Shown here: piece by piece, positions 1-64,000 of the stretch | Layout: every line of letters begins with the position of its first letter | Numbering within the stretch: the first letter of the stretch is position 1 | Assembly (NCBI GenBank): GCA_011523735.1 | Contig: WTGB01000097.1 | Location: 62,001 to 126,000 of the forward strand | Direction: 5' to 3' | DNA length: 64,000 bases | Source of the DNA: Chloroflexota bacterium | Lineage (GTDB): Bacteria > Chloroflexota > Anaerolineae > Aggregatilineales > Phototrophicaceae | Position numbers and translations under genes: made by a program | The notes under the pieces: model-generated | Seen by the model: the letters and a program-made list of their open reading frames with translations, nothing else | Databases searched by the model: none | What the model was told of the DNA's origin: nothing

Positions 1-2
1 TC

Positions 3-434
3 GAAGCCGATGGACGCGCCTATCAAATCGTGCAAAGCCTCATGGCCTTTGCGGCCGGCGGCATCTTCGGGGCCGGTGTTGGTCAGGGCTTTCCGGGCTA
101 CATTCCCGTCGTCCATTCCGATTTCGTCTTCGCCGCCATCGCCGAAGAATGGGGCTTGCTCGGCGTCGTCGGCATCTTGAGCTGTCTCGGCGTACTGGCT
201 TGGCGCGGTCTCGCCATCGCCTTGACCCATCCCGGCGCGGCCTTCCACAAGCTGCTCGCCGGCGCCATCACCTTGACGCTGCTGGTACAGGCGCTGATGA
301 TCATGGCCGGCGTCCTGAAGCTCCTGCCCCTCACCGGCGTTACCCTTCCTTTCATCAGCTATGGCGGCAGCTCCTTGCTCGCTTGCCACATCATGATTGG
401 TCTTTTGCTGCGCTTGTCAGCGGGGGCGCGCTAG
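3..434 (+). CDS. FtsW/RodA/SpoVE-family peptidoglycan polymerase, C-terminal part (5' end outside window)
   Basis: The frame is already open at the left edge, so only about 143 C-terminal residues are visible. They contain the SEDS-family hallmarks: a loop with FPGYIPVVHSDFVFAAIAEE, followed by hydrophobic helices and the near-terminal LPFISYGGSSLLACHI segment. SEDS proteins are membrane glycosyltransferases that polymerise lipid II with a partner class B PBP. The next gene starts one base after this stop and encodes such a PBP homologue, so the two are translationally linked. I cannot tell whether this is the division (FtsW) or elongation (RodA) paralogue from the fragment. Confidence 0.93.
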   Translation, partial: EADGRAYQIVQSLMAFAAGGIFGAGVGQGFPGYIPVVHSDFVFAAIAEEWGLLGVVGILSCLGVLAWRGLAIALTHPGAAFHKLLAGAITLTLLVQALMIMAGVLKLLPLTGVTLPFISYGGSSLLACHIMIGLLLRLSAGAR

Positions 435-1850
435 ATGCTTTTCAAGCGCCAAATCCGCCATATCCTCTTCGCTGTGCTCGCTGGTCTGGCGCTGGTCGGC
501 TTGTCCGCGGCCTACTGGGCGATCGCCGGGCGCGATAACCTGCTGCTTCGGGAAGATAATCCGCGCCGTATCGAGGCTCTCGCTCGCATCCAACGCGGCG
601 GCATATTTGACCGCAACAGCCAAGTACTCGTTGAAACGGTCGCCTCCGATTCGGGTCTGGCCCGCCGCTACCTGGAATCCTCAACCTACAGCCTTACCGG
701 CTACTACAGCCTGCGCTATGGCGTCGGCGGCGCGGAAGCGGCTTACGACGATATCTTGGCAGGCGCGCGCAGACTCGAAACACTGGCCGATTATTTCAAC
801 AATTATATTTTGCGGCTGCCGCAAATCGGGGCTGACATCATGCTGACCGTTGACGCGGAGATTCATAAGGCGCTGGTTGATGCGATGACCGGCACAAGCG
901 GCGCGGCCATCGTTATGGACGCGGAATCCGGCGAACTCCTCGCGCTGCTTAGCCTGCCCAGCTTTGACCCAAACCGACTTGACGCCGACTGGGGCATACT
1001 AGTAGAAACCGAGGGCAATCCCTTCTTCAATCGCGCACTGCAAGGCAACTATCAACTCGGTGGCAATATCTATGCCCTGTGGCTGGCGCAAGCCGTTGAT
1101 GCTGCATTCGAGTTATCCTTGCGCTTCACCGGCGGGACCGAGCCGATCACATTGGATGATGGCACCGCGATTCACTGCGTCATTCAGCCCGCTCCCGCCG
1201 ATCTCACTTTGACCGAGGCATTCGGCTTTGGTTGCCCCGCCCCTTTCAAGAGTTACCAGCAAATGCAGTCCGCAGCCGACACCGACGACCTGATATCGTC
1301 TTATCATTTCTCAGATCCGGTCGTCCTGCCCGGCTTTCCGCAGCCAGAGCCACTCCCCGAGCCCGCCACAACCAGCGAACTTGAGCCCGAAGCGCTTGCC
1401 CTGCGCAATGCTCTCGGACAAGGCAACCAGACTACGACGCCCCTGCATCTCGTCACTATCATCGCGGCATTCGCCAATGACGGCGTCGCCATCGCCCCCT
1501 GGCTGTACGCTGCCCAGCGTCAACCCGGCACAGACGAATGGATCCGGCAGCCACCCAACTCGGAATCGCTCCCTATGCTGAACGCCGCAACCGCTCGCAA
1601 AATGCGCACTCTGCTGCGCGATGCTTGGGGCATTCTGTATGGCGAACCGCCTCATCCACACATCGAGGTCGGCACATACCTGGCCATGTCCCGCTCCGGC
1701 GACGAAACGCAATTATGGCTGAACGGCTTCGTTGCGCCAGAAAACGGGAGTCCCGCTGCTTTTGTCATCCTGCTGGAAGACAGCGCCGATGTGGCCCATC
1801 TGCTTAGGATCGGCCGCGCCCTGATCGAAGCCCTCAGCCAGTCAGCCTAG
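435..1850 (+). CDS. Class B penicillin-binding protein homologue lacking all three catalytic motifs (predicted pseudoenzyme)
   Basis: 471 residues. One N-terminal membrane helix (about 8-30) is followed by the PBP dimerisation region (RGGIFDRN at 54-61, YYSLRYGVGGAEAAYD at 90-105) and a transpeptidase scaffold (SGELLALLSLPSFDPN at 165-180; NALGQGNQTTTPLHLV at 325-340). Aligned on the invariant NRALQG (199-204), the catalytic SxxK becomes G210-N-I-Y213. The SxN motif becomes G266-C-P268, and the KTG motif is replaced by T414-Y-L. The reading frame is intact, so this is not simple gene decay. It starts directly after the SEDS gene stop and probably acts with that protein. Inferred role: a non-catalytic partner or activator of the polymerase, with no transpeptidation or beta-lactam acylation. 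Confidence 0.85.
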   Translation: MLFKRQIRHILFAVLAGLALVGLSAAYWAIAGRDNLLLREDNPRRIEALARIQRGGIFDRNSQVLVETVASDSGLARRYLESSTYSLTGYYSLRYGVGGAEAAYDDILAGARRLETLADYFNNYILRLPQIGADIMLTVDAEIHKALVDAMTGTSGAAIVMDAESGELLALLSLPSFDPNRLDADWGILVETEGNPFFNRALQGNYQLGGNIYALWLAQAVDAAFELSLRFTGGTEPITLDDGTAIHCVIQPAPADLTLTEAFGFGCPAPFKSYQQMQSAADTDDLISSYHFSDPVVLPGFPQPEPLPEPATTSELEPEALALRNALGQGNQTTTPLHLVTIIAAFANDGVAIAPWLYAAQRQPGTDEWIRQPPNSESLPMLNAATARKMRTLLRDAWGILYGEPPHPHIEVGTYLAMSRSGDETQLWLNGFVAPENGSPAAFVILLEDSADVAHLLRIGRALIEALSQSA

Positions 1851-1866
1851 CTTAGTCATCGCTGCT

Positions 1867-4800
1867 CTAGCCAAGATAGTCGATACCCCGATTTGCCAGC
1901 GCCTCGTTAAATGCTGCGATCGCCCCACGCCGCAATTCATCGAACTTGTCAATCTGCGCCTGTATCTCGCCTGACAGCTTCTCAAAGACCTTGTAGGCTT
2001 GGACAGTCGGCGGAAACTCGCCCAAGCCCACCACCGATGGCAGCCCGCTCAAGCGACGCAGCGTATCGGTCCCGTGATTCGCGCGGCCGGGCCAGCCCTC
2101 GGGCAAGTCCGGTATGAATATGCCCGATTCAATCTCTCGCACTTGCGCCTTGAGTTCAGCCGCTTGAGCAGCCAATTCCGATCCCGCGCCATCTTCCGAC
2201 AGCCGTTCTTCCAGGCTCCCCAACTGCGCGCGGTACCGGCGCATCGTATTGATAGTCTCGGTCGCCTCCGCATAACAGCGATAAATGCGCATCATCAGGT
2301 CATACTGCGCTTTTAAGTCCTCATCGGAAGCTGACGAAGTCGCATCCTTAACCAACTCGAAAACCTGCGTCTGCGTCTCAGCGCCAAGCACGAGCGTCAG
2401 TTGGTAGCGGCCGGGCGGAACCGTCGGTCCCGCCATGCGCTCAAATTGCGGATCTTTCCCGTTGAGCGCTGGCGATGTCGGCAAGCGCATATCCCATACA
2501 AACCTGTTCCAACCCGCCTTCGCCGTCAGATAGACAATCGACTTATCCGGCTTTTCCTTCTGCTTCTTGCGTTCCGCCTCATCCAAGCTGCTGAATTCAT
2601 TGAGCAACTCACCCTCAGCATCGCGTATCGTCAGTTTGACCTTGCCTTCCGGCTTATCGTTCAAATAGTAAGTTATCAGCACCCCGCGCGGCAGATTCTC
2701 ACCTGAATCCAAAAATTGCCGCTCCACCACATTCTCCGGCGTAACCACGTGCGTATAGGCTGCCATAATGCCGGTCGAACTCTGATAAGTCTTGCCGGGC
2801 TGATCAACCAAACGCCGGGCATCAATGCTTTCCAAAAGGCGCTGCGTATCCCGCGGCTCAAGCAGCAGCGCTTCATGATCCTGCCAGTCATCATCCAACT
2901 GCCGCAAGCGCGTCAGATCATCCAAAATCCAGAAGGACCGCCCATGAGTCGCGGCGATGAGGTCACTGCCCTTCACCAGCAGGTCGTGAATCGGCGTCAC
3001 TGGCAAGTTCAACTGAAAGCGCTGCCAGCTTTCGCCATCGTCAAATGAGATATAGACGCCCGTCTCCGTGCCGGCGTACAGCAGGCCTTGACGAACCGGA
3101 TCACAGCGAATGACTCGCGTGAAGTCCTCCGGCGCTATGCCCTCATTGACCCGCGTCCAGCTTTGTCCATAGTCATTCGTCTTGTACAAGTAGGGCGAAT
3201 AATCATCATGCTTGTAACGTATCGCCGCCAAATAGCAAGTCGCCGGATCATGCGGCGAAAGCTCCAACATGCTCACCATCGACCACTCGGGCAAACTGCT
3301 TGGTGTTATCTCGCTCCAAGTCTCGCCATTGTCCTTCGTGATATGCAGCAAGCCGTCATCCGACCCGGCCCAAATTACACCGGGCACATGCGCCGACTCC
3401 GCCAGCGAAAACACCGTGGCATAAACTTCCGCGCTCGCTCCCTCGCGATTTATGGGACCGCCCGAGACCCCCAGCGTCGCCGGATCAGCCCGAGTCAAAT
3501 CGGGGCTTATCGGCTCCCAGCTATGTCCCTCATTCGTCGACTTAAACACCATGTTCCCGCCGATATACAGCGTATCAGGATCATGCGGGGAGAAGACAAT
3601 GGGATAGGTCCAGGCGAAACGATACTTCGAATCAGCCGCCGCTTCACCCGATGTCGTCTCAGGCCAGGTCGTCACCAGCCGCAATTGCTTGCTGCCATGG
3701 TCGTAGCGCTGCAGGCAATTGCCACCTCCGGGCGAGCTCCCTATCGCGCCGACAAAGATGATATCGTCGTTATCCGGCTTCACCGCGATATAGCCGCTCT
3801 CGCCCGAGCCGGCGATGAAGCCATCCATCCACATCAGCGATGACTTCTCGTTGCGGCTCGGCACGGCGATGCTGCTGTTGTCCTGCTGCGTCCCATACAC
3901 AAAATAGGGATCGCGATTATCCGCCGCCACATGATAAAACTGCGCCGTCGGCTGATTGAATATAGACGACCAGGTAGCGCCGCCGTTCAAGGACACGCAG
4001 GCGCCGCCATCGTTGCCTTGCACCATGCGCTTGGGATTCTTCGGGTCGATCCACAAATCATGATTATCCCCGTGCGGCGTGCCAATCATTTGGTAGGTGC
4101 GCCCCCCGTCAATCGATTTCCAGAAGCGCAAGTTGTTGACGTAAACTGTGTCCGCATCTTGCGGATCAGGCGTCACGTGCATGTAATACCAGGCGCGCGA
4201 GATGATGTCGTTGTTGCGGGCCACAAATTTCCAGCTGTCGCCGTAATCATCCGAGCGGTACATGCCGCCTTCTTCATGCTCGACCAAGGCGTAGACACGG
4301 CCCGCCTGCGCCGGCGATGCCGCGATGCCAACCTTGCCCAAGATGCCCGCTGGCAATCCCTCCTTCGTCGAGATGTTCTCCCAACTGTCCCCGCCATCCA
4401 ACGAACGCCAGATGCCGCTGTCCTCGCCGCCGCTGCTCATCATGTGAAAGCTGCGATAGCATTCCCAAACGCTAGCGTAAATGATGCGCGGATTATTGAC
4501 ATCAATGCTGAGGTCCACCGCCCCGGCTTTATCGCTGACGAAGAGGACCTGCTCCCAGTTCGCGCCGCCGTCGGTCGAGCGGAACACCCCCCGCTGTTGA
4601 TTGCGCCCGAAGGCATGACCCAAAGCCGCGACAAACACCGTATCCGGGTCCTGCGGGTGAACGCGTATCTTGCCGATATGCCGCGTGTCTTCCAAGCCCA
4701 TGTGCCGCCAACTCCGCCCGCCATCAGTCGACTTGTAGACGCCATCGCCATGCGAGACATCAATGCGGATGGTCGCCTCGCCCATCCCGGCGTAGATCAC

Positions 4801-5034
4801 ATTGGGATCAGCTTCCGAGACGGCCAGCGCGCCAACAGAGGCTGTATTGAAGAACCCATCGGAGATGCACTGCCAATACTGTCCCGCGTCTTCAGTTTTC
4901 CAGACGCCGCCCGCGCAGGCGCCGAAGTAGAATGTACCGAGTTCGGTGGGATGGCCGGCGACGGTTACGACGCGTCCGCCGCGGAAGGGTCCAATACAGC
5001 GCCAACATCCGATATTGTCGAGGGGAAGGTTCAT
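1867..5034 (-). CDS. BNR/sortilin-type (VPS10-like) beta-propeller repeat protein, 1055 aa
   Basis: Repeated Asp-box-like units (KSTDGGRSW, RSTDGGANWEQV, RSLDGGDSWENIS, KSIDGGRTY, KSTNEGHSWEPIS, KDNGETWSEI, KTNDYGQSWTRV, SFDDGESWQRF) run through residues about 45-720, enough for two propellers. After that come a beta-rich segment and a helical C-terminus (about 900-1040). The family resembles the WD40/YVTN/BNR-like 'glycosyl hydrolase' proteins related to plant photosystem II stability factor HCF136 and sortilin. The catalytic residues of true sialidases are not evident. No signal peptide is visible: the N-terminus MNLPLDNIGCWRCIGPFRGG starts directly in the first blade. The substrate is unknown. 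It converges with the PBP-like gene upstream, with 16 bp between stops. Confidence 0.8.
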   Translation of the reverse strand: MNLPLDNIGCWRCIGPFRGGRVVTVAGHPTELGTFYFGACAGGVWKTEDAGQYWQCISDGFFNTASVGALAVSEADPNVIYAGMGEATIRIDVSHGDGVYKSTDGGRSWRHMGLEDTRHIGKIRVHPQDPDTVFVAALGHAFGRNQQRGVFRSTDGGANWEQVLFVSDKAGAVDLSIDVNNPRIIYASVWECYRSFHMMSSGGEDSGIWRSLDGGDSWENISTKEGLPAGILGKVGIAASPAQAGRVYALVEHEEGGMYRSDDYGDSWKFVARNNDIISRAWYYMHVTPDPQDADTVYVNNLRFWKSIDGGRTYQMIGTPHGDNHDLWIDPKNPKRMVQGNDGGACVSLNGGATWSSIFNQPTAQFYHVAADNRDPYFVYGTQQDNSSIAVPSRNEKSSLMWMDGFIAGSGESGYIAVKPDNDDIIFVGAIGSSPGGGNCLQRYDHGSKQLRLVTTWPETTSGEAAADSKYRFAWTYPIVFSPHDPDTLYIGGNMVFKSTNEGHSWEPISPDLTRADPATLGVSGGPINREGASAEVYATVFSLAESAHVPGVIWAGSDDGLLHITKDNGETWSEITPSSLPEWSMVSMLELSPHDPATCYLAAIRYKHDDYSPYLYKTNDYGQSWTRVNEGIAPEDFTRVIRCDPVRQGLLYAGTETGVYISFDDGESWQRFQLNLPVTPIHDLLVKGSDLIAATHGRSFWILDDLTRLRQLDDDWQDHEALLLEPRDTQRLLESIDARRLVDQPGKTYQSSTGIMAAYTHVVTPENVVERQFLDSGENLPRGVLITYYLNDKPEGKVKLTIRDAEGELLNEFSSLDEAERKKQKEKPDKSIVYLTAKAGWNRFVWDMRLPTSPALNGKDPQFERMAGPTVPPGRYQLTLVLGAETQTQVFELVKDATSSASDEDLKAQYDLMMRIYRCYAEATETINTMRRYRAQLGSLEERLSEDGAGSELAAQAAELKAQVREIESGIFIPDLPEGWPGRANHGTDTLRRLSGLPSVVGLGEFPPTVQAYKVFEKLSGEIQAQIDKFDELRRGAIAAFNEALANRGIDYLG

Positions 5035-5148
5035 GGTGTCTGAGCTTTCTGTGATTCTGAGTAAAGGATTCGGTGTATTGTAACGTGAATGGAGCCGACC
5101 ACGGTAAAATACAGCGGTAAAGTCGATCTGTTCAGGAAACGGTCATGC

Positions 5149-6387
5149 TCAACTCACAACTCCCTCGACTAACTCCGCCGCCCGCTCAACACCGCCCAAA
5201 CCAGCCATCGTCCGCGCCAAACCACGCGCCTTCTCTCGCACCCAGTCCGCCGCCAGTAGCGCCTGCACCCCCTCGCGCAGTTGACCCTGCCGCACATCAT
5301 GCGCCGTCAAATGCAAGCCCACCTTCGCTTCCGCGACCCGTCGACCCTGTATCCGCTGATCGGCCGCATGCGGCACCACAATCTGCGGCACTCCGTGAAC
5401 CACCGCGCTATGCGTACTGCCCATGCCGCCATGGTGGATGATGACGCGACAGCGCGGCAAGACATGCTCATAGGGCGCCCAATTCAGCAAGCGCGTACCG
5501 GCTGGCAGCGCTCGCTTCAATTCCGCCTTTTTCTCAGCCGAAACTGGATTCCAGCCCAGCGTGACCACAGGAACTAAGCCCGCGCTTGCAGCCGCCTGCG
5601 CTGCCCAACTGTAAAAGCCCAGGTCGCCCGTGAAAATCGTGCCCAGCGTGATCAAAGCCAGCGGCCGCTCCGGCGCAATATCATTCAGCCAGGAAGGAGG
5701 ATGGCTAGCCGGCGGTTTCACTGCCCCGCCGACAAACTGCGTCTGCGGCAGAATCGTCGCTAGCTCCGCCCCGTACCAGCCCGGCGTGAAGTAGGTGATA
5801 TGCAATTCTTCGCTGACGATAGACGGCGTTGAGCCACGAGAGAAGTTGCGTCCTGCAATGCCGAAGCGATCGCAAAGCCGCTGAATCCGCCGCTGACTGT
5901 CACTGCTCAGATCGCGCTGGACAGGAAAGAGATTGTCGGCATCCAGCGTCGCCTGCGCGGGCCAGCCACAGATGACCAGCGGCACATCAACGATCTCAGC
6001 CACAATCGCCGAAGCGCTGAGGAATGGCTCGGACACAATAACATCCGGCGCGCCGATTTCGTCCTCCAGGTCCAGAAAAGCCTCGACCGCCTCGGCGACC
6101 AGGTCTTCGCTTAACCAGGTGTCCAGTGCCCGCTTATAGCGCAGCGTGACCGCTTCTTGGGGGGAGATGCCGCTCAAATCCGGCGGCGGGGGCGGCGGCC
6201 AGAGCCAACCGGTCTCGCGGATCGCGCGGAAGGCCATGCCCGCCTGCTTGATCGCTCGCTCAAGCGGCGCTTCGCTCAGCCAAAGAACATCGTGGTCCCT
6301 TGAATGCAGCGTCTCCGCCGTCTTGAGGAAACCACCCCAATCCGTGTGGCTATATAGCGGCGCGGACGCGAACCAGAATGAAGCCAC
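5149..6387 (-). CDS. GT1-family glycosyltransferase (MGT/UGT-like), 412 aa
   Basis: The C-terminal half has the nucleotide-sugar donor-binding signature of GT-B macrolide/UDP-glycosyltransferases: NWAPYEHVLPRCRVIIHHGG, then MGSTHSAVVHGVPQIVVPHA and DQ. The N-terminal half is the variable acceptor domain, with a Trp/Pro-rich stretch near residues 60-70. It starts with GTG, 21 bp downstream of the uvrA stop on the same strand, so it is probably co-transcribed with uvrA. The acceptor could be a lipid, a carotenoid or a small secondary metabolite; the sequence does not decide this. The soluble N-terminus has no membrane segment. Confidence 0.85.
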   Translation of the reverse strand: MASFWFASAPLYSHTDWGGFLKTAETLHSRDHDVLWLSEAPLERAIKQAGMAFRAIRETGWLWPPPPPPDLSGISPQEAVTLRYKRALDTWLSEDLVAEAVEAFLDLEDEIGAPDVIVSEPFLSASAIVAEIVDVPLVICGWPAQATLDADNLFPVQRDLSSDSQRRIQRLCDRFGIAGRNFSRGSTPSIVSEELHITYFTPGWYGAELATILPQTQFVGGAVKPPASHPPSWLNDIAPERPLALITLGTIFTGDLGFYSWAAQAAASAGLVPVVTLGWNPVSAEKKAELKRALPAGTRLLNWAPYEHVLPRCRVIIHHGGMGSTHSAVVHGVPQIVVPHAADQRIQGRRVAEAKVGLHLTAHDVRQGQLREGVQALLAADWVREKARGLARTMAGLGGVERAAELVEGVVS

Positions 6388-6408
6388 AATTCGATATCCA
6401 GGACCAGG

Positions 6409-9309
6409 CTATAATACCGGCTCGGGCAATTGCAGATACGGCGCCAGATATTCGCCCGTGTAGCTCAAGGCGTTGCCCGCCACTTCTTCCGGCGTCCCCT
6501 GCGCGATGACTTCGCCACCGCCTCCACCACCTTCCGGACCCAGATCGATGATATGATCCGCGACCTTGATAATGTCGAGATTATGCTCAATCACGACAAT
6601 CGTATTGCCAGCATCCGCCAGCTTCTGCAAGACATTGATCAACTTCGCCACATCAAATGCGTGCAAACCCGTAGACGGCTCATCGAGAATATACAGCGTC
6701 TGCCCAGTCGCCCGTTTTGAAAGCTCCCGGCTCAATTTGATGCGCTGCGCCTCCCCGCCGCTTAATGTCGTCGCCGGCTGGCCAATGCGAATATAGCCCA
6801 AGCCCACCGCGTCCAATGTCGCCAGCTTGCGCCGAATCCGCGGCAGATTCTCAAAGAAGTCCAAGCCTTCGCTGACCGTCATATTCAGCACATCAGAAAT
6901 CGACTTGCTTTTGTAATGCACCTGCAAGGTCTCGCGGTTGTAACGCGTCCCCCGGCAGACTTCGCACTGCACATATACATCGGGCAAAAACTGCATCTCA
7001 ATCTTTATCAGCCCTTGCCCCTCGCAATTCTCGCAGCGTCCGCCCTTCACATTGAAGCTGAAGCGCCCCGCCCGGTAACCGCGAATCTTGCTCTCCGGCA
7101 GTTCGGCAAACAGACTGCGGATATCATCAAACATCTTGGTATAGGTGCCCGGATTGCTCCGCGGCGTCCGCCCGATCGGACTCTGATCGATATTGATGAT
7201 CTTGTCGATCTTGTCCGCGCCGATGATCTCATCATGGGGTCCCGCCCGTTCCCGGCTGCGATTGATCAACTGCGCCAAACGCCGATACAAAGTCTCCACC
7301 ACCAGCGATGATTTGCCGCTGCCGCTGACGCCCGTCACGCAGACCAACTTCCGCAACGGGAAATCCACATTGATGCTCTTAAGATTATTCGCCCGCGCGC
7401 CCTTGATTGTCAGATGCTCGCCCGAGCCATCGCGCCGCCGCTCCGGCAAGGGAATCACGAACCGCCCGGACAAAAACGCGCCCGTGCAACTCTCGTCATG
7501 CGCCGCCACCTCTTCGGGCCTGCCGGCCGCGACCACATGCCCGCCGCTCTCGCCCGCGCCCGGTCCCAGGTCGATCAACCAATCGGACGAGCGCATCGTG
7601 TCTTCATCATGCTCGACCACCAGCACCGTATTGCCGATATCGCGCAATCCGGTCAAAGTGCGTATCAAGCGTTTGTTGTCCCGCTGATGCAAGCCGATCG
7701 ACGGCTCATCCAACACATACAGCACGCCCGTCAACTGACTGCCCACCTGCGTCGCAAGCCGAATCCGTTGTGATTCGCCCCCGCTCAAGGTCGCCGCGCT
7801 CCGCGAAAGCGACAGATAATTCAGCCCCACATTGCTCAAGAAGCCGACCCTCGAGGTCAACTCCCGCAAAATCTGATGCGCGATCTGCTGTTCCCGCCCG
7901 GTCAAAATCGCCCGTCCGCCCCGCAGGGATTCGACCCACAAGCTCAATTCATCAATCGGCAACCCCGTAATCGCGTGGATTGTCTTCCCGCCAATGGTCA
8001 CCGCAAGCGCTTCGGGCCGCAGCCTCTGCCCCTTACAAGCGCGGCAAGGTATCTCCCGCATATACTCCTGTATCTTGCTCCGGATCCACTCGGATTCCGT
8101 CTGTCCATAACGCCGCTGCAGATTCGGGATGACACCCTCATGCCGCGTCGACCAGGTCCGCTCCTGCCCGCTCGAATGATAATAGGTCACATCGAAGCGT
8201 TTCTCGCCTGAGCCATACAGCACCAGTTCCTGATGCTTCTTCTTCAGCTTCTTCCATGGCGCATCCAGCCGGAAGCCAAATTCCCGCGCCATATTCTGGA
8301 AAACATTCCAGTTCCAGCCCTTGCGATCATCGAGCCCGAATCCATTGGCCTGGATCGCCCCATCCGCGATCGACTTCTCCGGGTCCGGCACGATCAAGTC
8401 GGGATCAATCTCCTGGCTGTAGCCCAAGCCCTGACAGGTCGTGCAAGCGCCGCTCGGCGTATTGAAGCTGAAGAGCCGCGGCTCCGGCTCCGGCACGCTG
8501 CCGTGTCCATTCGGGCAAGCCAAATCTTCGCTGAACAAATGATCAACCGAGTTCTCGCGGTCAGTCACATCCTGAATGATGATGCGCCCATCACCCAATT
8601 CCAGCGCCGTTTCGACCGCATCAGTCAGGCGTGTCTCGAAGGCATTTGCATCCTCGTCCTGGTCAGCGGCGAATTGCCGAATGATCAAACGATCAACCAC
8701 TATCTCGATATCGTGAATGACATAGCGGTCAAGCTCGATCTCCTCATCCAGATCGCGCACCGCGCCATCAACCCGCACCCGCGCAAAACCCTGCTTGCCG
8801 ATATCTTCCAGCGCCTTCTTGTGATTGCCCTTCTTGCGGTGGATCACCGGCGCCAGCACTTGAATGCGGCTGCCCGCTGGCATAGCCTGTACTTGGTCGA
8901 CAATCTGCTGCGCGCTCTGGGCACTTACCTCGACGCCGCATTTCGGGCAATGCGGAATGCCCACCCGCGCATACAGCAAACGTAAATAATCGTAAATCTC
9001 CGTCACCGTGCCCACGGTCGAGCGCGGATTGTGGCTGACGCTCTTTTGGTCTATCGAAACCGCCGGGCTCAAGCCCTCTATCTGATCGACATCTGGCTTT
9101 TCCATCAAGCCCAGGAACTGCCGCGCGTAACTGCTCAAACTCTCGACATAGCGCCGCTGGCCTTCGGCAAAGATGGTATCAAAAGCCAATGAGGACTTGC
9201 CCGACCCCGAAAGACCGGTGATGACCACCAGCCGATTGCGCGGTATCTCGACATCGATATTCTTAAGATTATGCTCGCGCGCGCCGCGCACAATGATCTT
9301 GTCTTGCAT
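6409..9309 (-). CDS. uvrA: Excinuclease ABC subunit A
   Basis: 966 residues, the normal UvrA length, covering the whole protein. Two ABC ATPase modules are visible: Walker [15 protein letters not shown] near residue 33 and [16 protein letters not shown] in the second half, with signatures [12 protein letters not shown] and [15 protein letters not shown]. Cysteine pairs of the zinc modules are present (CPKC, CRACKG, CENCEG, CEVCRG), as are UvrB-interaction and insertion regions. UvrA finds bulky DNA lesions, loads UvrB and starts nucleotide excision repair. A GT1 glycosyltransferase follows closely and may share the transcript. About 350 bp upstream is non-coding and contains a palindromic repeat. 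Confidence 0.98.
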
Positions 9310-9520
9310 CTATACTCGCATTCGTGAGCGCTTAAACCCTGCGAAGTGAACAGTGCTTCAGACAGCCAAATCCCGCCTCGCATTATAACCAGTTCCGCCT
9401 CGACAATGAACGGACAATTCAATCCGCCTCATACTTCGTCCAAGCGACCAAGAGCGCGTTTTCACATATCAAAGCCGCTGCATTAGCGCTATTATATTGA
9501 TACATCAACTTGCGAAATTT

Positions 9521-9590
9521 ATAGGGGCGAGCCTTGGGTCGCCCAGGTAAGAATCGGATTTCAGCGGGCGGCTCACCGAGCCTCCCCTAC
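9521..9590. repeat. Dispersed GGGCGAC palindromic repeat, copy 1 (degenerate)
   Basis: The 350-bp gap between uvrA and gcdH contains this element: GGGCGAGCCTTGGGTCGCCC, a spacer, then GGGCGGCTCACC and CCTCCCCTAC. It is a diverged member of a family also seen at 19219-19309, 23067-23091, 29388-29435, 30639-30663 and 31465-31491, all intergenic. No gene is evident in the rest of the gap, which must hold the divergent promoters of uvrA and gcdH. Confidence 0.6.
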
Positions 9591-9661
9591 AGATTATCAT
9601 TTTGGCAGATTCATTACTTCTAAAAGCCAAGTCATAACTAGCGAGCAACCGGGGTGATTAA

Positions 9662-10852
9662 ATGACCAAGCAATTCCAATGGGACGATCCCTTTTTGCTC
9701 AACGATCAACTCTCCGAAGAAGAGCGCATGGTCCGCGATGTCGCCCACGATTACTGCCAGGCCAAGCTGATGCCCCGCGTGCTCGAGGCTAATCGCCATG
9801 AGACCTTCGACCGCGATATCTACTACGAAATGGCTGAGCTCGGCATGCTCGGCGCGACCCTGCCCGAAGACCACGGCGGCGCCGGCTTGAACTACGTCTG
9901 CTACGGCTTGATCGCCCGCGAAGTCGAACGGGTCGATAGCGGCTATCGCAGCGCCATGAGCGTGCAAAGCGCCCTCGTCATGTACCCCATTTACGCCTAC
10001 GGCAGCGACGAACAGCGGGACAAATATCTGCCAAAGCTCATGAGCGGCGAATGGGTCGGCTGCTTCGGCTTGACCGAGCCGGATCATGGCAGCGACCCGG
10101 GCGCCATGGAAACGCGCGCGACCAAAGTCGCCAGCGGCTGGAAGCTGCACGGGAATAAAATGTGGATCACCAATTCACCCATCGCCGATGTCTTCATCGT
10201 CTGGGCGAAAGCCTACGGCGCTGACGACGGCGATGGCGCCATCCGCGGCTTCATTCTCGAGCGCGGCATGGAAGGCTTGTCCGCCCCCGTGATCGAAGGC
10301 AAATTCAGCCTCCGCGCCAGCAGCACCGGCGAAATCGTCATGGACGATGTCTTCGTGCCCGCCGAGAATCTCCTGCCCGGCGCGCGCGGTTTGCGCGGTC
10401 CCTTCGGCTGCCTCAACCGCGCCCGCTATGGCATCGCCTGGGGCGCCCTGGGCGCGGCGGAATTCTGCTGGCACGCCGCCCGCCAATATACGCTGGACCG
10501 CCATCAATTCGGGCGACCGCTGGCGGCCAATCAACTCATTCAATTCAAACTCGCCAACATGATGACCGATATCGCGCTTGGCTTGCAAGGCGCCTTGCGT
10601 GTGGGCCGCCTCTTCGATCAAGACGCAGCCAGTCCGGAAATGATCTCCCTGGTCAAACGCAACTCCTGCGGGGTGGCATTGGATATCGCTCGCATGTCCC
10701 GCGATATGCACGGTGGCAATGGCATCGCCGACGAATTTCATGTCATCCGCCATGTGATGAACCTGGAAGCCGTCAACACCTATGAAGGCACCAGCGATAT
10801 CCACGCCCTCATCCTCGGCCGCGCCCAAACCGGCATCCAGGCTTTTATGTGA
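9662..10852 (+). CDS. gcdH: Glutaryl-CoA dehydrogenase-type acyl-CoA dehydrogenase
   Basis: 396 residues with the full acyl-CoA dehydrogenase fold: N-terminal helical domain, FAD-binding middle domain ([35 protein letters not shown]) and C-terminal helical domain. The end [20 protein letters not shown] carries the catalytic Glu in EGT, in the form typical of glutaryl-CoA dehydrogenases. SMSVQ-like and [19 protein letters not shown] segments and the conserved Arg in RGFILERGM also fit that subfamily. GcdH oxidises and decarboxylates glutaryl-CoA to crotonyl-CoA in lysine/tryptophan catabolism, passing electrons to ETF. It is a single gene here. The product class is firm; glutaryl specificity is likely but not proven. 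Confidence 0.87.
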
Positions 10853-10953
10853 CTTTGCCGCCATTTGGAGTAGGCTCAAGCGCGAGTATAATGGCGCAAG
10901 CGGTTTAAGTCCCTCCCTCATTTTGGGGCGAGGGAGCGTAGGGTGGGGGGAAT

Positions 10954-11976
10954 ATGTCGGCGAATCGGAATCTGCACAAAGCGAAGTCCAACAAGAAGGA
11001 CGAGTTCTACACGCAACTTGTCGATATTGAAAACGAACTCCGGCATTACACCGACCACTTTCGCGGGAAGGTCGTCTACTGCAACTGCGATGATCCGCGA
11101 GTGAGCAACTTCTTTCATTACTTCGCCTACAACTTCCGCGTGCTCGGACTCAAGAAACTGATTACCACTTGCTACAAGAACCAGCAAATGGATATGTTCA
11201 GCCAGCACGATGCGGAAAAGGCGATCTGGCTGGAATACGATGGGACGGAGAACGAGACCGGCGTTCCCTCAGTCGAAGACATCGGCATTCACTATCTTGA
11301 GGACGATGGCGATTTCAGAAGCGCGGAATGTATCGAGTTGTTAAAGGGCGCCGACATCGTGGTGACAAACCCGCCCTTTTCGCTCTTCCGTGAATATGTC
11401 GCGCAGTTGATCGAGTACGACAAGAAGTTTCTGATTATCGGTCATCAGAACGCGATAAAGTACAAAGAGATTTTCCCGCTGATTAAAAGCAACAGATTGT
11501 GGCTTGGGATTACGCCTCGCGGAAAGGACATGCTGTTTGATGTGCCGAAGGACTACGCGAAAGAACTGGTTGCCACGAAAAAAGAAGGCAGCGCATACAG
11601 GATCGTAGATGGCGTCGTTTATGGAAGGCTCGGAAGCGCAAGCTGGTATACCAATCTGGACTACCGCCAACGCCACGAGGAACTGATTTTATTCAAACGC
11701 TACTCGCCAGAAGAATATCTGAAGTACGACAACTACGATGCGATTGAAGTATCGAGAACCGCCGAGATTCCGATGGATTGGGATTGGGCGATGGGTGTGC
11801 CGATTACATTCTTGAACAAACACAATCCGGATCAGTTTGAGATATTAGGTATTTCGGAAGACAACGGTCGGGGGCAGTCTGCCCAGCTATGGGATGGCAC
11901 TAAACCTCACTGCTATATCAGAGGTCAAAAGAAGTACGCCCGCATTTTCATTCGGCATAGACGAATTGGACGATAA
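10954..11976 (+). CDS. EcoRI-family adenine-specific DNA methyltransferase
   Basis: 340 residues. The N-terminus has a DEFYTQ motif (16-21), typical of M.EcoRI-like enzymes. The catalytic NPPF is at 139-142 in the context GADIVVTNPPFSLFREYV. The C-terminal strand is CYIRGQKKYARIFIR. The family methylates adenine N6 in a palindromic target and normally protects DNA from a cognate nuclease. Here it opens an accessory island; the likely nuclease partner, a DUF262-HNH protein, is nearly 4 kb downstream at 15747, with foreign cassettes in between. A homologue of this gene's very 3' end recurs inside a chimeric remnant at 13821-14024. The start is ATG after a G-rich stretch. Confidence 0.88.
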   Translation: MSANRNLHKAKSNKKDEFYTQLVDIENELRHYTDHFRGKVVYCNCDDPRVSNFFHYFAYNFRVLGLKKLITTCYKNQQMDMFSQHDAEKAIWLEYDGTENETGVPSVEDIGIHYLEDDGDFRSAECIELLKGADIVVTNPPFSLFREYVAQLIEYDKKFLIIGHQNAIKYKEIFPLIKSNRLWLGITPRGKDMLFDVPKDYAKELVATKKEGSAYRIVDGVVYGRLGSASWYTNLDYRQRHEELILFKRYSPEEYLKYDNYDAIEVSRTAEIPMDWDWAMGVPITFLNKHNPDQFEILGISEDNGRGQSAQLWDGTKPHCYIRGQKKYARIFIRHRRIGR

Positions 11977-11979
11977 CAG

Positions 11980-12573
11980 GTGGAGACTATTTTCCAGACC
12001 GTTGTCGGCGTTTTGATTGCAAATAAACTTGTATATGTTTACAAGATTTGGCGCAGTTGTAGTCGCTATCGCGCAGTAGAAGCGTACTTTCTGCACGTTA
12101 GGTTAGCCTGTCGTGCAGCACAACGATTGGAACTATATAGAAGAGGACATAGAAGGCCGAAGCCTTGGAACTCGCCGACTGTTGCATGGCATATTTTGGT
12201 TGCTACGCCTGAAGAAGCCGAAGCCACGATACGAATGCATTGTGACTATATTTTTCGACATAAAGAGAGAATATCTGTATTGGCAGAGGAAGCTCATAGC
12301 TATGTTTCTCGGCACGAAGGTACATATATTGGCGCGGCAGAATATGGCCTTGAAACAAGGACGCTAATTTCGAGAATCTTCCGCAATTACCAAGATACCA
12401 ATTTTGACAATCCGAATGATTGTGAGCACTTATACAAGTATTTGACTGGGTTGAATGGTCGAATCAAAAGGGTGAAAGACTATTATGAAAAGGAGAATAG
12501 TAGAATAACAGGTGAAAATTATCTTACGACTCTAATTAGCAAGCCGTTTTTGCGGTATAGGAGAGAGGCGTGA
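11980..12573 (+). CDS. Unknown protein with N-terminal hydrophobic helix (cassette A, gene 1)
   Basis: I do not recognise this gene. It starts with GTG 3 bp after the methyltransferase stop and encodes 197 residues. The first 22 or so (TIFQTVVGVLIANKLVYVYK) form a probable membrane anchor. The rest is helical and charged, with no catalytic motif I can name. Its end overlaps the next gene by 4 bp, so the two form a translationally coupled pair. Base composition is visibly poorer in G+C than the flanking housekeeping genes, which suggests recent acquisition. Position inside a restriction-modification island suggests a defence-related role, by context only. Confidence 0.6.
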   Translation: METIFQTVVGVLIANKLVYVYKIWRSCSRYRAVEAYFLHVRLACRAAQRLELYRRGHRRPKPWNSPTVAWHILVATPEEAEATIRMHCDYIFRHKERISVLAEEAHSYVSRHEGTYIGAAEYGLETRTLISRIFRNYQDTNFDNPNDCEHLYKYLTGLNGRIKRVKDYYEKENSRITGENYLTTLISKPFLRYRREA

Positions 12574-13130
12574 CGGGGTTAAAGCGTATGGAGTTAAAAC
12601 GGAATGTATCAACCGAGCACCATCGTCGTGTCAGCTACCGAGATGTATGGTTTATAAACGCCAGACCGACTATCGTTCGATTAACCACTAGCGGAAATGA
12701 CGAAGAGAAAGCGTCAGCTTGTCAACTTATCACAGCTTGGATGGATAGATGCTATACATTGTGTCATTTTGCGTTTGACGTCGCCACCAACAATCCTAAA
12801 GAACTAATGCGTAAATATAAGACAAAAGACATAGTTTGTTTTTTCTTCGGAAATGAACTTGAATTTAATGAGGACAAGACTGGGGACGGTGACAGTCTTG
12901 TAGAGGTATTTAATTCGCTGAAACATGATGGGTGTTTGAGAGAAGGATACAAGTTTACTCATTATGCTAACATTGTAATCGACGGTGGCGATATCCCAAA
13001 AAGAAACAGCCAAGACAGCCAAAACAGCCAAGATTCATTAGTAAGAATAGCTCCCGATAGGTGGGTATTCACTCCGCTGGTTAAAATAGACGAGCTGTTC
13101 ATGGACGCAATTATTGTGGATGAGGAATAA
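12570..13130 (+). CDS. Unknown protein with Ser/Gln/Asn/Asp micro-repeat (cassette A, gene 2)
   Basis: 186 residues, GTG start in a 4-bp overlap with the preceding gene; an internal ATG follows six codons later. No family recognised. The middle (DVWFINARPTIVRLTTSG, then ACQLITAWMDRCYTLCHFAF) looks globular. Residues about 150-158 hold the low-complexity NSQDSQNSQDS, encoded by near-identical copies of a nine-base unit around 13008-13034. The protein ends in VDEE. Those last codons (gatgaggaataa) also act as the Shine-Dalgarno for the mini-ORF that starts 9 bp later, and the same arrangement recurs at 14794-14814. AT-rich, presumably horizontally acquired. Confidence 0.6.
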   Translation: MTGLKRMELKRNVSTEHHRRVSYRDVWFINARPTIVRLTTSGNDEEKASACQLITAWMDRCYTLCHFAFDVATNNPKELMRKYKTKDIVCFFFGNELEFNEDKTGDGDSLVEVFNSLKHDGCLREGYKFTHYANIVIDGGDIPKRNSQDSQNSQDSLVRIAPDRWVFTPLVKIDELFMDAIIVDEE

Positions 13131-13138
13131 GTCAACCA

Positions 13139-13252
13139 GTGAAAATTCAACAGTTCGACCTCACCGTCCGCGATCTCGTGGCCGGCTACCATGACGATGG
13201 CGATGGCGGCGTGGTCGGTTATAGGGGGAAGCTGGATATCCGGCAGAGGTGA
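13139..13252 (+). pseudogene. Truncated DUF262 5' fragment, copy R1 (37-codon mini-ORF)
   Basis: GTG-initiated reading frame whose residues align without gaps to the first 35 residues of the full DUF262 nuclease at 15747 (DLTVRDLVAGYHDDGDGGVV against DLTIRDLVAGYHDDGEGGVV). It then stops at TGA. By hand count, 58 of 63 bases over codons 7-27 match the intact gene, with three of the five differences synonymous. A GAGGA Shine-Dalgarno lies upstream, inside the end of the previous gene. The stop lies 8 bp before the ATG of the next gene. It may be a recombination scar, or a translated leader for the next cassette. Confidence 0.85.
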
Positions 13253-13260
13253 GGGGCTTG

Positions 13261-13785
13261 ATGGATGTATTAACTACACTATTCCTAATGATTATTGCTG
13301 GTGTTCTAATTCCTCCCATCAGGAAGATGCTGGCCCTTGTTTATAGACATTGCTTATTGCAAATACGCAAAATCAATGAAGAACGAAATCGTCGTACACA
13401 AAATAAGAATGATGCCGAAAAAGCAGTTAAAGATGCGCTGAAATCTTGGGATTATGCTGAGGATTTTCGAGAGGAGAAAACCTTATACGCACAGGCATTC
13501 GGTGGCTACCATCCCACTGTACAAGAAGAAATTCAATGCTGGGAAAGTGTGGTCGCAAAGTGCAAAAGCGCGGTGTCAGCATTAGAACTAAGTAACGAAA
13601 ATGATAGAGCTAGGGATTTTTCTCGCAACGTCTTAATAGCTACCAAAAAGTTAGAAGTATTGAGGAGTCGCTCTAACGAGGATAACACGAGGACTCTGGT
13701 CGTAGGTATTGATGAAGCTAAAAGAAGAGAATACGACGCAAGACTGGCGCAGCGCAACGACCAAGATATTGTGAGAATCTGGTGA
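13261..13785 (+). CDS. Unknown small membrane-anchored coiled-coil protein (cassette B)
   Basis: I chose ATG 13261, preceded by GAGGGG at 7 bp, over the in-frame GTG at 13249. The protein has 174 residues. An N-terminal hydrophobic segment (VLTTLFLMIIAGVLIPPI) is followed by a long charged helical stretch (KINEERNRRTQNKNDAEKAV) and mixed helices to the end. No family or catalytic motif recognised. The gene sits between two DUF262 5' fragments and is AT-richer than the chromosome around it. Like cassette A gene 1, it pairs a membrane anchor with a cytoplasmic helical part, but I see no clear sequence similarity between the two. Confidence 0.6.
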   Translation: MDVLTTLFLMIIAGVLIPPIRKMLALVYRHCLLQIRKINEERNRRTQNKNDAEKAVKDALKSWDYAEDFREEKTLYAQAFGGYHPTVQEEIQCWESVVAKCKSAVSALELSNENDRARDFSRNVLIATKKLEVLRSRSNEDNTRTLVVGIDEAKRREYDARLAQRNDQDIVRIW

Positions 13786-13820
13786 GCCTCCACAAATCAG
13801 GATGCCAAGGGGAATAGACA

Positions 13821-14024
13821 TTGAACATCCAACAGCTTGACCTCGCCGTCCGCGACCTCGTCGCCGGCTACCATGACGATGGCGACGGGGGCGTTGTCGG
13901 CTATAGGGGCAGGCTCGGCAGATTCTATGTCAAAGGCGACAAGAAATATGCGCGGATCGTTATTCGGCGCAAGGTAAGCGGGAATTACAATGGAAAAGAA
14001 GTTCGATACAGCAGAACACATTGA
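13821..14024 (+). pseudogene. Chimeric remnant R2: DUF262 5' fragment joined to a methyltransferase 3' end
   Basis: A TTG-initiated frame with upstream AGGGGA. Its first 30 or so codons match the DUF262 start (VRDLVAGYHDDGDGGVVGY). It then switches to FYVKGDKKYARIVIRRK, which aligns with the last residues of the EcoRI-type methyltransferase (CYIRGQKKYARIFIR). The order is reversed relative to the island as a whole, where the methyltransferase comes first. This is what a deletion between two tandem methyltransferase-DUF262 modules would leave. The frame runs 35 bp into the next gene, which starts at 13990. Confidence 0.85.
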
Positions 14025-14805
14025 ACTCGTAGGCCAAGAGCTCGTACTCCAATTTGAAAAAGCAAGAAAAGGAGGCACAGATCCAAACGCAAAGGGATTT
14101 GCAATTGAAGCAGCAACAAGAAAACAACTTGAATTACTGCTGCCTTCAGTTCTTGGCGTGGGTCAGGGATATATTATTGACAGCTACGGAAACGTAAGCA
14201 GGCAAATAGATTTAGTTATATTTGAAAGAAGTTTGTGCCCAGTCTTTTCGATAAATGAAAGTCCTGAATCTACATACTACCCGTGCGAGGGGGTTTTGGC
14301 AGCTTTAGAAATAAAGAGCAGCACGGGGCGAAAGGAGTATATAGATTCATGTGAAAAAGCGAATTCTGTTAGAAATATGAAAAGGAGGCTTAACAAAACA
14401 GAAGATAACAAAATTCTTAACTCCCGTAGATATGGACAAGTGGAACTATTCCTTGGGGATAGACCCACCCACACAGTGGATCCGGATATGTTTCCGCTGT
14501 TTGACATTCTTACGGGACTAATAACAGGCAAAGTGAACGTGACACAAGATACTCTTCAATCATATTTTATTGAATCGCAACGTAATGCTCCTGATATGTT
14601 GGTATCATTAGACGGTTTCTATGGACGCTTTTTGGATGAAGCCAAGATACTTACAAATGCCAGACTGGCTAAAGAATTTAAGGTAGTCCCATGTGAAAAT
14701 CCATTTTCGCGCTTTATTCGACAACTATATATGTGGTTCTGCTACGGACACACAGCGTCGTTCCATGCATTCTTCAATTACTTTCATGACCAACACGAGG
14801 AATAA
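13990..14805 (+). CDS. DUF6602-like predicted PD-(D/E)XK nuclease (cassette C)
   Basis: 271 residues. The core QIDLVIFE (D74) and GVLAALEIKSS (E107-x-K109) give the D...ExK signature of the PD-(D/E)XK nuclease fold. They are preceded by GQGYIIDSYGNVSRQ, as in DUF6602 proteins found in defence islands. Nuclease activity is therefore an inference from motif and family. It starts with ATG inside the chimeric remnant R2, and ends with HEE-stop. Its last codons supply the ribosome-binding site of the next DUF262 fragment. AT-rich compared with flanking chromosomal genes, suggesting transfer. Confidence 0.72.
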   Translation: MEKKFDTAEHIELVGQELVLQFEKARKGGTDPNAKGFAIEAATRKQLELLLPSVLGVGQGYIIDSYGNVSRQIDLVIFERSLCPVFSINESPESTYYPCEGVLAALEIKSSTGRKEYIDSCEKANSVRNMKRRLNKTEDNKILNSRRYGQVELFLGDRPTHTVDPDMFPLFDILTGLITGKVNVTQDTLQSYFIESQRNAPDMLVSLDGFYGRFLDEAKILTNARLAKEFKVVPCENPFSRFIRQLYMWFCYGHTASFHAFFNYFHDQHEE

Positions 14806-14813
14806 GATAATCA

Positions 14814-14921
14814 ATGAGAATTCAACAGCTAGATCTCACCGTCCGCGACCTCGTCGCTGGCTACTTTGACGATGGCGAGGGCAGCGTGGTCGGCTGTGGC
14901 GGCAGGCTGAGCGCGGAGTAA
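14814..14921 (+). pseudogene. Truncated DUF262 5' fragment, copy R3 (35-codon mini-ORF)
   Basis: ATG-initiated frame MRIQQLDLTVRDLVAGYFDD, continuing to a TAA after RLSAE. It aligns to residues 1-32 or so of the DUF262 protein at 15747. By hand count, 56 of 63 bases over codons 7-27 match that gene. The start lies 9 bp after the stop of the DUF6602-like gene. The junction gaggaataag-N5-7-start is nearly the same as at copy R1, so the homology includes the Shine-Dalgarno. After the stop, about 75 bp of unique sequence leads to an antitoxin gene. Confidence 0.85.
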
Positions 14922-14937
14922 CCCGGCGCAGTCTTCA

Positions 14938-14965
14938 TTGAAATCCTGGATATAGCTGTTACACT
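14938..14965 (+). promoter_or_regulatory. Possible sigma-70 promoter for antitoxin
   Basis: TTGAAA, a 16-bp spacer and TACACT, 33 bp before the antitoxin start. It is a fair match only, but it is well placed in the single non-coding gap of the cassette array and would give the antitoxin its own transcript. Confidence 0.4.
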
Positions 14966-14997
14966 GCAATAGTCAAAGCGGTATATGGGTTGCGGGT

Positions 14998-15228
14998 ATG
15001 GAAACCTACACAGTTGAGAAAGCGCAAAACAGCCTGAATGAATTGCTGGCGGAAGCGCGCAAAGGCAAGGCTGTCTTTATCACTGCGGAAGAAGGCTGGG
15101 CTGTGAAGCTCGTGCCTACTCCCATTGCGGCGAAGCAACCGCGCAAAGCCGGCAGCGCCCGCGGGCAGGTATGGATGTCCGACGATTTTGATGAACCGCT
15201 CGAAGACTTCGCCGACTATATGAAATGA
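14998..15228 (+). CDS. Phd/YefM-type antitoxin (partner toxin truncated)
   Basis: 76 residues. METYTVEKAQNSLNELLAEA followed by KGKAVFITAEEGWAVKLVP matches the N-terminal DNA-binding part of Phd/YefM antitoxins. The acidic, aromatic C-terminus (DDFDEPLEDFADYMK) is the usual toxin-binding tail of the VapB-like Phd proteins paired with PIN toxins. The stop overlaps by 4 bp an ATG for a PIN-domain start that is cut short (15225). It is therefore a toxin-antitoxin remnant in which the antitoxin is intact and the toxin is broken. Confidence 0.82.
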   Translation: METYTVEKAQNSLNELLAEARKGKAVFITAEEGWAVKLVPTPIAAKQPRKAGSARGQVWMSDDFDEPLEDFADYMK

Positions 15229-15404
15229 ATTGCCTGCTTGATACGCATGCTTTCCTCTGGTTTGTAAACGATCATTGTTCGCTTGGCGCGACTGCGGCGA
15301 GACGCCCCCGCCAAAATCATCATTTGTCAAAGCGATCGCATTTGTGTAAACTGTTGTTGTCGATACGTCGCAGCCCTTGGGGATTCCGATTTGACCGATT
15401 CTGA
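15225..15404 (+). pseudogene. Truncated PIN-domain (VapC-like) toxin
   Basis: ATG in a 4-bp overlap with the antitoxin. The first 17 or so residues, MNCLLDTHAFLWFVNDH, are the canonical PIN/VapC start, with the first catalytic Asp in LLDTHAFLW. Homology ends after about residue 24. The frame then runs through Arg/Ser-rich nonsense to TGA at 15402-15404. A full PIN domain is about 125-130 residues and has three more acidic residues, all missing here. The breakpoint is near 15297, just before the promoter at 15324. Confidence 0.8.
15324..15352 (+). promoter_or_regulatory. Sigma-70-type promoter for the coiled-coil gene
   Basis: TTGTCA, a 17-bp spacer and TAAACT, about 40 bp before the proposed TTG start of the next gene. 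Good match in hexamers and spacing, lying inside the dead toxin frame. Confidence 0.55.
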
Positions 15405-15702
15405 ACAAATTGCTCGCCACGAACGCGAAATCGGCGAATTGCGCGGCAAGCTGGATGCGCTGGCGACCAAGGAATTTGTCCGCGAAATCGTGCAAGAGCA
15501 GACGAAAGAACTCAACCAGAAAATCGACGCTATTGATTCCCGCCTCAACCAAAAGATCGACGCCAAGTTTGACGCCATTGATACCCGCCTCAAAGAAATC
15601 AGCGACCGCCAGCAGCGTTTCAAGGGCATCGGCCAGGCGCTTACTTTTGGTCTTCCCTTTCTGGTAAGCGCGCTCGCGCTTGCGGCTGTTTTCCTGAAAT
15701 AG
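15391..15702 (+). CDS. Small coiled-coil protein with C-terminal membrane anchor
   Basis: I prefer TTG 15391, with TTGGGGA just upstream, over the longer ATG frame from 15283, whose first 36 residues fall in the broken toxin and its promoter. The product has 103 residues: a heptad-like helix (REIGELRGKLDALATKEFVR, then KIDAIDSRLNQKIDAKFDAI) and a C-terminal hydrophobic helix (ALTFGLPFLVSALALAAVF). The architecture resembles many tail-anchored coiled-coil proteins of unknown function. No catalytic motif. It is the last gene before the complete DUF262 nuclease. Confidence 0.65.
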   Translation: MTDSEQIARHEREIGELRGKLDALATKEFVREIVQEQTKELNQKIDAIDSRLNQKIDAKFDAIDTRLKEISDRQQRFKGIGQALTFGLPFLVSALALAAVFLK

Positions 15703-15746
15703 GCAAAGCATTCTCGCATCGTGATTCGCCCCAATCGGTTGTCACA

Positions 15747-16841
15747 ATGAAAATTGAGTTGCTGGACCTCACCATCCGCGATCTCGTCGCTGGCTACCAT
15801 GACGATGGCGAAGGCGGCGTGGTCGGCTACGGCGACAAGTTGGACATTCGGCCGGCCTTCCAGCGCGAGTTTATCTACGATGACAGAGAGCGCAAAGCCG
15901 TCATCAACTCTATCCTCAAGGGCTTCCCGCTCAATGTCATGTACTGGGCGGCCCGCGAAGACGGCCGTTTCGAGATCATTGACGGTCAGCAGCGCACAAT
16001 TTCTATCGCTCAATATGTGGCGGAAAAGCCGGGCTTCTCTTTCGAGGGGCTGGGCTTTGACAATCAGCAATCGGATATCAAGGAGAAAATACTCAATTAC
16101 AAGCTGATGGTCTATGTGTGCAGTGGCACAGATAGCGAGAAGCTGGAATGGTTTGAGATCATCAATATCGCCGGGAAGCAGCTATCAAATCAAGAATTGC
16201 TCAATGCGATTTATCATGGCGCCTGGGTCACAAATGCCAAGCGCTATTTCAGCAAGCGCGGCTGCCCGGCGTATCAGATTGGCCGGGATTATCTAAGAAA
16301 CTCGGTGAAGGTTGAACGGCAAGAATACTTGGAAACGGCAATCAAGTGGATTAGCGAGAATAACATCAAAGAGTATATGCGGAGTCATCAGCACGATGAT
16401 AGCGCGGAGCCGCTCTGGGACTACTTTCAATCTGTTATTGACTGGATAAATGCGACCTTTAGCACCTATCGTAAATCCATGAAGGGCGTGGACTGGGGCA
16501 GCCTGTACAACACATACAAAGACTGTGAAATCGATCCTGTTGCGATTGAAGCGGAAGTAGAGGAGTTGCTTGATAACGAGGACGTGCAGCGCGAATCGGG
16601 TATATACCCGTATGTTCTTACCCGCGAAGAAAAGCACCTGAATCTCCGCGCTTTTGACGCTCGCATGAAGCGAAGGGTCTTTCGGAAACAAAACGGCATC
16701 TGCGCTATCTGCAAAGAGAAATTTGACATTTCCGCAATGGAAGCCGACCACATAACGCCTTGGTCCGAAGGCGGCCGGACAATCGAGGAAAACTGCCAAA
16801 TGCTCTGCCGGAAATGCAATCGTGAGAAGTCAGCGAAATAA
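15747..16841 (+). CDS. DUF262 - HNH endonuclease (GmrSD-like restriction protein)
   Basis: 364 residues. The N-terminal DUF262 domain has the ParB-like IDGQQR motif at 78-83, proposed in this superfamily to bind or hydrolyse nucleotide. The C-terminal HNH nuclease has C319-x-x-C322, D334-H335 in EADHITPWSEGG, N349 and C354-x-x-C357. This is the domain order of GmrS/GmrD fusions and related restriction enzymes. With the EcoRI-type methyltransferase at 10954 it plausibly forms the ends of a disrupted restriction-modification module. Its first 35 or so codons recur as three truncated copies upstream (13139, 13821, 14814), the most striking feature of the locus. Confidence 0.88.
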   Translation: MKIELLDLTIRDLVAGYHDDGEGGVVGYGDKLDIRPAFQREFIYDDRERKAVINSILKGFPLNVMYWAAREDGRFEIIDGQQRTISIAQYVAEKPGFSFEGLGFDNQQSDIKEKILNYKLMVYVCSGTDSEKLEWFEIINIAGKQLSNQELLNAIYHGAWVTNAKRYFSKRGCPAYQIGRDYLRNSVKVERQEYLETAIKWISENNIKEYMRSHQHDDSAEPLWDYFQSVIDWINATFSTYRKSMKGVDWGSLYNTYKDCEIDPVAIEAEVEELLDNEDVQRESGIYPYVLTREEKHLNLRAFDARMKRRVFRKQNGICAICKEKFDISAMEADHITPWSEGGRTIEENCQMLCRKCNREKSAK

Positions 16842-16879
16842 CGAGAATAGATAGGAATCTGAACCGACGAGGCGACACC

Positions 16880-17089
16880 ATGACCAGCAAAACCTTTGAA
16901 GTGCCAAATATCGGCTGCGCCGGCTGCGTCCAGGCGATCAAGAACGAATTGGGCGATCTTGCAGGCGTACTCGCAGTCAACGGCGATGTGCCCAGCAAAA
17001 CCATCCAGATCGAATTCGATCCGCCCGCCACCTGGGAGGGCATCGTCAAGACGCTAAACGAGATCGACTATCCGCCCGCTTCGGATTAA
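16880..17089 (+). CDS. Heavy-metal-associated (HMA) domain protein, copper-chaperone-like
   Basis: 69 residues, a single ferredoxin-like HMA domain. The metal-binding motif is GCAGC (Cys-x-x-Cys) in NIGCAGCVQAIKNELGDL. The canonical M/G-x-C-x-x-C context is slightly altered (I-G-C-A-G-C). It would bind Cu(I) or another soft metal and could deliver it to a P-type ATPase such as the CopA at 23102, which is not adjacent. It follows the DUF262 gene by 38 bp and marks the return to chromosomal genes. Confidence 0.82.
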   Translation: MTSKTFEVPNIGCAGCVQAIKNELGDLAGVLAVNGDVPSKTIQIEFDPPATWEGIVKTLNEIDYPPASD

Positions 17090-17139
17090 CAACGCGGCCG
17101 GCTCTAATCTCCAGAAGCCGCTGAATCGAGCCTCGCTCG

Positions 17140-17919
17140 ATGCCAACAGCAGCGCCGATTGACTTCGGCTTGACCGCCGCCGACTACAGCCAATTCCGCG
17201 CCGGCTTCCCCGACGAGTTCTTCGCCCGCATTCAGTCGCGCGGACTCATCCCGCCGGGCGCCAGACTCCTGGACCTGGGCAGCGGGACCGGCACTATCGC
17301 CAGAGGCATGGCCGCGCGCGGCTGTCGGGCTTTCGCGCTGGATATTTCAGCCCCGCTTCTGAGTCAAGCCCGCGCGCTCGCCACATCGCCAGGCACTGGA
17401 CTGGCGTGCGTCGTAGCAGCCGCCGAGCGCATCCCCATCGCGTCGAAGAGCATCGACATCGTGACAGCCGGTCAATGCTGGCACTGGTTCGATGGCCTCC
17501 GCGCCGCCCTTGAAGCCAGGCGCGTCCTGATTCCTGGCGGCAGGCTCATCATCGCCCATTTCGACTGGCTGCCCTTCGCGGGCAACGTTGTCGCCGCCAC
17601 CGAAGCGCTGATCTCCCGTCACAATCCCTCCTGGTCCTTCGCGGGCGGGGATGGCTTCCATCGGGGTTGGCTGGAAGACCTGCGGGAAGCTGACTTCGTC
17701 GGCCTGGAGAGCTTTTCATTCGAGCTTGCCGTAGCCTATTCTCATGAAGCCTGGCGAGGTCGCATCCGCGCCAGCGCCGGCGTCGCCGCCTCTCTCGGCC
17801 AGGCACAGGTCGCCACATTCGACCGTGACTTGCAACAGCTCCTGTGCAATGACTTTCCCCAAGACCCGCTGAACATCCCTCATCGCGTCTTCACCGTCCT
17901 CGGCCAGAAGCCGCGCTAA
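17140..17919 (+). CDS. Class I SAM-dependent methyltransferase
   Basis: 259 residues. Motif I is LLDLGSGTGTIARGMAARG, motif II is AFALDISAPLLSQA, and a GQCWHWFD segment follows the mid-domain. This is the Methyltransf_11/UbiE-like group; WHWFD-type sequences are common in small-molecule methyltransferases of unknown substrate. A perfect 6-bp hairpin, TCGAGC-CTC-GCTCGA, directly abuts the ATG (17126-17140) and would compete with ribosome access. It stands alone between the HMA gene and queG. Confidence 0.82.
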   Translation: MPTAAPIDFGLTAADYSQFRAGFPDEFFARIQSRGLIPPGARLLDLGSGTGTIARGMAARGCRAFALDISAPLLSQARALATSPGTGLACVVAAAERIPIASKSIDIVTAGQCWHWFDGLRAALEARRVLIPGGRLIIAHFDWLPFAGNVVAATEALISRHNPSWSFAGGDGFHRGWLEDLREADFVGLESFSFELAVAYSHEAWRGRIRASAGVAASLGQAQVATFDRDLQQLLCNDFPQDPLNIPHRVFTVLGQKPR

Positions 17920-18059
17920 GCATCCACGCAATCGCAGGAAAATGTCAGGACTTCCGCTTATAGAGTACAATCCGGTTGTAAGCAGCATAGGCTCTGTGTC
18001 CTCTCCGGTAAACACGTGCTTACTCCGCTGAAATCACAACGCACAGTCATGGTGTACAA

Positions 18060-19193
18060 ATGCCCGTCACAGTCGCGCGCATAAAGCGGAAAGCCGCCGA
18101 ACTCGGCTTCAATCTTTGCGGCCTCACTCCCGCCAAGCCCTCGCCCACCCTCGCCGCCTACCTGCGCTGGCTCCGACGCGGCATGCACGGCGAGATGCGC
18201 TATTTGGCGCGGACTGACCGCGTTCGCCGGCGCCAGGACCTGCGCGAAATCCTGCCCGGCGCCAAGACGCTCATCGTAGTCGGCCTGGATTACTACGCGC
18301 GCTACGCCGATGAAGCCACGCTGAGCGACCCCGCCCGCGGGCGCATCGCCGCCTACGCCTGGGGCTTGGACTACCACAACGTGCTCGCGCTCCGGCTCGA
18401 GGCTTTCGCTGAGTGGCTGACGGAAGCCAGCGGCGTCAAGCCGGCGCAGAAGGTCTATGTCGATACCGGCGCCTTGCTTGAGCGCAGCCACGCCCAGCAA
18501 GCGGGCTTGGGCTTCATCGGCAAGAACACCATGCTGATCCATCCCCGGCGCGGCGGGACTTTCTTCATCGGCGAGATCATCACCGCGCTCGAATTTGACG
18601 ACTATGACGCGCCGCAGCGCGAGACTATGTGCGGCAGCTGTACGCGCTGCCTGGTCGCCTGCCCCACCGATGCCTTCCCCGAGCCCTTCGTGCTGGATTC
18701 GCGGCGCTGCATCAGCTACCACACCATCGAAAACAGAGGCTGGATCGACCGGGAGCTGCGCGCCGACTTCGGCAACTGGATCTTCGGCTGCGATATCTGC
18801 CAGGATGTCTGCCCCTTCCAGCGCTTCGCCGAAGAGACGGAGGAGGTCGCTTTCCTGCCTTTCGACCTTGACCGGGTCGCGCCGCAACTCACCGACATTT
18901 TGATGTCCAATGAGCCGTCCTTCCGCGCCATGTTCCGCCGCAGTCCGGTCGAGCGAGCTGGCCGGGAACTCATCGTGCGCAACGCCTGCATCGCCGCTGG
19001 CAACTGGCGAGGCAAAGTCGCCATCCCGCACTTGATCCAACTGCTCTATGACGACAGCGCGCTGGTGCGGGGGCACGCGGCCTGGGCGCTCTGGCGGACG
19101 ATGGAGCTGGACAGCAGCAAGCTCCTGACCGATCTCTATCAGCGCGAGGACGATGAGCGGGTGCGGGCTGAGGTGGAGGCGTTGCTGGGGTAA
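18060..19193 (+). CDS. queG: Epoxyqueuosine reductase QueG
   Basis: 377 residues. QueG performs the last step of queuosine synthesis, reducing epoxyqueuosine in tRNA anticodons with a cobalamin and two [4Fe-4S] clusters. Both cluster motifs are visible: MCGSCTRCLVACPTDAF and FGCDICQDVCPFQRF. The signature ISYHTIENRGWIDRELR lies between them, and an N-terminal cobalamin-binding domain precedes them. The C-terminus has a HEAT-like repeat (HAAWALWRTME). Length and domain order are normal. The start ATG follows a 140-bp gap that holds no gene. Confidence 0.96.
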   Translation: MPVTVARIKRKAAELGFNLCGLTPAKPSPTLAAYLRWLRRGMHGEMRYLARTDRVRRRQDLREILPGAKTLIVVGLDYYARYADEATLSDPARGRIAAYAWGLDYHNVLALRLEAFAEWLTEASGVKPAQKVYVDTGALLERSHAQQAGLGFIGKNTMLIHPRRGGTFFIGEIITALEFDDYDAPQRETMCGSCTRCLVACPTDAFPEPFVLDSRRCISYHTIENRGWIDRELRADFGNWIFGCDICQDVCPFQRFAEETEEVAFLPFDLDRVAPQLTDILMSNEPSFRAMFRRSPVERAGRELIVRNACIAAGNWRGKVAIPHLIQLLYDDSALVRGHAAWALWRTMELDSSKLLTDLYQREDDERVRAEVEALLG

Positions 19194-19218
19194 CTATAGG
19201 GCGCATCCTTTCCACTTT

Positions 19219-19309
19219 CGGGGGACTCACAGCCGCGCGTAGACACCGCGGTTCAGTCGCCCCTACACGCATCTCAAAAATTTGCGGGCGACACAAGTGT
19301 CGCCCCTAC
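19219..19309. repeat. Two GGGCGAC palindromic repeats between convergent genes
   Basis: Copy 2a (19219-19266) has the arms GGGGGACT...AGTCGCCCCTAC around CGCGTAGACACCGCGG, and closely matches the copy at 29388. Copy 2b (19286-19309) is a perfect 9-bp hairpin, GGGCGACAC-AA-GTGTCGCCC, followed by CTACA. They lie between the ends of queG and the amidase and could also serve as a bidirectional transcription stop. Confidence 0.75.
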
Positions 19310-19319
19310 ATGTCCCCGA

Positions 19320-20957
19320 TTAGAGGGTATCCAAGTCGGGATATTGGCGGTGCCAGTCTGCCCCGTCCTGATAGGCTTTGGCGACGGCGAGGGTCTCGGC
19401 TTCCTTGTTGAGCCCGCCGACGAAGGAGATGCTAGTGGGTGTGCGCTTATCTGTGAAGCCGTTGGGCAGGACGACGGTGGGATGCCCGGTGAAGTTGGTG
19501 ATGGGTAGGACGTTTGCGCCGTAGCTGGGCACGATGAAGACATCCACCTGCTGCATCACCCGCGCCATATCCTGCATCAGCAGCGCGCGGATGCGGTTGG
19601 CGTTGATGTATTCGACGGCGGGGATGAAGCGGGCGGCGCGGAAGATGTTGGGCCAGGCGCTATCATCCTGGCGCGCCATCGCATCGACCGAGCCATCGCG
19701 GGTGATGGCATCGAAGGCGGCGGCCGCTTCGGCAGCCAGTATCGTCCACAAGCCGCCGGTATCGCGCTCGGGCAGCTCGATCGGCAACAGCTCGAAACCG
19801 ACTTCACGCATCACATCAAGGGCGGCGATGCTGTTCTCCAGCGTACTGCGATAGAGCGCCTGCTTCTCCTCATCGTCGGTTTCGGCAGCCTCTGGCTCAA
19901 AAGCGCTAGCGACATAGCCGACCTGCAGCGACTGCGGATCGAGAGCCGGGTCCCAACTGAAGGGCTCGGGAGTAATCGTCATGTCTAAGCCATCGGGACC
20001 GAAGATGGCGCTGAAGACGAGGGCGCAATCCTCGACTGAGCGGCACATGGGACCGATCTTGTCCATGCTCCAACTGAGAGCCATGGCGCCGTAGCGGCTG
20101 ACGCGGCCGAAAGTGGGGCGCAAGCCGGTGAGTCCGCAGCGGGTCGAGGGCGAGACGATGCTGCCCAGGGTCTCGGTGCCGATGGAGAAGCCGACCAAGC
20201 CGGCAGCGGTGGCGGCGCCGGGTCCAGCCGATGAGCCGCTGCTGCCCTCGGATGTATCCCAGGGATTGCGAGTCATGCCGCCGTACCAGACATCGCCGTT
20301 GGCCAGCGCGCCGAGGGTCAGCTTGGCGATGAGCACGGCGCCGGCTTCTTCCAGCCGCTGAACGACAGTCGCATCGAGGTCGATGAGCTGGTCCTTGTAG
20401 GGCGCAGCGCCCCATTGGGTGGGATAGCCGCGCGTGGCCAGCAAGTCCTTCGCGCCCCAGGGGATGCCATGCAGTGGACCGCGATAGAGGCCGCGGGCGA
20501 TCTCGCTGTCGGCGCGCGTCGCCTGTTCGATGGCGAGGTCATCGGTGTAGGCGGCGACGCAGAGCAGCTTTTCGTCATAACGCTTGAGGCGGCTCAGGTA
20601 CATCTCGGTCAGTTCCAGCGATGTGACTTGACGGCTGCGGATGAGTTCGGCGAGTTGGGTCACGGTGTAGAAGGCGGCGTCTTCGAGATCGGCGGGGCGG
20701 GATACCGGCGGTTGAGCGCTCATGGCGTAGTTGCGCGGGACGGGGGCGGGATTGGGATCGGCAATATGTACGTTGAAGTTGAGCGCCATGGGCAGGCTGT
20801 TGGGCAGGTCGGCGGCGCGGATGGCGGCGTATTGCTCGCGGCGGCCGCTGACGATTTCGAGCATCTGCTGGCGCTGTTCGGGGCTGAAGTCGAGGCCGAG
20901 CAGGGTTTGGGCGGCGGTGATGTGGTCGGGGGTGATAGGGTCGGCGGGTTGGGTCAT
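19320..20957 (-). CDS. Amidase signature-family hydrolase, 545 aa
   Basis: The Ser-cisSer-Lys catalytic triad of the amidase signature family is recognisable: Lys in GIPWGAKDLLATRG, the Gly/Ser-rich SEGSSGSSAGPGAATAAG, and the nucleophile region GFSIGTETLGSIVSPSTRCG. The N-terminal 120 or so residues are an extension beyond the usual amidase start, with AAQTLLGLDFSPEQRQQM, as in many bacterial family members related to GatA. No gatB or gatC lies nearby, so a stand-alone amidase is more likely than GatA. The substrate is unknown. No signal peptide. Its upstream region (20958-21379) is unusually structured. Confidence 0.88.
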   Translation of the reverse strand: MTQPADPITPDHITAAQTLLGLDFSPEQRQQMLEIVSGRREQYAAIRAADLPNSLPMALNFNVHIADPNPAPVPRNYAMSAQPPVSRPADLEDAAFYTVTQLAELIRSRQVTSLELTEMYLSRLKRYDEKLLCVAAYTDDLAIEQATRADSEIARGLYRGPLHGIPWGAKDLLATRGYPTQWGAAPYKDQLIDLDATVVQRLEEAGAVLIAKLTLGALANGDVWYGGMTRNPWDTSEGSSGSSAGPGAATAAGLVGFSIGTETLGSIVSPSTRCGLTGLRPTFGRVSRYGAMALSWSMDKIGPMCRSVEDCALVFSAIFGPDGLDMTITPEPFSWDPALDPQSLQVGYVASAFEPEAAETDDEEKQALYRSTLENSIAALDVMREVGFELLPIELPERDTGGLWTILAAEAAAAFDAITRDGSVDAMARQDDSAWPNIFRAARFIPAVEYINANRIRALLMQDMARVMQQVDVFIVPSYGANVLPITNFTGHPTVVLPNGFTDKRTPTSISFVGGLNKEAETLAVAKAYQDGADWHRQYPDLDTL

Positions 20958-20998
20958 GGCGGGTTCCTCGCGTTTTGTTGGAGGATTCTATTGTAAAG

Positions 20999-21108
20999 GG
21001 AAATATTTTTTGTCCAATAAGGTATTGGAATTCCCGGAAAGGGATGCAGGCAAGTGTCCGGATTTTGCCGGAGATTTCCCGTAGATGGAAATATTTTTTC
21101 TACGGGAA
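20999..21108. repeat. Structured intergenic segment with 13-bp direct repeats and hairpins
   Basis: GGAAATATTTTTT occurs twice, at 20999-21011 and 21087-21099. The second copy forms the loop of a perfect 10-bp inverted repeat, TTCCCGTAGA...TCTACGGGAA (21076-21108). A smaller inverted repeat, CCAATA-AGG-TATTGG, lies at 21014-21028. The 420-bp gap 20958-21379 has no gene that I can support. Confidence 0.6.
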
Positions 21109-21239
21109 GGTACGGAAGCGGGCTGGGCTATGGGGATTGTTAAGCAGCGGGTGTTGAGGTCATTTTAGCATGGGTTGGGTGTGGGTGTCTAGAGCAAATG
21201 TTCGGGTGTTAGGGTTTTGGGTTTTTTCTTCTTTGTTTG

Positions 21240-21275
21240 CCACAGAGGGCGCGGAGTTTTTTTGAGGGCACGGAC
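21240..21275 (+). repeat. CACAGAG-type intergenic repeat, copy 1
   Basis: CCACAGAGGGCGCGGAG, then GAGGGCACGG. Related copies of this ACAGAG-rich element lie at 30573-30600, 31531-31570 (opposite orientation) and 50791-50813, always outside genes. Confidence 0.55.
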
Positions 21276-21379
21276 AAGACTAATACCTAATGTCCACAAG
21301 GCGCCCATAGGGAGGCTAGCAAGTATGCTATGTGAATTAGTGAGTGGATAGTCGCAGAATTAGACTTTGGCCATCTGCT

Positions 21380-22843
21380 TTAGAGTTTACTCGCTGGAGG
21401 CTTCTTCTTCCCATCTACGTAGACTACGGTTGGCACTCGTTGGTTCTCAAAATCCGCATACGAAATCACGTTTTCTAACTCCGCCCATCTTTCGTCAGAA
21501 CAACCTCCGACGTCGACAATGACGAATATTGAATGCTGTGTCTGTTCTGCCTTCTTATATTCTTCAAGCTGAGTCGTAAATCCGTGCACTAGTCGCTTGT
21601 TTGAAGATAGCTTCATTTCCGTAAGAACTCTTATATTATAACCTTTGCTAATCTTTAAGTCTACATGTCCACGTCCAGAATTTGTTTCTGGACTGATATC
21701 TAGATTATTCGCTTGACAGTATCCATCTGCTATTCCAAAAAATAGAGCTTGCGCAGCTTCTTCGTGCTTCGGAATAGTACATGCTCTATCTTGATACAGT
21801 AGTTTGTGCAAGCCATTGTTTTCAACCAATCGCTTGAAGTGATTGCAGATCCGCAAGACCAATTTGACAACGTCTTCAGCCGTTGGATTTGTGGGAAGCG
21901 CTAGCTGTATAGGATAGTCGCGGACGACTTGCATGGCTTGATCAAACCAATTGCGCAGTCCCAATGGATCAAGCGCCAAGTCATACGCGTCGGGGGACGA
22001 ATTCTGATAAAACCGTATGAATCTCTCGAAGAATTCTGGGTTATTGAGAATAGCACGCTTGTACACCCACTTTGGCGTCCGTCGTTTACTCCACACGTCA
22101 CCGATGATCTGGTTCAGTTCCTTTCGCAAATCCTGATTAAATGCAACGACGCGACCGATGTCCTGATATGAATGGGCTAACGGCAGATGATTTAGTACAT
22201 CCTTAGGAACGAGAATTATGGGCGCTCGACTGTGAGGATTCTGAGGAAGTACGTACCCCATGTCCGCGCGCACACGTGGAATGCTCGAGCAGACGCCGAT
22301 ATCATTGAATATCTGACTCGAGTACGCTAGCAAGTCTGGCATTATGATGTTTGCGATCATGTCGCAGATACGATCCGCTCCGATATCCTTCTCAAACAGA
22401 CCCATAACTTCAAATAATTCCGGATGCTCATGTCCAGCATCAATTATAATTTTGGCCGTTGTGAGCATCTCTGCACGCAGTTCTTCACCGATGCCACTAC
22501 CATCAGTTGAGCCACTGCAATATCCAATACAGAGGCCTCTTACCTCGGGAAAGTCCAATATGTTGTCCGCGCGGCGCCAAAAGTAGTCACCGGTAGTCTG
22601 CGACAAGGAAAGCAGTGTGATTACTTTCGAGAAGCGATCTCGAATACGCTGATAGGACTCCTTTAGCTCAGGAGCGGCAGTTTTCTTGAGCAATCTAGGA
22701 TCTATGAACAGCTTCGTATCTTCATCGAGGAATCCATTAAAGGCACCAGTGCCATCAAGTACTTCTGGTTTAACACCCAGATAATCGCAAATTCGTTCCG
22801 TCACTTGAGTCCTTTTGAGTTCTTTTTCAGATTTCGGATACAT
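21380..22843 (-). CDS. Predicted PD-(D/E)XK nuclease-domain protein, candidate stand-alone defence gene
   Basis: 487 residues, no named family recognised. The C-terminus has the nuclease-fold signature D395 (RGHVDLKI), E409-M-K411 (VLTEMKLS) and a following helix with Q425 (TTQLEEYKKAEQ). The order is that of PD-(D/E)XK enzymes. The N-terminal 350 residues are mixed alpha/beta, with FNGFLDEDTKLFIDPRLL near 35-52. The coding sequence is lower in G+C than its neighbours, and the gene is isolated between an amidase and a copper operon, with repeats on both sides. Nuclease activity and a defence role are inferences. Confidence 0.65.
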   Translation of the reverse strand: MYPKSEKELKRTQVTERICDYLGVKPEVLDGTGAFNGFLDEDTKLFIDPRLLKKTAAPELKESYQRIRDRFSKVITLLSLSQTTGDYFWRRADNILDFPEVRGLCIGYCSGSTDGSGIGEELRAEMLTTAKIIIDAGHEHPELFEVMGLFEKDIGADRICDMIANIIMPDLLAYSSQIFNDIGVCSSIPRVRADMGYVLPQNPHSRAPIILVPKDVLNHLPLAHSYQDIGRVVAFNQDLRKELNQIIGDVWSKRRTPKWVYKRAILNNPEFFERFIRFYQNSSPDAYDLALDPLGLRNWFDQAMQVVRDYPIQLALPTNPTAEDVVKLVLRICNHFKRLVENNGLHKLLYQDRACTIPKHEEAAQALFFGIADGYCQANNLDISPETNSGRGHVDLKISKGYNIRVLTEMKLSSNKRLVHGFTTQLEEYKKAEQTQHSIFVIVDVGGCSDERWAELENVISYADFENQRVPTVVYVDGKKKPPASKL

Positions 22844-22959
22844 GCGTAAAGGCGATCAAGCCTTACACGTTGGTCAGTATAGCCCAGCTAGGATGCACTC
22901 TAGGAATTGAAGACAGTAAATGGCCAATTCTGAGTAAATTCTATTAAGTTTCTTACGAT

Positions 22960-23052
22960 GTTGCTTGCCTCTTCCCACGCAAGCGCAGCGAATTGGTCAC
23001 CACGAACACGGACGAGAAGGCCATTACGGCGGCGGCGAACATGGGCAGCGGA
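22960..23052 (-). pseudogene. Remnant of a second copA 3' end
   Basis: On the minus strand this reads GAPLPMFAAAVMAFSSVFVV, continuing TNSLRLRGKRQATS-stop. It matches the last residues of the CopA encoded at 23102 (GLIPMFAAAAMAFSSVFVVT) with about 85% base identity by eye. Only this C-terminal tail is present. A GGGCGAC repeat (23067-23091) lies between the remnant and the intact gene. It is either the end of a decayed tandem copA or a local duplication. Confidence 0.8.
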
Positions 23053-23066
23053 GCGCCATAAACTAC

Positions 23067-23091
23067 GGGCGACCCACCGGGTCGCCCCTAC
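23067..23091. repeat. GGGCGAC palindromic repeat, copy 3
   Basis: Perfect 9-bp arms GGGCGACCC-ACC-GGGTCGCCC followed by CTAC. The core is identical to the copy at 31467-31491. It sits between copA and the copA 3' remnant. Confidence 0.8.
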
Positions 23092-23101
23092 AAATCGGTA
23101 G

Positions 23102-25564
23102 TTATGAGGCGATTCGCTTTCCGCGCAGGCGCAACGAATTGGTCACCACGAACACGGACGAGAAGGCCATGGCCGCAGCGGCGAACATGGGGATCAGGCC
23201 GCCGAGCATGGCGACGGGGATCAGCACGATGTTGTAGATGAAAGCCCAGAAGAGGTTCTGGTGGATCGTGCGCAGAGTCACTTGGCTCAGGGCGATCGCA
23301 GCCGCAACCGCGTTCAGGTCGCCGCGGACGAGGGTGACATCAGCCGCTTCGATGGCGATATCGGTGCCGCCGCCGATAGCGAAGCCGATATCGGCTTGAG
23401 CCAGAGCCGGGGCGTCGTTGATGCCATCGCCGACCATGGCGACGCGCGCGCCTTCCCGCTGGAGTTGCTCGACGGCGCCCACTTTATCGGCCGGCAGGAC
23501 TTCCGCCAGGACGCGCCTGATGCCGACTTCGCGGGCGATGGCGTCGGCGGTTTGTTGATTGTCGCCGGTGATCATCGTGACGTCAAAACCGCGCTCACCC
23601 AGAGATTTGATGGCAGCGGCCGAGCTGGGTTTGAGTTGGTCGCCGATCGCGATTGCGCCGGCGAGGGTGGAATCCAGGGCGAGCAGAACTACCGTGTTGC
23701 CGCGCGCGCTCATTCGGCTAATATCGTCGGCGAGGGGGCTGAGGTCGATGTTGCGCTGGCGCATGAAGCTCGGGCTGCCGATGAGCAGGGCGCGGTCAGC
23801 GACGGTCGCGCTGAGTCCGCGGCCGGGATGCGCCTCGAAGGCATCTACCGGAAGGGGGTTGATGCCGCGGGCTTTGGCGGCATTCACCACCGCTGAGGCG
23901 AGCGGATGTTCGCTGCTGCTTTCGGCGGAGGCGCTGAATTGAAGGAGGCTGTGTTCGTCGAAGTCGGGCGCGGCTACTAGCTCGGTCACGCTGGGTTTGC
24001 CTTGGGTGACCGTGCCGGTTTTGTCCAGCAGGATGGTCGTCAGCGAGGCGGCGCGCTCGAGGGCTTCGCTGCTGCGGAAGAGGATGCCGGCTTCGGCGCC
24101 GCGGCCCGTGCCGACCATGATGGCGGTGGGCGTGGCCAGACCGAGGGCGCAGGGGCAGGCGATGACCAGCACGGCGATCATGTTGAGGATGGCTGTCGGC
24201 AGGTCCGCGCCGCCAATGGTCAGCCAGCCTAGAAGCGTGAGCAGCGCCAGGACGATGACGAGTGGCACAAAGTAGGCGGAGACACGGTCGGCAATCGCTT
24301 GAATCGGCGCTTTGCTGCCTTGAGCCGCTTCCACCAGGCGGATGATCTGCGCCAGGACGGTGTCGCGGCCGACGCGCTGGGCTTCGATGATCAGTCTTCC
24401 TTGCTGATTGATGGTCCCGCCGTAGACTTCGGCAGCGGCCGATTTGTCCACCGGCAGACTTTCGCCAGTGAGCATGGATTCGTCGACGGCGGAGCGTCCG
24501 TCGGTCACGATGGCGTCGACCGGGATGCGCTCGCCCGGCTTGACCAGCAGCAGGTCGCCCGGCGCGACTTCGTCGATGGGGATGGACTTCTCTTTGCCTT
24601 CGCTGAGGAGCGTAGCGGTCTTGGGCGCCAAGCCCATCAGCTTCTTGATGGCGTCGCTGGTTCTTCCTTTGGCGCGCGCTTCCAGCAGTTTGCCCAGGGT
24701 TATCAGCGTGAGGATAACGGCGGTTGATTCGAAATAGTCGGATTTGCCGACCACATCGGAGAATCCGAAGGCGATGCCGAGCAGGACGATGATGCCGTAG
24801 ACATAAGCCGCGATGGAGCCCATCGCCACCAGCACATCCATATTGGCGCTGCCGTTGCGCAGGGACTTGACCGCGCCGCTGAGGTACTGCCCCCCCAGCA
24901 GCAGCATGACGGGCGTGGCCAGCGCGCCGAAGATGAAGAGCCAGATATCGTCCGCCAGGAAAGCGAAGTTGTCCATCAGGAAAGGGATCTGGTGGGTGAA
25001 GTGCCGCGCCATGCTGAGGATGGTCAGCGGGATGGTGAAGATGGCGCCGATTTTGACCAGGCGGGCTTGGCGATCGATCTCGGCTTGGCGAACGGCCGCT
25101 TCGTGGTCTTCGGGCGCATGCGAGTCGGATGTGTCGATGACGCCATAGCCAGCGCGCTCGACGGCGTCGACCAGGTCATGGCGGCGGGTCGCACCGGGCA
25201 GATAAGATACGGTCGCCTTTTCGCTGGCGAGGTTGACATTGGCGCTGATGACGCCGTCGGCTTTGCTCAAGGCGCGGGATACGTTCTTCTGGCACATGGC
25301 GCAGGTCATGCCAGTGATCGGCAAATCGATAGTAGCGGCGGCGACGCCGTAGCCGGAGCCCTCCAGCCGCTCGATGAGATCGCCCGCGCTCAGGCGGTCA
25401 GTATCGTAGTCGACGGTCGCTTTTTCGGTGGCCAGGTTGACGCTGACATCGGCGACGCCATCGGCGCGTTTCAGGCTGCGCTCGACATTTTTGACGCACA
25501 TGGCGCAGGTCATGCCTGTGACTGGCAGTGTGATCTGTTTTATTGTCATGGTTGGCGTCTCCAT
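23102..25564 (-). CDS. copA: Cu(I)-exporting P1B-type ATPase
   Basis: 820 residues, with two N-terminal HMA domains (GMTCAMCVKNVERSLKRADG and GMTCAMCQKNVSRAL). Next come the membrane segments, the ion-binding CPC in VIACPCALGLATPTAIMVG, the phosphorylation site DKTGTVTQGKPS, the TGES actuator motif (SMLTGESLPVDK), and GDGINDAPALAQADIGFAIG. The C-terminal helices carry the Met-Ser pair (MAFSSVFVVTNSLRLRG) typical of copper ATPases. It exports Cu(I) from the cytoplasm. The start codon directly abuts the stop of the csoR-type repressor gene, so the two form one operon controlled by copper. Confidence 0.97.
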   Translation of the reverse strand: METPTMTIKQITLPVTGMTCAMCVKNVERSLKRADGVADVSVNLATEKATVDYDTDRLSAGDLIERLEGSGYGVAAATIDLPITGMTCAMCQKNVSRALSKADGVISANVNLASEKATVSYLPGATRRHDLVDAVERAGYGVIDTSDSHAPEDHEAAVRQAEIDRQARLVKIGAIFTIPLTILSMARHFTHQIPFLMDNFAFLADDIWLFIFGALATPVMLLLGGQYLSGAVKSLRNGSANMDVLVAMGSIAAYVYGIIVLLGIAFGFSDVVGKSDYFESTAVILTLITLGKLLEARAKGRTSDAIKKLMGLAPKTATLLSEGKEKSIPIDEVAPGDLLLVKPGERIPVDAIVTDGRSAVDESMLTGESLPVDKSAAAEVYGGTINQQGRLIIEAQRVGRDTVLAQIIRLVEAAQGSKAPIQAIADRVSAYFVPLVIVLALLTLLGWLTIGGADLPTAILNMIAVLVIACPCALGLATPTAIMVGTGRGAEAGILFRSSEALERAASLTTILLDKTGTVTQGKPSVTELVAAPDFDEHSLLQFSASAESSSEHPLASAVVNAAKARGINPLPVDAFEAHPGRGLSATVADRALLIGSPSFMRQRNIDLSPLADDISRMSARGNTVVLLALDSTLAGAIAIGDQLKPSSAAAIKSLGERGFDVTMITGDNQQTADAIAREVGIRRVLAEVLPADKVGAVEQLQREGARVAMVGDGINDAPALAQADIGFAIGGGTDIAIEAADVTLVRGDLNAVAAAIALSQVTLRTIHQNLFWAFIYNIVLIPVAMLGGLIPMFAAAAMAFSSVFVVTNSLRLRGKRIAS

Positions 25565-25864
25565 CTAACTGTTGATCAGCTTGAGGATTTTTTGCAAGTC
25601 GGAGGCGGCGCGGGCCGGGTCGTCGGTCATCTCCGCTTGCAGCGAGTTTTCGATGTAGCAGTCGAAGAGATGGTTGATCAAGCTGGTCATGCCTTTTTCG
25701 ATGGTGCGGGCGCGCAGGACGCGCTCCTCACAGCTGCCGGCGTCGGCCGCGATCATGTCTTCCAGCGCGGTCAGTTGTCCCTGGATGCGCCGAATGCGAT
25801 TGATGGTCTTGCGGTTGAAGCCCTGCCGTTCAGCCTGCGCCAACTGTATCATTTGAGATGCCAT
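25565..25864 (-). CDS. csoR: CsoR/DUF156-family metal-sensing repressor
   Basis: 99 residues, all-helical CsoR fold. The predicted Cu(I) ligands are Cys in AGSCEERVLRAR, His in INHLFDCY and Cys three residues after the Leu-Phe of that motif. NRIRRIQGQLTALEDMI is the usual DNA-binding first helix. The stop is immediately followed by the copA start. A palindrome (25885-25900) lies 20 bp upstream of its start and is a likely operator, giving autoregulation with copA. Copper binding would release the repressor. Confidence 0.92.
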   Translation of the reverse strand: MASQMIQLAQAERQGFNRKTINRIRRIQGQLTALEDMIAADAGSCEERVLRARTIEKGMTSLINHLFDCYIENSLQAEMTDDPARAASDLQKILKLINS

Positions 25865-25884
25865 CTTTGGACTCCTGAATACAT

Positions 25885-25900
25885 ATACCCCTATAGGTAT
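25885..25900. promoter_or_regulatory. Probable CsoR operator
   Basis: ATACC-CCTATA-GGTAT, an inverted repeat with the TACCCC...GGTA character of known CsoR sites, just upstream of the csoR start codon (25864). The position fits repression of the csoR-copA transcript. Confidence 0.7.
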
Positions 25901-25972
25901 TGACGTGGACTGGATTGGCTTTCTTACGGCTTGCGCTAATGTGCGGAACGGTTTTCAGCTTTCTGCGACGAC

Positions 25973-26539
25973 CTAGCGCGCCAGGCTCTCGTAGTGCAGC
26001 AGTACGTTGCCGGAGTCGAAGTTCCAGGATCGCAGCAAGCGCAGGCGCGTGAGAGCAGCGCTATCGAAGCAGCGTTTGCCTGCGCCGCAAATGACGGGTG
26101 TGATGATGAGTAGGTATTCGTCGATGAGCTCAGCGGCGGTCAGTTGGTCGACGAGGCTGCCACTGCCGAAGATGGCGATAGAGCCGCCGGCGCTCGCTTT
26201 CAGGCGCTGCGTCTCGGCGATGAGGTCGCCTTGGAGCAGGCGACTGTTCGCCCAGGTGAGTTCGCTCAAGCTGCGCGAGGCGACGATTTTTTCCAGCGAT
26301 TCCAGTTCCAGAGCCATTGCCCGAGCGGCGGGATCGGCTTCCGCATCAGCGGCGAAAGGCGCCCAGAAATATTCGAAAAGCTGGTAGGTCACGCGGCCGA
26401 AGATGAGGGTATCGGCCTTATAGACCTCATACGCGACCTTGTCGACTTCGGGATCGTGCATGAACCAGTCAATCTCGCCATTGGGTCCGGCGAAGCAGCC
26501 ATCCAGTGAGAGACGGTTGTAGACGATGAGTTTTCTCAT
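25973..26539 (-). CDS. Dihydrofolate reductase-like/RibD C-terminal domain protein
   Basis: I chose the ATG ending at 26539, with AGGAG six bases upstream, over a start five codons earlier. 188 residues. MRKLIVYNRLSLDGCFAGPN, TLIFGRVTYQLFEYFW, SIAIFGSGSLVDQLTAAELI and DEYLLIITPVICGAGKRCF are the standard blocks of the RibD_C/YyaP-YqjY reductase family, which bind NADPH. The actual substrate is unknown. It lies 11 bp downstream of the epimerase gene on the same strand, and probably shares its transcript. Confidence 0.88.
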   Translation of the reverse strand: MRKLIVYNRLSLDGCFAGPNGEIDWFMHDPEVDKVAYEVYKADTLIFGRVTYQLFEYFWAPFAADAEADPAARAMALELESLEKIVASRSLSELTWANSRLLQGDLIAETQRLKASAGGSIAIFGSGSLVDQLTAAELIDEYLLIITPVICGAGKRCFDSAALTRLRLLRSWNFDSGNVLLHYESLAR

Positions 26540-26550
26540 GAGATGCTCCT

Positions 26551-26967
26551 TCATTCGCGGGACTTGTCAATGCGTTCGTAAAGTTCAAGCAAGATGCCGC
26601 CGGTGCTTCTGGGGTGGACGAAGGCGTAGCGCTGTCCCTCGCGTTTGCGCGGCTCGTCGTTGATCAACTCATAGCCGGCAGCGCGCAACTCACCGAGTTT
26701 AGCATCCAGATCCGGCACTTCCAAGCAGAGATGGTGCAGGCCGGGTCCGCGCTTCGCCAAGTGTTTTGCCACGCCGCTATCGGACGATGTCGGTTTGATG
26801 AGTTCGATATGGGTAGCGCCGAGTTCGAGAAAGGCGATATCAACGGCTTCGGCGGGCAGGGATTGCACCGCGCCGCCGGTCAAGCCGATGCCCTCACGCC
26901 AGAAGCGGAGCGCGGCGTCGAGGTCGTCCACGACAAACGCGACATGATTGAGTTGGATATCTGACAT
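26551..26967 (-). CDS. mce: Methylmalonyl-CoA epimerase (VOC superfamily)
   Basis: 138 residues from ATG 26967 (MSDIQLNHVAFVVDDLDAAL); an upstream in-frame extension is not conserved-looking. Metal-binding residues of the vicinal-oxygen-chelate fold are visible: His in LNHVAFVV, Glu in HIELIKP, His in GLHHLCLEV and Glu in ILLELYE. The enzyme converts (S)- to (R)-methylmalonyl-CoA between propionyl-CoA carboxylase and the B12 mutase. It is divergent from the acyl-CoA dehydrogenase gene that starts at 27084. Confidence 0.9.
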   Translation of the reverse strand: MSDIQLNHVAFVVDDLDAALRFWREGIGLTGGAVQSLPAEAVDIAFLELGATHIELIKPTSSDSGVAKHLAKRGPGLHHLCLEVPDLDAKLGELRAAGYELINDEPRKREGQRYAFVHPRSTGGILLELYERIDKSRE

Positions 26968-27083
26968 GCGGCTGGCTCTCGACCTTCGCGGATGGTTCAA
27001 TTGCAGGGTCACACTTGCTTGAATGTTATAATAAGGGGCAGAATGCGCAATAAGATTAAACAATGATTGTGGGAGAGGCAAGT

Positions 27084-28274
27084 ATGGCAGTACGCGAGGA
27101 TGCGCGCCCACTGAACCTGGCGCTGACGGAAGAGCACGAGATGATGCTGACGGCGGTGCGGGATTTCGCCCAGCGCGAGATCGCCCCGGTGGCGGCCGAG
27201 TATGACGAATCTGGCGAATTTCCGCTGGAAACGGTGCGCATGATGGGCGAGATGGGTTTGATGGGCATCGAGGTGCCGGAGAAATATGGCGGGGCCGGCA
27301 TGGATACTCTGGCGCATGTCTTGACGATGATCGAGATCGCCAAAGCCGATGCCAGCCACAGCACGATCCTGAGCGTGAACAATTCGCTCTATTGCAATGG
27401 CATCCTCTGGTTCGGCACCGAGGCGCAGAAGCGGGAATGGATCAGTCCCGTGGCCAGCGGCGAAGAGGTCGGCGCGTACAGTTTGACCGAGCCGATGTCG
27501 GGCAGCGATGCCGGCAATATGGCCAGCCGTGCCGTGCTCAATGGCGCCGGCAGTCATTATGTCATCAATGGGCGCAAGAGTTGGGTGACCAGCGCGCCGT
27601 TTGCCGACCGGATCGTGCTCTTCACGATGACGGCCGCCGAAGAAAAGCACCGGGGCATAACCTGTTTTCTGATCGATACGAGCCAGCCCGGTTTCAGCCG
27701 CGGCAAAACCGAGCCGAAGCTGGGCATCCGCGCCAGCGCCACCAGCGAAATCATCTTTGATAATTACCTCTGCCCGGTGGACAATGTGCTGGGCGGCGTG
27801 GGCCAGGGTTTCAAGATTGCTATGACGGTACTGGATGCCGGGCGGATTGGCATCGCGGCGCAGGCGCTTGGCATCGCCGAGGCGGCTTATGAAGCGGCGC
27901 TGGTCTATGCGCGGGAACGGGAGGCTTTCGGCGCGCCCATCGGATCGTATCAGATGATTCAGCAGAAGATCGCCGATATGAAGACGCGGATCGAAGCGGG
28001 GCGGGCGCTGATTTATCAGACGATCATCGCCAAGGAGCGGGCGCTGGCGACCGGCGGGCGCTACACCACTGAAGCCAGCATGGCGAAACTGTTTTGCAGC
28101 GAGGCGGCCGCATACGTCACGGACGAGGCGCTGCAGATCCACGGCGGCATGGGTTATAGCAAGGAGATGCCGCTGGAGCGTTATTATCGCGATGCGCGCA
28201 TCACACGCATTTACGAAGGCACGAGCGAGATCCAGCGCATGGTCATCGCTCGCAATGAATTGGGGTTGCGATGA
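27084..28274 (+). CDS. Acyl-CoA dehydrogenase (short/branched-chain type)
   Basis: Start at ATG 27084, with GGGAGAGG eight bases upstream. 396 residues with the complete fold: YSLTEPMSGSDAGNMASRAV and WVTSAPFADRIVLF in the FAD domain, then [37 protein letters not shown], and the catalytic Glu in RIYEGTSEIQRMVIARN. This is the butyryl/isobutyryl/2-methylbutyryl-CoA dehydrogenase group; chain length cannot be read off. Electrons go to ETF. It overlaps the next oxidoreductase gene by 4 bp (ATGA) and is divergent from the methylmalonyl-CoA epimerase gene. Confidence 0.92.
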   Translation: MAVREDARPLNLALTEEHEMMLTAVRDFAQREIAPVAAEYDESGEFPLETVRMMGEMGLMGIEVPEKYGGAGMDTLAHVLTMIEIAKADASHSTILSVNNSLYCNGILWFGTEAQKREWISPVASGEEVGAYSLTEPMSGSDAGNMASRAVLNGAGSHYVINGRKSWVTSAPFADRIVLFTMTAAEEKHRGITCFLIDTSQPGFSRGKTEPKLGIRASATSEIIFDNYLCPVDNVLGGVGQGFKIAMTVLDAGRIGIAAQALGIAEAAYEAALVYAREREAFGAPIGSYQMIQQKIADMKTRIEAGRALIYQTIIAKERALATGGRYTTEASMAKLFCSEAAAYVTDEALQIHGGMGYSKEMPLERYYRDARITRIYEGTSEIQRMVIARNELGLR

Positions 28275-29302
28275 GAGCAGCAGTCTTGACAGGGCACGGC
28301 GGCGCTGAAGTCGTCGATTATCGTGAAGATATGCCGGTGGCTGAGCCCGGCTATGGCGAGGCGCGAGTCAGTGTTCGCGCGGCCGCGCTTAACCGGCTGG
28401 ACTTGTTCGTGCGAGTTGGCTGGCGGGGCTTGGAGTTGGACTTTCCGCACGTGATTTGCGCGGACGGCGCTGGCGTCGTGGACGCGGTGGGACCGGGCGT
28501 GACGCAAGTGGCGGTCGGCGACCATGTCTGCATTGACCCAACCATAGTGCCGGCGGATGATCCGGCGCTGCATACCGGCTTGGAGAATCAGACGCGCATC
28601 GCCATCCTGGGCGAGCATCACAGCGGGACGGCGGCGGAGTATGTCGTCCTGCCGCAGCGCAACTTGCTGAAAATGCCGCTGGATTTCGACTTTGGCGAAG
28701 CGGCCGCGGTCGGCTTGGTCGGCGTGACGGCTTGGCATTCGCTGATCACACGTGGCGGCTTGACCGCTGGCGAATCGGTCTTGATCGTCGGCGCAGGCGG
28801 TGGCGTCAACAGCATCAGCATTCAGATCGCCAAGCTGGCCGGCGCCAAAGTCTACGTCGTGGGCAGCAACGCTGAGAAGTGCCGCCAAGCCGAGGCCATC
28901 GGCGCGGATGTGACAATCAATCGGCAAGAGGACGAGGGCTGGTCGCGGACGCTGTACAAGCTGACGAATCGGCGCGGCGTCGATGTGGTGGTGGACAATG
29001 TCGGCGCGAAGACTCTGGGGCAGAGCCTGCGCGCTTGCCGCATCGGCGGGCGCATCCTCATTGTCGGCGGGACCAGCGGCTATGACTACGGGCTGAACCT
29101 AGCGCAGCTTTTCACGCGGCATATCGCGCTGATCGGCAGCACGATGGGACCGCACCGCGATTATGTGGCTTTTATGGAGCAGGTCTTCGCCGGGCGCATC
29201 AAGCCGGTCATCGGCGCGCGCCTGCCACTGGAAGAGGCGCGGCAAGCCCAGGAGATGCTGGCGGGGTACGAAGTCTTCGGGAAGATTGTGCTGGAGGTTT
29301 AG
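28271..29302 (+). CDS. MDR-family NAD(P)H-dependent oxidoreductase (alcohol dehydrogenase/quinone reductase-like)
   Basis: 343 residues in a 4-bp overlap with the acyl-CoA dehydrogenase gene. The N-terminal GroES-like domain (ADGAGVVDAVGPGVTQVAVG) and the Rossmann motif VLIVGAGGGVNSISIQIAKL are clear. The four-cysteine structural zinc loop of classical alcohol dehydrogenases is absent: the region after GDHVCIDPT has only that one Cys. A catalytic zinc site is also not obvious, as NRLD replaces the usual Cys. A zinc-independent quinone or enoyl reductase is therefore more likely than a true alcohol dehydrogenase. Confidence 0.85.
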   Translation: MRAAVLTGHGGAEVVDYREDMPVAEPGYGEARVSVRAAALNRLDLFVRVGWRGLELDFPHVICADGAGVVDAVGPGVTQVAVGDHVCIDPTIVPADDPALHTGLENQTRIAILGEHHSGTAAEYVVLPQRNLLKMPLDFDFGEAAAVGLVGVTAWHSLITRGGLTAGESVLIVGAGGGVNSISIQIAKLAGAKVYVVGSNAEKCRQAEAIGADVTINRQEDEGWSRTLYKLTNRRGVDVVVDNVGAKTLGQSLRACRIGGRILIVGGTSGYDYGLNLAQLFTRHIALIGSTMGPHRDYVAFMEQVFAGRIKPVIGARLPLEEARQAQEMLAGYEVFGKIVLEV

Positions 29303-29387
29303 GCGGCTGAAATCCCGCAATTCTCATTTATGCTTTGAATTGTAGAGGCGGCATATTAGGTCGCCTGCACTGCCCTCTCAATTCAAT

Positions 29388-29435
29388 CGGGCGACTCACA
29401 GGGGCGCGTAGACACAGCCCGTCAGTCGCCCCTAC
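29388..29435. repeat. GGGCGAC repeat, copy 4 (long-spacer form)
   Basis: Arms GGGCGACT...AGTCGCCCCTAC enclose a 31-bp centre with GCGCGTAGACACAG. The layout is the same as copy 2a at 19219. It lies in the 190-bp gap between the MDR gene and the next hypothetical gene, which otherwise shows nothing. Confidence 0.7.
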
Positions 29436-29495
29436 AAGAGTCGTCGATAGACAGGGTAGAAATGCAGGCTATGCTTCAATATCCCAGCATGAACG

Positions 29496-29972
29496 ATGCC
29501 GTTTGACGGGTCGGATGTCTATCAGTTGGCGGGCAGGCTGGGCTTGCCGGATCTGGAGCGGGTCGCGGCGCGGGCCGGCGTCATGAGCGTCTTGCGGATC
29601 AGCGCCTATTACGCAGCGCGGCGCGTGCGGCATTCGGTCGCGCAGGTGGTTGAGCAGCAGACAGGCGAGATCGAAATGCAGTTGGCTTACGAAGGTCTGA
29701 GCCTCCGGGAGCCGCTGCGACTGGCGGTTGAACAAGACAACCTGGAAAAATTGCAGGCGGTCTTGCTGGAACTGCGCTTCGGCAAGCTCGACGATCAGAC
29801 TCATCTCTCCTACAACGAGCGCAGCCTCTGGCTGATACAGCAAGCGGCGGGCACACATCTGCACAGCATCATGGTCGCGCCCGATCGCCCCGAACTGCCC
29901 TATTCGACGATCGTTAACGCGATCGATGCCTACCTGCCGGAAGCGATCCGCGAGTTGCCATTGAGGTTTTGA
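29496..29972 (+). CDS. Hypothetical protein, 158 aa
   Basis: Not recognised. It is mostly helical, with a central stretch EIEMQLAYEGLSLREPLRLA and a C-terminal YSTIVNAIDAYLPEAIRELP. No membrane segment, no signal peptide, no clustered Cys or His. G+C and codon use match the housekeeping neighbours, so it is probably native. The stop is only 4 bp before the CYTH gene, which suggests co-expression and possibly a related role. Confidence 0.65.
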   Translation: MPFDGSDVYQLAGRLGLPDLERVAARAGVMSVLRISAYYAARRVRHSVAQVVEQQTGEIEMQLAYEGLSLREPLRLAVEQDNLEKLQAVLLELRFGKLDDQTHLSYNERSLWLIQQAAGTHLHSIMVAPDRPELPYSTIVNAIDAYLPEAIRELPLRF

Positions 29973-29976
29973 GCCG

Positions 29977-30573
29977 ATGAAGAACGACAATCTGCAAGAG
30001 GTTGAGGTCAAGCTGCATAGTCCGGATCTGGCGGCCGTGCGAAAAGCGCTGGAAAAAGCGGGCGCAGTGCTGCTCAAGCCGCGCGTCTTCGAGCGGAATC
30101 TGCGTTACGACAGCGCCGATGGCACGCTGATGGCGGCGGGCATCGTGCTGCGCCTGCGTCAGGACGAGGCGGTCAAGCTGACCTACAAGGCGGATGCGAG
30201 CATTGCCGATGGCATCGTCAGTCGCTTTGAAGCGGAAGTGACGGTGAGCGATTTTGACACTATGGATGTAATTCTGCGGCGGCTGGGTTATCGGGTCGGG
30301 CTGATCTACGAGAAGTATCGCAGTACGTACGCGTTGGCTAGCGCGGAGGTGGTGCTGGACGAGCTGCCCTATGGGAATTTCACCGAGATCGAGGGGGATG
30401 TGGAGACGATTGAGCGTGCCGTGGCGATGTTGGGCTTGGGCGGGTGTCGAAGGATGACGGGGAGTTATACGGATATTTTTCTGGGCTTGAAGGAGCGGCT
30501 GGATTTGGATGTGGAGGATTGTACGTTCGATGAGTTTGTGGGTGTGGATGTGGATTTGTCACAGGCAATTTAA
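29977..30573 (+). CDS. CYTH-domain protein (class IV adenylate cyclase / triphosphate tunnel enzyme family)
   Basis: 198 residues starting MKNDNLQEVEVKLHSPD. The EVEVK (ExExK) signature of CYTH domains is at 8-12. Alternating charged strands follow (VLRLRQDEAVKLTYKA, RFEAEVTVSDFD, YEKYRSTYAL, VLDELPYGNFTEIEG), lining the triphosphate tunnel. The family includes CyaB-type adenylate cyclases, thiamine triphosphatases and tripolyphosphatases; the sequence does not decide between them. A CHAD protein, the usual functional companion that binds polyphosphate, is encoded at 39324. Confidence 0.9.
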   Translation: MKNDNLQEVEVKLHSPDLAAVRKALEKAGAVLLKPRVFERNLRYDSADGTLMAAGIVLRLRQDEAVKLTYKADASIADGIVSRFEAEVTVSDFDTMDVILRRLGYRVGLIYEKYRSTYALASAEVVLDELPYGNFTEIEGDVETIERAVAMLGLGGCRRMTGSYTDIFLGLKERLDLDVEDCTFDEFVGVDVDLSQAI

Positions 30574-30600
30574 CCACAGAGACACAGAGCGCACAGAGAA
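30573..30600 (+). repeat. CACAGAG-type repeat, copy 2 (left flank of TIR gene)
   Basis: ACCACAGAGACACAGAGC followed by GCACAGAGAA, immediately after the CYTH stop. A copy in opposite orientation lies at 31531-31570, beyond the TIR gene. Confidence 0.7.
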
Positions 30601-30638
30601 AAGCAATAAAGACCAAGCGCCGCTCAAACGGCGAAAAT

Positions 30639-30663
30639 GTAGGAGCGACTCGGCGAGTCGCCC
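30639..30663. repeat. GGGCGAC palindromic repeat, copy 5 (left flank of TIR gene)
   Basis: GTAGGAGCGACTC-GGC-GAGTCGCCC, a strong hairpin 44 bp upstream of the proposed TIR start. It is the inverted-orientation relative of the copy at 31465-31491. Confidence 0.75.
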
Positions 30664-30706
30664 GCTGTTGTGATTGTGGATAAGTTTACTGTCTAGGAGA
30701 TGTGTC

Positions 30707-31450
30707 TTGAGCGAGCTAGATAAGTTTCTGGATGAACGAAGCAATTTCGACATTCCTAACACTGAGGTCGGTTGGGTGAGACTCCTTGCCCAAGAAATTG
30801 CATTGGGTGTACATAGAACCTTATGGGATCGGCATTTCAATGACATCGAATCGGGCAGCAAGGCAAGATTTCTCCAAGAGCGCTGGGTGCAAAAGTACGA
30901 ATCTCGAAGATGGGGTGGACTACAAGATATTCTTAGCGGACACGGCTATTTCGAACCGTTCAACAGAGTTGACGGTGGAAAACTTACGCAGGAAGCATTC
31001 AGGCTTTTGCAGGAAGCGCCTCCTTACAACATCTTCATCTCCTACCGCCGCATTGACAGCAGCGCGCTTGCGCTTCTCGTGCTCGCGCGATTGAAAGAAC
31101 ACGAACTCGTCCCATTCGTCGATATGGCACTTGAAGTCGGCGGCAACTGGCATGCCGACCTAAAAGAACGAATTGAGGCTTCCGACTACTTCATCATCCT
31201 ACTTGGCAAAGACACTCTGTCATCACCGATGACGGTGAAGGAAATCCAGTGGGCACTGCAATACGAGAGGACAATCATTCCGCTGTGGCACAGCGGATTC
31301 GATTTGAGAGACGAAAAGTGGGCGGGAATCGATCACCAAGTAAAGGACGCCATCCAACAGACGAACGCAATCATTGTCCACAATGAAAGCGCCAGCGGAT
31401 ACAACACGGCTATCGTCGAGTTGCTGAACAGATTCGGTGTGACGCCTTAG
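30707..31450 (+). CDS. TIR-domain protein, probable anti-phage effector
   Basis: I chose TTG 30707, preceded by AGGAGA at 7 bp; a TTG 33 bp earlier would add residues from the repeat region. 247 residues: an unrecognised N-terminal helical domain (1-105), then a TIR domain from 107. The TIR part shows YNIFISYRRIDSSA (107-120), the middle SDYFIILLGKDT (159-170) and the candidate catalytic Glu179 in SPMTVKEIQWAL. Bacterial TIR domains cleave NAD+ or make cyclic ADP-ribose signals in defence. The gene is AT-richer than its neighbours and bracketed on both sides by inverted composite repeats. Confidence 0.82.
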   Translation: MSELDKFLDERSNFDIPNTEVGWVRLLAQEIALGVHRTLWDRHFNDIESGSKARFLQERWVQKYESRRWGGLQDILSGHGYFEPFNRVDGGKLTQEAFRLLQEAPPYNIFISYRRIDSSALALLVLARLKEHELVPFVDMALEVGGNWHADLKERIEASDYFIILLGKDTLSSPMTVKEIQWALQYERTIIPLWHSGFDLRDEKWAGIDHQVKDAIQQTNAIIVHNESASGYNTAIVELLNRFGVTP

Positions 31451-31464
31451 CCAGCCGCCCAATC

Positions 31465-31491
31465 GCGGGCGACCCACCGGGTCGCCCCTAC
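31465..31491. repeat. GGGCGAC palindromic repeat, copy 6 (right flank of TIR gene)
   Basis: GCGGGCGACCC-ACC-GGGTCGCCC then CTAC, with a hairpin identical to that at 23067-23091. It lies 15 bp after the TIR stop and could also terminate its transcript. Confidence 0.8.
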
Positions 31492-31530
31492 GAAATTCGC
31501 ATTGATTGCACTTTTCAGCTTGACCCTATC

Positions 31531-31570
31531 CACAATCTCTCTGTGATCTCTGCGTCCTCTGTATTTGAGA
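31531..31570 (-). repeat. CACAGAG-type repeat, copy 3 (right flank of TIR gene, inverted)
   Basis: CACAATCTCTCTGTGATCTC then TGCGTCCTCTGTATTTGAG. On the minus strand this is ACAGAGGACGCAGAGATCAC-AGAG, matching the left-flank copy in opposite orientation. The remaining bases to 31742 hold no gene. Confidence 0.7.
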
Positions 31571-31742
31571 TTTTCAGGCTAGCGCAGCGCCAGAACGCAG
31601 ACTAGCACTCGATAATCCGCAAGCTAGGCCGTATAATCGTGCGCTGTTTTGTCTTCGCCACTGCGATGCTTGGATAAACAACGGTGTTACAATGAGCGGA
31701 GAAACAGCCAGCAGACGACGCCACAGCCGAAGGAGACAGCCG

Positions 31743-33293
31743 ATGACCATCAGCCCCAAGATTGAGCAGTTGCGCGCCAAACGCGCCGAAAGCCAGCAGG
31801 GCGGCGGCCAAGCCCGCGTGCAGCGCCAGCACGACAAGGGCAAGAAGACGGCCCGCGAACGGCTGGACATCCTGCTCGACCCGGGCACCTTCCGCGAAGT
31901 GGACGCTTTCGTGCATCATCACAACAGCAAATTCGGCTTGGCAAAGAATCGCCCTCTCAGCGACAGCGTCGTCACCGGCTGGGGCACTATAGACGGACGA
32001 CTGGTCTATGTCTATTCGCAGGATTTCACCGTCATGGGCGGCAGCTTGAGCGAGGCGCATGCGGCGAAGATCATCAAGATTATGGATATGGCGATGAAGG
32101 TGGGCGCCCCGGTCATCGGGCTGAACGACAGCGGCGGCGCGCGCATCCAGGAAGGCGTCGAGAGCCTGGGCGGCTATGCCGATATCTTCCTGCAGAACAC
32201 CCTGGCCAGCGGAGTTATCCCACAGATCAGCGTCATCATGGGACCTTGCGCGGGTGGCGCGGTCTATAGCCCGGCGCTGACCGACTTCATCATCATGGTC
32301 AAGCAGAGCAGTTATATGTTCATTACCGGTCCGGATGTCGTGAAGCAGGTGCTCAACGAAGATGTGACTTTCGAGGATTTGGGCGGCGCATCGGTGCATG
32401 GCAGCAAAAGCGGCGTCTGCCATTTTGTCGCGGATGACGAGATGCAGTCCCTGACGCTGGTGCGCGAGTTGCTCAGCTACTTGCCGCAGAACAACATGGA
32501 AGATCCGCCGCCGCAGCCAACGACTGACGACTCGCTGCGAACGGAAGCGGCGCTGGACAGCATCGTGCCGGAGAATCCCAACCAGCCTTATGATATCAAG
32601 CGGGTCATCGAGTTGATCGTCGATGACGGGCATTTCTTCGAGGTGCACGAAGAATATGCCGGCAACATCGTAGTTGGCTACGCGCGGCTGGGCAGCAACG
32701 CGGTCGGCATCGTGGCTAATCAGCCGATGGTCTTGGCGGGCGTGCTGGATATCAAAGCGAGCGAGAAGGCGGCGCGCTTCGTGCGAACCTGCGATGCCTT
32801 CAATGTGCCGCTGGTCACTTTTGTCGATGTGCCCGGTTATTTGCCTGGCACCGATCAAGAGCATGACGGCATCATCATGAGCGGGGCGAAGCTGCTCTAC
32901 GCTTATTGTGAAGCGACCGTGCCCAAGCTGACCGTCACTACGCGCAAGTCTTATGGCGGCGCTTATTGCGTGATGAATAGCAAGCACATCCGCGCCGATC
33001 TGAATATCGCCTGGCCCACCGCCGAGATCGCCGTGATGGGACCGGAAGGCGCGGTCGAGATCATTTATCGGCGGGAGTTGAAGGAGGCGGAAGACCCGGT
33101 CGCGCGCAAGAAAGAACTGGCGGACGAATACCGCGAGACCTTCGCCAATCCTTATATCGCCGCCAGCCGCGGCTTCATTGACGACATCATCGAGCCGCGC
33201 AATACGCGGGCGCGGCTTATCAACGCCTTGCAGGTCTTCCAGAACAAGCGGGACGAGAACCCGCCGAAGAAGCACGGGAATATCCCGCTGTAG
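31743..33293 (+). CDS. Acyl-CoA carboxylase carboxyltransferase subunit (PccB/AccD5-like)
   Basis: Start at ATG 31743, with GGAGA at 7 bp; a longer frame from 31692 lacks conserved sequence. 516 residues, both crotonase-like halves present: [13 protein letters not shown]-type [40 protein letters not shown], then [20 protein letters not shown] and [15 protein letters not shown]. This is the decameric propionyl/acetyl-CoA carboxylase beta type. It transfers carboxyl from biotin to acyl-CoA. The biotin carboxylase and carrier genes follow at once. Propionyl-CoA is the likely substrate given the epimerase and mutase subunits in the window. Confidence 0.93.
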
Positions 33294-33306
33294 CCCGCGC
33301 GAACTA

Positions 33307-33343
33307 CCCCCTCCCCCACACCCCCGAAGCATCAGAGAGGGGG
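33307..33343. repeat. C/G-rich hairpin between pccB-like and accC-like genes
   Basis: CCCCCTC...GAGGGGG arms in the 74-bp gap between the carboxyltransferase and biotin carboxylase genes. A similar C/G block (CCCTCCCTC...GGGCGAGGGAG) precedes the methyltransferase near 10910-10935. It may be another dispersed palindrome, or may tune relative expression of the two subunits. Confidence 0.4.
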
Positions 33344-33367
33344 AGCGTTACGAAAGGAGTTGACAAT

Positions 33368-34885
33368 TTGCAGACAGGTCCATTCAACAAAATCCTGATC
33401 GCTAACCGGGGCGAAATCGCCGTGCGCATCATCCGCGCCGCCCGCGACCTCGGCATACCGACGGTGGCGGTCTACTCCGATGTCGACCGCACGGCGCTGC
33501 ACGTCCGCTACGCCGATGAAGCCGTGCATATTGGCGGTCCGCGTCCGGCCGAGAGCTACCTGCGCATGGACAAGCTCATTGAAGTAGCGCGCCGGACCGG
33601 CGCCGATGCGATACATCCCGGCTATGGCTTCCTGGCGGAAAACGCCGAGTTCGCCGGGCAAGTGATGGATGAGGGCCTGGTCTGGATTGGTCCATCGCCG
33701 AGCGCGATCGCGACTATGGGCGACAAGCAAGCGGCCCGGACAGCCGTCCGGCGCAACAAGGTGCCGTTGATACCTGGTACCGAGCCCGGTATTCGCGACG
33801 AAGAGCTGATACATGCCGCATCTCGCATCGGCTTCCCGGTGGTGATTAAGGCGGTGGCCGGCGGCGGGGGCAAGGGGATGCGTCCAGTGCAGCATGAAGA
33901 GGACTTCGCCGAATCCCTGGCGACGGCGCGGCGCGAGGCGGAAAGCGCTTTTGGCAACGGCGATGTCTATGTGGAGAAGCTGCTGGAAGGCGCGCGCCAT
34001 ATCGAATTTCAGATCCTGGCCGATGCGCACGGCAATACCATTCACCTGGGCGAGCGCGAGTGCTCGATACAGCGCCGGCATCAGAAGCTGGTGGAAGAAG
34101 CGCCCAGTGTTTTCGTTGACGCTGACCTGCGGGGACGGATGGGCGAAATGGCAATCGCGGCGGCGGAATCGGTCGGTTATGTCAACGCCGGCACGATTGA
34201 GTGCATGGTAGACCGGGACAAGAATTATTATTTTCTGGAGATGAATACGCGCTTGCAGGTGGAGCATCCGGTGACCGAACTGGTGACCGGCGTCGACCTG
34301 GCGAAGGAGCAGATCCGCATCGCCCGCGGCCGGCGCATGGGACCGACGGAGAGCCTCCTGGAGCCGAAAGGCTGGGCGATTGAATGCCGCATCAATGCCG
34401 AAGATCCCTACGCCAACTTCATGCCATCGACCGGGCAGATCACAACGATGATCCTGCCGACGGGACCGGGCGTGCGCGTCGACAGCGGCGTCTTCTCCGG
34501 TTCCGAGATCACGCCCTATTACGACAGCTTGATCGCCAAGCTGATTACCTGGGGCGAGACGCGCTCGGAGGCGATGCTGCGGATGCGGCGAGCGCTTTCG
34601 GAATATCGCATCATGGGCTTGAAGCACAATATCCCCTTCCACATCAACCTGCTCAACAGCATCAGTTTCATCGCCGGGCAATTTGATACGACATTTGTCG
34701 AGCGGCGCTTCAACATGAATACCTACGAGCAAGACCCGACAGCGAGCGACCTGGAGACCGTGGCGATAGCGGCGACGCTCTATGCGCATCGCAAGCGGCA
34801 ATTGGCTTCGCAGGTCGTGGCGCCGGCCAAACGCGATGCGAGCAACTGGAAGTGGATGGGACGCTTCGAGAGGATGCACCGATGA
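33368..34885 (+). CDS. accC: Biotin carboxylase subunit of acyl-CoA carboxylase
   Basis: 505 residues. TTG start with AAAGGAGT nine bases upstream; the sequence from NKILIANRGEIAVRIIRAAR is canonical from residue 5 onward. The ATP-grasp domain has GGGGKGM in AVAGGGGKGMRPVQ, with EKLLEGARHIEFQILADAHG, ERECSIQRRHQKLVEE and EMNTRLQVEHPVTELVTGVD. The enzyme carboxylates biotin on the carrier protein using ATP and bicarbonate. Its stop overlaps the BCCP start by 4 bp, so the three subunits are made from one transcript. Confidence 0.95.
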   Translation: MQTGPFNKILIANRGEIAVRIIRAARDLGIPTVAVYSDVDRTALHVRYADEAVHIGGPRPAESYLRMDKLIEVARRTGADAIHPGYGFLAENAEFAGQVMDEGLVWIGPSPSAIATMGDKQAARTAVRRNKVPLIPGTEPGIRDEELIHAASRIGFPVVIKAVAGGGGKGMRPVQHEEDFAESLATARREAESAFGNGDVYVEKLLEGARHIEFQILADAHGNTIHLGERECSIQRRHQKLVEEAPSVFVDADLRGRMGEMAIAAAESVGYVNAGTIECMVDRDKNYYFLEMNTRLQVEHPVTELVTGVDLAKEQIRIARGRRMGPTESLLEPKGWAIECRINAEDPYANFMPSTGQITTMILPTGPGVRVDSGVFSGSEITPYYDSLIAKLITWGETRSEAMLRMRRALSEYRIMGLKHNIPFHINLLNSISFIAGQFDTTFVERRFNMNTYEQDPTASDLETVAIAATLYAHRKRQLASQVVAPAKRDASNWKWMGRFERMHR

Positions 34886-35388
34886 AGTATGTCGCCATCA
34901 TCAACGATCAACATTATGAGATCGAGATCGACAATACTGGCAGCGTGCTGGTGAATGGCGAAGCGCGCGATGTCGACTTCCTGAATCTTGGCGGCTCGCT
35001 GTTTTCAGTGATTACTGAGAATCGCTCTTTCGAAGCGGTTATAGATGATGACGAGGACAAGATCGCGGTGATGATGACCGGTCGCCTCTTTGAGACACAG
35101 GTGCTTGACGAACGGGCGATGCTGATGATGCAGCGGCGCGGCGCGCCAGCTAGCGGTTCGGGCGAGGTGCATGCGCCCATGCCCGGGTTGATCGTCGAGG
35201 TCACAACGCAACAAGGAGCAGCGGTGTCGCAGGGCGATACCTTGGTCATTCTGGAGTCGATGAAGATGCAAAATGAATTGAAGTCGCCGACCGATGGCTT
35301 GGTGAGCGCGATACATATTGAAGCGGGCCAAGCGGTGGACAAGAACGACCTGTTGGTGGAAATCAAGCCAGCGGCGGAGAAGAGTTAG
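34882..35388 (+). CDS. Biotin carboxyl carrier protein
   Basis: 168 residues from the ATGA overlap at 34882. The C-terminal lipoyl/biotinyl domain has the biotinylated Lys in VILESMKMQNELKSPTDG and the flanking VHAPMPGLIVEVTTQQGAAV. The N-terminal 95 residues (VAIINDQHYEIEIDNTG...) are a beta-rich linker domain like the BT domain of propionyl-CoA carboxylase alpha subunits. Here that alpha subunit is split into a biotin carboxylase and a carrier. Confidence 0.94.
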   Translation: MKYVAIINDQHYEIEIDNTGSVLVNGEARDVDFLNLGGSLFSVITENRSFEAVIDDDEDKIAVMMTGRLFETQVLDERAMLMMQRRGAPASGSGEVHAPMPGLIVEVTTQQGAAVSQGDTLVILESMKMQNELKSPTDGLVSAIHIEAGQAVDKNDLLVEIKPAAEKS

Positions 35389-35487
35389 CCCACATTGGCA
35401 ATCGGTCGCACGCGTGACTTTCTCAAATGTGAAATACTCCTACAATCATAAGTATTGTGACGGTCGCTGCATAAAGGCGCGCAAAGC

Positions 35488-36843
35488 ATGCCGATGCTGA
35501 AAAGACTGCCTGGCTGGGTCGATGCGCTGTGGCTGGGCTGCCTGGCGCTGTACATCGTAGCCGGCGCGGCTATTGTGCCTTTCCACGGCGATGAATCCAC
35601 GCTGATGGTCATGGGCCGCGATTATCACTATATCTTCGTCGAAGGGGACTTGGCCCAGGTCCTTTACGACGAAGCATGGGAGGTCAATCCTCATGAACAG
35701 CATTTGCGGATTCTGAATGGCACAGTCTCGAAAATGGTCTATGGTTGGCTACAATGGCTGAACGGTTTCGGTCCGCGAGATTTGAACCGAAACTGGAACT
35801 GGGGACGGGACTTCGACTTTAACGTGGCGCGCGGCGCCATTCCTGATGGCGAACTGCTGGGGCAGGCGCGGCTGGCGTCCGCGATGCAACTGGCGCTGGC
35901 GGCGGTCCTCTTCTTTCAATTCGTCAAGATGACTCTTAACCGTCCGACCGCCTTTCTGGCCAGCGCATTGTTCGCGCTGCACCCGAACATGCTCATCAAC
36001 GGGCGGCGGGCCATGATGGAAGGCAGCCATATCCTCGGTCTCATGCTTGTTCTGCTCGCCGCTGCCTGGCTGCTGCAAGAGCGGCGCTGGCGGACTTATG
36101 CGCTGCTGGGCATCAGCGCTGGATTCGCCATCTCGGCCAAGCATCCTAATGTGATTGCCTGCGCGCTGGTATTCCTGGCTTGCGCGCGCGACCCAATCTG
36201 GCGGTCCTTGCAGAGCCGCGGCAGGTCCTGGCAGCGGTCGACAACGGATCTTGCGGGGCTCGCCTTAGCTAGTGCGGTCGCTGTTAGCGTGTTTCTGCTT
36301 CTGAATCCAGCCTGGTGGCACGAGCCGCTGGCAGTCGCAGAGGAAGTCGTCGCGGAGCGTCAGCAACTGCTGCAAAATCAAGTGAAGGCCTTCGGCGGCT
36401 ATAACTCTTTTGCCGAGCAAGTCAGCGGTTTTTTCCAGTTCGTATTTGTGGGCGAGCGCCAATACTTTGAAGTATCGCATTGGAACGATTACGCTGTAAT
36501 CACGGCGGAGCGCGAAGCCTATGAGAGGTCCGGGCTGGCCGGGCTGCTATTCATCGGCAACTCGGGCCGGCTGGGCGTTATCTGCCTGCTGCTGTCCATA
36601 TTCGGCGCGTTAAAGCTGGCTCGCGATTGGGATATTTCACGGGAGGCGCGCTGGCTGGTTTTCATCTGGATTAGTGGCTCAGCGCTGGCGACGCTCTGGC
36701 TGACGCCCCTGCCTTGGGCGCGCTATTATTTGCCGCTGCTTCCCGCCGTGATACTGCTTATGTCCTACGCGCTGATTAGTTTCGCTAGATTACTGATAAA
36801 AGACCCCTACGCTAGATCTGATGGCGTCGCTCTACTGGATTGA
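35488..36843 (+). CDS. Polytopic membrane glycosyltransferase (GT39/ArnT-like)
   Basis: 451 residues with about nine hydrophobic helices. The first periplasmic loop has PFHGDES, corresponding to the acidic catalytic loop of PMT/ArnT-type GT-C enzymes. LFALHPNMLINGRRAMMEGS is the characteristic second loop. GT-C enzymes use polyprenyl-phosphate sugars on the outer face of the membrane. The acceptor is unknown. The last 23 bp overlap the next membrane protein gene, pointing to a two-gene operon. Confidence 0.82.
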   Translation: MPMLKRLPGWVDALWLGCLALYIVAGAAIVPFHGDESTLMVMGRDYHYIFVEGDLAQVLYDEAWEVNPHEQHLRILNGTVSKMVYGWLQWLNGFGPRDLNRNWNWGRDFDFNVARGAIPDGELLGQARLASAMQLALAAVLFFQFVKMTLNRPTAFLASALFALHPNMLINGRRAMMEGSHILGLMLVLLAAAWLLQERRWRTYALLGISAGFAISAKHPNVIACALVFLACARDPIWRSLQSRGRSWQRSTTDLAGLALASAVAVSVFLLLNPAWWHEPLAVAEEVVAERQQLLQNQVKAFGGYNSFAEQVSGFFQFVFVGERQYFEVSHWNDYAVITAEREAYERSGLAGLLFIGNSGRLGVICLLLSIFGALKLARDWDISREARWLVFIWISGSALATLWLTPLPWARYYLPLLPAVILLMSYALISFARLLIKDPYARSDGVALLD

Positions 36844-39322
36844 AGAATCGCTGCCGGGGCTGCTCCCCTGCCTGTGGATGTTCGCCGCGGTGGGCTTGCC
36901 TTGGGCTTTCGCCGTGATATCGCGCCGGGAGTGGCGCTCCTACGCTTTGGTCGCTGCGCTGGCTTTGGCGCTGGGACCGGCCTGGCTAACCGCCTGGATG
37001 CTAGTCCTGGGCGTCGTTGGCGCGCAACTGGACCTGCGGCTATTGACCGCCGAGTGGATCACCGCTGGCAGCGCGGTCATCGGCTTGCTGGGCCTGGCGA
37101 TCGCTTGGCGAAGGCGAGGCGCGCCGGTCCCAGGGTCCCGCCAGACGGTCGCGTTTGCATTTGATGAGAAACTCATCATCGCGCTGATCATCGCCGCTGT
37201 CGGCTTGCGCTGGGTCCACACCGCCTATTTTCCCTTCACAGCTTACGATGCGCTCTGGGTATATGGCTATCAAGGGCGGCTGTATTTCCTAGAAGGCAAC
37301 ATCCCCAATGCAATCGGGTATTATCCACCATTTTTGTCGCTGCAGTTCGCCTTTGTACAGAGCTTAATCGGCGCAGTTAATGATCATGCGGCGCGCATGG
37401 TCTTGCCATTGCTGCACATTGGCAGCATTCTGGCGGCGTATTTACTGGGGCAGCGGCTGGTGAGCCGGCGAGTTGGTCTGTTCACCGCGGCGCTCTGGAG
37501 CCTGCATCCCTACGTGGGGCAATGGTCCTACCGCGGCGACCTCGAGATTCCCCTGACCTTCAGTTTCACGCTGGCAGCTATGTTATTCCTGAGCGCTTGG
37601 CGCGAGCGGAATGACCCCGCCCGAAGACGACATGAGGCGATTCTAGCGGGCCTAATGCTGGGCATCGCCGCCTTCACCAAGCCGACGGCTGGCGCTTTCA
37701 TTTGGGGTATGCTGCTCCTGTTGGCTGCGGAGTTGCTGTGGACGAGACTAGACCCACAGCGCTGGTTGCCGCGCTTCCGGGTGGCGCTCTGGACTGGCTT
37801 CGCCTGTTTGCCGCTCGGGGCGGTCTGGTATATCCGCAATATGCTCCTGGGTCATGAGGCCGTCGCCCTGCCCAAGGCGGTCTGGCTGACGCGGGCGCTC
37901 CGCAGCGGGGATTACCTGGCGCCGCTGCTCCTCATCGTTGTGGTCGCCTGCCTGGCTGTGATGCTTAAACGAAAGCTGAGCGGACGCGAACTGGCTTCAG
38001 GCGGAGGGGGGCTCATGCTGCTGCTGGCTGGCGCGCTGGCTTCCAATTCGACGCTCTTCCCGGCACGCGTAGATCCGCCGGCGAGTTATGTGGGGGCGGA
38101 GGAAGCGCTGCTGATGATCGCTGGCCTGGCGCTGGTTGCTTACGGTTTGCGCCGGGCAGTCATCGGCACAGTCAGTTCGAGGACGGCGCGACTTCTGCGC
38201 GTGGGCTACTGGTCACTATTGCTGGCGCTGCCGTATTTCCTCACCTTCTTGTTCTCATATAGCTATCATTATCGGCTGGGCTTCGCGAATCTACCGCTGC
38301 TTTGCCTGCCCAGCGCCATTGCCTTGGGAGAGATATTTAACCCGGAAGGAATGCGGCAGTGGCGCAAGGGGCTGCGGCGAGCTTATCATCTCTGCCTGAC
38401 GCTGTTGAGCCTGCCAGGATTGATCGCGGTGACGACCGATGTCAACTGGTCCGCAATATGGCTGCTGCGCGAGGATCTCGATAACGATTTCAAGAAATAC
38501 GAAGTATACAATCCGTCCTTGATGCAGGTGGTCTTGGGTCTGGAAGATTACGCCCGCAATGCCGATACAGAAGCGATCGTGCTAGCGCCAGGGGAAGAGC
38601 GGCTGCCCTTCTTTTTCCCGCGGATGCAAATCAGCGATGCTCTTGCGACCACGCTCGCTGAGCTTGAGGCAATAGGCGCGACGCATGTCATCTATGGGGC
38701 GAAGGCGCGGGAAGCCTATCTGGACGCGGGCATCGACCCGCAGGCGACGCAGTTGGTCGCTGCCTTGGGCCGGCATGACCTCTTCGAGAAAATACGGTCG
38801 CATTACCACGGTGTTTTCAGCTATGAGTTGTATCAAGTTGGTGAAATTCAGCGGCGGTGGCAACTGCCCGCGCGATTTGCGACACGAAAGGATGAATTAG
38901 AGAAGATCATTTTTGACGGTCGTCTGCGCCTGTATCCCGAGGGCCTACACCCGCAGGCGATTCATGAGAAAATGCCGATCACCTTCGAGCCGACCTGGCA
39001 GGCTTTGCAGCCGATCTCGCAAGATTACGAATTCGTGTTGCAAGTCAGGCATCCTAGCGGCAAGGTCGGCCATGAATGGCGATTCTTTGCGGCGCCGCAT
39101 CGACATGGCGCTTACCAGACATCGCTCTGGACAGTAGAGGAATTCATCAACGAACGGCAAATCTTCAGCCTAGACAAAGATGCCAATCTTGACGCCAAGG
39201 GATTCACGTTTTGGGTCGGCGTTTGGGACCGTGAGAAGGCAGCTTATCTGCCGCTCACGGTAGACGATGTGGCCACCGATGAGTTTCATCGGCTGCCAGG
39301 CACTTACCATCTGTGGTCTTGA
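36821..39322 (+). CDS. Large polytopic membrane protein, GT-C-like glycosyltransferase with soluble C-terminal domain
   Basis: 833 residues. Residues 1-540 or so carry many membrane helices. The first large loop holds FTAYDALWVYGYQGRLYFLE, with the Asp expected of GT-C catalysis, and ALWSLHPYVGQWSYRGDLEI matches the second loop. The C-terminal 290 residues are soluble: an alpha/beta part (TEAIVLAPGEERLPFFFPRM) and a beta-rich end (EWRFFAAPHRHGAYQTSLWT). Overlap with the preceding gene indicates coupled translation. It probably works on the same surface glycan or glycolipid. The exact substrate is not readable. Confidence 0.75.
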   Translation: MASLYWIEESLPGLLPCLWMFAAVGLPWAFAVISRREWRSYALVAALALALGPAWLTAWMLVLGVVGAQLDLRLLTAEWITAGSAVIGLLGLAIAWRRRGAPVPGSRQTVAFAFDEKLIIALIIAAVGLRWVHTAYFPFTAYDALWVYGYQGRLYFLEGNIPNAIGYYPPFLSLQFAFVQSLIGAVNDHAARMVLPLLHIGSILAAYLLGQRLVSRRVGLFTAALWSLHPYVGQWSYRGDLEIPLTFSFTLAAMLFLSAWRERNDPARRRHEAILAGLMLGIAAFTKPTAGAFIWGMLLLLAAELLWTRLDPQRWLPRFRVALWTGFACLPLGAVWYIRNMLLGHEAVALPKAVWLTRALRSGDYLAPLLLIVVVACLAVMLKRKLSGRELASGGGGLMLLLAGALASNSTLFPARVDPPASYVGAEEALLMIAGLALVAYGLRRAVIGTVSSRTARLLRVGYWSLLLALPYFLTFLFSYSYHYRLGFANLPLLCLPSAIALGEIFNPEGMRQWRKGLRRAYHLCLTLLSLPGLIAVTTDVNWSAIWLLREDLDNDFKKYEVYNPSLMQVVLGLEDYARNADTEAIVLAPGEERLPFFFPRMQISDALATTLAELEAIGATHVIYGAKAREAYLDAGIDPQATQLVAALGRHDLFEKIRSHYHGVFSYELYQVGEIQRRWQLPARFATRKDELEKIIFDGRLRLYPEGLHPQAIHEKMPITFEPTWQALQPISQDYEFVLQVRHPSGKVGHEWRFFAAPHRHGAYQTSLWTVEEFINERQIFSLDKDANLDAKGFTFWVGVWDREKAAYLPLTVDDVATDEFHRLPGTYHLWS

Positions 39323-39323
39323 G

Positions 39324-40265
39324 TCAGCGCAGTACCAGCAGCGAATCGGAAAACAGCCGCTGGGTCGCGCGGTTATTGAAGCGGGTCCAAAGCTCATCAA
39401 ATTGATCGCGCAACCGGTCTTGCTCGGCTTTAAGCGCGGCGCGGTAATTTTCGAGCGCCGCCGCTTCTGCGGGTCTCAGCTTTTTCAGGCGGCTCACAGA
39501 CTCCATGAAGACGGAGATATCGTTGATCCGCCCGAGGAAGTCCTGCATCGTCCTGACGGACTGCAGGAATCGGCCCGCCGATGACCCCAGCACGGGCTGG
39601 AAAAATTCCACTGCGTAACGCAATTGCTTGAACTCGACGCGCAACTCATGCAAGTCGTTGATGTCGGATGACGGCAGGACCACATCATAGGCTTTGACCT
39701 GTGCCATCCGCTGGTGCAGAAGCAGGGGCAATACATGCCGCAACTGCTGGGGCGCGCTGCGGCGCTTGATACGGCGGGCGCCTTTGCCGGGTGTCTTGCC
39801 AAAACGCCTGAGCTGGCGCAGGAAGGTGGCGTAGCTTTTGGAATCGAAGAGCGCGTTGAGGCGATCTCGGCGATTGCGGCGGCGGCGATCAAGCCGATCG
39901 ATGACCGCCTGGATATGCGCTTGCTGGTCGGGCGGCAAGGTTGTCGCGTAGTTTTCCAAGTCGAGGATGAGGACATCCAGATCGCGGATGCCGCCGAGAG
40001 CGCGGGCGATATCGCGCAAGCCTCTTTCGAGCTTGGACACGGTCCCGGCTTGATAATAATCAGGAATCAGTTTCAAGAGGCTGCGCATGCGGCGGATCGC
40101 CACGCGCATTCTGTGTACTGATTCGATGTCTTCGCCAGTGCGGCTGCCGACTTCTTGCCGTCGCATACGGCGAACCTGCCCCGCGAAGATCTTGCGTCCA
40201 GCCTCGGCCACCAGATCGCTTGGGAGAATAAGGGATTTGTCGGCTGAGCTATTCTCGGCGACCAT
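39324..40265 (-). CDS. CHAD-domain protein (polyphosphate-associated)
   Basis: 313 residues, all-helical. VHRMRVAIRRMRSLLKLIPD, LRDIARALGGIRDLDVLILD and LHELRVEFKQLRYAVEFFQP carry the conserved His/Arg positions of the CHAD domain, which binds polyphosphate and often accompanies CYTH enzymes. It converges with the membrane glycosyltransferase gene with 1 bp between stops. A CYTH gene occurs 9 kb away at 29977, so the pair may act together although not adjacent. Confidence 0.9.
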   Translation of the reverse strand: MVAENSSADKSLILPSDLVAEAGRKIFAGQVRRMRRQEVGSRTGEDIESVHRMRVAIRRMRSLLKLIPDYYQAGTVSKLERGLRDIARALGGIRDLDVLILDLENYATTLPPDQQAHIQAVIDRLDRRRRNRRDRLNALFDSKSYATFLRQLRRFGKTPGKGARRIKRRSAPQQLRHVLPLLLHQRMAQVKAYDVVLPSSDINDLHELRVEFKQLRYAVEFFQPVLGSSAGRFLQSVRTMQDFLGRINDISVFMESVSRLKKLRPAEAAALENYRAALKAEQDRLRDQFDELWTRFNNRATQRLFSDSLLVLR

Positions 40266-40469
40266 TTGCAGTCCTGAATAGTGACATTGTTAGTAACTCT
40301 GAACGCGAGTTTGCGGACTTAAGCGCTTCACCAGCAGTATTGACGAGTTATCGCCTATGTTACCGAATCGGCGAAAACCCGTCAAATTAGCAGCCTTGGC
40401 AGCGAACCGCCTGAGGTCCCCAGTTCAAAGGGCGGCTGGCAGTAAGTGCTATACTTTGGCTAGCGCGGC

Positions 40470-40479
40470 GGGGGGGGGG
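40470..40479 (+). promoter_or_regulatory. G10 homopolymer at the ribosome-binding position of the mutase gene
   Basis: Ten consecutive G residues end 7 bp before the ATG at 40487, in the position of the Shine-Dalgarno. Any 4-6 of them could pair with the 16S anti-SD only partly (CCUCC). Length changes by slippage would shift spacing to the upstream TATACT-like box at 40450. Confidence 0.5.
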
Positions 40480-40486
40480 TGAAGCA

Positions 40487-42169
40487 ATGGGCAACCGTGA
40501 AGCGGCAGACAGCCTGCAGGACTACGTAAAGCGTTGGCAAGACGATGTTCTGAAACCGGCATTGGCGAAGCGACCCGAACGGCGCGCGGCCTTCACGAGC
40601 TTGTCCGGACGGGCGGTCCGGCGAGTGTATACGCCGCTGGATATCGCCGAACTCGACTACGAGCGGGACTTGGCCAATCCGGGCGACTATCCGTATACCC
40701 GCGGGCTTCACGCCACCGGTTACCGGGGCAAGCCCTGGACGATGCGCATCTTCGCTGGATTCGGGAGCGCCGAAGAGACCAATGCCCGCTACAAGTATTT
40801 GTTCGAGGCGGGCAACATGGGTTTGTCGGTGGCCTTCGATCTGCCCACGTTGATGGGCTATGACAGCGATGCCCCGGAAGCGCTTGGCGAGTTCGGCAAA
40901 TGCGGCGTGGCGGTCAGTTGCCTGCACGATATGGAACTGCTTTTCGCTGGCATTCCCCTGGACGAGGTCTCGACGAGCCTGACGATCAATGGACCGGCGG
41001 CCGTCATCTGGGCTTATTATATCGTGGCGGCGAAGCGGCAAGGTGTGCCGATGGCGGCGCTGCGCGGGACCTTGCAAAATGACATCCTGAAGGAGTATAT
41101 CGCGCAGAAAGAGTACATTTTCCCGCCGGCGCCAGCCATGCGCCTGGTGACCGACACGATTGAGTATGCGGCGCGGCATCTGCCGAATTGGAACAGCATC
41201 AGCGTCAGCGGCTATCATATTCGCGAGGCCGGCAGCACGGCCGGGCAAGAGCTGGCTTTTACTCTACTGGCGGGCAGCGAGTATCTGCGCTGGGCGCTGG
41301 CGCGCGGCCTGGATATCGATGACTTCGCCCCTCGCATCAGCTTCTTTTTCAACGCCCATAACGACTTTTTTGAGGAAATCGCCAAGTATCGCGCGGCGCG
41401 GCGCTTGTGGGCAAAGTTGATGCGGGAAGAATTCGGCGCCAAGGATCCCCGCAGTTGGCTGATGCGCTTTCACGCCCAGACAGCCGGCGTCAGCTTGACG
41501 GCGCAGCAGCCTGAGGTGAACCTGACGCGGGTAGCGATACAGGCGCTGGCGGGTGTGCTGGGCGGGGCGCAGTCGCTGCATACCAACAGCATGGACGAAG
41601 CGTTGGCGCTGCCATCGGAACATGCCGTCAAGCTGGCAATGCGGACGCAGCAGGTCATCCTGGAAGAAAGCGGCGTGACGAACACGGTGGATCCTCTGGG
41701 CGGCAGCTATTTCGTCGAAGCGCTGACGGATGCGCTCGAGGCGGAAGCGCGCGCCTATTTTGAGCGGGTGGAAGCCTTGGGTGGCGTCTTGCCGGCGCTG
41801 GAGGCGGGTCTCTTTCAGGCGGAGATCGCCGAAGCCAGCTATCAGCAGACGCGGGAAATCGAACTGGGCGAGCGCGGCATCATCGGCGTAAATGTGCATG
41901 TGGAGGAAGATGAGGAATTGCGCATTCCCATCCTGGAGATGGATCCACAGGGCTATGAGCGGCAGGCGGCTCGGCTGGAGGAGTTGCGGCGGGAGCGGGA
42001 TAACGTGCGGACAGCGCGGGCGTTGGAAAGCCTGCGCGAGGCTTGCGCCGGAGATGAGAATGTGATGCCCTATCTGGTCGAATGCGCCGAAGCCGATGCC
42101 ACGCTGGGCGAGACAGTCGATGTGATGCGCGAGGTTTTTGGGGTTTACGAGGAGCCACTGATTGTGTGA
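40487..42169 (+). CDS. B12-dependent acyl-CoA mutase large subunit, isobutyryl-CoA-mutase-like
   Basis: 560 residues: the substrate-binding TIM barrel of the methylmalonyl-CoA mutase family without the B12 domain, which is supplied by a separate gene (57386). Signature blocks are [60 protein letters not shown] and [16 protein letters not shown]. At the positions that read acyl group, it has Phe89 (MRIFAGFG) and Gln207 ([11 protein letters not shown]). Methylmalonyl-CoA mutases have Tyr and Arg there, isobutyryl-CoA mutases Phe and Gln. So a monocarboxylic branched acyl-CoA is the better guess, despite usual automatic naming. The start lies just after a G10 tract. Confidence 0.88.
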
Positions 42170-42339
42170 ATGTCCCAACTCGCATTTACGAGTGCTTGTG
42201 ACCTAGCCAAAGGTTTACTTCGTTGCGCGTTCCGGGCGTGTCGTTAGCGTGGTACTTACACTTGTCGCAGTATTCTCGTAAAGGCAATCGATTTGTATTA
42301 TCTACTCGAGAATGCATCCCAAGCAAAAGGAAACGGACA

Positions 42340-43473
42340 ATGATTGATCTATCTCTCGAACTCCGCACAATAGATGAAGCACTGCTAGATGCAACTAGGT
42401 ATACGGGTGATCTTGCCTATCGATCAACGATCGGCTCACTTATCTCGAACACAAATAAAGTAGAACACGCATGGTGCGGGTCTTGGCAAGGATATCTCGC
42501 TAACGTCTACTACCGCGATTTCGAGTCTCCTCCTCTCGATATGTACAAACTCCTCGAAATTGAGCACGAGGCCGATCCGAGCGGAGAATCGTGGAAGGAC
42601 TCAGGTTGGTGCAGGTACACTGACTCGGAAATAGATGGAGCAATCGAAGAAGGAATCGAGCGCCGCGACATAATGAATGCGTTTGAACATACGCTACAGT
42701 GGGCTGACACATTTGAGGAAAAGAAGATGGACGTAGTAGCCATCATCAAAATTGCACAAGCGAGATACAATTCAATCTTTGACCCATTGGCCCTCATGGT
42801 CGACGGCCTCCACATTCGGACACCTGAAGATATAGTCGAGAGCAAAAAGCAGGCCCTGATGGAGTCAGGATATCCTGTTGCGAAAAAGCATGCAGTTCGA
42901 ATACCGCCGCATATCCGATACCATGCCAAAATAAAGTGGAGCATGGATTCCTCAAGCACGGTTCGAACGTTGCGTAAGGTAATCCGCCGAACTTTGGCTC
43001 AGATAGAGCGAGCGCATCCTACTAGGACAGTTCCGCATTTGACCGGCAATAAGGTTTTCATCGGACACGGGCGCGACAAATCGTGGCTAGAGTTGCAGAA
43101 ATTCATAGAAAAGAAACTCGAGTTACCTGTAACCGCATACGAAGAAGTACCTGCAGCGGGCTTTCCAGTTTATGATCACGTAATGTCTCGTGTCCGTGAG
43201 GCTGCTATTGCCTTTCTGGTGATGACTGGCGAAGACACTGTAACTGATAAAGACGGCAAGGAGAAAGTGCATCCACGTCTAAACGTCGTGCATGAGCTTG
43301 GTATCTGCCAGTCAATGCTAGGTATGGGGCGGGCCATAGCCATGTTGGAGAAAGGATGTGAAGTCCCTTCCAACATCATAGGGTTCGACCAAATACGATT
43401 CGATAAAGGCGATATCATGTCCGCGTCCGAGAAGATTCGAGATGTTCTCGCGCGGGAAGAGATTCTTGACTAG
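42340..43473 (+). CDS. CAP12/Pycsar-type TIR-like nucleotide-binding domain protein
   Basis: Start at ATG 42340, with AAAGGAAA upstream; a longer frame from 42223 is unsupported. 377 residues. The C-terminal domain (238-377) begins KVFIGHGRDKSWLELQKFI and contains AIAFLVMTGEDT, RLNVVHELGICQSMLGMGRA (Glu319 as candidate catalytic residue) and EVPSNIIGFDQIRFD, matching the PF10137 TIR-like family. Those domains act as NADases in cyclic-nucleotide-activated defence. The N-terminal 230 residues are not recognised; no cyclase gene is adjacent. AT-rich, inserted between the mutase and an SDR gene, whose start it overlaps. Confidence 0.78.
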   Translation: MIDLSLELRTIDEALLDATRYTGDLAYRSTIGSLISNTNKVEHAWCGSWQGYLANVYYRDFESPPLDMYKLLEIEHEADPSGESWKDSGWCRYTDSEIDGAIEEGIERRDIMNAFEHTLQWADTFEEKKMDVVAIIKIAQARYNSIFDPLALMVDGLHIRTPEDIVESKKQALMESGYPVAKKHAVRIPPHIRYHAKIKWSMDSSSTVRTLRKVIRRTLAQIERAHPTRTVPHLTGNKVFIGHGRDKSWLELQKFIEKKLELPVTAYEEVPAAGFPVYDHVMSRVREAAIAFLVMTGEDTVTDKDGKEKVHPRLNVVHELGICQSMLGMGRAIAMLEKGCEVPSNIIGFDQIRFDKGDIMSASEKIRDVLAREEILD

Positions 43474-44260
43474 GCGAGTCGTCTTCATCACGGGCACGTC
43501 GGGCGGGATCGGCTGGGCGGCGGCGCTGGCATTCGCGCGGGCCGGTTATGATGTCTGCGGCTTGGCGCGGCGGGTGGAGCGGCTTGAGGCTCTGGGCGCG
43601 GAAATCAGCAAACTGCCGAGCCCGCATGGAGACTTCCTGGCCGCTGTCGGCGATGTCAGGCGAGCAGATGATGTGGCGGCGGCGGTCGAGCGGACGCTGG
43701 CAAGATTTGGGAGGCTGGATGTGCTGGTCGCCAATGCCGGCATCGGTCAGCATGGGGCCTTGGTCGACGCCGAGTGGGAGCATCTGGAGACGGTGTTGCG
43801 GACGAATATTGATGGCGCTCTGCACAGCCTGCGCGCTTGTGTGCCAGCTATGCGGCAGAATGGCGGCGGTCAGATTCTGCTTATCTCTTCTGTAGTAGCC
43901 GGGCTTCACACGCCCTACACCGCTGTGTACGCGGCGAGCAAGGCTTTTGTTTCCAGCCTGGCGGGCTCGCTGCGATTGGAACTGGAAGCTGACAATATCA
44001 GCGTGACCGATGTGCTGGTCGGGCGCACCGCTACGGAGTTCAATCAGAATCGGCTGGGCTCGAGCCAGGAGGTTCACGGCCGCTTGCCGACCAAGACAGC
44101 GGGCGATGTAGCCGCAGCGATCGTGAAGGCGGCTGAACGGGAGCCGAGGCATGTCATTCTAAGTCTCTTCGATCGTTTGGTTCTGGCGGGTGGCGTACTG
44201 GCGCCGGGGGTGATGGCGCGGCTGGCGCGGCGGCAGTATGAGCCGCGGAGCAGCGATTGA
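43466..44260 (+). CDS. Short-chain dehydrogenase/reductase
   Basis: I favour TTG 43466 (MTRRVVFITGTSGGIGWAAA), with GGAAGAG upstream; an ATG at 43442 is possible. 264 residues. The NAD(P)-binding TGTSGGIG, the NAG motif (VLVANAGIG) and the catalytic Ser and Tyr-x-x-x-Lys (ISSVVAG... YAASKAF) are present. This is the classical SDR group with a C-terminal extension (RLVLAGGVLAPGVMARLARR) typical of the DltE-like subset. It overlaps the end of the TIR gene by 8 bp (32 bp if the ATG is used), which suggests the TIR gene landed directly upstream. Confidence 0.88.
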   Translation: MTRRVVFITGTSGGIGWAAALAFARAGYDVCGLARRVERLEALGAEISKLPSPHGDFLAAVGDVRRADDVAAAVERTLARFGRLDVLVANAGIGQHGALVDAEWEHLETVLRTNIDGALHSLRACVPAMRQNGGGQILLISSVVAGLHTPYTAVYAASKAFVSSLAGSLRLELEADNISVTDVLVGRTATEFNQNRLGSSQEVHGRLPTKTAGDVAAAIVKAAEREPRHVILSLFDRLVLAGGVLAPGVMARLARRQYEPRSSD

Positions 44261-44299
44261 CGGATTGGCAGCATTGTCATGAAGGGGAAGCGCGCAAAA

Positions 44300-44791
44300 A
44301 TGCCTAAGGTGAAAAAGCTCAATTCCATGCGGCTGCTCGAAGCTCAGTCGATAGCATACGAGACGCATCATTACGACCCGGAGATCCGCGATGCCGAGGA
44401 GGTGGCGGCGGCGCTGGGATTGCCGGCCGACGAGGTTTTTAAGACGCTGGTGGTAGAATGCCCGTCGCGCAAGAAGCCGATTCTTGTGCTGCTGCCCTGC
44501 GACTGCACGCTGAACTTGAGGCGGCTGGCCAAAGCGCTGGGCGAAAAGAAGGTGGCGCTGGCACCGCATGCCCGCGCCGAGGCACTGACAGGCTTAAAAG
44601 TGGGCGGGATCAGCGCGCTCGCCCTGATACAGAAGGGCTGGGATGTTACCCTAGACGCGCGGGCTATGGCAGTCGCGAACATCGTCATCAGCGCGGGACA
44701 GCGCGGGACGCAGTTGCGGCTGGAAACCGCCGATCTGATTGATCTACTGGGTTGCAGAATCATCGATGTGGCGGACGCGAAAGGTTCTTGA
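44300..44791 (+). CDS. ybaK: YbaK/EbsC-family Cys-tRNA(Pro)/Cys-tRNA(Cys) deacylase
   Basis: 163 residues from ATG 44300, preceded by AAGGGGAAG; a start 7 codons earlier is possible. Blocks typical of YbaK are present: PADEVFKTLVVE with the catalytic Lys region, LLPCDCTLNLRRLAKALGEK, VGGISALA and VISAGQRGTQLRLETADLI. The enzyme hydrolyses mischarged Cys-tRNA(Pro) or related aminoacyl-tRNAs in trans. It converges with pfkA, with 9 bp between stops. Confidence 0.93.
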   Translation: MPKVKKLNSMRLLEAQSIAYETHHYDPEIRDAEEVAAALGLPADEVFKTLVVECPSRKKPILVLLPCDCTLNLRRLAKALGEKKVALAPHARAEALTGLKVGGISALALIQKGWDVTLDARAMAVANIVISAGQRGTQLRLETADLIDLLGCRIIDVADAKGS

Positions 44792-44800
44792 GCGGGAGGA

Positions 44801-45766
44801 TCAGCGGGAGAGGATTTTGGCGAGATCGAAGTATTCGGGTGTGATTTGCCGCGTTCTCGCGGTGCTTTCTTCGAGAGGGACCGGGGTCTGTTCGCGGCCG
44901 ACGCGGGCGACCATCATGCCGGTTTCGCCGCCGAGGAGCAGTTCCACCGCGTAGACGCCCATGCGCGTCGCCAGCAGGCGATCAAAGGCGGTTGGGCTGC
45001 CGCCGCGCTGGGTATGCCCGAGGATCGTCAGGCGGATCTCGAAGCCGATATGCTTTTGCTCGAGGAAATGCGCCAGCTCAGGTCCCTGGTAGGGCGCGCC
45101 TTCGGCAAGGACGGCGATAGCATGTGATTTGCCGCGGATATAAGCGTCTTCGAGCGCGACGGCGATTTCGTCCATGGTGACGCCATTTTCGGGAGTGACG
45201 ACGATTTCGGCGCCGCCGAGGATGCCGGCCATCACCGCCAGGTAGCCACAGTCGCGCCCCATGACCTCGACGACAAAGGCGCGATTGTGCGAGGTCGCGG
45301 TGTCGCGCAGGCGGTCGACGGCATCGAGAATGGTATTGAGGGCGGTATCGACGCCGATGCTGGTATCGGTGCCCCAGATGTCATTGTCGATGCTGGCCGG
45401 GATGCCGATGACCGGAACGTCCATCCGGTGCAGCGCCAAGGCTCCGCGCAGGCTGCCGTCGCCGCCGATGACGATGACGCCTTCGATGCCGTGTTCATTG
45501 AGGCGGCGCCTGCCCTTGCGCTGTCCTTGTGGGGTCTTGAATTCTTCGTTGCGGGCGGTCTGCAGGACGGTGCCGCCGCGCTGCAAGATGCCACTGACTT
45601 CGCGGCTGCTAAGCAGCGCGATATCACCGGCGAGCAGACCTTGATAAGCCTGCCTGATGCCGTAGACCTCGACATTCCGGTCCAGCCCGGCGCGCACAAC
45701 CGCGCGTACCGCGGCATTCATGCCGGGCGCGTCGCCACCGCTAGTTATAACGGCGATACGTTTCAT
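44801..45766 (-). CDS. pfkA: ATP-dependent 6-phosphofructokinase
   Basis: 321 residues. The N-terminal VITSGGDAPGMNAAVRAVVR, GGDGSLRGALALH, the catalytic Asp region IPASIDNDIWGTDTSIGVDT and VEVMGRDCGYLAVMAGI are those of bacterial PfkA. The Gly of GGDGS (in place of Asp in GGDDT) and the GTD following IDND favour ATP over pyrophosphate as phosphoryl donor. It performs the committed step of glycolysis. The usual PKTIDND/PGTIDND is PASIDND here, a mild change. About 200 bp upstream, towards dnaE, show no gene. Confidence 0.95.
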   Translation of the reverse strand: MKRIAVITSGGDAPGMNAAVRAVVRAGLDRNVEVYGIRQAYQGLLAGDIALLSSREVSGILQRGGTVLQTARNEEFKTPQGQRKGRRRLNEHGIEGVIVIGGDGSLRGALALHRMDVPVIGIPASIDNDIWGTDTSIGVDTALNTILDAVDRLRDTATSHNRAFVVEVMGRDCGYLAVMAGILGGAEIVVTPENGVTMDEIAVALEDAYIRGKSHAIAVLAEGAPYQGPELAHFLEQKHIGFEIRLTILGHTQRGGSPTAFDRLLATRMGVYAVELLLGGETGMMVARVGREQTPVPLEESTARTRQITPEYFDLAKILSR

Positions 45767-45964
45767 CGTGGCCGACTCCGCTTGATAAAAGCCGCGCTGA
45801 CAACCGCGTATGTCGCAGGTCGTGCTGCACGGTCACTTGAGTATTTTAATCACTATCGTGGCGGCTTTCCAATATGAAAGATTTAAGCCTGTGTAAAGGA
45901 ATTCGGAGACGGAAGAGGCCTTTCCAATATTCGCCTTGTGCGGACATTTTCCAGAAGCCGGGCA

Positions 45965-48900
45965 CTACGGCGATTCGTCTTCGATGAGGTGTTCATCGCT
46001 GCCGACTATCTTTTTCAGATCGGCGCGGAGCGAATCGCAGATATTGGTTGTTTGCCCGGGAAAGGTCAGCGGCTTAGAGATATCGCCACGACGGATAATG
46101 ATTTTGAATTGGTCGATGCCGGGATACTTAATCAGGATGTTGTGAATGCGGACCAGCTTGCGCCGGTCTTTTTCGGGATCGTCGCTTGTTTCCAGGACGA
46201 CGGCAATGCCGCGTGGCTTTTGATCACTTGGCGCCGCTTCATCCGGCATGGTCAATTGACCGTCGCCGTTGACCCATTTGGGTTCTTCGTCGGTTTTCGA
46301 TTCCGGTACGGCTGCTTCGGCTGCGGCGGTTGGAGCGAACTCCACAGCGGGATCGGCGAAGGCGGCCGCCTGCATGTCGGGCGGTGGCATGTCAGGCGGC
46401 TCGTGGTAGGACCCTGCTTCTCCGTTCAGCGGCGCCTCAGCCGCGAGCGACCAAGCTGGGTCGCCGTCATCATGCGCTTCTGGCAGGCGGTCAGCAGCGG
46501 AGGCGGATCCAAAATTGACTTTGACGTCAGCGGCAATAATCTGCGGGTCACCGCGGCTTTCATCGTAGCGGCCGGTGACCATAACGATTTCGCCTTCGAC
46601 CAAAGCTCGCGCACTTTCGCTGGCGGATGCGGCATCAGCCAATGCGGCGGTCACTTTATCGTAGGTGCGCGGGAAGAGGACGACTTCGATGATGTCGGCG
46701 CTGTCGTGCCAGTCTTCGAGGCTGAGCACAGCCATCATATCGCCGCGGCTGGTAGTGAGCTTGCGGAGGCTCGTGATTTCGCCGGCGATACGGACAGTTT
46801 CCGGTCTCGGCGCCGAAGCGCTCTTGAGATCAATAATCGAGTGCAGGTTCTGGCTGGCGAAGACATGCCGATGACGGTCGACGGGGCGGCCCGTAAGGTA
46901 GAGACCGAGCAATTCTTTCTCCCATTTGAGCAGTTCCCGGGGACCGTATTCTTCGATATGTTTGAGGTTCTTGAGCAGGGCATCATCGGTGGTGTCTGAT
47001 GCGTCAAACATGACCATTTGGCCGACTTCCTGGTCGCGGTGATAGCTGCTGCTGTAGCTGACGATGGCGTCCAAAGCCGCCAAGAGCGTCGCGCGTGTGC
47101 CGAACTTGTCCAGGGCGCCGACTTTGATCAGGCTTTCGAGGGAGCGCTTGCCGAGGCCGCGCATGTCTACGCGCTGGCAGAAGTCGACGAGGCTGGCGAA
47201 AGGCGCTTCGCCGCGCTGCTCAATGAGCGCTTCGAGAGCGCGGGCGCCAGCGTTCTTGACCGCAGCCAAGCCGAAGCGGATGCCGCGCGAGCCATCCGAC
47301 AGCGTTTCGATATCGAAGTCAAGTTGGCTGTGATTGACATCGGGGGGCAAGATTTCTATTGCCAGGCGGCGGCATTCTTCCAGGAAGGTCGAAACTTTGG
47401 ACAGGTCATCGCGCTGAACACTCAGGAGCGCGGTCATATATTCTTCGGGATAGTGGCATTTGAGGTAGGCGGTCTGCACGGTGATAACGGCGTAATCGGC
47501 AGCGTGGGGTTTATTAAAGCCGTAGTTGGCGAAGAATTCGATCATGTCAAAGATTTCTTCGGCGGTCTCTTCGGGGATGCCGTTTTTTGGTCCGCGCTCG
47601 CGGAAAATCGCGCGGTGCTTGTTCAGGTCTTCGGGTTTTTTCTTGGAGACGGCGCGGCGCATCAGGTCGGCTTCGCCAAGCTCGTAGCCGAAGAGCGCCC
47701 CGGCAATCTCCATGATCTGTTCCTGATAGACGCAGATGCCATAGGTTTCGCGCAGGATGGGCTCAAGCCTGGGATGGATGTTAGTAATTTCTTCTTCGCC
47801 GTGCATGCGCCGGCAGTATTGGGGGATGAATTCCATGGGACCGGGACGAAAGAGGGAAATGGCGGCGATGATGTTTTCGAAGACACGGGGCCGCATTTGC
47901 CGCAGCATCTGCTGCATGCCGCCGGATTCCACCTGGAAGACGCCAATGGTCTCGCCCCGCCCCATCATGGCGAAGGCATCATCAAGCATAGCGCGCTCTT
48001 CATCACTGGCGGAATCATGCCGATAGGGCAAGGTGTCGAAGTTGTAGTGGATGCCGCGGTGGCGTTTAATCAGTTCACAGGCTTTGCGCATGATGGTGAG
48101 AGTGGACAAGCCGAGGAAATCGACCTTGAGCAAGCCGATAGCTTCGGCGGTTTCCATCGGGAATTGGGTGACAGCCTTCAGCGCGCCACCGGAGGGGTCC
48201 TTGCCGGTGATGCGATGCAGGGGCACGAGCTCAACCAGGGGGCGGTCAGCGACGATGACGCCAGCGGCATGGGTGGAAGCGTGGCGCGTCATGCCTTGCA
48301 ATTCGATGGCGGTATCGATCACCCGTTGCAACTCGAGATCACTATTGTAAAGATCGCTCAATTCGGGACTGGCTTCGACGTAGTCGCGGATTTTCTTTTG
48401 ACGGGCTTCACCGGGGATGAGGGCGGCGGCGCGGTTGATCTTGCCGAGATCGACATCGAGGGCGCGCCCAACATCGCGGACGGCGGCTTTCGCGCCCATC
48501 GTGCCGAAGGTGATGATAGCGGCGACTTTGTCTTCGCCGTATTTCATGGCGGCGTAGGCGATCATTTCGCCGCGGCGGTCATCGGGATAATCGAGGTCGA
48601 TATCGGGCATGCTGATGCGCCCGGGGTTGAGGAAACGTTCGAAGAGCAAGCCGTTCTGAATCGGATCAATGTTGGTGATACCGAGGCTGTAGGCGACCAG
48701 GCTGGCGGCGCCGGAGCCGCGTACATTCCACCAGATATCGGCATTGCGAGCAAATTCGCAGAGGTCCCAGACGATGAGGAAATAGGTATCGAAGCCCATG
48801 CTGTGGATGATGTTGAGCTCACGTTCGATGCGCTCGGTGAAGATGTCGTCCTGCTGCCAGGCAGCGCCGAAGCGCCATTCCATGCCGATATGAATCAAGT

Positions 48901-49825
48901 GACGCAGGTAGCTGTGTTGATCGAAGCCGGGGGGCGCTGGGAAGGCGGGCAAATGATAGCCCTTGGGGGCGAGATCGATGTCGGTCATCTCGGCGATTTT
49001 CAGCGAGTTGGCAAAGGCTTCGCTGATCAGATCATCCGGCAACGCGGCGAAAGCGGCGCGCATCTCCTCAGCGGATTTGAGGTAGTAGCTGTTGAAGGGT
49101 TCCATGCGCATGCGGTCAGGATCGGATTTCAAGGCGCTGGTTTGGATGCAGAGGAGGGTGTCGTGCGCTTCGGCGTCGTCGTGGTTGACGTAATGCACAT
49201 CGTTAGTAGCGAGCAATTGCACAGGACTGTGCCCGCTACGGCGGTACTCACAGAGCCAACGGTTTAGGCTGTCTAGCGCCGGGATATCACGGGCTTGCAA
49301 TTCGAGGTAGAAGTTGTCAGCGCCGAAAACATCATGATACCAGCCCACCAACTCGCGGGCGGTTTGGTCATCGCCATTGGCGACCATACGCGGGATCTCC
49401 GCCGCGAGGCAGCCGCTGGTGGCGATGATGCCCTCGGCGTGCTCCGCCATGAATTCCTTGTCAATGCGGGGGCGATAGTAGTAGCCCTCAAGTTGCGCGG
49501 CTGATGCCATCTTGAGCAGATTCTGGTAGCCGGTCATGTTCTTTGCGAGCAGGAGCATGTGGTAGGGGCTGCGGTCGAGGTGGGGGTCGCGGTCGGTCAT
49601 GCGGCGGCGGGCGAGATAACCTTCCATGCCGATGACCGGTTTAATGCCGGCCTCTGTGCAGGCGCGGTAAAAGTCCAGCACGCCGAACATGACGCCGTGA
49701 TCGGTGATGCCGAGGGCGGGCATTTCCAGCTCTTTGGCGCGCGCCACAAGCTCTTTGATGCGGCTTTGGCCATCGAGCAGGGAGAATTCGCTATGGACGT
49801 GAAGATGGACGAAATCGCTGGTCAT
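45965..49825 (-). CDS. dnaE: DNA polymerase III alpha subunit
   Basis: 1286 residues. PHP domain at the N-terminus (FVHLHVHSEFSLLDGQSRI), palm with the catalytic acidic residues in SMPDIDLDYPDDRR, finger region (HASTHAAGVIVADRPLVELV), HhH and C-terminal OB-fold region (RIAGEITSLRKLTTSRGDMM). It is about 120 residues longer than E. coli DnaE. The excess is a low-complexity Pro/Ala/Asp-rich linker near 1130-1200, followed by a folded tail (GIAVVLETSDDPEKDRRKLV), as in several Gram-positive-like DnaE1 proteins. It is the replicative polymerase, divergent from mutM with a 130-bp gap. Confidence 0.97.
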   Translation of the reverse strand: MTSDFVHLHVHSEFSLLDGQSRIKELVARAKELEMPALGITDHGVMFGVLDFYRACTEAGIKPVIGMEGYLARRRMTDRDPHLDRSPYHMLLLAKNMTGYQNLLKMASAAQLEGYYYRPRIDKEFMAEHAEGIIATSGCLAAEIPRMVANGDDQTARELVGWYHDVFGADNFYLELQARDIPALDSLNRWLCEYRRSGHSPVQLLATNDVHYVNHDDAEAHDTLLCIQTSALKSDPDRMRMEPFNSYYLKSAEEMRAAFAALPDDLISEAFANSLKIAEMTDIDLAPKGYHLPAFPAPPGFDQHSYLRHLIHIGMEWRFGAAWQQDDIFTERIERELNIIHSMGFDTYFLIVWDLCEFARNADIWWNVRGSGAASLVAYSLGITNIDPIQNGLLFERFLNPGRISMPDIDLDYPDDRRGEMIAYAAMKYGEDKVAAIITFGTMGAKAAVRDVGRALDVDLGKINRAAALIPGEARQKKIRDYVEASPELSDLYNSDLELQRVIDTAIELQGMTRHASTHAAGVIVADRPLVELVPLHRITGKDPSGGALKAVTQFPMETAEAIGLLKVDFLGLSTLTIMRKACELIKRHRGIHYNFDTLPYRHDSASDEERAMLDDAFAMMGRGETIGVFQVESGGMQQMLRQMRPRVFENIIAAISLFRPGPMEFIPQYCRRMHGEEEITNIHPRLEPILRETYGICVYQEQIMEIAGALFGYELGEADLMRRAVSKKKPEDLNKHRAIFRERGPKNGIPEETAEEIFDMIEFFANYGFNKPHAADYAVITVQTAYLKCHYPEEYMTALLSVQRDDLSKVSTFLEECRRLAIEILPPDVNHSQLDFDIETLSDGSRGIRFGLAAVKNAGARALEALIEQRGEAPFASLVDFCQRVDMRGLGKRSLESLIKVGALDKFGTRATLLAALDAIVSYSSSYHRDQEVGQMVMFDASDTTDDALLKNLKHIEEYGPRELLKWEKELLGLYLTGRPVDRHRHVFASQNLHSIIDLKSASAPRPETVRIAGEITSLRKLTTSRGDMMAVLSLEDWHDSADIIEVVLFPRTYDKVTAALADAASASESARALVEGEIVMVTGRYDESRGDPQIIAADVKVNFGSASAADRLPEAHDDGDPAWSLAAEAPLNGEAGSYHEPPDMPPPDMQAAAFADPAVEFAPTAAAEAAVPESKTDEEPKWVNGDGQLTMPDEAAPSDQKPRGIAVVLETSDDPEKDRRKLVRIHNILIKYPGIDQFKIIIRRGDISKPLTFPGQTTNICDSLRADLKKIVGSDEHLIEDESP

Positions 49826-49958
49826 GTCGGCAGGCTCAAGATCGATTCGGGTGTTAATCGGTGAAGGATAGGCGTATTATAGCACTCGGCGACGCAAATC
49901 GTCCGCCTGAATCGAGACGATTGAGGCCAGCGAGAGAGCTAAGAAAGAACACCTGTCG

Positions 49959-50783
49959 ATGCCTGAATTGCCGGAAGTTGAGACTGTTGTAAGAGGCTTG
50001 CGGGAGCCGCTTGTTGGACGGCGGATTCTGTCGATGTGGCAGGATTGGGCGGCGACGATTCATTCGCCGGGTCCGGAAGAATTCTCGGCGCGGATCGCGG
50101 ATCAGAGGGTGAGAGGCATCAGGCGGCGCGGGAAGTACATCCTGGTTGATTTGGAACAGGATACGCTGGTGATCCACCTGAAGATGTCGGGGCGCCTGTA
50201 TGTCGCCGATGCCGCAGCGGAACACCAAGCCGACCGTTGGGTGCACGTGCGTTTTGATTTGGATAACGGGGAGCAATTGCGGTTTTCCGATTTGCGCAAG
50301 TTCGGGCGTGTGTACTTGACAGATGACGTAGCGAGTTTGTTGGCGCATCTGGGACCGGAGCCACTGAGCGACGCCTTCACGCTTGAGCATTTCCGCGCGG
50401 GTATGCAGAGGCGCAAGCGGGCGATCAAGGGACTGCTGCTGGAGCAAGAGCTGGTGGCGGGCATCGGCAATATCTATGCCGACGAGGCGCTGTTCCGCGC
50501 TGGCATTCATCCCGCCACCGGGGTTGATCGGCTGCGCGACGATGAGACAGAACGATTACATCGGACGATAGGCGCTGCGCTGTTGGCGGGCATCGAACAT
50601 GAAGGCGCGAGCATCAACTGGTATCGCAAGCCGGATGGCCAAAAAGGCGAGTCACAAGATCACTTTTTTGTGTATGGGCGGACGGGTCTGCCTTGCCGAA
50701 GCTGTGGGACGGCGATCAACAAGATACGCGTGGCGCAGCGGGGGACGCATTTTTGCCCGGAGTGTCAGCCGGCGCGGGCTTAG
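49959..50783 (+). CDS. mutM: Formamidopyrimidine-DNA glycosylase
   Basis: 274 residues. N-terminal catalytic Pro2-Glu3 in MPELPEVETVVRGLREPLVG, middle LRFSDLRKFGRVYL, helix-two-turn-helix LLLEQELVAGIGNIYADEAL, and the C-terminal zinc finger CRSCGTAINKIRVAQRGTHF-CPEC. It removes 8-oxoguanine and formamidopyrimidines and nicks the strand. Full length, no anomalies. It converges with an MBL-fold hydrolase gene across 49 bp that hold a CACAGAG repeat. Confidence 0.97.
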   Translation: MPELPEVETVVRGLREPLVGRRILSMWQDWAATIHSPGPEEFSARIADQRVRGIRRRGKYILVDLEQDTLVIHLKMSGRLYVADAAAEHQADRWVHVRFDLDNGEQLRFSDLRKFGRVYLTDDVASLLAHLGPEPLSDAFTLEHFRAGMQRRKRAIKGLLLEQELVAGIGNIYADEALFRAGIHPATGVDRLRDDETERLHRTIGAALLAGIEHEGASINWYRKPDGQKGESQDHFFVYGRTGLPCRSCGTAINKIRVAQRGTHFCPECQPARA

Positions 50784-50790
50784 GGAAATT

Positions 50791-50813
50791 GACCACACAG
50801 GGTACAGAGAAAA
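50791..50813 (+). repeat. CACAGAG-type repeat, copy 4
   Basis: GACCACACAGGGTACAGAGA then AAA, placed directly after the mutM stop just as copy 2 follows the CYTH stop. Confidence 0.5.
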
Positions 50814-50832
50814 TTTGTAAGCGGGCGCCGGT

Positions 50833-51705
50833 TCAGGCACCTATCTGATTGTCGTAGGCGAAGTCTACTGGCTGGATTTTGGGACGGCCGCGTTCGTCGA
50901 GGCTGAGGCGGCCGGCGGGCCTGACGATGTCATGCGGGAAGAAAAGCAAAGCATCGATTTCCAGCGCCCACCGCTGCCATCGACGCTTGGTCTCCAGCGT
51001 GATCAGCGGCTCGACATCGTAGGCGGTCATCCAGGCGAGTCGCTCGAAATGCACCGCCAGCGAAGCCAGATCGCAGAGGAAAGCGGCATGTTGGCCGGCG
51101 CTTTCGATGCGGATGCTCATGTGCGCCGGGGTGTGCCCGGGAGTGACGATCGCTGTGACGCCGGGGACGATTTCACAGTCGCCGTCGAGGAGTTTCAACT
51201 GACCCGACTCATAAAGCGGGATGTAGTTATCAGGCAGGTAGGTGGCGCGGGTGCGCTCATTGGGGCGGATGGCGTCTTCGTATTCGCGCCGCTGCACCAG
51301 GTAGGCAGCATTCGGGAAGGCTGGTTCGCGGAGGCCGTCCGCGTTCAGGCGGAAGTTGCCGCTGCAATGATCGTCGTGCAGGTGGGTGTCGATGACGATG
51401 TCGATATCGGCTGCCGCGATACCGAGTGCCGCTAGTCCGGCCTGGGTGCCGTCGTAATGGGTAATGTTTCGGCGCGCTCGCTGCGTTTCGCTGAGGCAGT
51501 TGCCAAAGCCGGTATCAATGATGATGTTGCGGTCCGCGGCGCGGACGAGCAGATTGTGGTTGGCGGATTTAATGAGGTGGCGATCGTCAGCGCTATAGTA
51601 ACGTGACCAAAGCACTCGCGGCACCAAGCCGAAAACGCCGCCCGGGTCCATATAGGTTGTGGCATCGTTGAAGAGGTAGATTTCTATGTCGCCGATGCGG
51701 AACAT
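50833..51705 (-). CDS. MBL-fold metallo-hydrolase
   Basis: 290 residues from ATG 51705; a TTG one codon earlier is also open. The metallo-beta-lactamase motif is DTHLHDDHCSGN, with further ligands His in VTPGHTPAHMSI and Asp in FLCDLASLAVH. The layout resembles quorum-quenching lactonase-like and Zn-dependent hydrolases with an extended N-terminus. The substrate is unknown. It starts 9 bp after the secA stop on the same strand, so read-through from secA is likely. Confidence 0.88.
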   Translation of the reverse strand: MFRIGDIEIYLFNDATTYMDPGGVFGLVPRVLWSRYYSADDRHLIKSANHNLLVRAADRNIIIDTGFGNCLSETQRARRNITHYDGTQAGLAALGIAAADIDIVIDTHLHDDHCSGNFRLNADGLREPAFPNAAYLVQRREYEDAIRPNERTRATYLPDNYIPLYESGQLKLLDGDCEIVPGVTAIVTPGHTPAHMSIRIESAGQHAAFLCDLASLAVHFERLAWMTAYDVEPLITLETKRRWQRWALEIDALLFFPHDIVRPAGRLSLDERGRPKIQPVDFAYDNQIGA

Positions 51706-51714
51706 CAAAGCGCG

Positions 51715-54522
<2,808 letters not shown>

Positions 54523-54619
54523 GGGTCCTCACGCAATCTGGATTGTCTCGCTAGAGTTGATTATATCATACGGGCTTTTATGGACTTTCGACGCAGGATC
54601 CTACAGATGAGTGCCTCGA

Positions 54620-55336
54620 TCAAAGTATGTTTTTGAGCCGACCAAGCAGCCTAGAAAACTGGCGGCGGAAAAGCAGATAGACGACGAAGACAAGCGCTGC
54701 GCCGACATAGAAGAGCAGTAAAATATCTTGGCTCTGCGCGGCCTGGCTGCCGACAAGCACGAAGATATAGGTCGGGATCAAGCCGCCGATGAAGGAGACG
54801 GCGATATAGACCGAGAGCCTGATATGCCCGAAACCGACGGCGTAGCTGATGAAATCGTAGACGGAAAAGAGCAGGAGGCGCGCCGCCAAGAGGGATTTCC
54901 AATCGTCGAGGTAGCGTTCGTAGAAGCGGTCAATACGCTGGAGAGCCTCGGCGCCGACGAAGCGTCTGACGATGCGCCGGCCCAAGAGCCGGGCGATCAA
55001 GACATTGATGGCGCCGCCAATCACCTCGCCCAGAACCGAGTATAAGGTGCCGGGAATCACGCCGAACAAGACACCGGAAGCGAACTGGATGGGACCGGCC
55101 GAGAGCGGGGCGAAGGTGAAGGTCAGCGCTTTGATGCTGACGAAAACCAGCGGACCCCAGAGACCGGCGCCGGCAATCATAAGTTGCAACTCGTCTATGC
55201 CGATGGCATCCACAAAGCCGTATAGCAGCGTCAATAAACCGAGGAAGCCAGCGCCGCTGATTAGCAAAGTGGGTGTGGAGATCGGAGCGACCGAATCGTT
55301 GTCTTTTGTCGGTATGGATGGTTCAGAATTATTCAT
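54620..55336 (-). CDS. VTT/DedA (TVP38-TMEM64-like) family membrane protein
   Basis: 238 residues from ATG 55336, which overlaps the prs stop by 8 bp; a longer frame would start inside prs. Six or so membrane helices surround the family core: APLSAGPIQFASGVLFGVIP and GTLYSVLGEVIGGAINVLIA, ending RLLGRRIVRRFVG. The domain is related to bacterial DedA flippases and eukaryotic VMP1/TMEM41B lipid scramblases. A role in lipid or small-molecule transport is likely but unproven. It is co-transcribed after prs. Confidence 0.87.
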   Translation of the reverse strand: MNNSEPSIPTKDNDSVAPISTPTLLISGAGFLGLLTLLYGFVDAIGIDELQLMIAGAGLWGPLVFVSIKALTFTFAPLSAGPIQFASGVLFGVIPGTLYSVLGEVIGGAINVLIARLLGRRIVRRFVGAEALQRIDRFYERYLDDWKSLLAARLLLFSVYDFISYAVGFGHIRLSVYIAVSFIGGLIPTYIFVLVGSQAAQSQDILLLFYVGAALVFVVYLLFRRQFSRLLGRLKNIL

Positions 55337-56411
55337 TGAAGAGGGCGCCGACGCTTCTGCCCTCATGAGCGCGCAAGATGACTTCACCAAGCAGAGGCGC
55401 GATAGAGAGCACGGTCATATTGGGCAGCTTCTTGTCGCTTGGGACAGGCAAGGTATTGGTGAAGATGATTTCACGCAGATCGAGCGAGGCAAAACGCTCG
55501 TAGGCGGCCTCGGAAAAGAATGGATGGGTAAAGGCGAAGAGGACGTCACGCGCTCCGCCTTCACGAACGACATTGACGGCTTCGACGATGCTGCCAGCTG
55601 TGTTGACCTCGTCGTCGACGAGCAAGACATTCTTGCCTTCAACATCGCCGATCAGAGAGAGAGCCCGTGGATTCTCGGCATTGTCGACGCGGCGTTTTTC
55701 GACGAAAGCCAACGGTACGCCCAGCGTCTCTGCCCAGTTGCGGCCCTTCTTGGCGAAGCCCAGGTCAGTCGCCACCACGACCAAATCGCTCAATTCGCCG
55801 CCCCGCAGCTTCTGCAAGAGATAATCGCTCAAGAGGTGCAGGGCGGTGAGGGCGTCGCCGGGGATGTTGAAGAAGCCCTGGATTTGGCCCGAATGCAGAT
55901 CAACGGTCATGTAGCGATCAACGCCGGCGGTCTCGATCATGTTTGCCACGAGCCGGGCGGAAATCGGCACGCGCGGCTGATCTTTCTGATCTGAGCGCGT
56001 ATAGCTCATATAGGGAACGACCAGGTTGATGCGCCAGGCGGAGTCTCGTTTGAGCGCGTCGATCATGATCAGCATTTCCATGAAGTTGTCGTGCACCGGA
56101 GAGGCCATGGTTTGCACGAGATAGACATCTTTGCCGCGGACACTCTCTTCGAGTTTGATGAAGATATTCTCGTTGGAAAAGACGGCGCGGGTATAGGCGC
56201 CCGGTTTGATGTTGTATTCGGAGATGCTGCAAATGTATTCGACTATCTCGTTGCCCAAGTCTTGCGAGGCGCTGCCGCAGAATACTTTCATCGAGCCGAA
56301 ACGCATAGTCGATGAAAACTGCAGTTCTTCCTGGTCGTCGATGCTGGCTGGCTCCGGGTGGAATTTGGCGCCAGGCACTTTCACCAGGTCTGTCATTTGC
56401 ATCTGCTTCAC
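55329..56411 (-). CDS. prs: Ribose-phosphate pyrophosphokinase
   Basis: 360 residues. The canonical enzyme begins near MKVFCGSASQDLGNEI, so there is an N-terminal extension of about 37 residues if GTG 56411 (GGAG upstream) is used. An internal ATG just before that block (MRFGSMKVFCG) is an alternative start. Substrate motifs: YMSYTRSDQKDQPRVPISAR, the flexible-loop region TVDLHSGQIQGFF, and the PRPP-binding LLVDDEVNTAGSIVEAVNVV. It makes PRPP for nucleotide, His and Trp synthesis. It lies between the meaB gene and the VTT gene on one strand. Confidence 0.93.
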   Translation of the reverse strand: MKQMQMTDLVKVPGAKFHPEPASIDDQEELQFSSTMRFGSMKVFCGSASQDLGNEIVEYICSISEYNIKPGAYTRAVFSNENIFIKLEESVRGKDVYLVQTMASPVHDNFMEMLIMIDALKRDSAWRINLVVPYMSYTRSDQKDQPRVPISARLVANMIETAGVDRYMTVDLHSGQIQGFFNIPGDALTALHLLSDYLLQKLRGGELSDLVVVATDLGFAKKGRNWAETLGVPLAFVEKRRVDNAENPRALSLIGDVEGKNVLLVDDEVNTAGSIVEAVNVVREGGARDVLFAFTHPFFSEAAYERFASLDLREIIFTNTLPVPSDKKLPNMTVLSIAPLLGEVILRAHEGRSVGALFNE

Positions 56412-56426
56412 AGTAACTCCAGGGCG

Positions 56427-57389
56427 CTACTTCAAGTGGCGTACATTACGCTTAGCCAGCAGCGCGTCCACAGCGGCTTGCGGATCGATTTCGCGCGCGG
56501 CTATGCGTTTGATGATACCAGCAAGTTCGGCAGGCGGGGTAGAGTCAAAGACGTGGAGGGCGATGGTTTCTTTCAAACGCGCCTCAAATTCGGCACGGAT
56601 CTGCGATTCCTGGTGGAGAGCGAGCAAGCCGTTCTCGTCGAGATAGCGCTGGTGGTCGATGAAATTATCGGCGAGTTCGTCGATGCCGGTTTTCTTCAGC
56701 GCCGATGTTAATAAGACCGGCGGCTGCCAAGGCGGCACATCGCTGGGCAACGATTTTGGAGAGTGACTCAATGCCAGCATGGATTGCAGCGTGCGCGCCG
56801 TCTGTACCGCGCCGGGCATATCACTTTTGTTGACCACGAGGATATCGCCGATTTCGAGGATGCCAGCTTTGAGGGCTTGCACGCTGTCGCCGCTGCTGGG
56901 GGCGACGACAACAGCGGTGGACTGCGCGAGGCGAGCGATTTCGACATCACTCTGACCGGCGCCAACGGTCTCGATGATGACGATATCAAAACCGGCGGCA
57001 GTCAGGACGCGAGCGACATCTTGCGTTGTCCAGGCTAAGCCACCGAGATGACCACGACTCGCCATGCTGCGAATGAAGACGTCACGGTCGCCGGAGAGGG
57101 CTTTCATGCGGATACGGTCGCCGAGGATGGCGCCGCCGGAAAAAGGGCTGCTGGGGTCGACCGCCACGATAGCGATGCTGTGCCCGCGCTGCCGGAACAC
57201 TTTGGTCAGCGCGGCGACAAGGGCGCTCTTGCCGACGGCGGGCGCGCCGGTGACACCGATGAGAGCGGCATCAGCGTGGGGATAGAGCTGGGAGAGTTCG
57301 GCGGCGACGGATGCGCGGTCGGTCTCCACGGCGGTCAGGAATTTTGCCAGGGCGCGGCGATCGCCCCCGCGTATCCGATCAATGATCAA
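56427..57389 (-). CDS. meaB: MeaB/ArgK-family G3E GTPase, B12-mutase chaperone
   Basis: 320 residues. Walker [41 protein letters not shown], the switch region [20 protein letters not shown] and guanine-specificity NKSD in [13 protein letters not shown]. MeaB proteins load and protect adenosylcobalamin in acyl-CoA mutases. The start overlaps by 4 bp the stop of the B12-binding mutase subunit gene, an arrangement that supports this function directly. The IcmF family fuses the same three parts; here they are separate genes. Confidence 0.94.
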
Positions 57390-57784
57390 GACGACGCTTT
57401 CACGACCAAGTCTCGGATGACGGAGACGATTTTGTCAAGGCGGGCGCCGGGACTAAAGATGGCGCTTATACCCTGATTGCGCAAGGTTCGCTGATCCTGC
57501 TCAGGTACGATGCCGCCGATGATGAGCGGAAGATCGGACATGTCGAGGGCGTTAAGCGCCGTCCGGACTGCAGGCACGAGGGTCATGTGCGAACCGCTCA
57601 AGATGCTTATGCCGACGATATCGACATCTTCTTGCAAGGCGGCTTCAGCGATCATTTCCGGGCTTTGGCGCAAGCCAGTGTAGATGACTTCCATGCCAGC
57701 ATCGCGCAGGCCCCGGGCGATGACTTTAGCGCCACGATCGTGACCGTCCAAGCCGGGTTTGGCAATCAAAACGCGAATGGGCAT
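57386..57784 (-). CDS. B12-binding small subunit of acyl-CoA mutase
   Basis: 132 residues from ATG 57784; a much longer open frame upstream has no conserved content. The cobalamin ligand motif DxHxxG is in [19 protein letters not shown]. It is followed by [15 protein letters not shown] (the S-x-L motif) and [13 protein letters not shown] (the GG motif). It binds adenosylcobalamin base-off/His-on and pairs with a large catalytic subunit, probably the gene at 40487, some 15 kb away. It forms an operon with meaB and prs. Confidence 0.94.
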
Positions 57785-58465
57785 TGGGTGTTCACCGAGA
57801 CAGGACTGGCCAAGGGATCTGTATTCATTATAGCCAGGTAGTTGTGAGAAAGTAGTGGAAATGTGGGGGCTGCTACGAAACAGCTTTCGGACGGCCTGAT
57901 AGAGCCTGTTGAAAACAGCCCCAACTGGAGCACATCGCCAGGAATGGGACAGCATAAGAATCCGCCTCTTGGAATAGACACAATGCCGAGCGCTTCAGAT
58001 TCGTCGCCGCCGCTGTGAATGACGCCTCTTATGCGACTTTGTTTTGTCCTCGATAATGGTCTTGCTTTCAATGCGAGCGCGGACTTGCATTTCCTTATAA
58101 GCTCGGCGCTGCTCCGCTCTCTTCGCCCTTTTGTCAACTGCTGGTGATTGGGCGAAATCTCGAGGCTGCGACCGCGTTTCGCAGTCGTACGCAGGGACTT
58201 GAAAGAACACGGCTGACAATGCTTGCCGGAGCGCGACCGGCTTTATGATACATCGCGACCAAGGCGCTCTCATCAATAATTCCCTCGGCATTGCCTGTTT
58301 CAATGACATCGCGCGCTCGGTTATGATTGAGATACAATGTCCGTATAGGTCAATCGAGTTTTCAACACTGTCTGATAGGTTGCCTCTAAAATTTTCCTTG
58401 ACAAAGACGCGGGGAAGAGGCGAGCGTCAAATATCCGAAGCTGGCTCGCGTTTGGAGCGAACTGT
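57785..58465. other. 680-bp stretch without a supportable gene
   Basis: On the minus strand a clear TATAAT (57827-57832, reading leftward) would serve the B12-subunit operon. Short minus-strand frames (57995-58309, 58134-58337) encode basic peptides with no recognisable motif and no ribosome-binding site. They may be relics of a decayed gene. The right end must hold the promoter of the SDR at 58466, where the sequence turns AT-richer. Confidence 0.5.
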
Positions 58466-59233
58466 ATGAAGATGCAACATGTCATCGCGCTGATCACCGG
58501 CGGCGCATCGGGCTTGGGCGCGGGTAGTGCTCAACGATTCATCGACAAAGGCGCCCGCGTCGTCATCCTCGATCTTGACGCGGACAAGGGAAGGCGACTG
58601 GCGGCCGACCTGGGCGACGCGGCGCGATTCGTCAAAGCTGATGTCAGCAATGAAGCTGATGTTCACGCCGCTCTCCAATACAGCGCGGCTGAATTCGGTG
58701 AACTTAATGTATTGGTCAACTGCGCCGGCATCGGCCTCGCCTTGCGGACGACGAGCAGCCGTGGTCCACATCCCTTGGAAGCCTTCGAGACGGTTATCCG
58801 CGTCAATCTCATCGGCAGTTTCAATTGCATCCGCCTGGCAGCAACGGCGATGGCGCGCAATCCGGCAAGTGAGAGCGGCGAACGCGGCGTGATTATCAAC
58901 TCGGCTTCGGTGGCGGCATTTGAGGGGCAGATCGGGCAGGCGGCCTACGCGGCCTCAAAAGGCGGCATCGTCGGCATGACCTTGCCCATCGCCCGCGATC
59001 TCGCCCGCTACGGTATTCGCGTTTGCACTATCGCGCCGGGCATCTTTGATACGCCGCTGCTGGGGGGATTGTCGGAAGCGGTTCGCGCGTCGCTGGGCGC
59101 GCAAGTGCCCTTCCCGCAGCGCTTGGGGCAGCCGGATGAATACGCGCAACTGGCGCAGCAGATCGTGGAGAACGAAATGCTGAACGGCGAGACCATTCGT
59201 TTAGACGGCGCCTTGCGCATGCAGAGCAGCTAG
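58466..59233 (+). CDS. Short-chain dehydrogenase, 3-hydroxyacyl-CoA dehydrogenase type II-like
   Basis: 255 residues. [20 protein letters not shown] (NAD-binding), [35 protein letters not shown] and [17 protein letters not shown] give the catalytic Ser, Tyr and Lys. The sequence after that, [19 protein letters not shown], and the ending [13 protein letters not shown] resemble HSD17B10-type 3-hydroxy-2-methylacyl-CoA dehydrogenases. Those act in isoleucine and branched-chain acyl-CoA oxidation, fitting the other acyl-CoA genes. It stands alone, with its stop 39 bp before the sulfur-operon promoter. Confidence 0.88.
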
Positions 59234-59272
59234 CCTGCAAACCAGTCTCTTCACCAATCTTGCCCAAAGCGC

Positions 59273-59301
59273 TTGACAAGTTGGTAAACCTACGTTAGGC
59301 T
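59273..59301 (+). promoter_or_regulatory. Promoter of the sulfur-assimilation operon
   Basis: Perfect -35 TTGACA, a 17-bp spacer, then -10 TAGGCT. Transcription would begin near 59308, about 28 bases before the first cysteine-rich leader ORF and 370 before cysH. Confidence 0.7.
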
Positions 59302-59335
59302 CTTGTAGATTGAGTGAGTCATTGAGACGAGTTTT

Positions 59336-59401
59336 ATGAATCGCATTTGTTGCGCCGCCTGTTGTTGTCAGACGCTTTCAGCCGAAAGTCGTGCGGAGTA
59401 G
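59336..59401 (+). CDS. Cysteine-rich leader peptide 1 (21 codons)
   Basis: ATG-initiated frame MNRICCAACCCQTLSAE followed by four more residues and TAG. Five of residues 5-11 are Cys, encoded TGT/TGC. A strong intrinsic terminator begins 44 bp after the stop. The arrangement is that of an attenuator leader peptide, in which ribosomes stall at Cys codons when charged Cys-tRNA is scarce. The Shine-Dalgarno is weak (GAG). Too short for automatic gene calling. It controls, by inference, the sulfite/cysteine genes downstream. Confidence 0.78.
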   Translation: MNRICCAACCCQTLSAESRAE

Positions 59402-59444
59402 CCTTGCCAAGTCTTGATTGACGCAGCGCAAATTGGAGAAAGAT

Positions 59445-59470
59445 GCCCCGTAACGACACGGGGCTTTTTT
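59445..59470 (+). terminator. Intrinsic terminator/attenuator 1
   Basis: Perfect 7-bp stem GCCCCGT-AACGAC-ACGGGGC followed by six T. It lies between leader peptide 1 and leader peptide 2, with no full gene ending before it, so it acts within the leader. Confidence 0.9.
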
Positions 59471-59497
59471 GTTGGTGATAGCGAATAGGCCGCCTAG

Positions 59498-59593
59498 ATG
59501 ATATTCACAGTTCAGTCATGTCCCTGCGCTTGTTGTTGTACCGTGCCGTATGGGCAGGGTTATCCGGGGCTGGCTGATCGATGTAGCCGGTGA
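59498..59593 (+). CDS. Cysteine-rich leader peptide 2 (31 codons)
   Basis: ATG-initiated frame beginning MIFTVQSCPCACCCTVPYG, with Cys at 8, 10, 12, 13, 14 and 29, ending in TGA. The Cys run (CPCACCC) parallels that of leader 1 (CCAACCC). It lies after terminator 1 and before a second hairpin-T-run, so the regulatory unit is duplicated in tandem. A small perfect hairpin, GAAGTT-CAGA-AACTTC (59594-59609), directly follows the stop. Confidence 0.75.
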   Translation: MIFTVQSCPCACCCTVPYGQGYPGLADRCSR

Positions 59594-59611
59594 GAAGTTC
59601 AGAAACTTCGC

Positions 59612-59646
59612 AAGCGCCTTGGATAATCCGAGGCGCTTTCGCTTTT
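59612..59646 (+). terminator. Intrinsic terminator/attenuator 2
   Basis: 12-bp stem AAGCGCCTTGGA-TAA-TCCGAGGCGCTT with one G-T wobble, followed by TCGCTTTT. It ends 30 bp before the cysH start codon and after leader peptide 2. Confidence 0.8.
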
Positions 59647-59675
59647 CACCGCCTACTCATAAATCAGGAGTCACG

Positions 59676-60386
59676 ATGAATCGCTACGAAATCGAGAAAC
59701 AAGCCGAAGAATTCGAAAACGCAGGTCCCCGCGAAATCTTGTCCTGGGCGAGCGAGACCTACGCCGACAAACTGGCTATCGTCACCAGCTTTCAGTCCAC
59801 CGGCATCGTCACTCTGCACATGCTGGGGAGCATCGCGCCGCGAACGCCGGTGCTGACGCTGGATACCGGCTTGCTTTTCCCCGAGACGCAGGAGTTGATC
59901 GACCGGCTGGAAGAGCGCTTCGACCTTGACCTGCGGCGCATCAAACCGCGGCAGACGCCGAAACAGCAAGCGCGCGATTATGGCGACCGGCTTTGGGAGC
60001 GGAATCCGGACCGTTGCTGCCACATCCGCAAGACGATTCCTCTGCGCGATGCCCTGGTCGGCTTTGAGGCTTGGGTGACCGGGCTGCGGCGAGATCAGTC
60101 GGCTGGGCGAGCCGCCACGCCAATCCTAAGCCGCGACCGCCAAAGTGGATTAATCAAGATTGCGCCCTTCGCCAATTGGAGCGAAACAAGGGTCTGGCGC
60201 TATATCCGCGAGCACGACCTGCCTTACAATCCGCTGCACGATATGGGTTACCCGAGCATCGGCTGCTGGACCTGCACCAAAGCTGTCAGCGGCGACGAAG
60301 ATCTTCGCGGCGGACGCTGGTCGAACAGCAGCAAGACCGAATGCGGTATTCATGTCGCGCCACTGGTTGAGGCGCCCCGTGGCTAA
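59676..60386 (+). CDS. cysH: Phosphoadenylyl/adenylyl-sulfate reductase (APS-type, Fe-S)
   Basis: 236 residues from ATG 59676, with AGGAG seven bases upstream; a frame open from 59550 runs through the attenuator and is not the gene. The PP-loop-like SFQSTGIVTLHML and LDTGLLFPET bind the nucleotide. The [4Fe-4S] ligands Cys114-Cys115 (RCCHIRK) and Cys197-x-x-Cys200 (GCWTC) are present. They mark the APS-reducing, iron-sulfur class rather than the cluster-free PAPS class. The catalytic Cys is in ECGIH (222-226). It reduces activated sulfate to sulfite, with thioredoxin as donor. First gene of the operon, overlapping the next by 8 bp. Confidence 0.95.
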   Translation: MNRYEIEKQAEEFENAGPREILSWASETYADKLAIVTSFQSTGIVTLHMLGSIAPRTPVLTLDTGLLFPETQELIDRLEERFDLDLRRIKPRQTPKQQARDYGDRLWERNPDRCCHIRKTIPLRDALVGFEAWVTGLRRDQSAGRAATPILSRDRQSGLIKIAPFANWSETRVWRYIREHDLPYNPLHDMGYPSIGCWTCTKAVSGDEDLRGGRWSNSSKTECGIHVAPLVEAPRG

Positions 60387-61050
60387 GCAGGCTGAGTCCG
60401 CGGGGGGCTATCCCATCCTGCTGCACTTGCAGGACAAGCAGGTCGCTGTGATCGGCGGCGGTCCGGTGGGCACTCGCAAGGTGCGCCATCTTCTGCGCAC
60501 AGGCGCGCGGGTACTGCTCATCAGCCCGGACGCGAGCGCCGAGTTGGAGAGCCTGGCTGACAATGGCGAAATCGAGTGGATCGCGGCGCGCTACCAACGC
60601 GACATGCTCAACGACTATATGCCGATTCTGGTCATCGCGGCGACTGACGACCCGAATGTCAATCAGACAGTGGCGCAAGACGCGCATCGCATCCGCGCGC
60701 TCTGCAACGTGGCAAACGGCAGCAGCGACCACAGCGACTTCAGCAACATGGCGCTGATTGAGCGAGCCCCTCTGACAATCGCCCTGGGCAGCAATGGCAA
60801 GTCGCCAGCGCTGTTGCGAATGCTCAAGGAGCAACTGGAGAGCGAGTTTGGCGACGAGTACGCCCTGCTAGCGGATTGGCTGGGGGAGTTGCGCGCAAGT
60901 CAACGAGGGCAACCCGCCTCGCAAGCGGAAAGACAGATGTTGTATGAGAACATCGTGACATCGGATGTGCCGACGCTCTTACGGGTTGGCGACCGGAAAA
61001 AGGCGCGCCAATTATTCGAAGCGATTCTGCGAGAGGATATAGCCAAGTGA
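60379..61050 (+). CDS. Precorrin-2 dehydrogenase (siroheme synthase N-terminal type)
   Basis: 223 residues from GTG 60379, inside the end of cysH; the longer open frame further upstream is an overlap shadow. The Rossmann motif is VAVIGGGPVGTRKVRHLLRT. VIAATDDPNVNQTVAQDA and LCNVANGSSDHSDFSNMALI, with the catalytic Asp in that region, match CysG-N/Met8/SirC proteins. It oxidises precorrin-2 to sirohydrochlorin with NAD+. The C-terminal domain (LERMLK-like ALLRMLKEQLESEFGDEYAL) is the usual dimerisation part. The stop overlaps the next gene by 4 bp. Confidence 0.92.
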   Translation: MAKQAESAGGYPILLHLQDKQVAVIGGGPVGTRKVRHLLRTGARVLLISPDASAELESLADNGEIEWIAARYQRDMLNDYMPILVIAATDDPNVNQTVAQDAHRIRALCNVANGSSDHSDFSNMALIERAPLTIALGSNGKSPALLRMLKEQLESEFGDEYALLADWLGELRASQRGQPASQAERQMLYENIVTSDVPTLLRVGDRKKARQLFEAILREDIAK

Positions 61051-62378
61051 GCGGCATCGCTTTGATACTCGCCGGGCATGGCTCGCATATCAGCGCCAAT
61101 ACCGCCGGTGTCGTCTGGGATTGCGTCGACAGGCTGCGGCGGCTGGGTATCGCCGATGAAATAACAGCTTGCTTCTGGAAAGAAGCGCCCGCTTTCTCGC
61201 AAGTGCTGGACACAGTCGAAGCTGAGGATGTCGTCGTCGTGCCGCTTTTCACGGCGCGGGGATATTTCACCGGGGAAGTACTGCCGAGCGAGATGGGGCT
61301 TGAAGGCCCGCTCACTGAACAGCGCAAGCGGCGGATTCATCTGACGCCGACCATCGGCGAACACAGAATCCTGGATTCGATCGTCGATGAGCGCTTGCGC
61401 GAAACATTCAAGCGCTACGATCTGCCGGCACAGGCGACCGCTGTCGCCGTCATCGGGCATGGCACGCGCCGGGTTCGGCAAAGCCAGGATACAGCGCGCC
61501 AGCAAGCCGACCGCATCCGCGAGGCGGGCTGGGTCAACGAAGTTGTCGCGGTCTACCTTGATGACGACCCGGACATACCGAGCATATACTGCTCCACGCG
61601 CTCGCCCAATATCATCGCCCTGCCCTATTTCCTGGCGGATGGCTCGCATGTCAGTTTAGACCTGCCGTGGGCGCTTGGCATAACTGGCAGCGGGACGGCG
61701 GAACGCGTCAACGGGCGGACCGTCTACACCTGTGATCCGGTCGGCGCCGATGCGACGATTTGTGAGGTGATTTTGGCATTAGCTCGCGATACCGGTTTAC
61801 CCTTCGCGCCGGAGTCGGTCGCGAGTCCCTGGGAGAGATTCCCCGCCGCTGGAAGAAGCGCCTTGCTTCAGGCATTGGAAGCTGGGAGAATCCTGCATTT
61901 TGGTCAAGTGTCGGTCAGCCCTGAGCGCGTCTGGCGCCGCGACTCAACGGAGCAAAGCCGGTCATTCGCGACCCCGGCGGAACTGCGCAGCCACCTGCGA
62001 GAGATTCCCTTCCGCCCATTGCCGACGAGTGCCGATCTGCCAGATGGCTGGCATGTCGATTTGGAACGGTCTCACGATGCCCACGCCGTACTTGAGACGA
62101 TCTACCCAGGTTTAGTCGCCGATTGGGCGGCGCAGGCAGCCGGGCGACTTTCGACCGAATCGTTGGAAGAAGTCGCTAAGCGGCAGGCAGGCATGTTCAA
62201 AGACATTCATAAACTGACGAGGGCTGTCATTAAGAAGACAATGCACCAGGTCTGCAGGGATTGCATCCGCCAGCCGACCTGGTGGAATGACCTGGTCGCC
62301 AGTGACAACGCGCTGCCTTGCCGCTCCGCCTGCAATTTATGGCTATCGATGGCACGAAAAATAGGAGAGACCCTGTGA
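61047..62378 (+). CDS. Sirohydrochlorin chelatase (CbiX-type) with C-terminal Fe-S domain, DR2241-like
   Basis: 443 residues, GTG start in a 4-bp overlap. Two CbiX/chelatase halves are visible: ILAGHGSHISANTAGVVWDC (catalytic His in GHG) and AVAVIGHGTRRVRQSQDTAR. A domain of about 200 residues follows, ending KTMHQVCRDCIRQPTWWND and LPCRSACNLWL. That tail's four cysteines would bind a [4Fe-4S] cluster, as in Deinococcus DR2241. The protein should insert iron (SirB role) into sirohydrochlorin to make siroheme for the reductase at 63237. The redox tail is unusual among chelatases and its role is unknown. Confidence 0.87.
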   Translation: MSGIALILAGHGSHISANTAGVVWDCVDRLRRLGIADEITACFWKEAPAFSQVLDTVEAEDVVVVPLFTARGYFTGEVLPSEMGLEGPLTEQRKRRIHLTPTIGEHRILDSIVDERLRETFKRYDLPAQATAVAVIGHGTRRVRQSQDTARQQADRIREAGWVNEVVAVYLDDDPDIPSIYCSTRSPNIIALPYFLADGSHVSLDLPWALGITGSGTAERVNGRTVYTCDPVGADATICEVILALARDTGLPFAPESVASPWERFPAAGRSALLQALEAGRILHFGQVSVSPERVWRRDSTEQSRSFATPAELRSHLREIPFRPLPTSADLPDGWHVDLERSHDAHAVLETIYPGLVADWAAQAAGRLSTESLEEVAKRQAGMFKDIHKLTRAVIKKTMHQVCRDCIRQPTWWNDLVASDNALPCRSACNLWLSMARKIGETL

Positions 62379-63175
62379 ATATCGGAAAAGTATATCTGGT
62401 CGGCGCGGGACCGGGCGATCCGGACTTGATCACGCGCAAGGGTTTGCGCCTGCTGCAGCGGGCGGATGTCGTGATCTATGACCGGCTGATTCCCGTCAGC
62501 CTGCTGGAAGAGACGCGCCCCGAGGCCGAGCTCATTTACGTCGGCAAGCAGCCGACCCGCCACCGCCTCTCGCAAGAGCATATCAACCGGCTGCTGGTAG
62601 ACCGAGCTTTGAGTGGATATGAAGTTCTGCGACTGAAAGGAGGCGATCCGCTGGTCTTCGGGCGCGGCGGCGAAGAAGCGCTGGCTTGCCGCGATTTTGG
62701 CATCCCCTTCGAGATTGTGCCCGGCGTGTCCAGCTCATACGCTGTGCCAGCCTATGCCGGCATCCCGCTGACGCATCGCCATATCAGCAGCGCTTTCACC
62801 GTGATTACTGGCCATGAAGCGCCGGACAAAGCAGAAAGCGCCATCAACTATGAGGCTTTGGCGCAGCTCGGCGGCACGCTTGTCATCCTGATGGGCGTGA
62901 AACAGTTGCGAGCCATCACACGGCGGATCATCGACAATGGTCTCGATGAGCGGACGCCCGCCGCAATCATCGAGTGGGGGACAGTCCCGCGTCAGCTTGC
63001 CTATGTCGGCACGGTTGCCGACATCGCCGAAATCGCTGAAGACCAGAAGATCAGACCGCCGGCGATCACCGTGATCGGCGAGGTCGTGCGCTTGCGCGAA
63101 GAAGGCCTTGCTTGGTTCGACTTGTTACAGACTGTTGAAATTGAAGCGCAATACGAATTGGCAGCAGCCCGATGA
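62375..63175 (+). CDS. cobA: Uroporphyrinogen-III C-methyltransferase
   Basis: 266 residues from GTG 62375 (AGGAGAG upstream, 4-bp overlap). VYLVGAGPGDPDLITRKGLR is the SUMT signature, with DVVIYDRLIPVSLLEE, RLKGGDPLVFGRGGEEALAC, VPGVSSSYAVPAYAGIPLTH and VITGHEAPDK. It methylates uroporphyrinogen III at C2 and C7 to precorrin-2, the first step of siroheme synthesis. With the dehydrogenase and chelatase just upstream, the three reactions of siroheme synthesis are complete in one transcript. Confidence 0.96.
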   Translation: MNIGKVYLVGAGPGDPDLITRKGLRLLQRADVVIYDRLIPVSLLEETRPEAELIYVGKQPTRHRLSQEHINRLLVDRALSGYEVLRLKGGDPLVFGRGGEEALACRDFGIPFEIVPGVSSSYAVPAYAGIPLTHRHISSAFTVITGHEAPDKAESAINYEALAQLGGTLVILMGVKQLRAITRRIIDNGLDERTPAAIIEWGTVPRQLAYVGTVADIAEIAEDQKIRPPAITVIGEVVRLREEGLAWFDLLQTVEIEAQYELAAAR

Positions 63176-63236
63176 TAAGGGACGCTGGAAGAATGCCGAA
63201 AAATCAGAAGAGATTTTCTGAAAGGATGTACGAGAC

Positions 63237-64000
63237 ATGACGAACTGGAAAGAGTTGCTCAAGGACCAGATTCCCGCTGAGATGGCGAATCTCATCGACA
63301 CCTACGAAGCTCAGATGGAATTGCGCAAGCAAGGCAAGCTCGACGAAAAAGTCTTCGCCGAAGCTCGCCTGCGCAAAGGCGTTTATGGCCAGCGCTACGA
63401 CAATGGCCAGCGGCATGATGGCGTGCGCACGAGGGAGCTAGAATACCCCTCCGACGAGATCGTCAAGGGTCCCGATACGCTCTGGGACGCGCCGGGCATG
63501 CAGCGCATAAAGATACCCTACGGCGGTTTGACAGCCGAACAGCTGGAGGTGCTTTCCGAGCTGGCGGATGAGTACTCGGACGGCATCCTGCACATCACCA
63601 CGCGGCAGGACATACAACTGCACTACGTGCATATCGACGATACGCCGGATCTGATGCGGCGGCTGGCGGCGGTCGGCATCACCACGCAGGAAGCCTGCGG
63701 CAATTCCGTGCGCAATATCACCGCCTGCACCTTGGCCGGCGTCTGCCATGACGAGCTCTTCGATGTCAGCCCCTATGCCGACGCGATGACGCACTTCCTG
63801 CTCGCGCATGACGATGTGCAAGACTTCGGCCGCAAATTCAAAGTCGCTTTCTCAGGCTGCGCCGGGCATGCCTGCGGCCTGGTCAAGATGCACGATCTTG
63901 GGCTGCTGGCGCAGACGCGCGAAATCAATGGCGAGACCGTGCGCGGCTTCACAGTGTTTGTCGGTGGCGGCTTGGGCACCGTGCCGCACCAAGCCAAGGT
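63237..64000 (+). CDS. Siroheme-dependent sulfite/nitrite reductase (5' part; runs off the window)
   Basis: ATG 63237 with AAAGGATG 10 or so bases upstream; the frame is open to the right edge, giving 254 residues. The N-terminal ferredoxin-like half is recognisable: RIKIPYGGLTAEQLEVLSEL, LHITTRQDIQLHYVHI and GNSVRNITACTLAGVC. The start of the siroheme domain follows (KFKVAFSGCAGHACGL). The [4Fe-4S]-siroheme Cys motifs lie beyond the window. Operon company (cysH and siroheme genes) favours sulfite over nitrite as substrate. Confidence 0.92.
   Translation, partial: MTNWKELLKDQIPAEMANLIDTYEAQMELRKQGKLDEKVFAEARLRKGVYGQRYDNGQRHDGVRTRELEYPSDEIVKGPDTLWDAPGMQRIKIPYGGLTAEQLEVLSELADEYSDGILHITTRQDIQLHYVHIDDTPDLMRRLAAVGITTQEACGNSVRNITACTLAGVCHDELFDVSPYADAMTHFLLAHDDVQDFGRKFKVAFSGCAGHACGLVKMHDLGLLAQTREINGETVRGFTVFVGGGLGTVPHQAK

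What the first reader, a model, noticed from the sequence alone, without database searches (positions are those of the whole stretch)
435..1850. Class B PBP homologue with all three catalytic motifs replaced, coupled to a SEDS polymerase gene
Aligned to the family, SxxK is G210-N-I-Y213, SxN is G-C-P and KTG is T-Y-L, while the surrounding scaffold (RGGIFDRN, LSLPSFDPN, NRALQG, GQGNQTTTPL) is kept and the frame is intact over 471 residues. The protein cannot acylate penicillin or cross-link peptide. It most likely survives as a structural activator of the adjacent SEDS enzyme, implying cross-linking by another enzyme or a non-standard wall.
Basis: partly seen in the sequence, partly recalled or inferred. 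Interest (0 to 1): 0.72.

Follow-up and report, generated by a model that had tools for sequence, protein, structure and literature searches.

The report
Conserved dead penicillin-binding protein beside SEDS
In a large group of uncultured Anaerolineae bacteria, a wall-crosslinking enzyme has lost its whole active site but is kept with, and sometimes fused to, a wall-polymerising enzyme, so it probably survives as that partner's helper; in this genus the main cell-division crosslinker looks dead too.

Summary
The 471-aa ORF at 435-1850 is a PbpA-type class B PBP homologue in which SxxK, SxN and KTG are all gone (GNIY, GCP, YLA). It is not recent decay: all 53 orthologues fetched from the order lack the triad, full-length pseudo-members carry an invariant Cys248...Cys267-Pro268 signature (71/71), and dN/dS is 0.10-0.36. 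Most other Chloroflexota orthologues are intact, so catalysis was lost inside the phylum, at least twice. The adjacent SEDS protein keeps its catalytic Asp (128/128). SEDS and pseudo-PBP are absent together (7 genomes), kept together when unlinked (2 genomes), and fused in one ORF in several families; in some, the fused PBP has lost about 100 residues of transpeptidase domain but keeps membrane segment and pedestal. Best reading: non-catalytic partner/activator of a third SEDS glycosyltransferase. A non-standard wall is not implied: PBP2, two MecA-type PBPs, three class A PBPs and three YkuD proteins remain. Unexpectedly, FtsI is also dead (SxxK Lys to Gln/Leu) in 30 of 31 examined genus members, but intact in 48/48 others of order and class. 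MecA-type PBPs could supply the crosslinks, as PBP3 does for inactive PBP2B in Bacillus subtilis. No biochemistry; structure prediction failed.

The parts
3..434 (+). C-terminal part of a SEDS glycosyltransferase (full gene G000:C150:61118-62434, 438 aa, starts before the window)
   Evidence: PF01098 153.2 bits on the fragment, 252.9 bits on the full gene
120..122 (+). Putative catalytic Asp of the SEDS protein (Asp335, VVHSDFVFAA)
   Evidence: conserved in 128 of 128 aligned SEDS proteins; taken as the equivalent of FtsW D297 in ECL4 (PMC8765783)
435..1850 (+). PbpA-type class B PBP homologue without a catalytic triad (pseudo-transpeptidase), 471 aa
462..530 (+). likely transmembrane segment (residues 10-32)
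   Evidence: hydrophobic stretch by inspection; kept in the orthologues
531..842 (+). N-terminal pedestal/dimerisation region (residues 33-136)
   Evidence: PBP_dimer_2 at residues 54-113; more conserved in pseudo than in active orthologues (0.453 vs 0.349 mean identity)
1062..1073 (+). former SxxK site, now G210-N-I-Y213
1176..1178 (+). invariant Cys248
   Evidence: 71 of 71 full-length pseudo-members; Cys also at this place in M. tuberculosis PbpA 3un7 (alignment)
1230..1238 (+). former SxN site, now G266-Cys267-Pro268; Cys267 and Pro268 invariant
   Evidence: 71 of 71
1677..1685 (+). former KTG site, now Y415-L-A417

Best explanation
The gene encodes a conserved pseudo-transpeptidase derived from a PbpA-type class B PBP. 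It is made together with, and most likely binds through its membrane helix and pedestal to, the third SEDS glycosyltransferase of the cell, which it holds in or switches to the active state without cross-linking anything itself. Cross-links on the strands made by this pair are supplied in trans by other PBPs. Shown here: loss of all three motifs, conservation of that state, purifying selection, coupled inheritance with the SEDS gene, natural fusions, intact SEDS Asp, intact alternative transpeptidases. Inferred from known SEDS-bPBP pairs: physical complex, allosteric activation, cross-linking in trans.
For: No order-level orthologue (0 of 53) has SxxK, SxN or KTG. Pro268 and the Cys248/Cys267 pair are invariant in 71 of 71 full-length pseudo-members. 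dN/dS 0.10-0.36, with a PBP/SEDS ratio of 1.3-2.8 against 2.1 in an active control pair. SEDS Asp 128/128. SEDS and pseudo-PBP are both absent in G007, G015, G021, G028, G030, G050 and G060, both present in 53 genomes, and both present though on different contigs in G048 and G053. They form one ORF at 22 distinct loci of ten families, 21 of them pseudo. In f11 and f34 the fused PBP has lost about residues 220-327 but keeps TM, pedestal and C-terminal end. Conservation moved from the KTG strand (0.331 pseudo vs 0.540 active) to the pedestal (0.453 vs 0.349). Precedents: RodA and FtsW need their bPBP to polymerise (PMC10257715); inactive PBP2B S309A supports division in B. subtilis with PBP3 supplying activity (PMC5656894); SpoVD catalysis is partly dispensable in C. 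difficile (PMC12713402).
Against: No binding, activity or localisation data. AlphaFold2 gave pLDDT 36 with three sequences, so fold and interface were not tested. The pair is dispensable in seven relatives. Several co-absences are in one sub-clade, so independent events are fewer than seven. The wider taxonomic spread of the active set weakens the conservation comparison.
Confidence: 0.7

Rival explanations
1. Repurposed receptor or regulator: the degenerate transpeptidase domain binds a wall fragment, lipid II peptide or protein and gates the SEDS enzyme or the neighbouring FHA-domain proteins, so the domain has a new ligand rather than serving only as scaffold.
For: The former SxN loop became an invariant Cys...CysPro signature instead of drifting; FhaA-like and FhaB-like genes lie just upstream.
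Against: Lineages f11 and f34 delete that part of the domain altogether and keep the rest. The Cys pair is also in M. tuberculosis PbpA and some active orthologues, so it may be only structural.
Confidence: 0.15
2. The pair makes uncross-linked or non-peptidoglycan glycan (for example an envelope polysaccharide), so no transpeptidase is needed.
For: A glycosyltransferase-like ORF and two multi-span membrane ORFs lie further upstream (reading of the ORFs, not tested further); the pair is dispensable.
Against: The SEDS protein aligns closely with FtsW/RodA and keeps the Asp; active orthologues in the phylum pair the same SEDS type with a normal transpeptidase.
Confidence: 0.1
3. Decaying pseudogene with no function.
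For: All catalytic residues lost; evolves faster than its SEDS partner.
Against: Intact frame and invariant residues in the orthologues, dN/dS well below 1, coupled inheritance and fusions.
Confidence: 0.03
4. A transpeptidase with new chemistry, using Cys267 as nucleophile.
For: Cys267 is invariant.
Against: It sits in the middle of SxN, where many active PBPs also have Cys (SCN), and pairs with Cys248 as in PbpA; truncated lineages lack it.
Confidence: 0.02

Closest known systems
Actinobacterial PbpA (M. tuberculosis PBPA, PDB 3un7, 3lo7) in the FhaA-FhaB-RodA-PbpA locus
   Same: among the best solved relatives (E about 1e-62), PBP_dimer_2 domain, SEDS partner directly upstream, FHA genes upstream, Cys at both positions
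   Different: PbpA is an intact transpeptidase; here all three motifs are lost; a methylthioadenosine-phosphorylase-like gene lies between the second FHA gene and SEDS, and no kinase or phosphatase gene was seen in the stretch read
Catalytic mutant B. subtilis PBP2B(S309A) with PBP3 (PMC5656894)
   Same: a SEDS-paired class B PBP that works without catalysis while a MecA-type PBP supplies cross-links
   Different: engineered mutant of a divisome PBP; here natural, ancient and in many species
C. difficile SpoVD(S311A) with SpoVE (PMC12713402)
   Same: catalysis partly dispensable, SEDS activation thought to be retained
   Different: engineered; sporulation-specific

Membership tests
PbpA-type class B PBP (homology) | PBP_dimer_2 plus Transpeptidase domain over curated cut-off | tested here: met
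   31.4 (cut-off 27) and 41.3 (cut-off 22.1) bits; profile vs Mtb PbpA E 9e-63
PbpA-type class B PBP (homology) | SEDS gene partner and FHA genes in the locus | tested here: met
Active class B PBP / DD-transpeptidase | SxxK, SxN, KTG catalytic motifs | tested here: not met
   GNIY, GCP, YLA; 0 of 53 order-level orthologues intact
Active class B PBP / DD-transpeptidase | acylation by beta-lactams | not testable with these tools
   needs fluorescent penicillin labelling
SEDS-bPBP synthase pair | SEDS protein with the catalytic Asp | tested here: met
   Asp335; 128/128
SEDS-bPBP synthase pair | bPBP binds and activates the SEDS protein | not testable with these tools
   only indirect: co-absence, co-retention, fusions
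Class B PBP fold | penicillin-binding fold in the C-terminal domain | tested here: inconclusive
   AlphaFold2 model pLDDT 36; sequence profile matches many PBP structures

The most novel reading that the evidence does not exclude
In this genus two of the three SEDS-paired class B PBPs (the PbpA type and FtsI) are pseudoenzymes, so septal and third-pair glycan strands are made by SEDS enzymes whose partners only activate, while cross-linking has been permanently outsourced to duplicated MecA-type PBPs: a natural split of polymerisation and cross-linking.
Probability: 0.4. Interest if true: 0.82.

Novelty: new variant of a known kind. Interest (0 to 1): 0.7.

Why it matters
Whether a class B PBP's job of activating its SEDS polymerase can be separated from its cross-linking job has been studied with engineered mutants. 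Here evolution appears to have made the separation, kept it over many families, fused it to the polymerase and trimmed the unused domain, which points to the minimal activating part. The dead FtsI of the genus makes the same question testable for cell division, and predicts which PBPs are the real beta-lactam targets in these bacteria.

Tried and rejected
AlphaFold2 with the only three sequences allowed in the job gave pLDDT 36, so no fold search was made. Recent decay was rejected. A wall without cross-linking enzymes was rejected. Literature searches found no report of a natural pseudo-bPBP, but only open-licence PMC papers are held. A first reading of many long PBP ORFs as fusions was corrected: only those sharing one ORF with SEDS count; the others are upstream-extended frames. 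A first scoring script placed KTG one column off; the residues were then read from the alignment.

Full report
WHAT IS THERE. The window is G000:C150:62001-126000 of a 4.37-Mb draft genome, 95% complete. Its nearest named relatives are Anaerolineae MAGs. ORF 435-1850 (+) encodes 471 aa with PBP_dimer_2 (the PbpA dimerisation domain) and Transpeptidase matches over cut-off. The closest solved proteins are PbpA of M. tuberculosis and similar proteins (E about 1e-62 to 1e-71). The SEDS gene ends directly before the PBP start codon. Further upstream lie a methylthioadenosine-phosphorylase-like gene and two FHA genes, one with FhaA_N. The locus therefore resembles the actinobacterial FhaA-FhaB-RodA-PbpA locus (that comparison is from established knowledge).

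THE MOTIFS. SxxK is G210-N-I-Y213, SxN is G266-C-P268, and KTG aligns with Y415-L-A417. Of 61 genomes (own and relatives), 54 have the gene at E below 1e-40. None of the 53 fetched orthologues from the order, eight families, has any of the three motifs intact. In 71 full-length pseudo-members Pro268, Cys248 and Cys267 are invariant, while the former SxxK serine is G, A, S, T and others, and its lysine is never Lys. The Cys pair is also at the aligned places in M. tuberculosis PbpA and in some active orthologues, so it is probably an inherited structural feature; a disulfide is inference.

WHEN CATALYSIS WAS LOST. A survey of 120 genomes of the class and 151 of the phylum gave 63 aligned orthologues with S and K of SxxK in place: four families of this class and nearly all sampled families of other classes. 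On a tree built without the motif columns, 53 pseudo rows form one branch (SH-aLRT 89), with eight more pseudo rows outside it. The well-supported branches force at least two changes. One is recent: within one genus (f14), L071 is intact and L090 has lost SxxK and the SxN region but still has KTG. So catalysis was lost inside the phylum, anciently in this order.

IT IS UNDER SELECTION. dN/dS between close pseudo pairs is 0.10-0.36 (SEDS in the same genomes 0.04-0.18). The PBP/SEDS ratio is about two, as in an active control pair. Compared with active orthologues, conservation is higher in the pedestal and lower in the KTG strand; the active set is taxonomically wider, so the relative shift, not the absolute value, is the evidence.

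IT GOES WITH THE SEDS PROTEIN. The SEDS Asp is present in 128 of 128. Seven genomes lack both genes, 53 have both, and one has only the PBP, as a fragment at the end of a short contig (G058); in two genomes both are present but unlinked. At 22 distinct loci in ten families SEDS and PBP are one ORF. In f11 and f34 the fused PBP has lost about residues 220-327, the part with the SxN region, while TM, pedestal and C-terminal end remain. This is the pattern expected if the membrane and pedestal part is what the SEDS protein needs.

REMAINING CROSS-LINKING CAPACITY. The genome keeps PBP2 (SVWK, SCD, KTG), two MecA-type class B PBPs (SVYK and SVMK, SCN, KTG) and three class A PBPs, all intact, and three YkuD proteins. 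PBP2 is intact in 30 of 30 genus members, and MecA-type PBPs in all 20 loci sampled from relatives as well as in the window's genome. A non-standard wall is therefore not needed.

A SECOND DEAD PBP. FtsI of the genome reads SLMQ, SLD, KPG. In 30 of 31 genus members examined the SxxK lysine is Gln or Leu, and KTG is KPG, KAG or MPG. The exception is G033, the deepest member, which is intact, as are 19 of 19 from other genera of the order and 29 of 29 from the class sample. So FtsI was most simply inactivated once, inside this genus. FtsW keeps its Asp (HTDSIF). Genomes of the dead-FtsI group have two MecA-type proteins (32 of 33), while G033 and 21 of the other 27 relatives have one. This is one evolutionary event and so only suggestive, but it matches B. 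subtilis, where PBP3, a relative of PBP2A/MecA, supplies activity for inactive PBP2B (PMC5656894).

MECHANISM AND LIMITS. In known pairs the bPBP is needed for SEDS polymerisation and acts by conformational change (PMC10257715). The best explanation is that the pseudo-PBP keeps this activating role only. Physical interaction, activation and cross-linking in trans are inferred, not shown. The structure prediction failed.

NOVELTY. Engineered inactive bPBPs are known; a natural, ancient, widespread pseudo-bPBP with SEDS fusions was not found in the searchable literature, which is incomplete. I class it as a new variant of a known kind: a homologue of PbpA, not a member of the active transpeptidases.

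Noticed in passing
L001:769-2514 (+), G000:C20:69179-70924: FtsI of this genome is degenerate (SLMQ, SLD, KPG); dead in 30 of 31 examined members of the genus (not in G033), intact in 48 of 48 other FtsI sampled from order and class.
   Followed up: yes
L090 versus L071 (G066 and G135, one genus of family f14): Recent independent loss: L071 is an intact PbpA, L090 has lost SxxK and about 100 residues with SxN but still carries KTG.
   Followed up: partly
L019 / G003: G003 FtsI is 98% identical to that of G007, which lacks the SEDS-pseudo-PBP pair, yet G003 has a pair like that of the G019/G018/G001 group (71-72%); a misbinned contig or horizontal transfer.
   Followed up: partly
L119 (family f100): SEDS and an intact, active-looking PbpA are also fused in one ORF, so fusion does not require loss of catalysis.
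   Followed up: no
window 1867-5034 (-): 1055-aa protein with BNR/Sortilin-Vps10-like repeats directly downstream, convergent with the PBP gene (C-terminal part scanned).
   Followed up: no

Follow-up and report, generated by a model that had tools for sequence, protein, structure and literature searches.

The gap between copA and an amidase gene is a defense hotspot in a genus of Chloroflexota, and the gene that fills it in the genome studied here likely encodes a one-gene, infection-gated anti-phage nuclease that was acquired there horizontally. The window, by which we mean the whole stretch of 64,000 nucleotides that was analyzed, had been the subject of a preliminary description that guessed at a defense system; the guess now has a stronger context behind it than was known then, a slot shared with defense cargo. 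From that context, a function of the gene in defense appears probable. Cleavage of DNA by its C-terminal domain is about as probable; that the N-terminal domain serves as a sensor or gate is somewhat better than an even prospect. As a kind, that of the PD-(D/E)XK defense nucleases, the gene is ordinary, and what is new is its unnamed family, its unmatched N-terminal domain and the hotspot in which it lies. An anonymous gene is thereby placed in a family that is widespread (one scan yielded 471 relatives) and has a front domain with no structural match, and the slot becomes a natural collection of defense systems drawn from a single genus, the named members of which are here metagenome-assembled genomes.

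The nuclease gene and its surroundings

The features of the region are collected in Table 1. A 487-residue protein had been described at this position, and the open reading frame list of the window bears it out and adds that it lies on the minus strand. Alignment places the N-terminus of close relatives about 13 residues downstream of the called ATG, where a GTG at 22804 is preceded by an AGGA box 5 nt upstream and would give a product of 474 amino acids. Because the close relatives begin at this later point and the AGGA box fits, the GTG is probably the start of the gene, as judged from the sequence; residue numbers throughout nevertheless follow the 487-codon form.

Table 1. Coordinates of the nuclease gene, its domains and the borders of the cargo slot in the window.
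Feature	Position	Strand	Details
Solitary nuclease gene	21380..22843	-	487 codons from ATG; phrog_30194 E 5.4e-108, residues 16-486
N-terminal domain, residues ~14-256	22076..22804	-	confident model; invariant E100, G107, G115, D157, D161; PDC-M36A match
C-terminal PD-(D/E)XK domain (predicted), residues ~320-487	21383..21886	-	E341, E361, E386, D395, E409-x-K411, Q425, Y429; conserved S-A-S tail
Low-GC cargo slot, amidase to copA	20958..23101	.	46.8% G+C; variable across genus
Degenerate extra copy of copA 3' end, between copA and cargo	22971..23057	-	85% over 87 nt to 23117-23203
copA-like copper P-type ATPase, left hotspot border	23102..25564	-	match in 34/34 genus genomes
Amidase (cluster c1), right hotspot border	19320..20957	-	reached in 26/32 regions

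The gene is single-copy in its own genome by a genome search, and the slot (20958-23101) has no second open reading frame of at least 80 aa lying wholly inside it and outside the nuclease gene. The observation that the gene is poorer in G+C than its neighbors holds, with 45.6% against 63.8% in copA and 64.7% in the amidase, and 57.9% over the whole window. Its placement between an amidase and a copper operon is likewise correct, the far flank consisting of the copper P-type ATPase and a small CsoR-like gene (23102-25864); the names of these neighbors, the amidase included, are read from the sequence. The heading "housekeeping context" under which this arrangement was first described is misleading, since the gene occupies a variable slot between ordinary genes that is a defense hotspot.

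A defense hotspot between copA and the amidase

The side downstream of copA was read in 31 of the 33 other genomes of the genus (G529 and G004 were left out, where contigs end or the gene is partial), which together with the window gives 32 regions. The amidase was reached in 26 of them; it was not within 7 kb in G010 and G526, and the contig ended first in G003, G005, G018 and G527. Three of the 26 sites are empty, with gaps of 90 bp in G528, 186 bp in G022 and 72 bp in G015 by first-start ORF calls; judged by the junction sequences, the true gaps may reach about 0.3 kb. The remaining 23 are filled by 1.1-3.5 kb of cargo (lengths from first-start ORF calls, with an error of up to about 0.3 kb) having a G+C content of 42-53% vs 61-69% in the flanks.

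A survey of the neighborhood for defense islands had been proposed in the preliminary description, and among the sister slots, annotated by one representative per cluster with G532 and G527 outside the scan, we found Thoeris ThsA and ThsB (G006 and G023), a pAgo with SIR2 (G011; a pAgo cluster in G018 is cut by the contig end), DUF4297-HerA (G002 and G008), and a CD-NTase cyclase of the CBASS type together with a methyltransferase-HNH protein (G012). Other slots hold an ATPase of 969 aa that partly matches Ppl (G014, G019 and G005), RhuM/PDC-S05 (G017, with the same cluster in G021), and a trypsin-like protein with weak matches to Avs1b and LmuA (G526). Six genomes (G003, G007, G016, G020, G530 and G531) carry a PDC-M19A-like gene (E 2.3e-14), accompanied in five of them by a second small gene, and the present nuclease is the cargo of G525, G533 and the window. 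The location by itself is no proof of defense, since the cargo of G013, a Rieske oxygenase with a TetR regulator (L168:4679-6409), is not defense-like and several cargoes are unrecognized or outside the scan: the three genes in G010 and G024 had no PADLOC match, nor did the one gene scanned of the two in G009. No integrase or transposase was recognized among the 20 cargo proteins scanned, in which a single sub-threshold resolvase-HTH match fell in a TetR regulator.

Through their location, the cassettes of the slot with weak or no PADLOC match (clusters c6-c8, c16-c18 and c22) become candidate new systems. The cassette of G530 (L169:920-1818) has genes of 184 and 112 aa, the first matching PDC-M19A only weakly and the second having no match; this cassette of six genomes is a candidate defense system or toxin-antitoxin pair. 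The three-gene cassette of G024 (L170:434-2739), also found in G010, lies on the opposite strand with one weak SH3 domain, and is by its location a candidate new system. A DUF6414 protein was also seen in G017 (L182:5639-6541), beside RhuM/PDC-S05, and has a cluster relative in G001 (L179:2070-3113), whose cargo likewise counts among those not defense-like or unrecognized.

The core defense hotspots of Pseudomonas aeruginosa reportedly hold variable defense cargo at fixed places between core genes. The copA-amidase hotspot resembles them in having variable cargo at a fixed place and differs in its phylum and flanks, in a cargo of mostly one to three genes, and in frequent copies of the copA 3' end. 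In the literature library searched, no paper on defense-system hotspots in Chloroflexota was found, copper-gene-linked ones included.

The C-terminal nuclease domain

The signature D395, E409-x-K411 and Q425 had been noted at the start, and these residues stand at the positions given and are kept in 105-109 of the 109 rows of an alignment of the window protein with 108 relatives: D395 in 105 (96%), E409 in 107 (98%), K411 in all 109 (100%) and Q425 in 105 (96%). E341 (108), E361 (108), E386 (107) and the tail serine S485 (107) are kept as well. The GTDB and IMG/VR loci were located by patterns covering L-F-I-D-P-x-L-L, G-x-D-x-I-S-D or N-x-G-x-G-x-x-D-x-K, and because part of the rows were found in this way, conservation at the pattern positions, D395 included, is somewhat favored.

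An AlphaFold2 model of the full protein, built from a 92-row alignment, had a mean pLDDT of 86.1 and a pTM of 0.86. Residues ~320-480 of this model aligned best to BstYI (Z 8.6, rmsd 3.6, 130 residues), followed by CinB (Z 8.3), BamHI (7.8) and OkrAI (7.7), Z values of 7-8 being modest and possibly unspecific; McrC was likewise among the structures that resemble the predicted domain. Foldseek alone gave nothing at E <= 0.001. The top 26 rows of structural matches are, we take it, all PD-(D/E)XK proteins, and on this ground, together with the motif, we assign the domain to the PD-(D/E)XK nucleases, a predicted restriction-endonuclease-like fold being supported by the model. The motif, the predicted fold and the one-gene slot agree with the first characterization of the product as a stand-alone PD-(D/E)XK protein.

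Pfam matches of family members are weak (at most 3 of 92 members, the best being PDDEXK_9 at E 7.8e-05); such PDDEXK_9-type matches fit a nuclease and are insufficient, at the level of sequence comparison, as a family assignment. The window protein itself matched nothing in Pfam at E 10 and had no significant match in NCBIfam, where a hit to EruA (E 0.24) reached 9.4 bits, far below the cut-off of 1000, and was discarded. Matches to PDB sequences, by single-sequence and profile search, were short or to designed proteins, the best of them (E 9.2e-05 over 37 positions) to a fimbrial fusion, and were judged spurious.

Shedu (SduA, DUF4263) is a single-gene PD-(D/E)XK defense nuclease with an N-terminal regulatory part. 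The window gene is like Shedu in its one-gene nuclease layout, but its protein lacks a match to the SduA and DUF4263 profiles in PADLOC and Pfam at E <= 10. In the DefensePredictor study, PD-(D/E)XK domains occur in 13 of the 31 members of one validated group, whose proteins are otherwise different. The same study speaks for caution on defense, since among 24 loci that scored low in the model and have remote homology to defense proteins, six encoding PD-(D/E)XK nucleases, only one was protective (PMC13092281).

The N-terminal domain and the modularity of the family

The long N-terminal part had been called unknown, and the structure prediction that was suggested for it has now been run. Modeled alone, the domain gave a confident structure (pLDDT 89.7, pTM 0.86) with no match among PDB folds, the best Foldseek E being 1.4 and the best VIA Z 3.9; on the strength of a model, the fold is only apparently new, short of proof. 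E100, G107, G115, D157 and D161 are invariant in all 109 rows, D42 and R240 are nearly so, and there is a flexible G-S-G-x-G loop. The sole match of the window protein in the defense library is to PDC-M36A of PADLOC and is restricted to this domain (residues 16-223 against positions 6-216 of 457, E 2.6e-13), indicating that the two N-terminal domains are homologous. According to PMC11811056, the PDC families are candidates from Payne et al. 2021 that are unpublished. In the literature library searched, no paper names PDC-M36, and among the papers listed there was none on the present nuclease family.

Both domains occur together in 110 ORFs of the family survey, and the exceptions suggest that they are separable. 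Four distant relatives (L028, L030, L031 and L032) have the N-terminal domain without the present type of nuclease; all four match PDC-M36A, L030 over positions 16-454 of 457. Three of these (L028, L030 and L032) have, as judged by eye, a different D...E-x-K nuclease-like C-terminus, and the L031 protein is shorter and ends without one. A PDC-M36B gene adjoins the genes of L030 and L031, and the two neighbors tested at L028 do not match PDC-M36B. The window gene thus differs from PDC-M36, in which PDC-M36B stood beside two of the four PDC-M36A genes seen, in being partnerless and having its own nuclease type; the C-terminal part of PDC-M36A is not in the window protein, whose match stops at residue 223. 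Conversely, the present nuclease domain follows an unrelated N-terminus in two proteins (L011:4939-6501 and L033:4858-7077), the first of which has a C-terminal end resembling the S-A-S tail, and in L004, L008 and L009 the nuclease residues are altered or partly deleted and the N-terminal domain is retained. In the remaining exceptions to the two-domain layout (L075, L132 and L134) the gene is broken or cut. This modularity favors the N-terminal domain as the controlling part and the nuclease as the effector, a division of labor that we infer from sequence comparison.

The mechanism we propose is that the gene would arrive by horizontal exchange at the copA-amidase hotspot, that the N-terminal domain would hold the nuclease off and switch it on once infection is sensed, directly or via a ligand, and that the C-terminal PD-(D/E)XK domain would then cut DNA with a divalent metal, the target being either phage DNA only or all DNA, as in abortive infection. 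We favor gating because a solitary nuclease without a methyltransferase of its own must stay harmless until needed, and gating would mean that no protective methyltransferase is required. Alternatively, the protein might be a type IV-like or modification-sensing restriction enzyme, the N-terminal domain directly recognizing a modification or sequence of phage DNA and the C-terminal domain cutting it with no separate sensing. A solitary nuclease with no methyltransferase of its own in the slot is consistent with such an enzyme, as is the likeness of the predicted nuclease domain to restriction endonucleases and McrC, but the N-terminal domain has no match to any DNA-recognition fold, and its conserved acidic residues (D42, E100, D157 and D161) would seem unneeded on a plain DNA-binding surface. 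We therefore regard this alternative as unlikely, though of all the competing explanations it survives best.

Distribution of the family and its neighbors

A full-length match (residues 16-486) puts the window protein in the same family as phrog_30194 (PHROGs v4, function unknown). That entry is a viral protein cluster without a function, and here the family extends across bacterial phyla and into a chromosomal defense hotspot. When GTDB contigs were scanned with an alignment, 471 relatives were confirmed, the best 80 of which, by record title, are from Chloroflexota, Pseudomonadota, Bacillota, Bacteroidota, Cyanobacteria, Planctomycetes and others. Single-sequence scans of genome and viral contigs found no relatives. 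E. coli genomes searched with the DNA of one Pseudomonas relative gave no match, a search that distant members could escape. From these comparisons it is a cross-phylum family with no Pfam or NCBIfam name, in which an N-terminal domain without a detected PDB fold is joined to a predicted nuclease.

The gene also occurs on mobile elements, with matches in 15 plasmid records and 17 loci in IMG/VR; GenBank phage records gave no match. In four IMG/VR contigs (L122, L123, L124 and L129, one of which was scanned) a phage integrase is encoded on the same strand, no more than 120 bp upstream. These occurrences, with the adjacent integrases and the PHROG family, are what one might expect of a selfish or maintenance gene that serves mobile elements in phage or plasmid competition, or through a post-segregational effect, and is not a host defense. 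In the Chloroflexota genus, however, the gene sits in a chromosomal slot common to established defense systems, whose scanned cargo proteins contained no recognized integrase or transposase, and we hold a purely selfish role to be improbable. Defense genes are common on mobile elements, so that this explanation overlaps with that of a gated defense nuclease.

As a separate observation, seven of the eight IMG/VR contigs L119-L126 are only ~10-14 kb long, and two of these seven, L122 and L124, have the adjacent integrase; the short viral contigs may be phage satellites.

Across 119 loci there was no constant partner gene, the commonest neighbor cluster being a serine recombinase (12 of 119). Among the nearest neighbors (110 of 161 scanned with PADLOC) were SoFic, Shedu SduA, type I and III restriction enzymes, DRT, AbiLi and several PDC candidates, each defense family in only one or two members (25 of 93 families listed) and as raw counts without a baseline. 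A GIY-YIG-type gene is directly beside the nuclease gene in three of the 119 loci (L005, L098 and L118) and 3.2 kb off in L099, in L005 the annotation also places a DNA methyltransferase and a helicase upstream of it, and MmeI-like and HsdM/HsdR-like neighbor clusters occur at five loci each (one representative of each scanned). Such neighbors would suit a type II-like restriction endonuclease that relies on a methyltransferase encoded nearby or elsewhere, but no partner gene recurs widely and the window slot holds one gene only and no methyltransferase, making this very improbable. A type II restriction-modification system with its own methyltransferase is unsupported for the same reasons.

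Exchange history of the slot

The nuclease gene is present in three of the 34 genomes of the genus, and the 31 others, with listed completeness of 83-97%, have no match. When 14 cargo labels (the empty slot counted as one of them) are mapped onto a copA protein tree built from 29 of the 34 genomes, they need 23 changes vs a shuffled mean of 22.0; cargo type is thus scattered about as it would be at random. The three nuclease carriers need three changes, which strongly supported branches force; the tree serves as a proxy, since copA borders the exchanged stretch and may have undergone recombination of its own. The window's copA shares 86-87% identity with its counterparts in G014 and G010, whose slots hold other cargo, and 80% and 75% with those of the nuclease carriers G525 and G533. 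Because carriers are so few, three changes are needed, and different cargo fills most of the other slots, the distribution is one of swapping at the hotspot rather than of conserved inheritance. Conserved vertical inheritance in the same neighborhood had been named in the preliminary description as the finding that would speak against its guess, and it is not borne out: the gene does stand at the same place in two relatives, but in only three of 34 genomes and with three changes. A vertically inherited housekeeping nuclease, for repair or linked to copper, could account for the shared position behind copA in these three genomes, but with the gene not found in 31 of 34, its low G+C content, the forced changes on the copA tree and other cargo at the same place, we reject this explanation as scarcely credible. 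A single old gain followed by many replacements is a less likely alternative history of the gene.

The nucleases of the other two carriers are 62% and 56% identical to that of the window, and the next relatives in the alignment at most 48%. Since the three are more alike than they are to the next relatives, the cassette may be passed around within the genus, as opposed to coming in several times from elsewhere.

Just inside copA, 10 of the 32 regions (E <= 1e-3) contain extra copies of its 3' end, and all three empty sites lack them; of the three nuclease carriers, G525 has no such copy, whereas the window and G533 have one each. The copies look like the scar of cassettes that bring their own copA tail, whose donor cannot be named because the best matches are 85-89% to several genomes, its own included. 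A more far-reaching conjecture, which we consider possible though doubtful, has two parts. The N-terminal domain would be a new fold, itself an enzyme or a ligand-binding sensor that switches on interchangeable nucleases, in a class common to the one-gene family and the two-gene PDC-M36; and the copA 3' end would be a recombination landing site for integrase-free exchange of cassettes.

A palindrome-like stretch, GTAGGGGCGACC...GGTCGCCC, lies just after copA in the window (between 23058 and 23101), G022 and G533, that is, in three of the six junctions inspected, and is possibly an interspersed repeat.

Other features of the window

Further low-GC stretches of the window begin near 10451, 30101 and 41651, and a 340-aa open reading frame at 10954-11976 had no PDB sequence match. 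Upstream of the amidase, at 20993-21112, there are two 32-nt direct repeats that are 78% alike.
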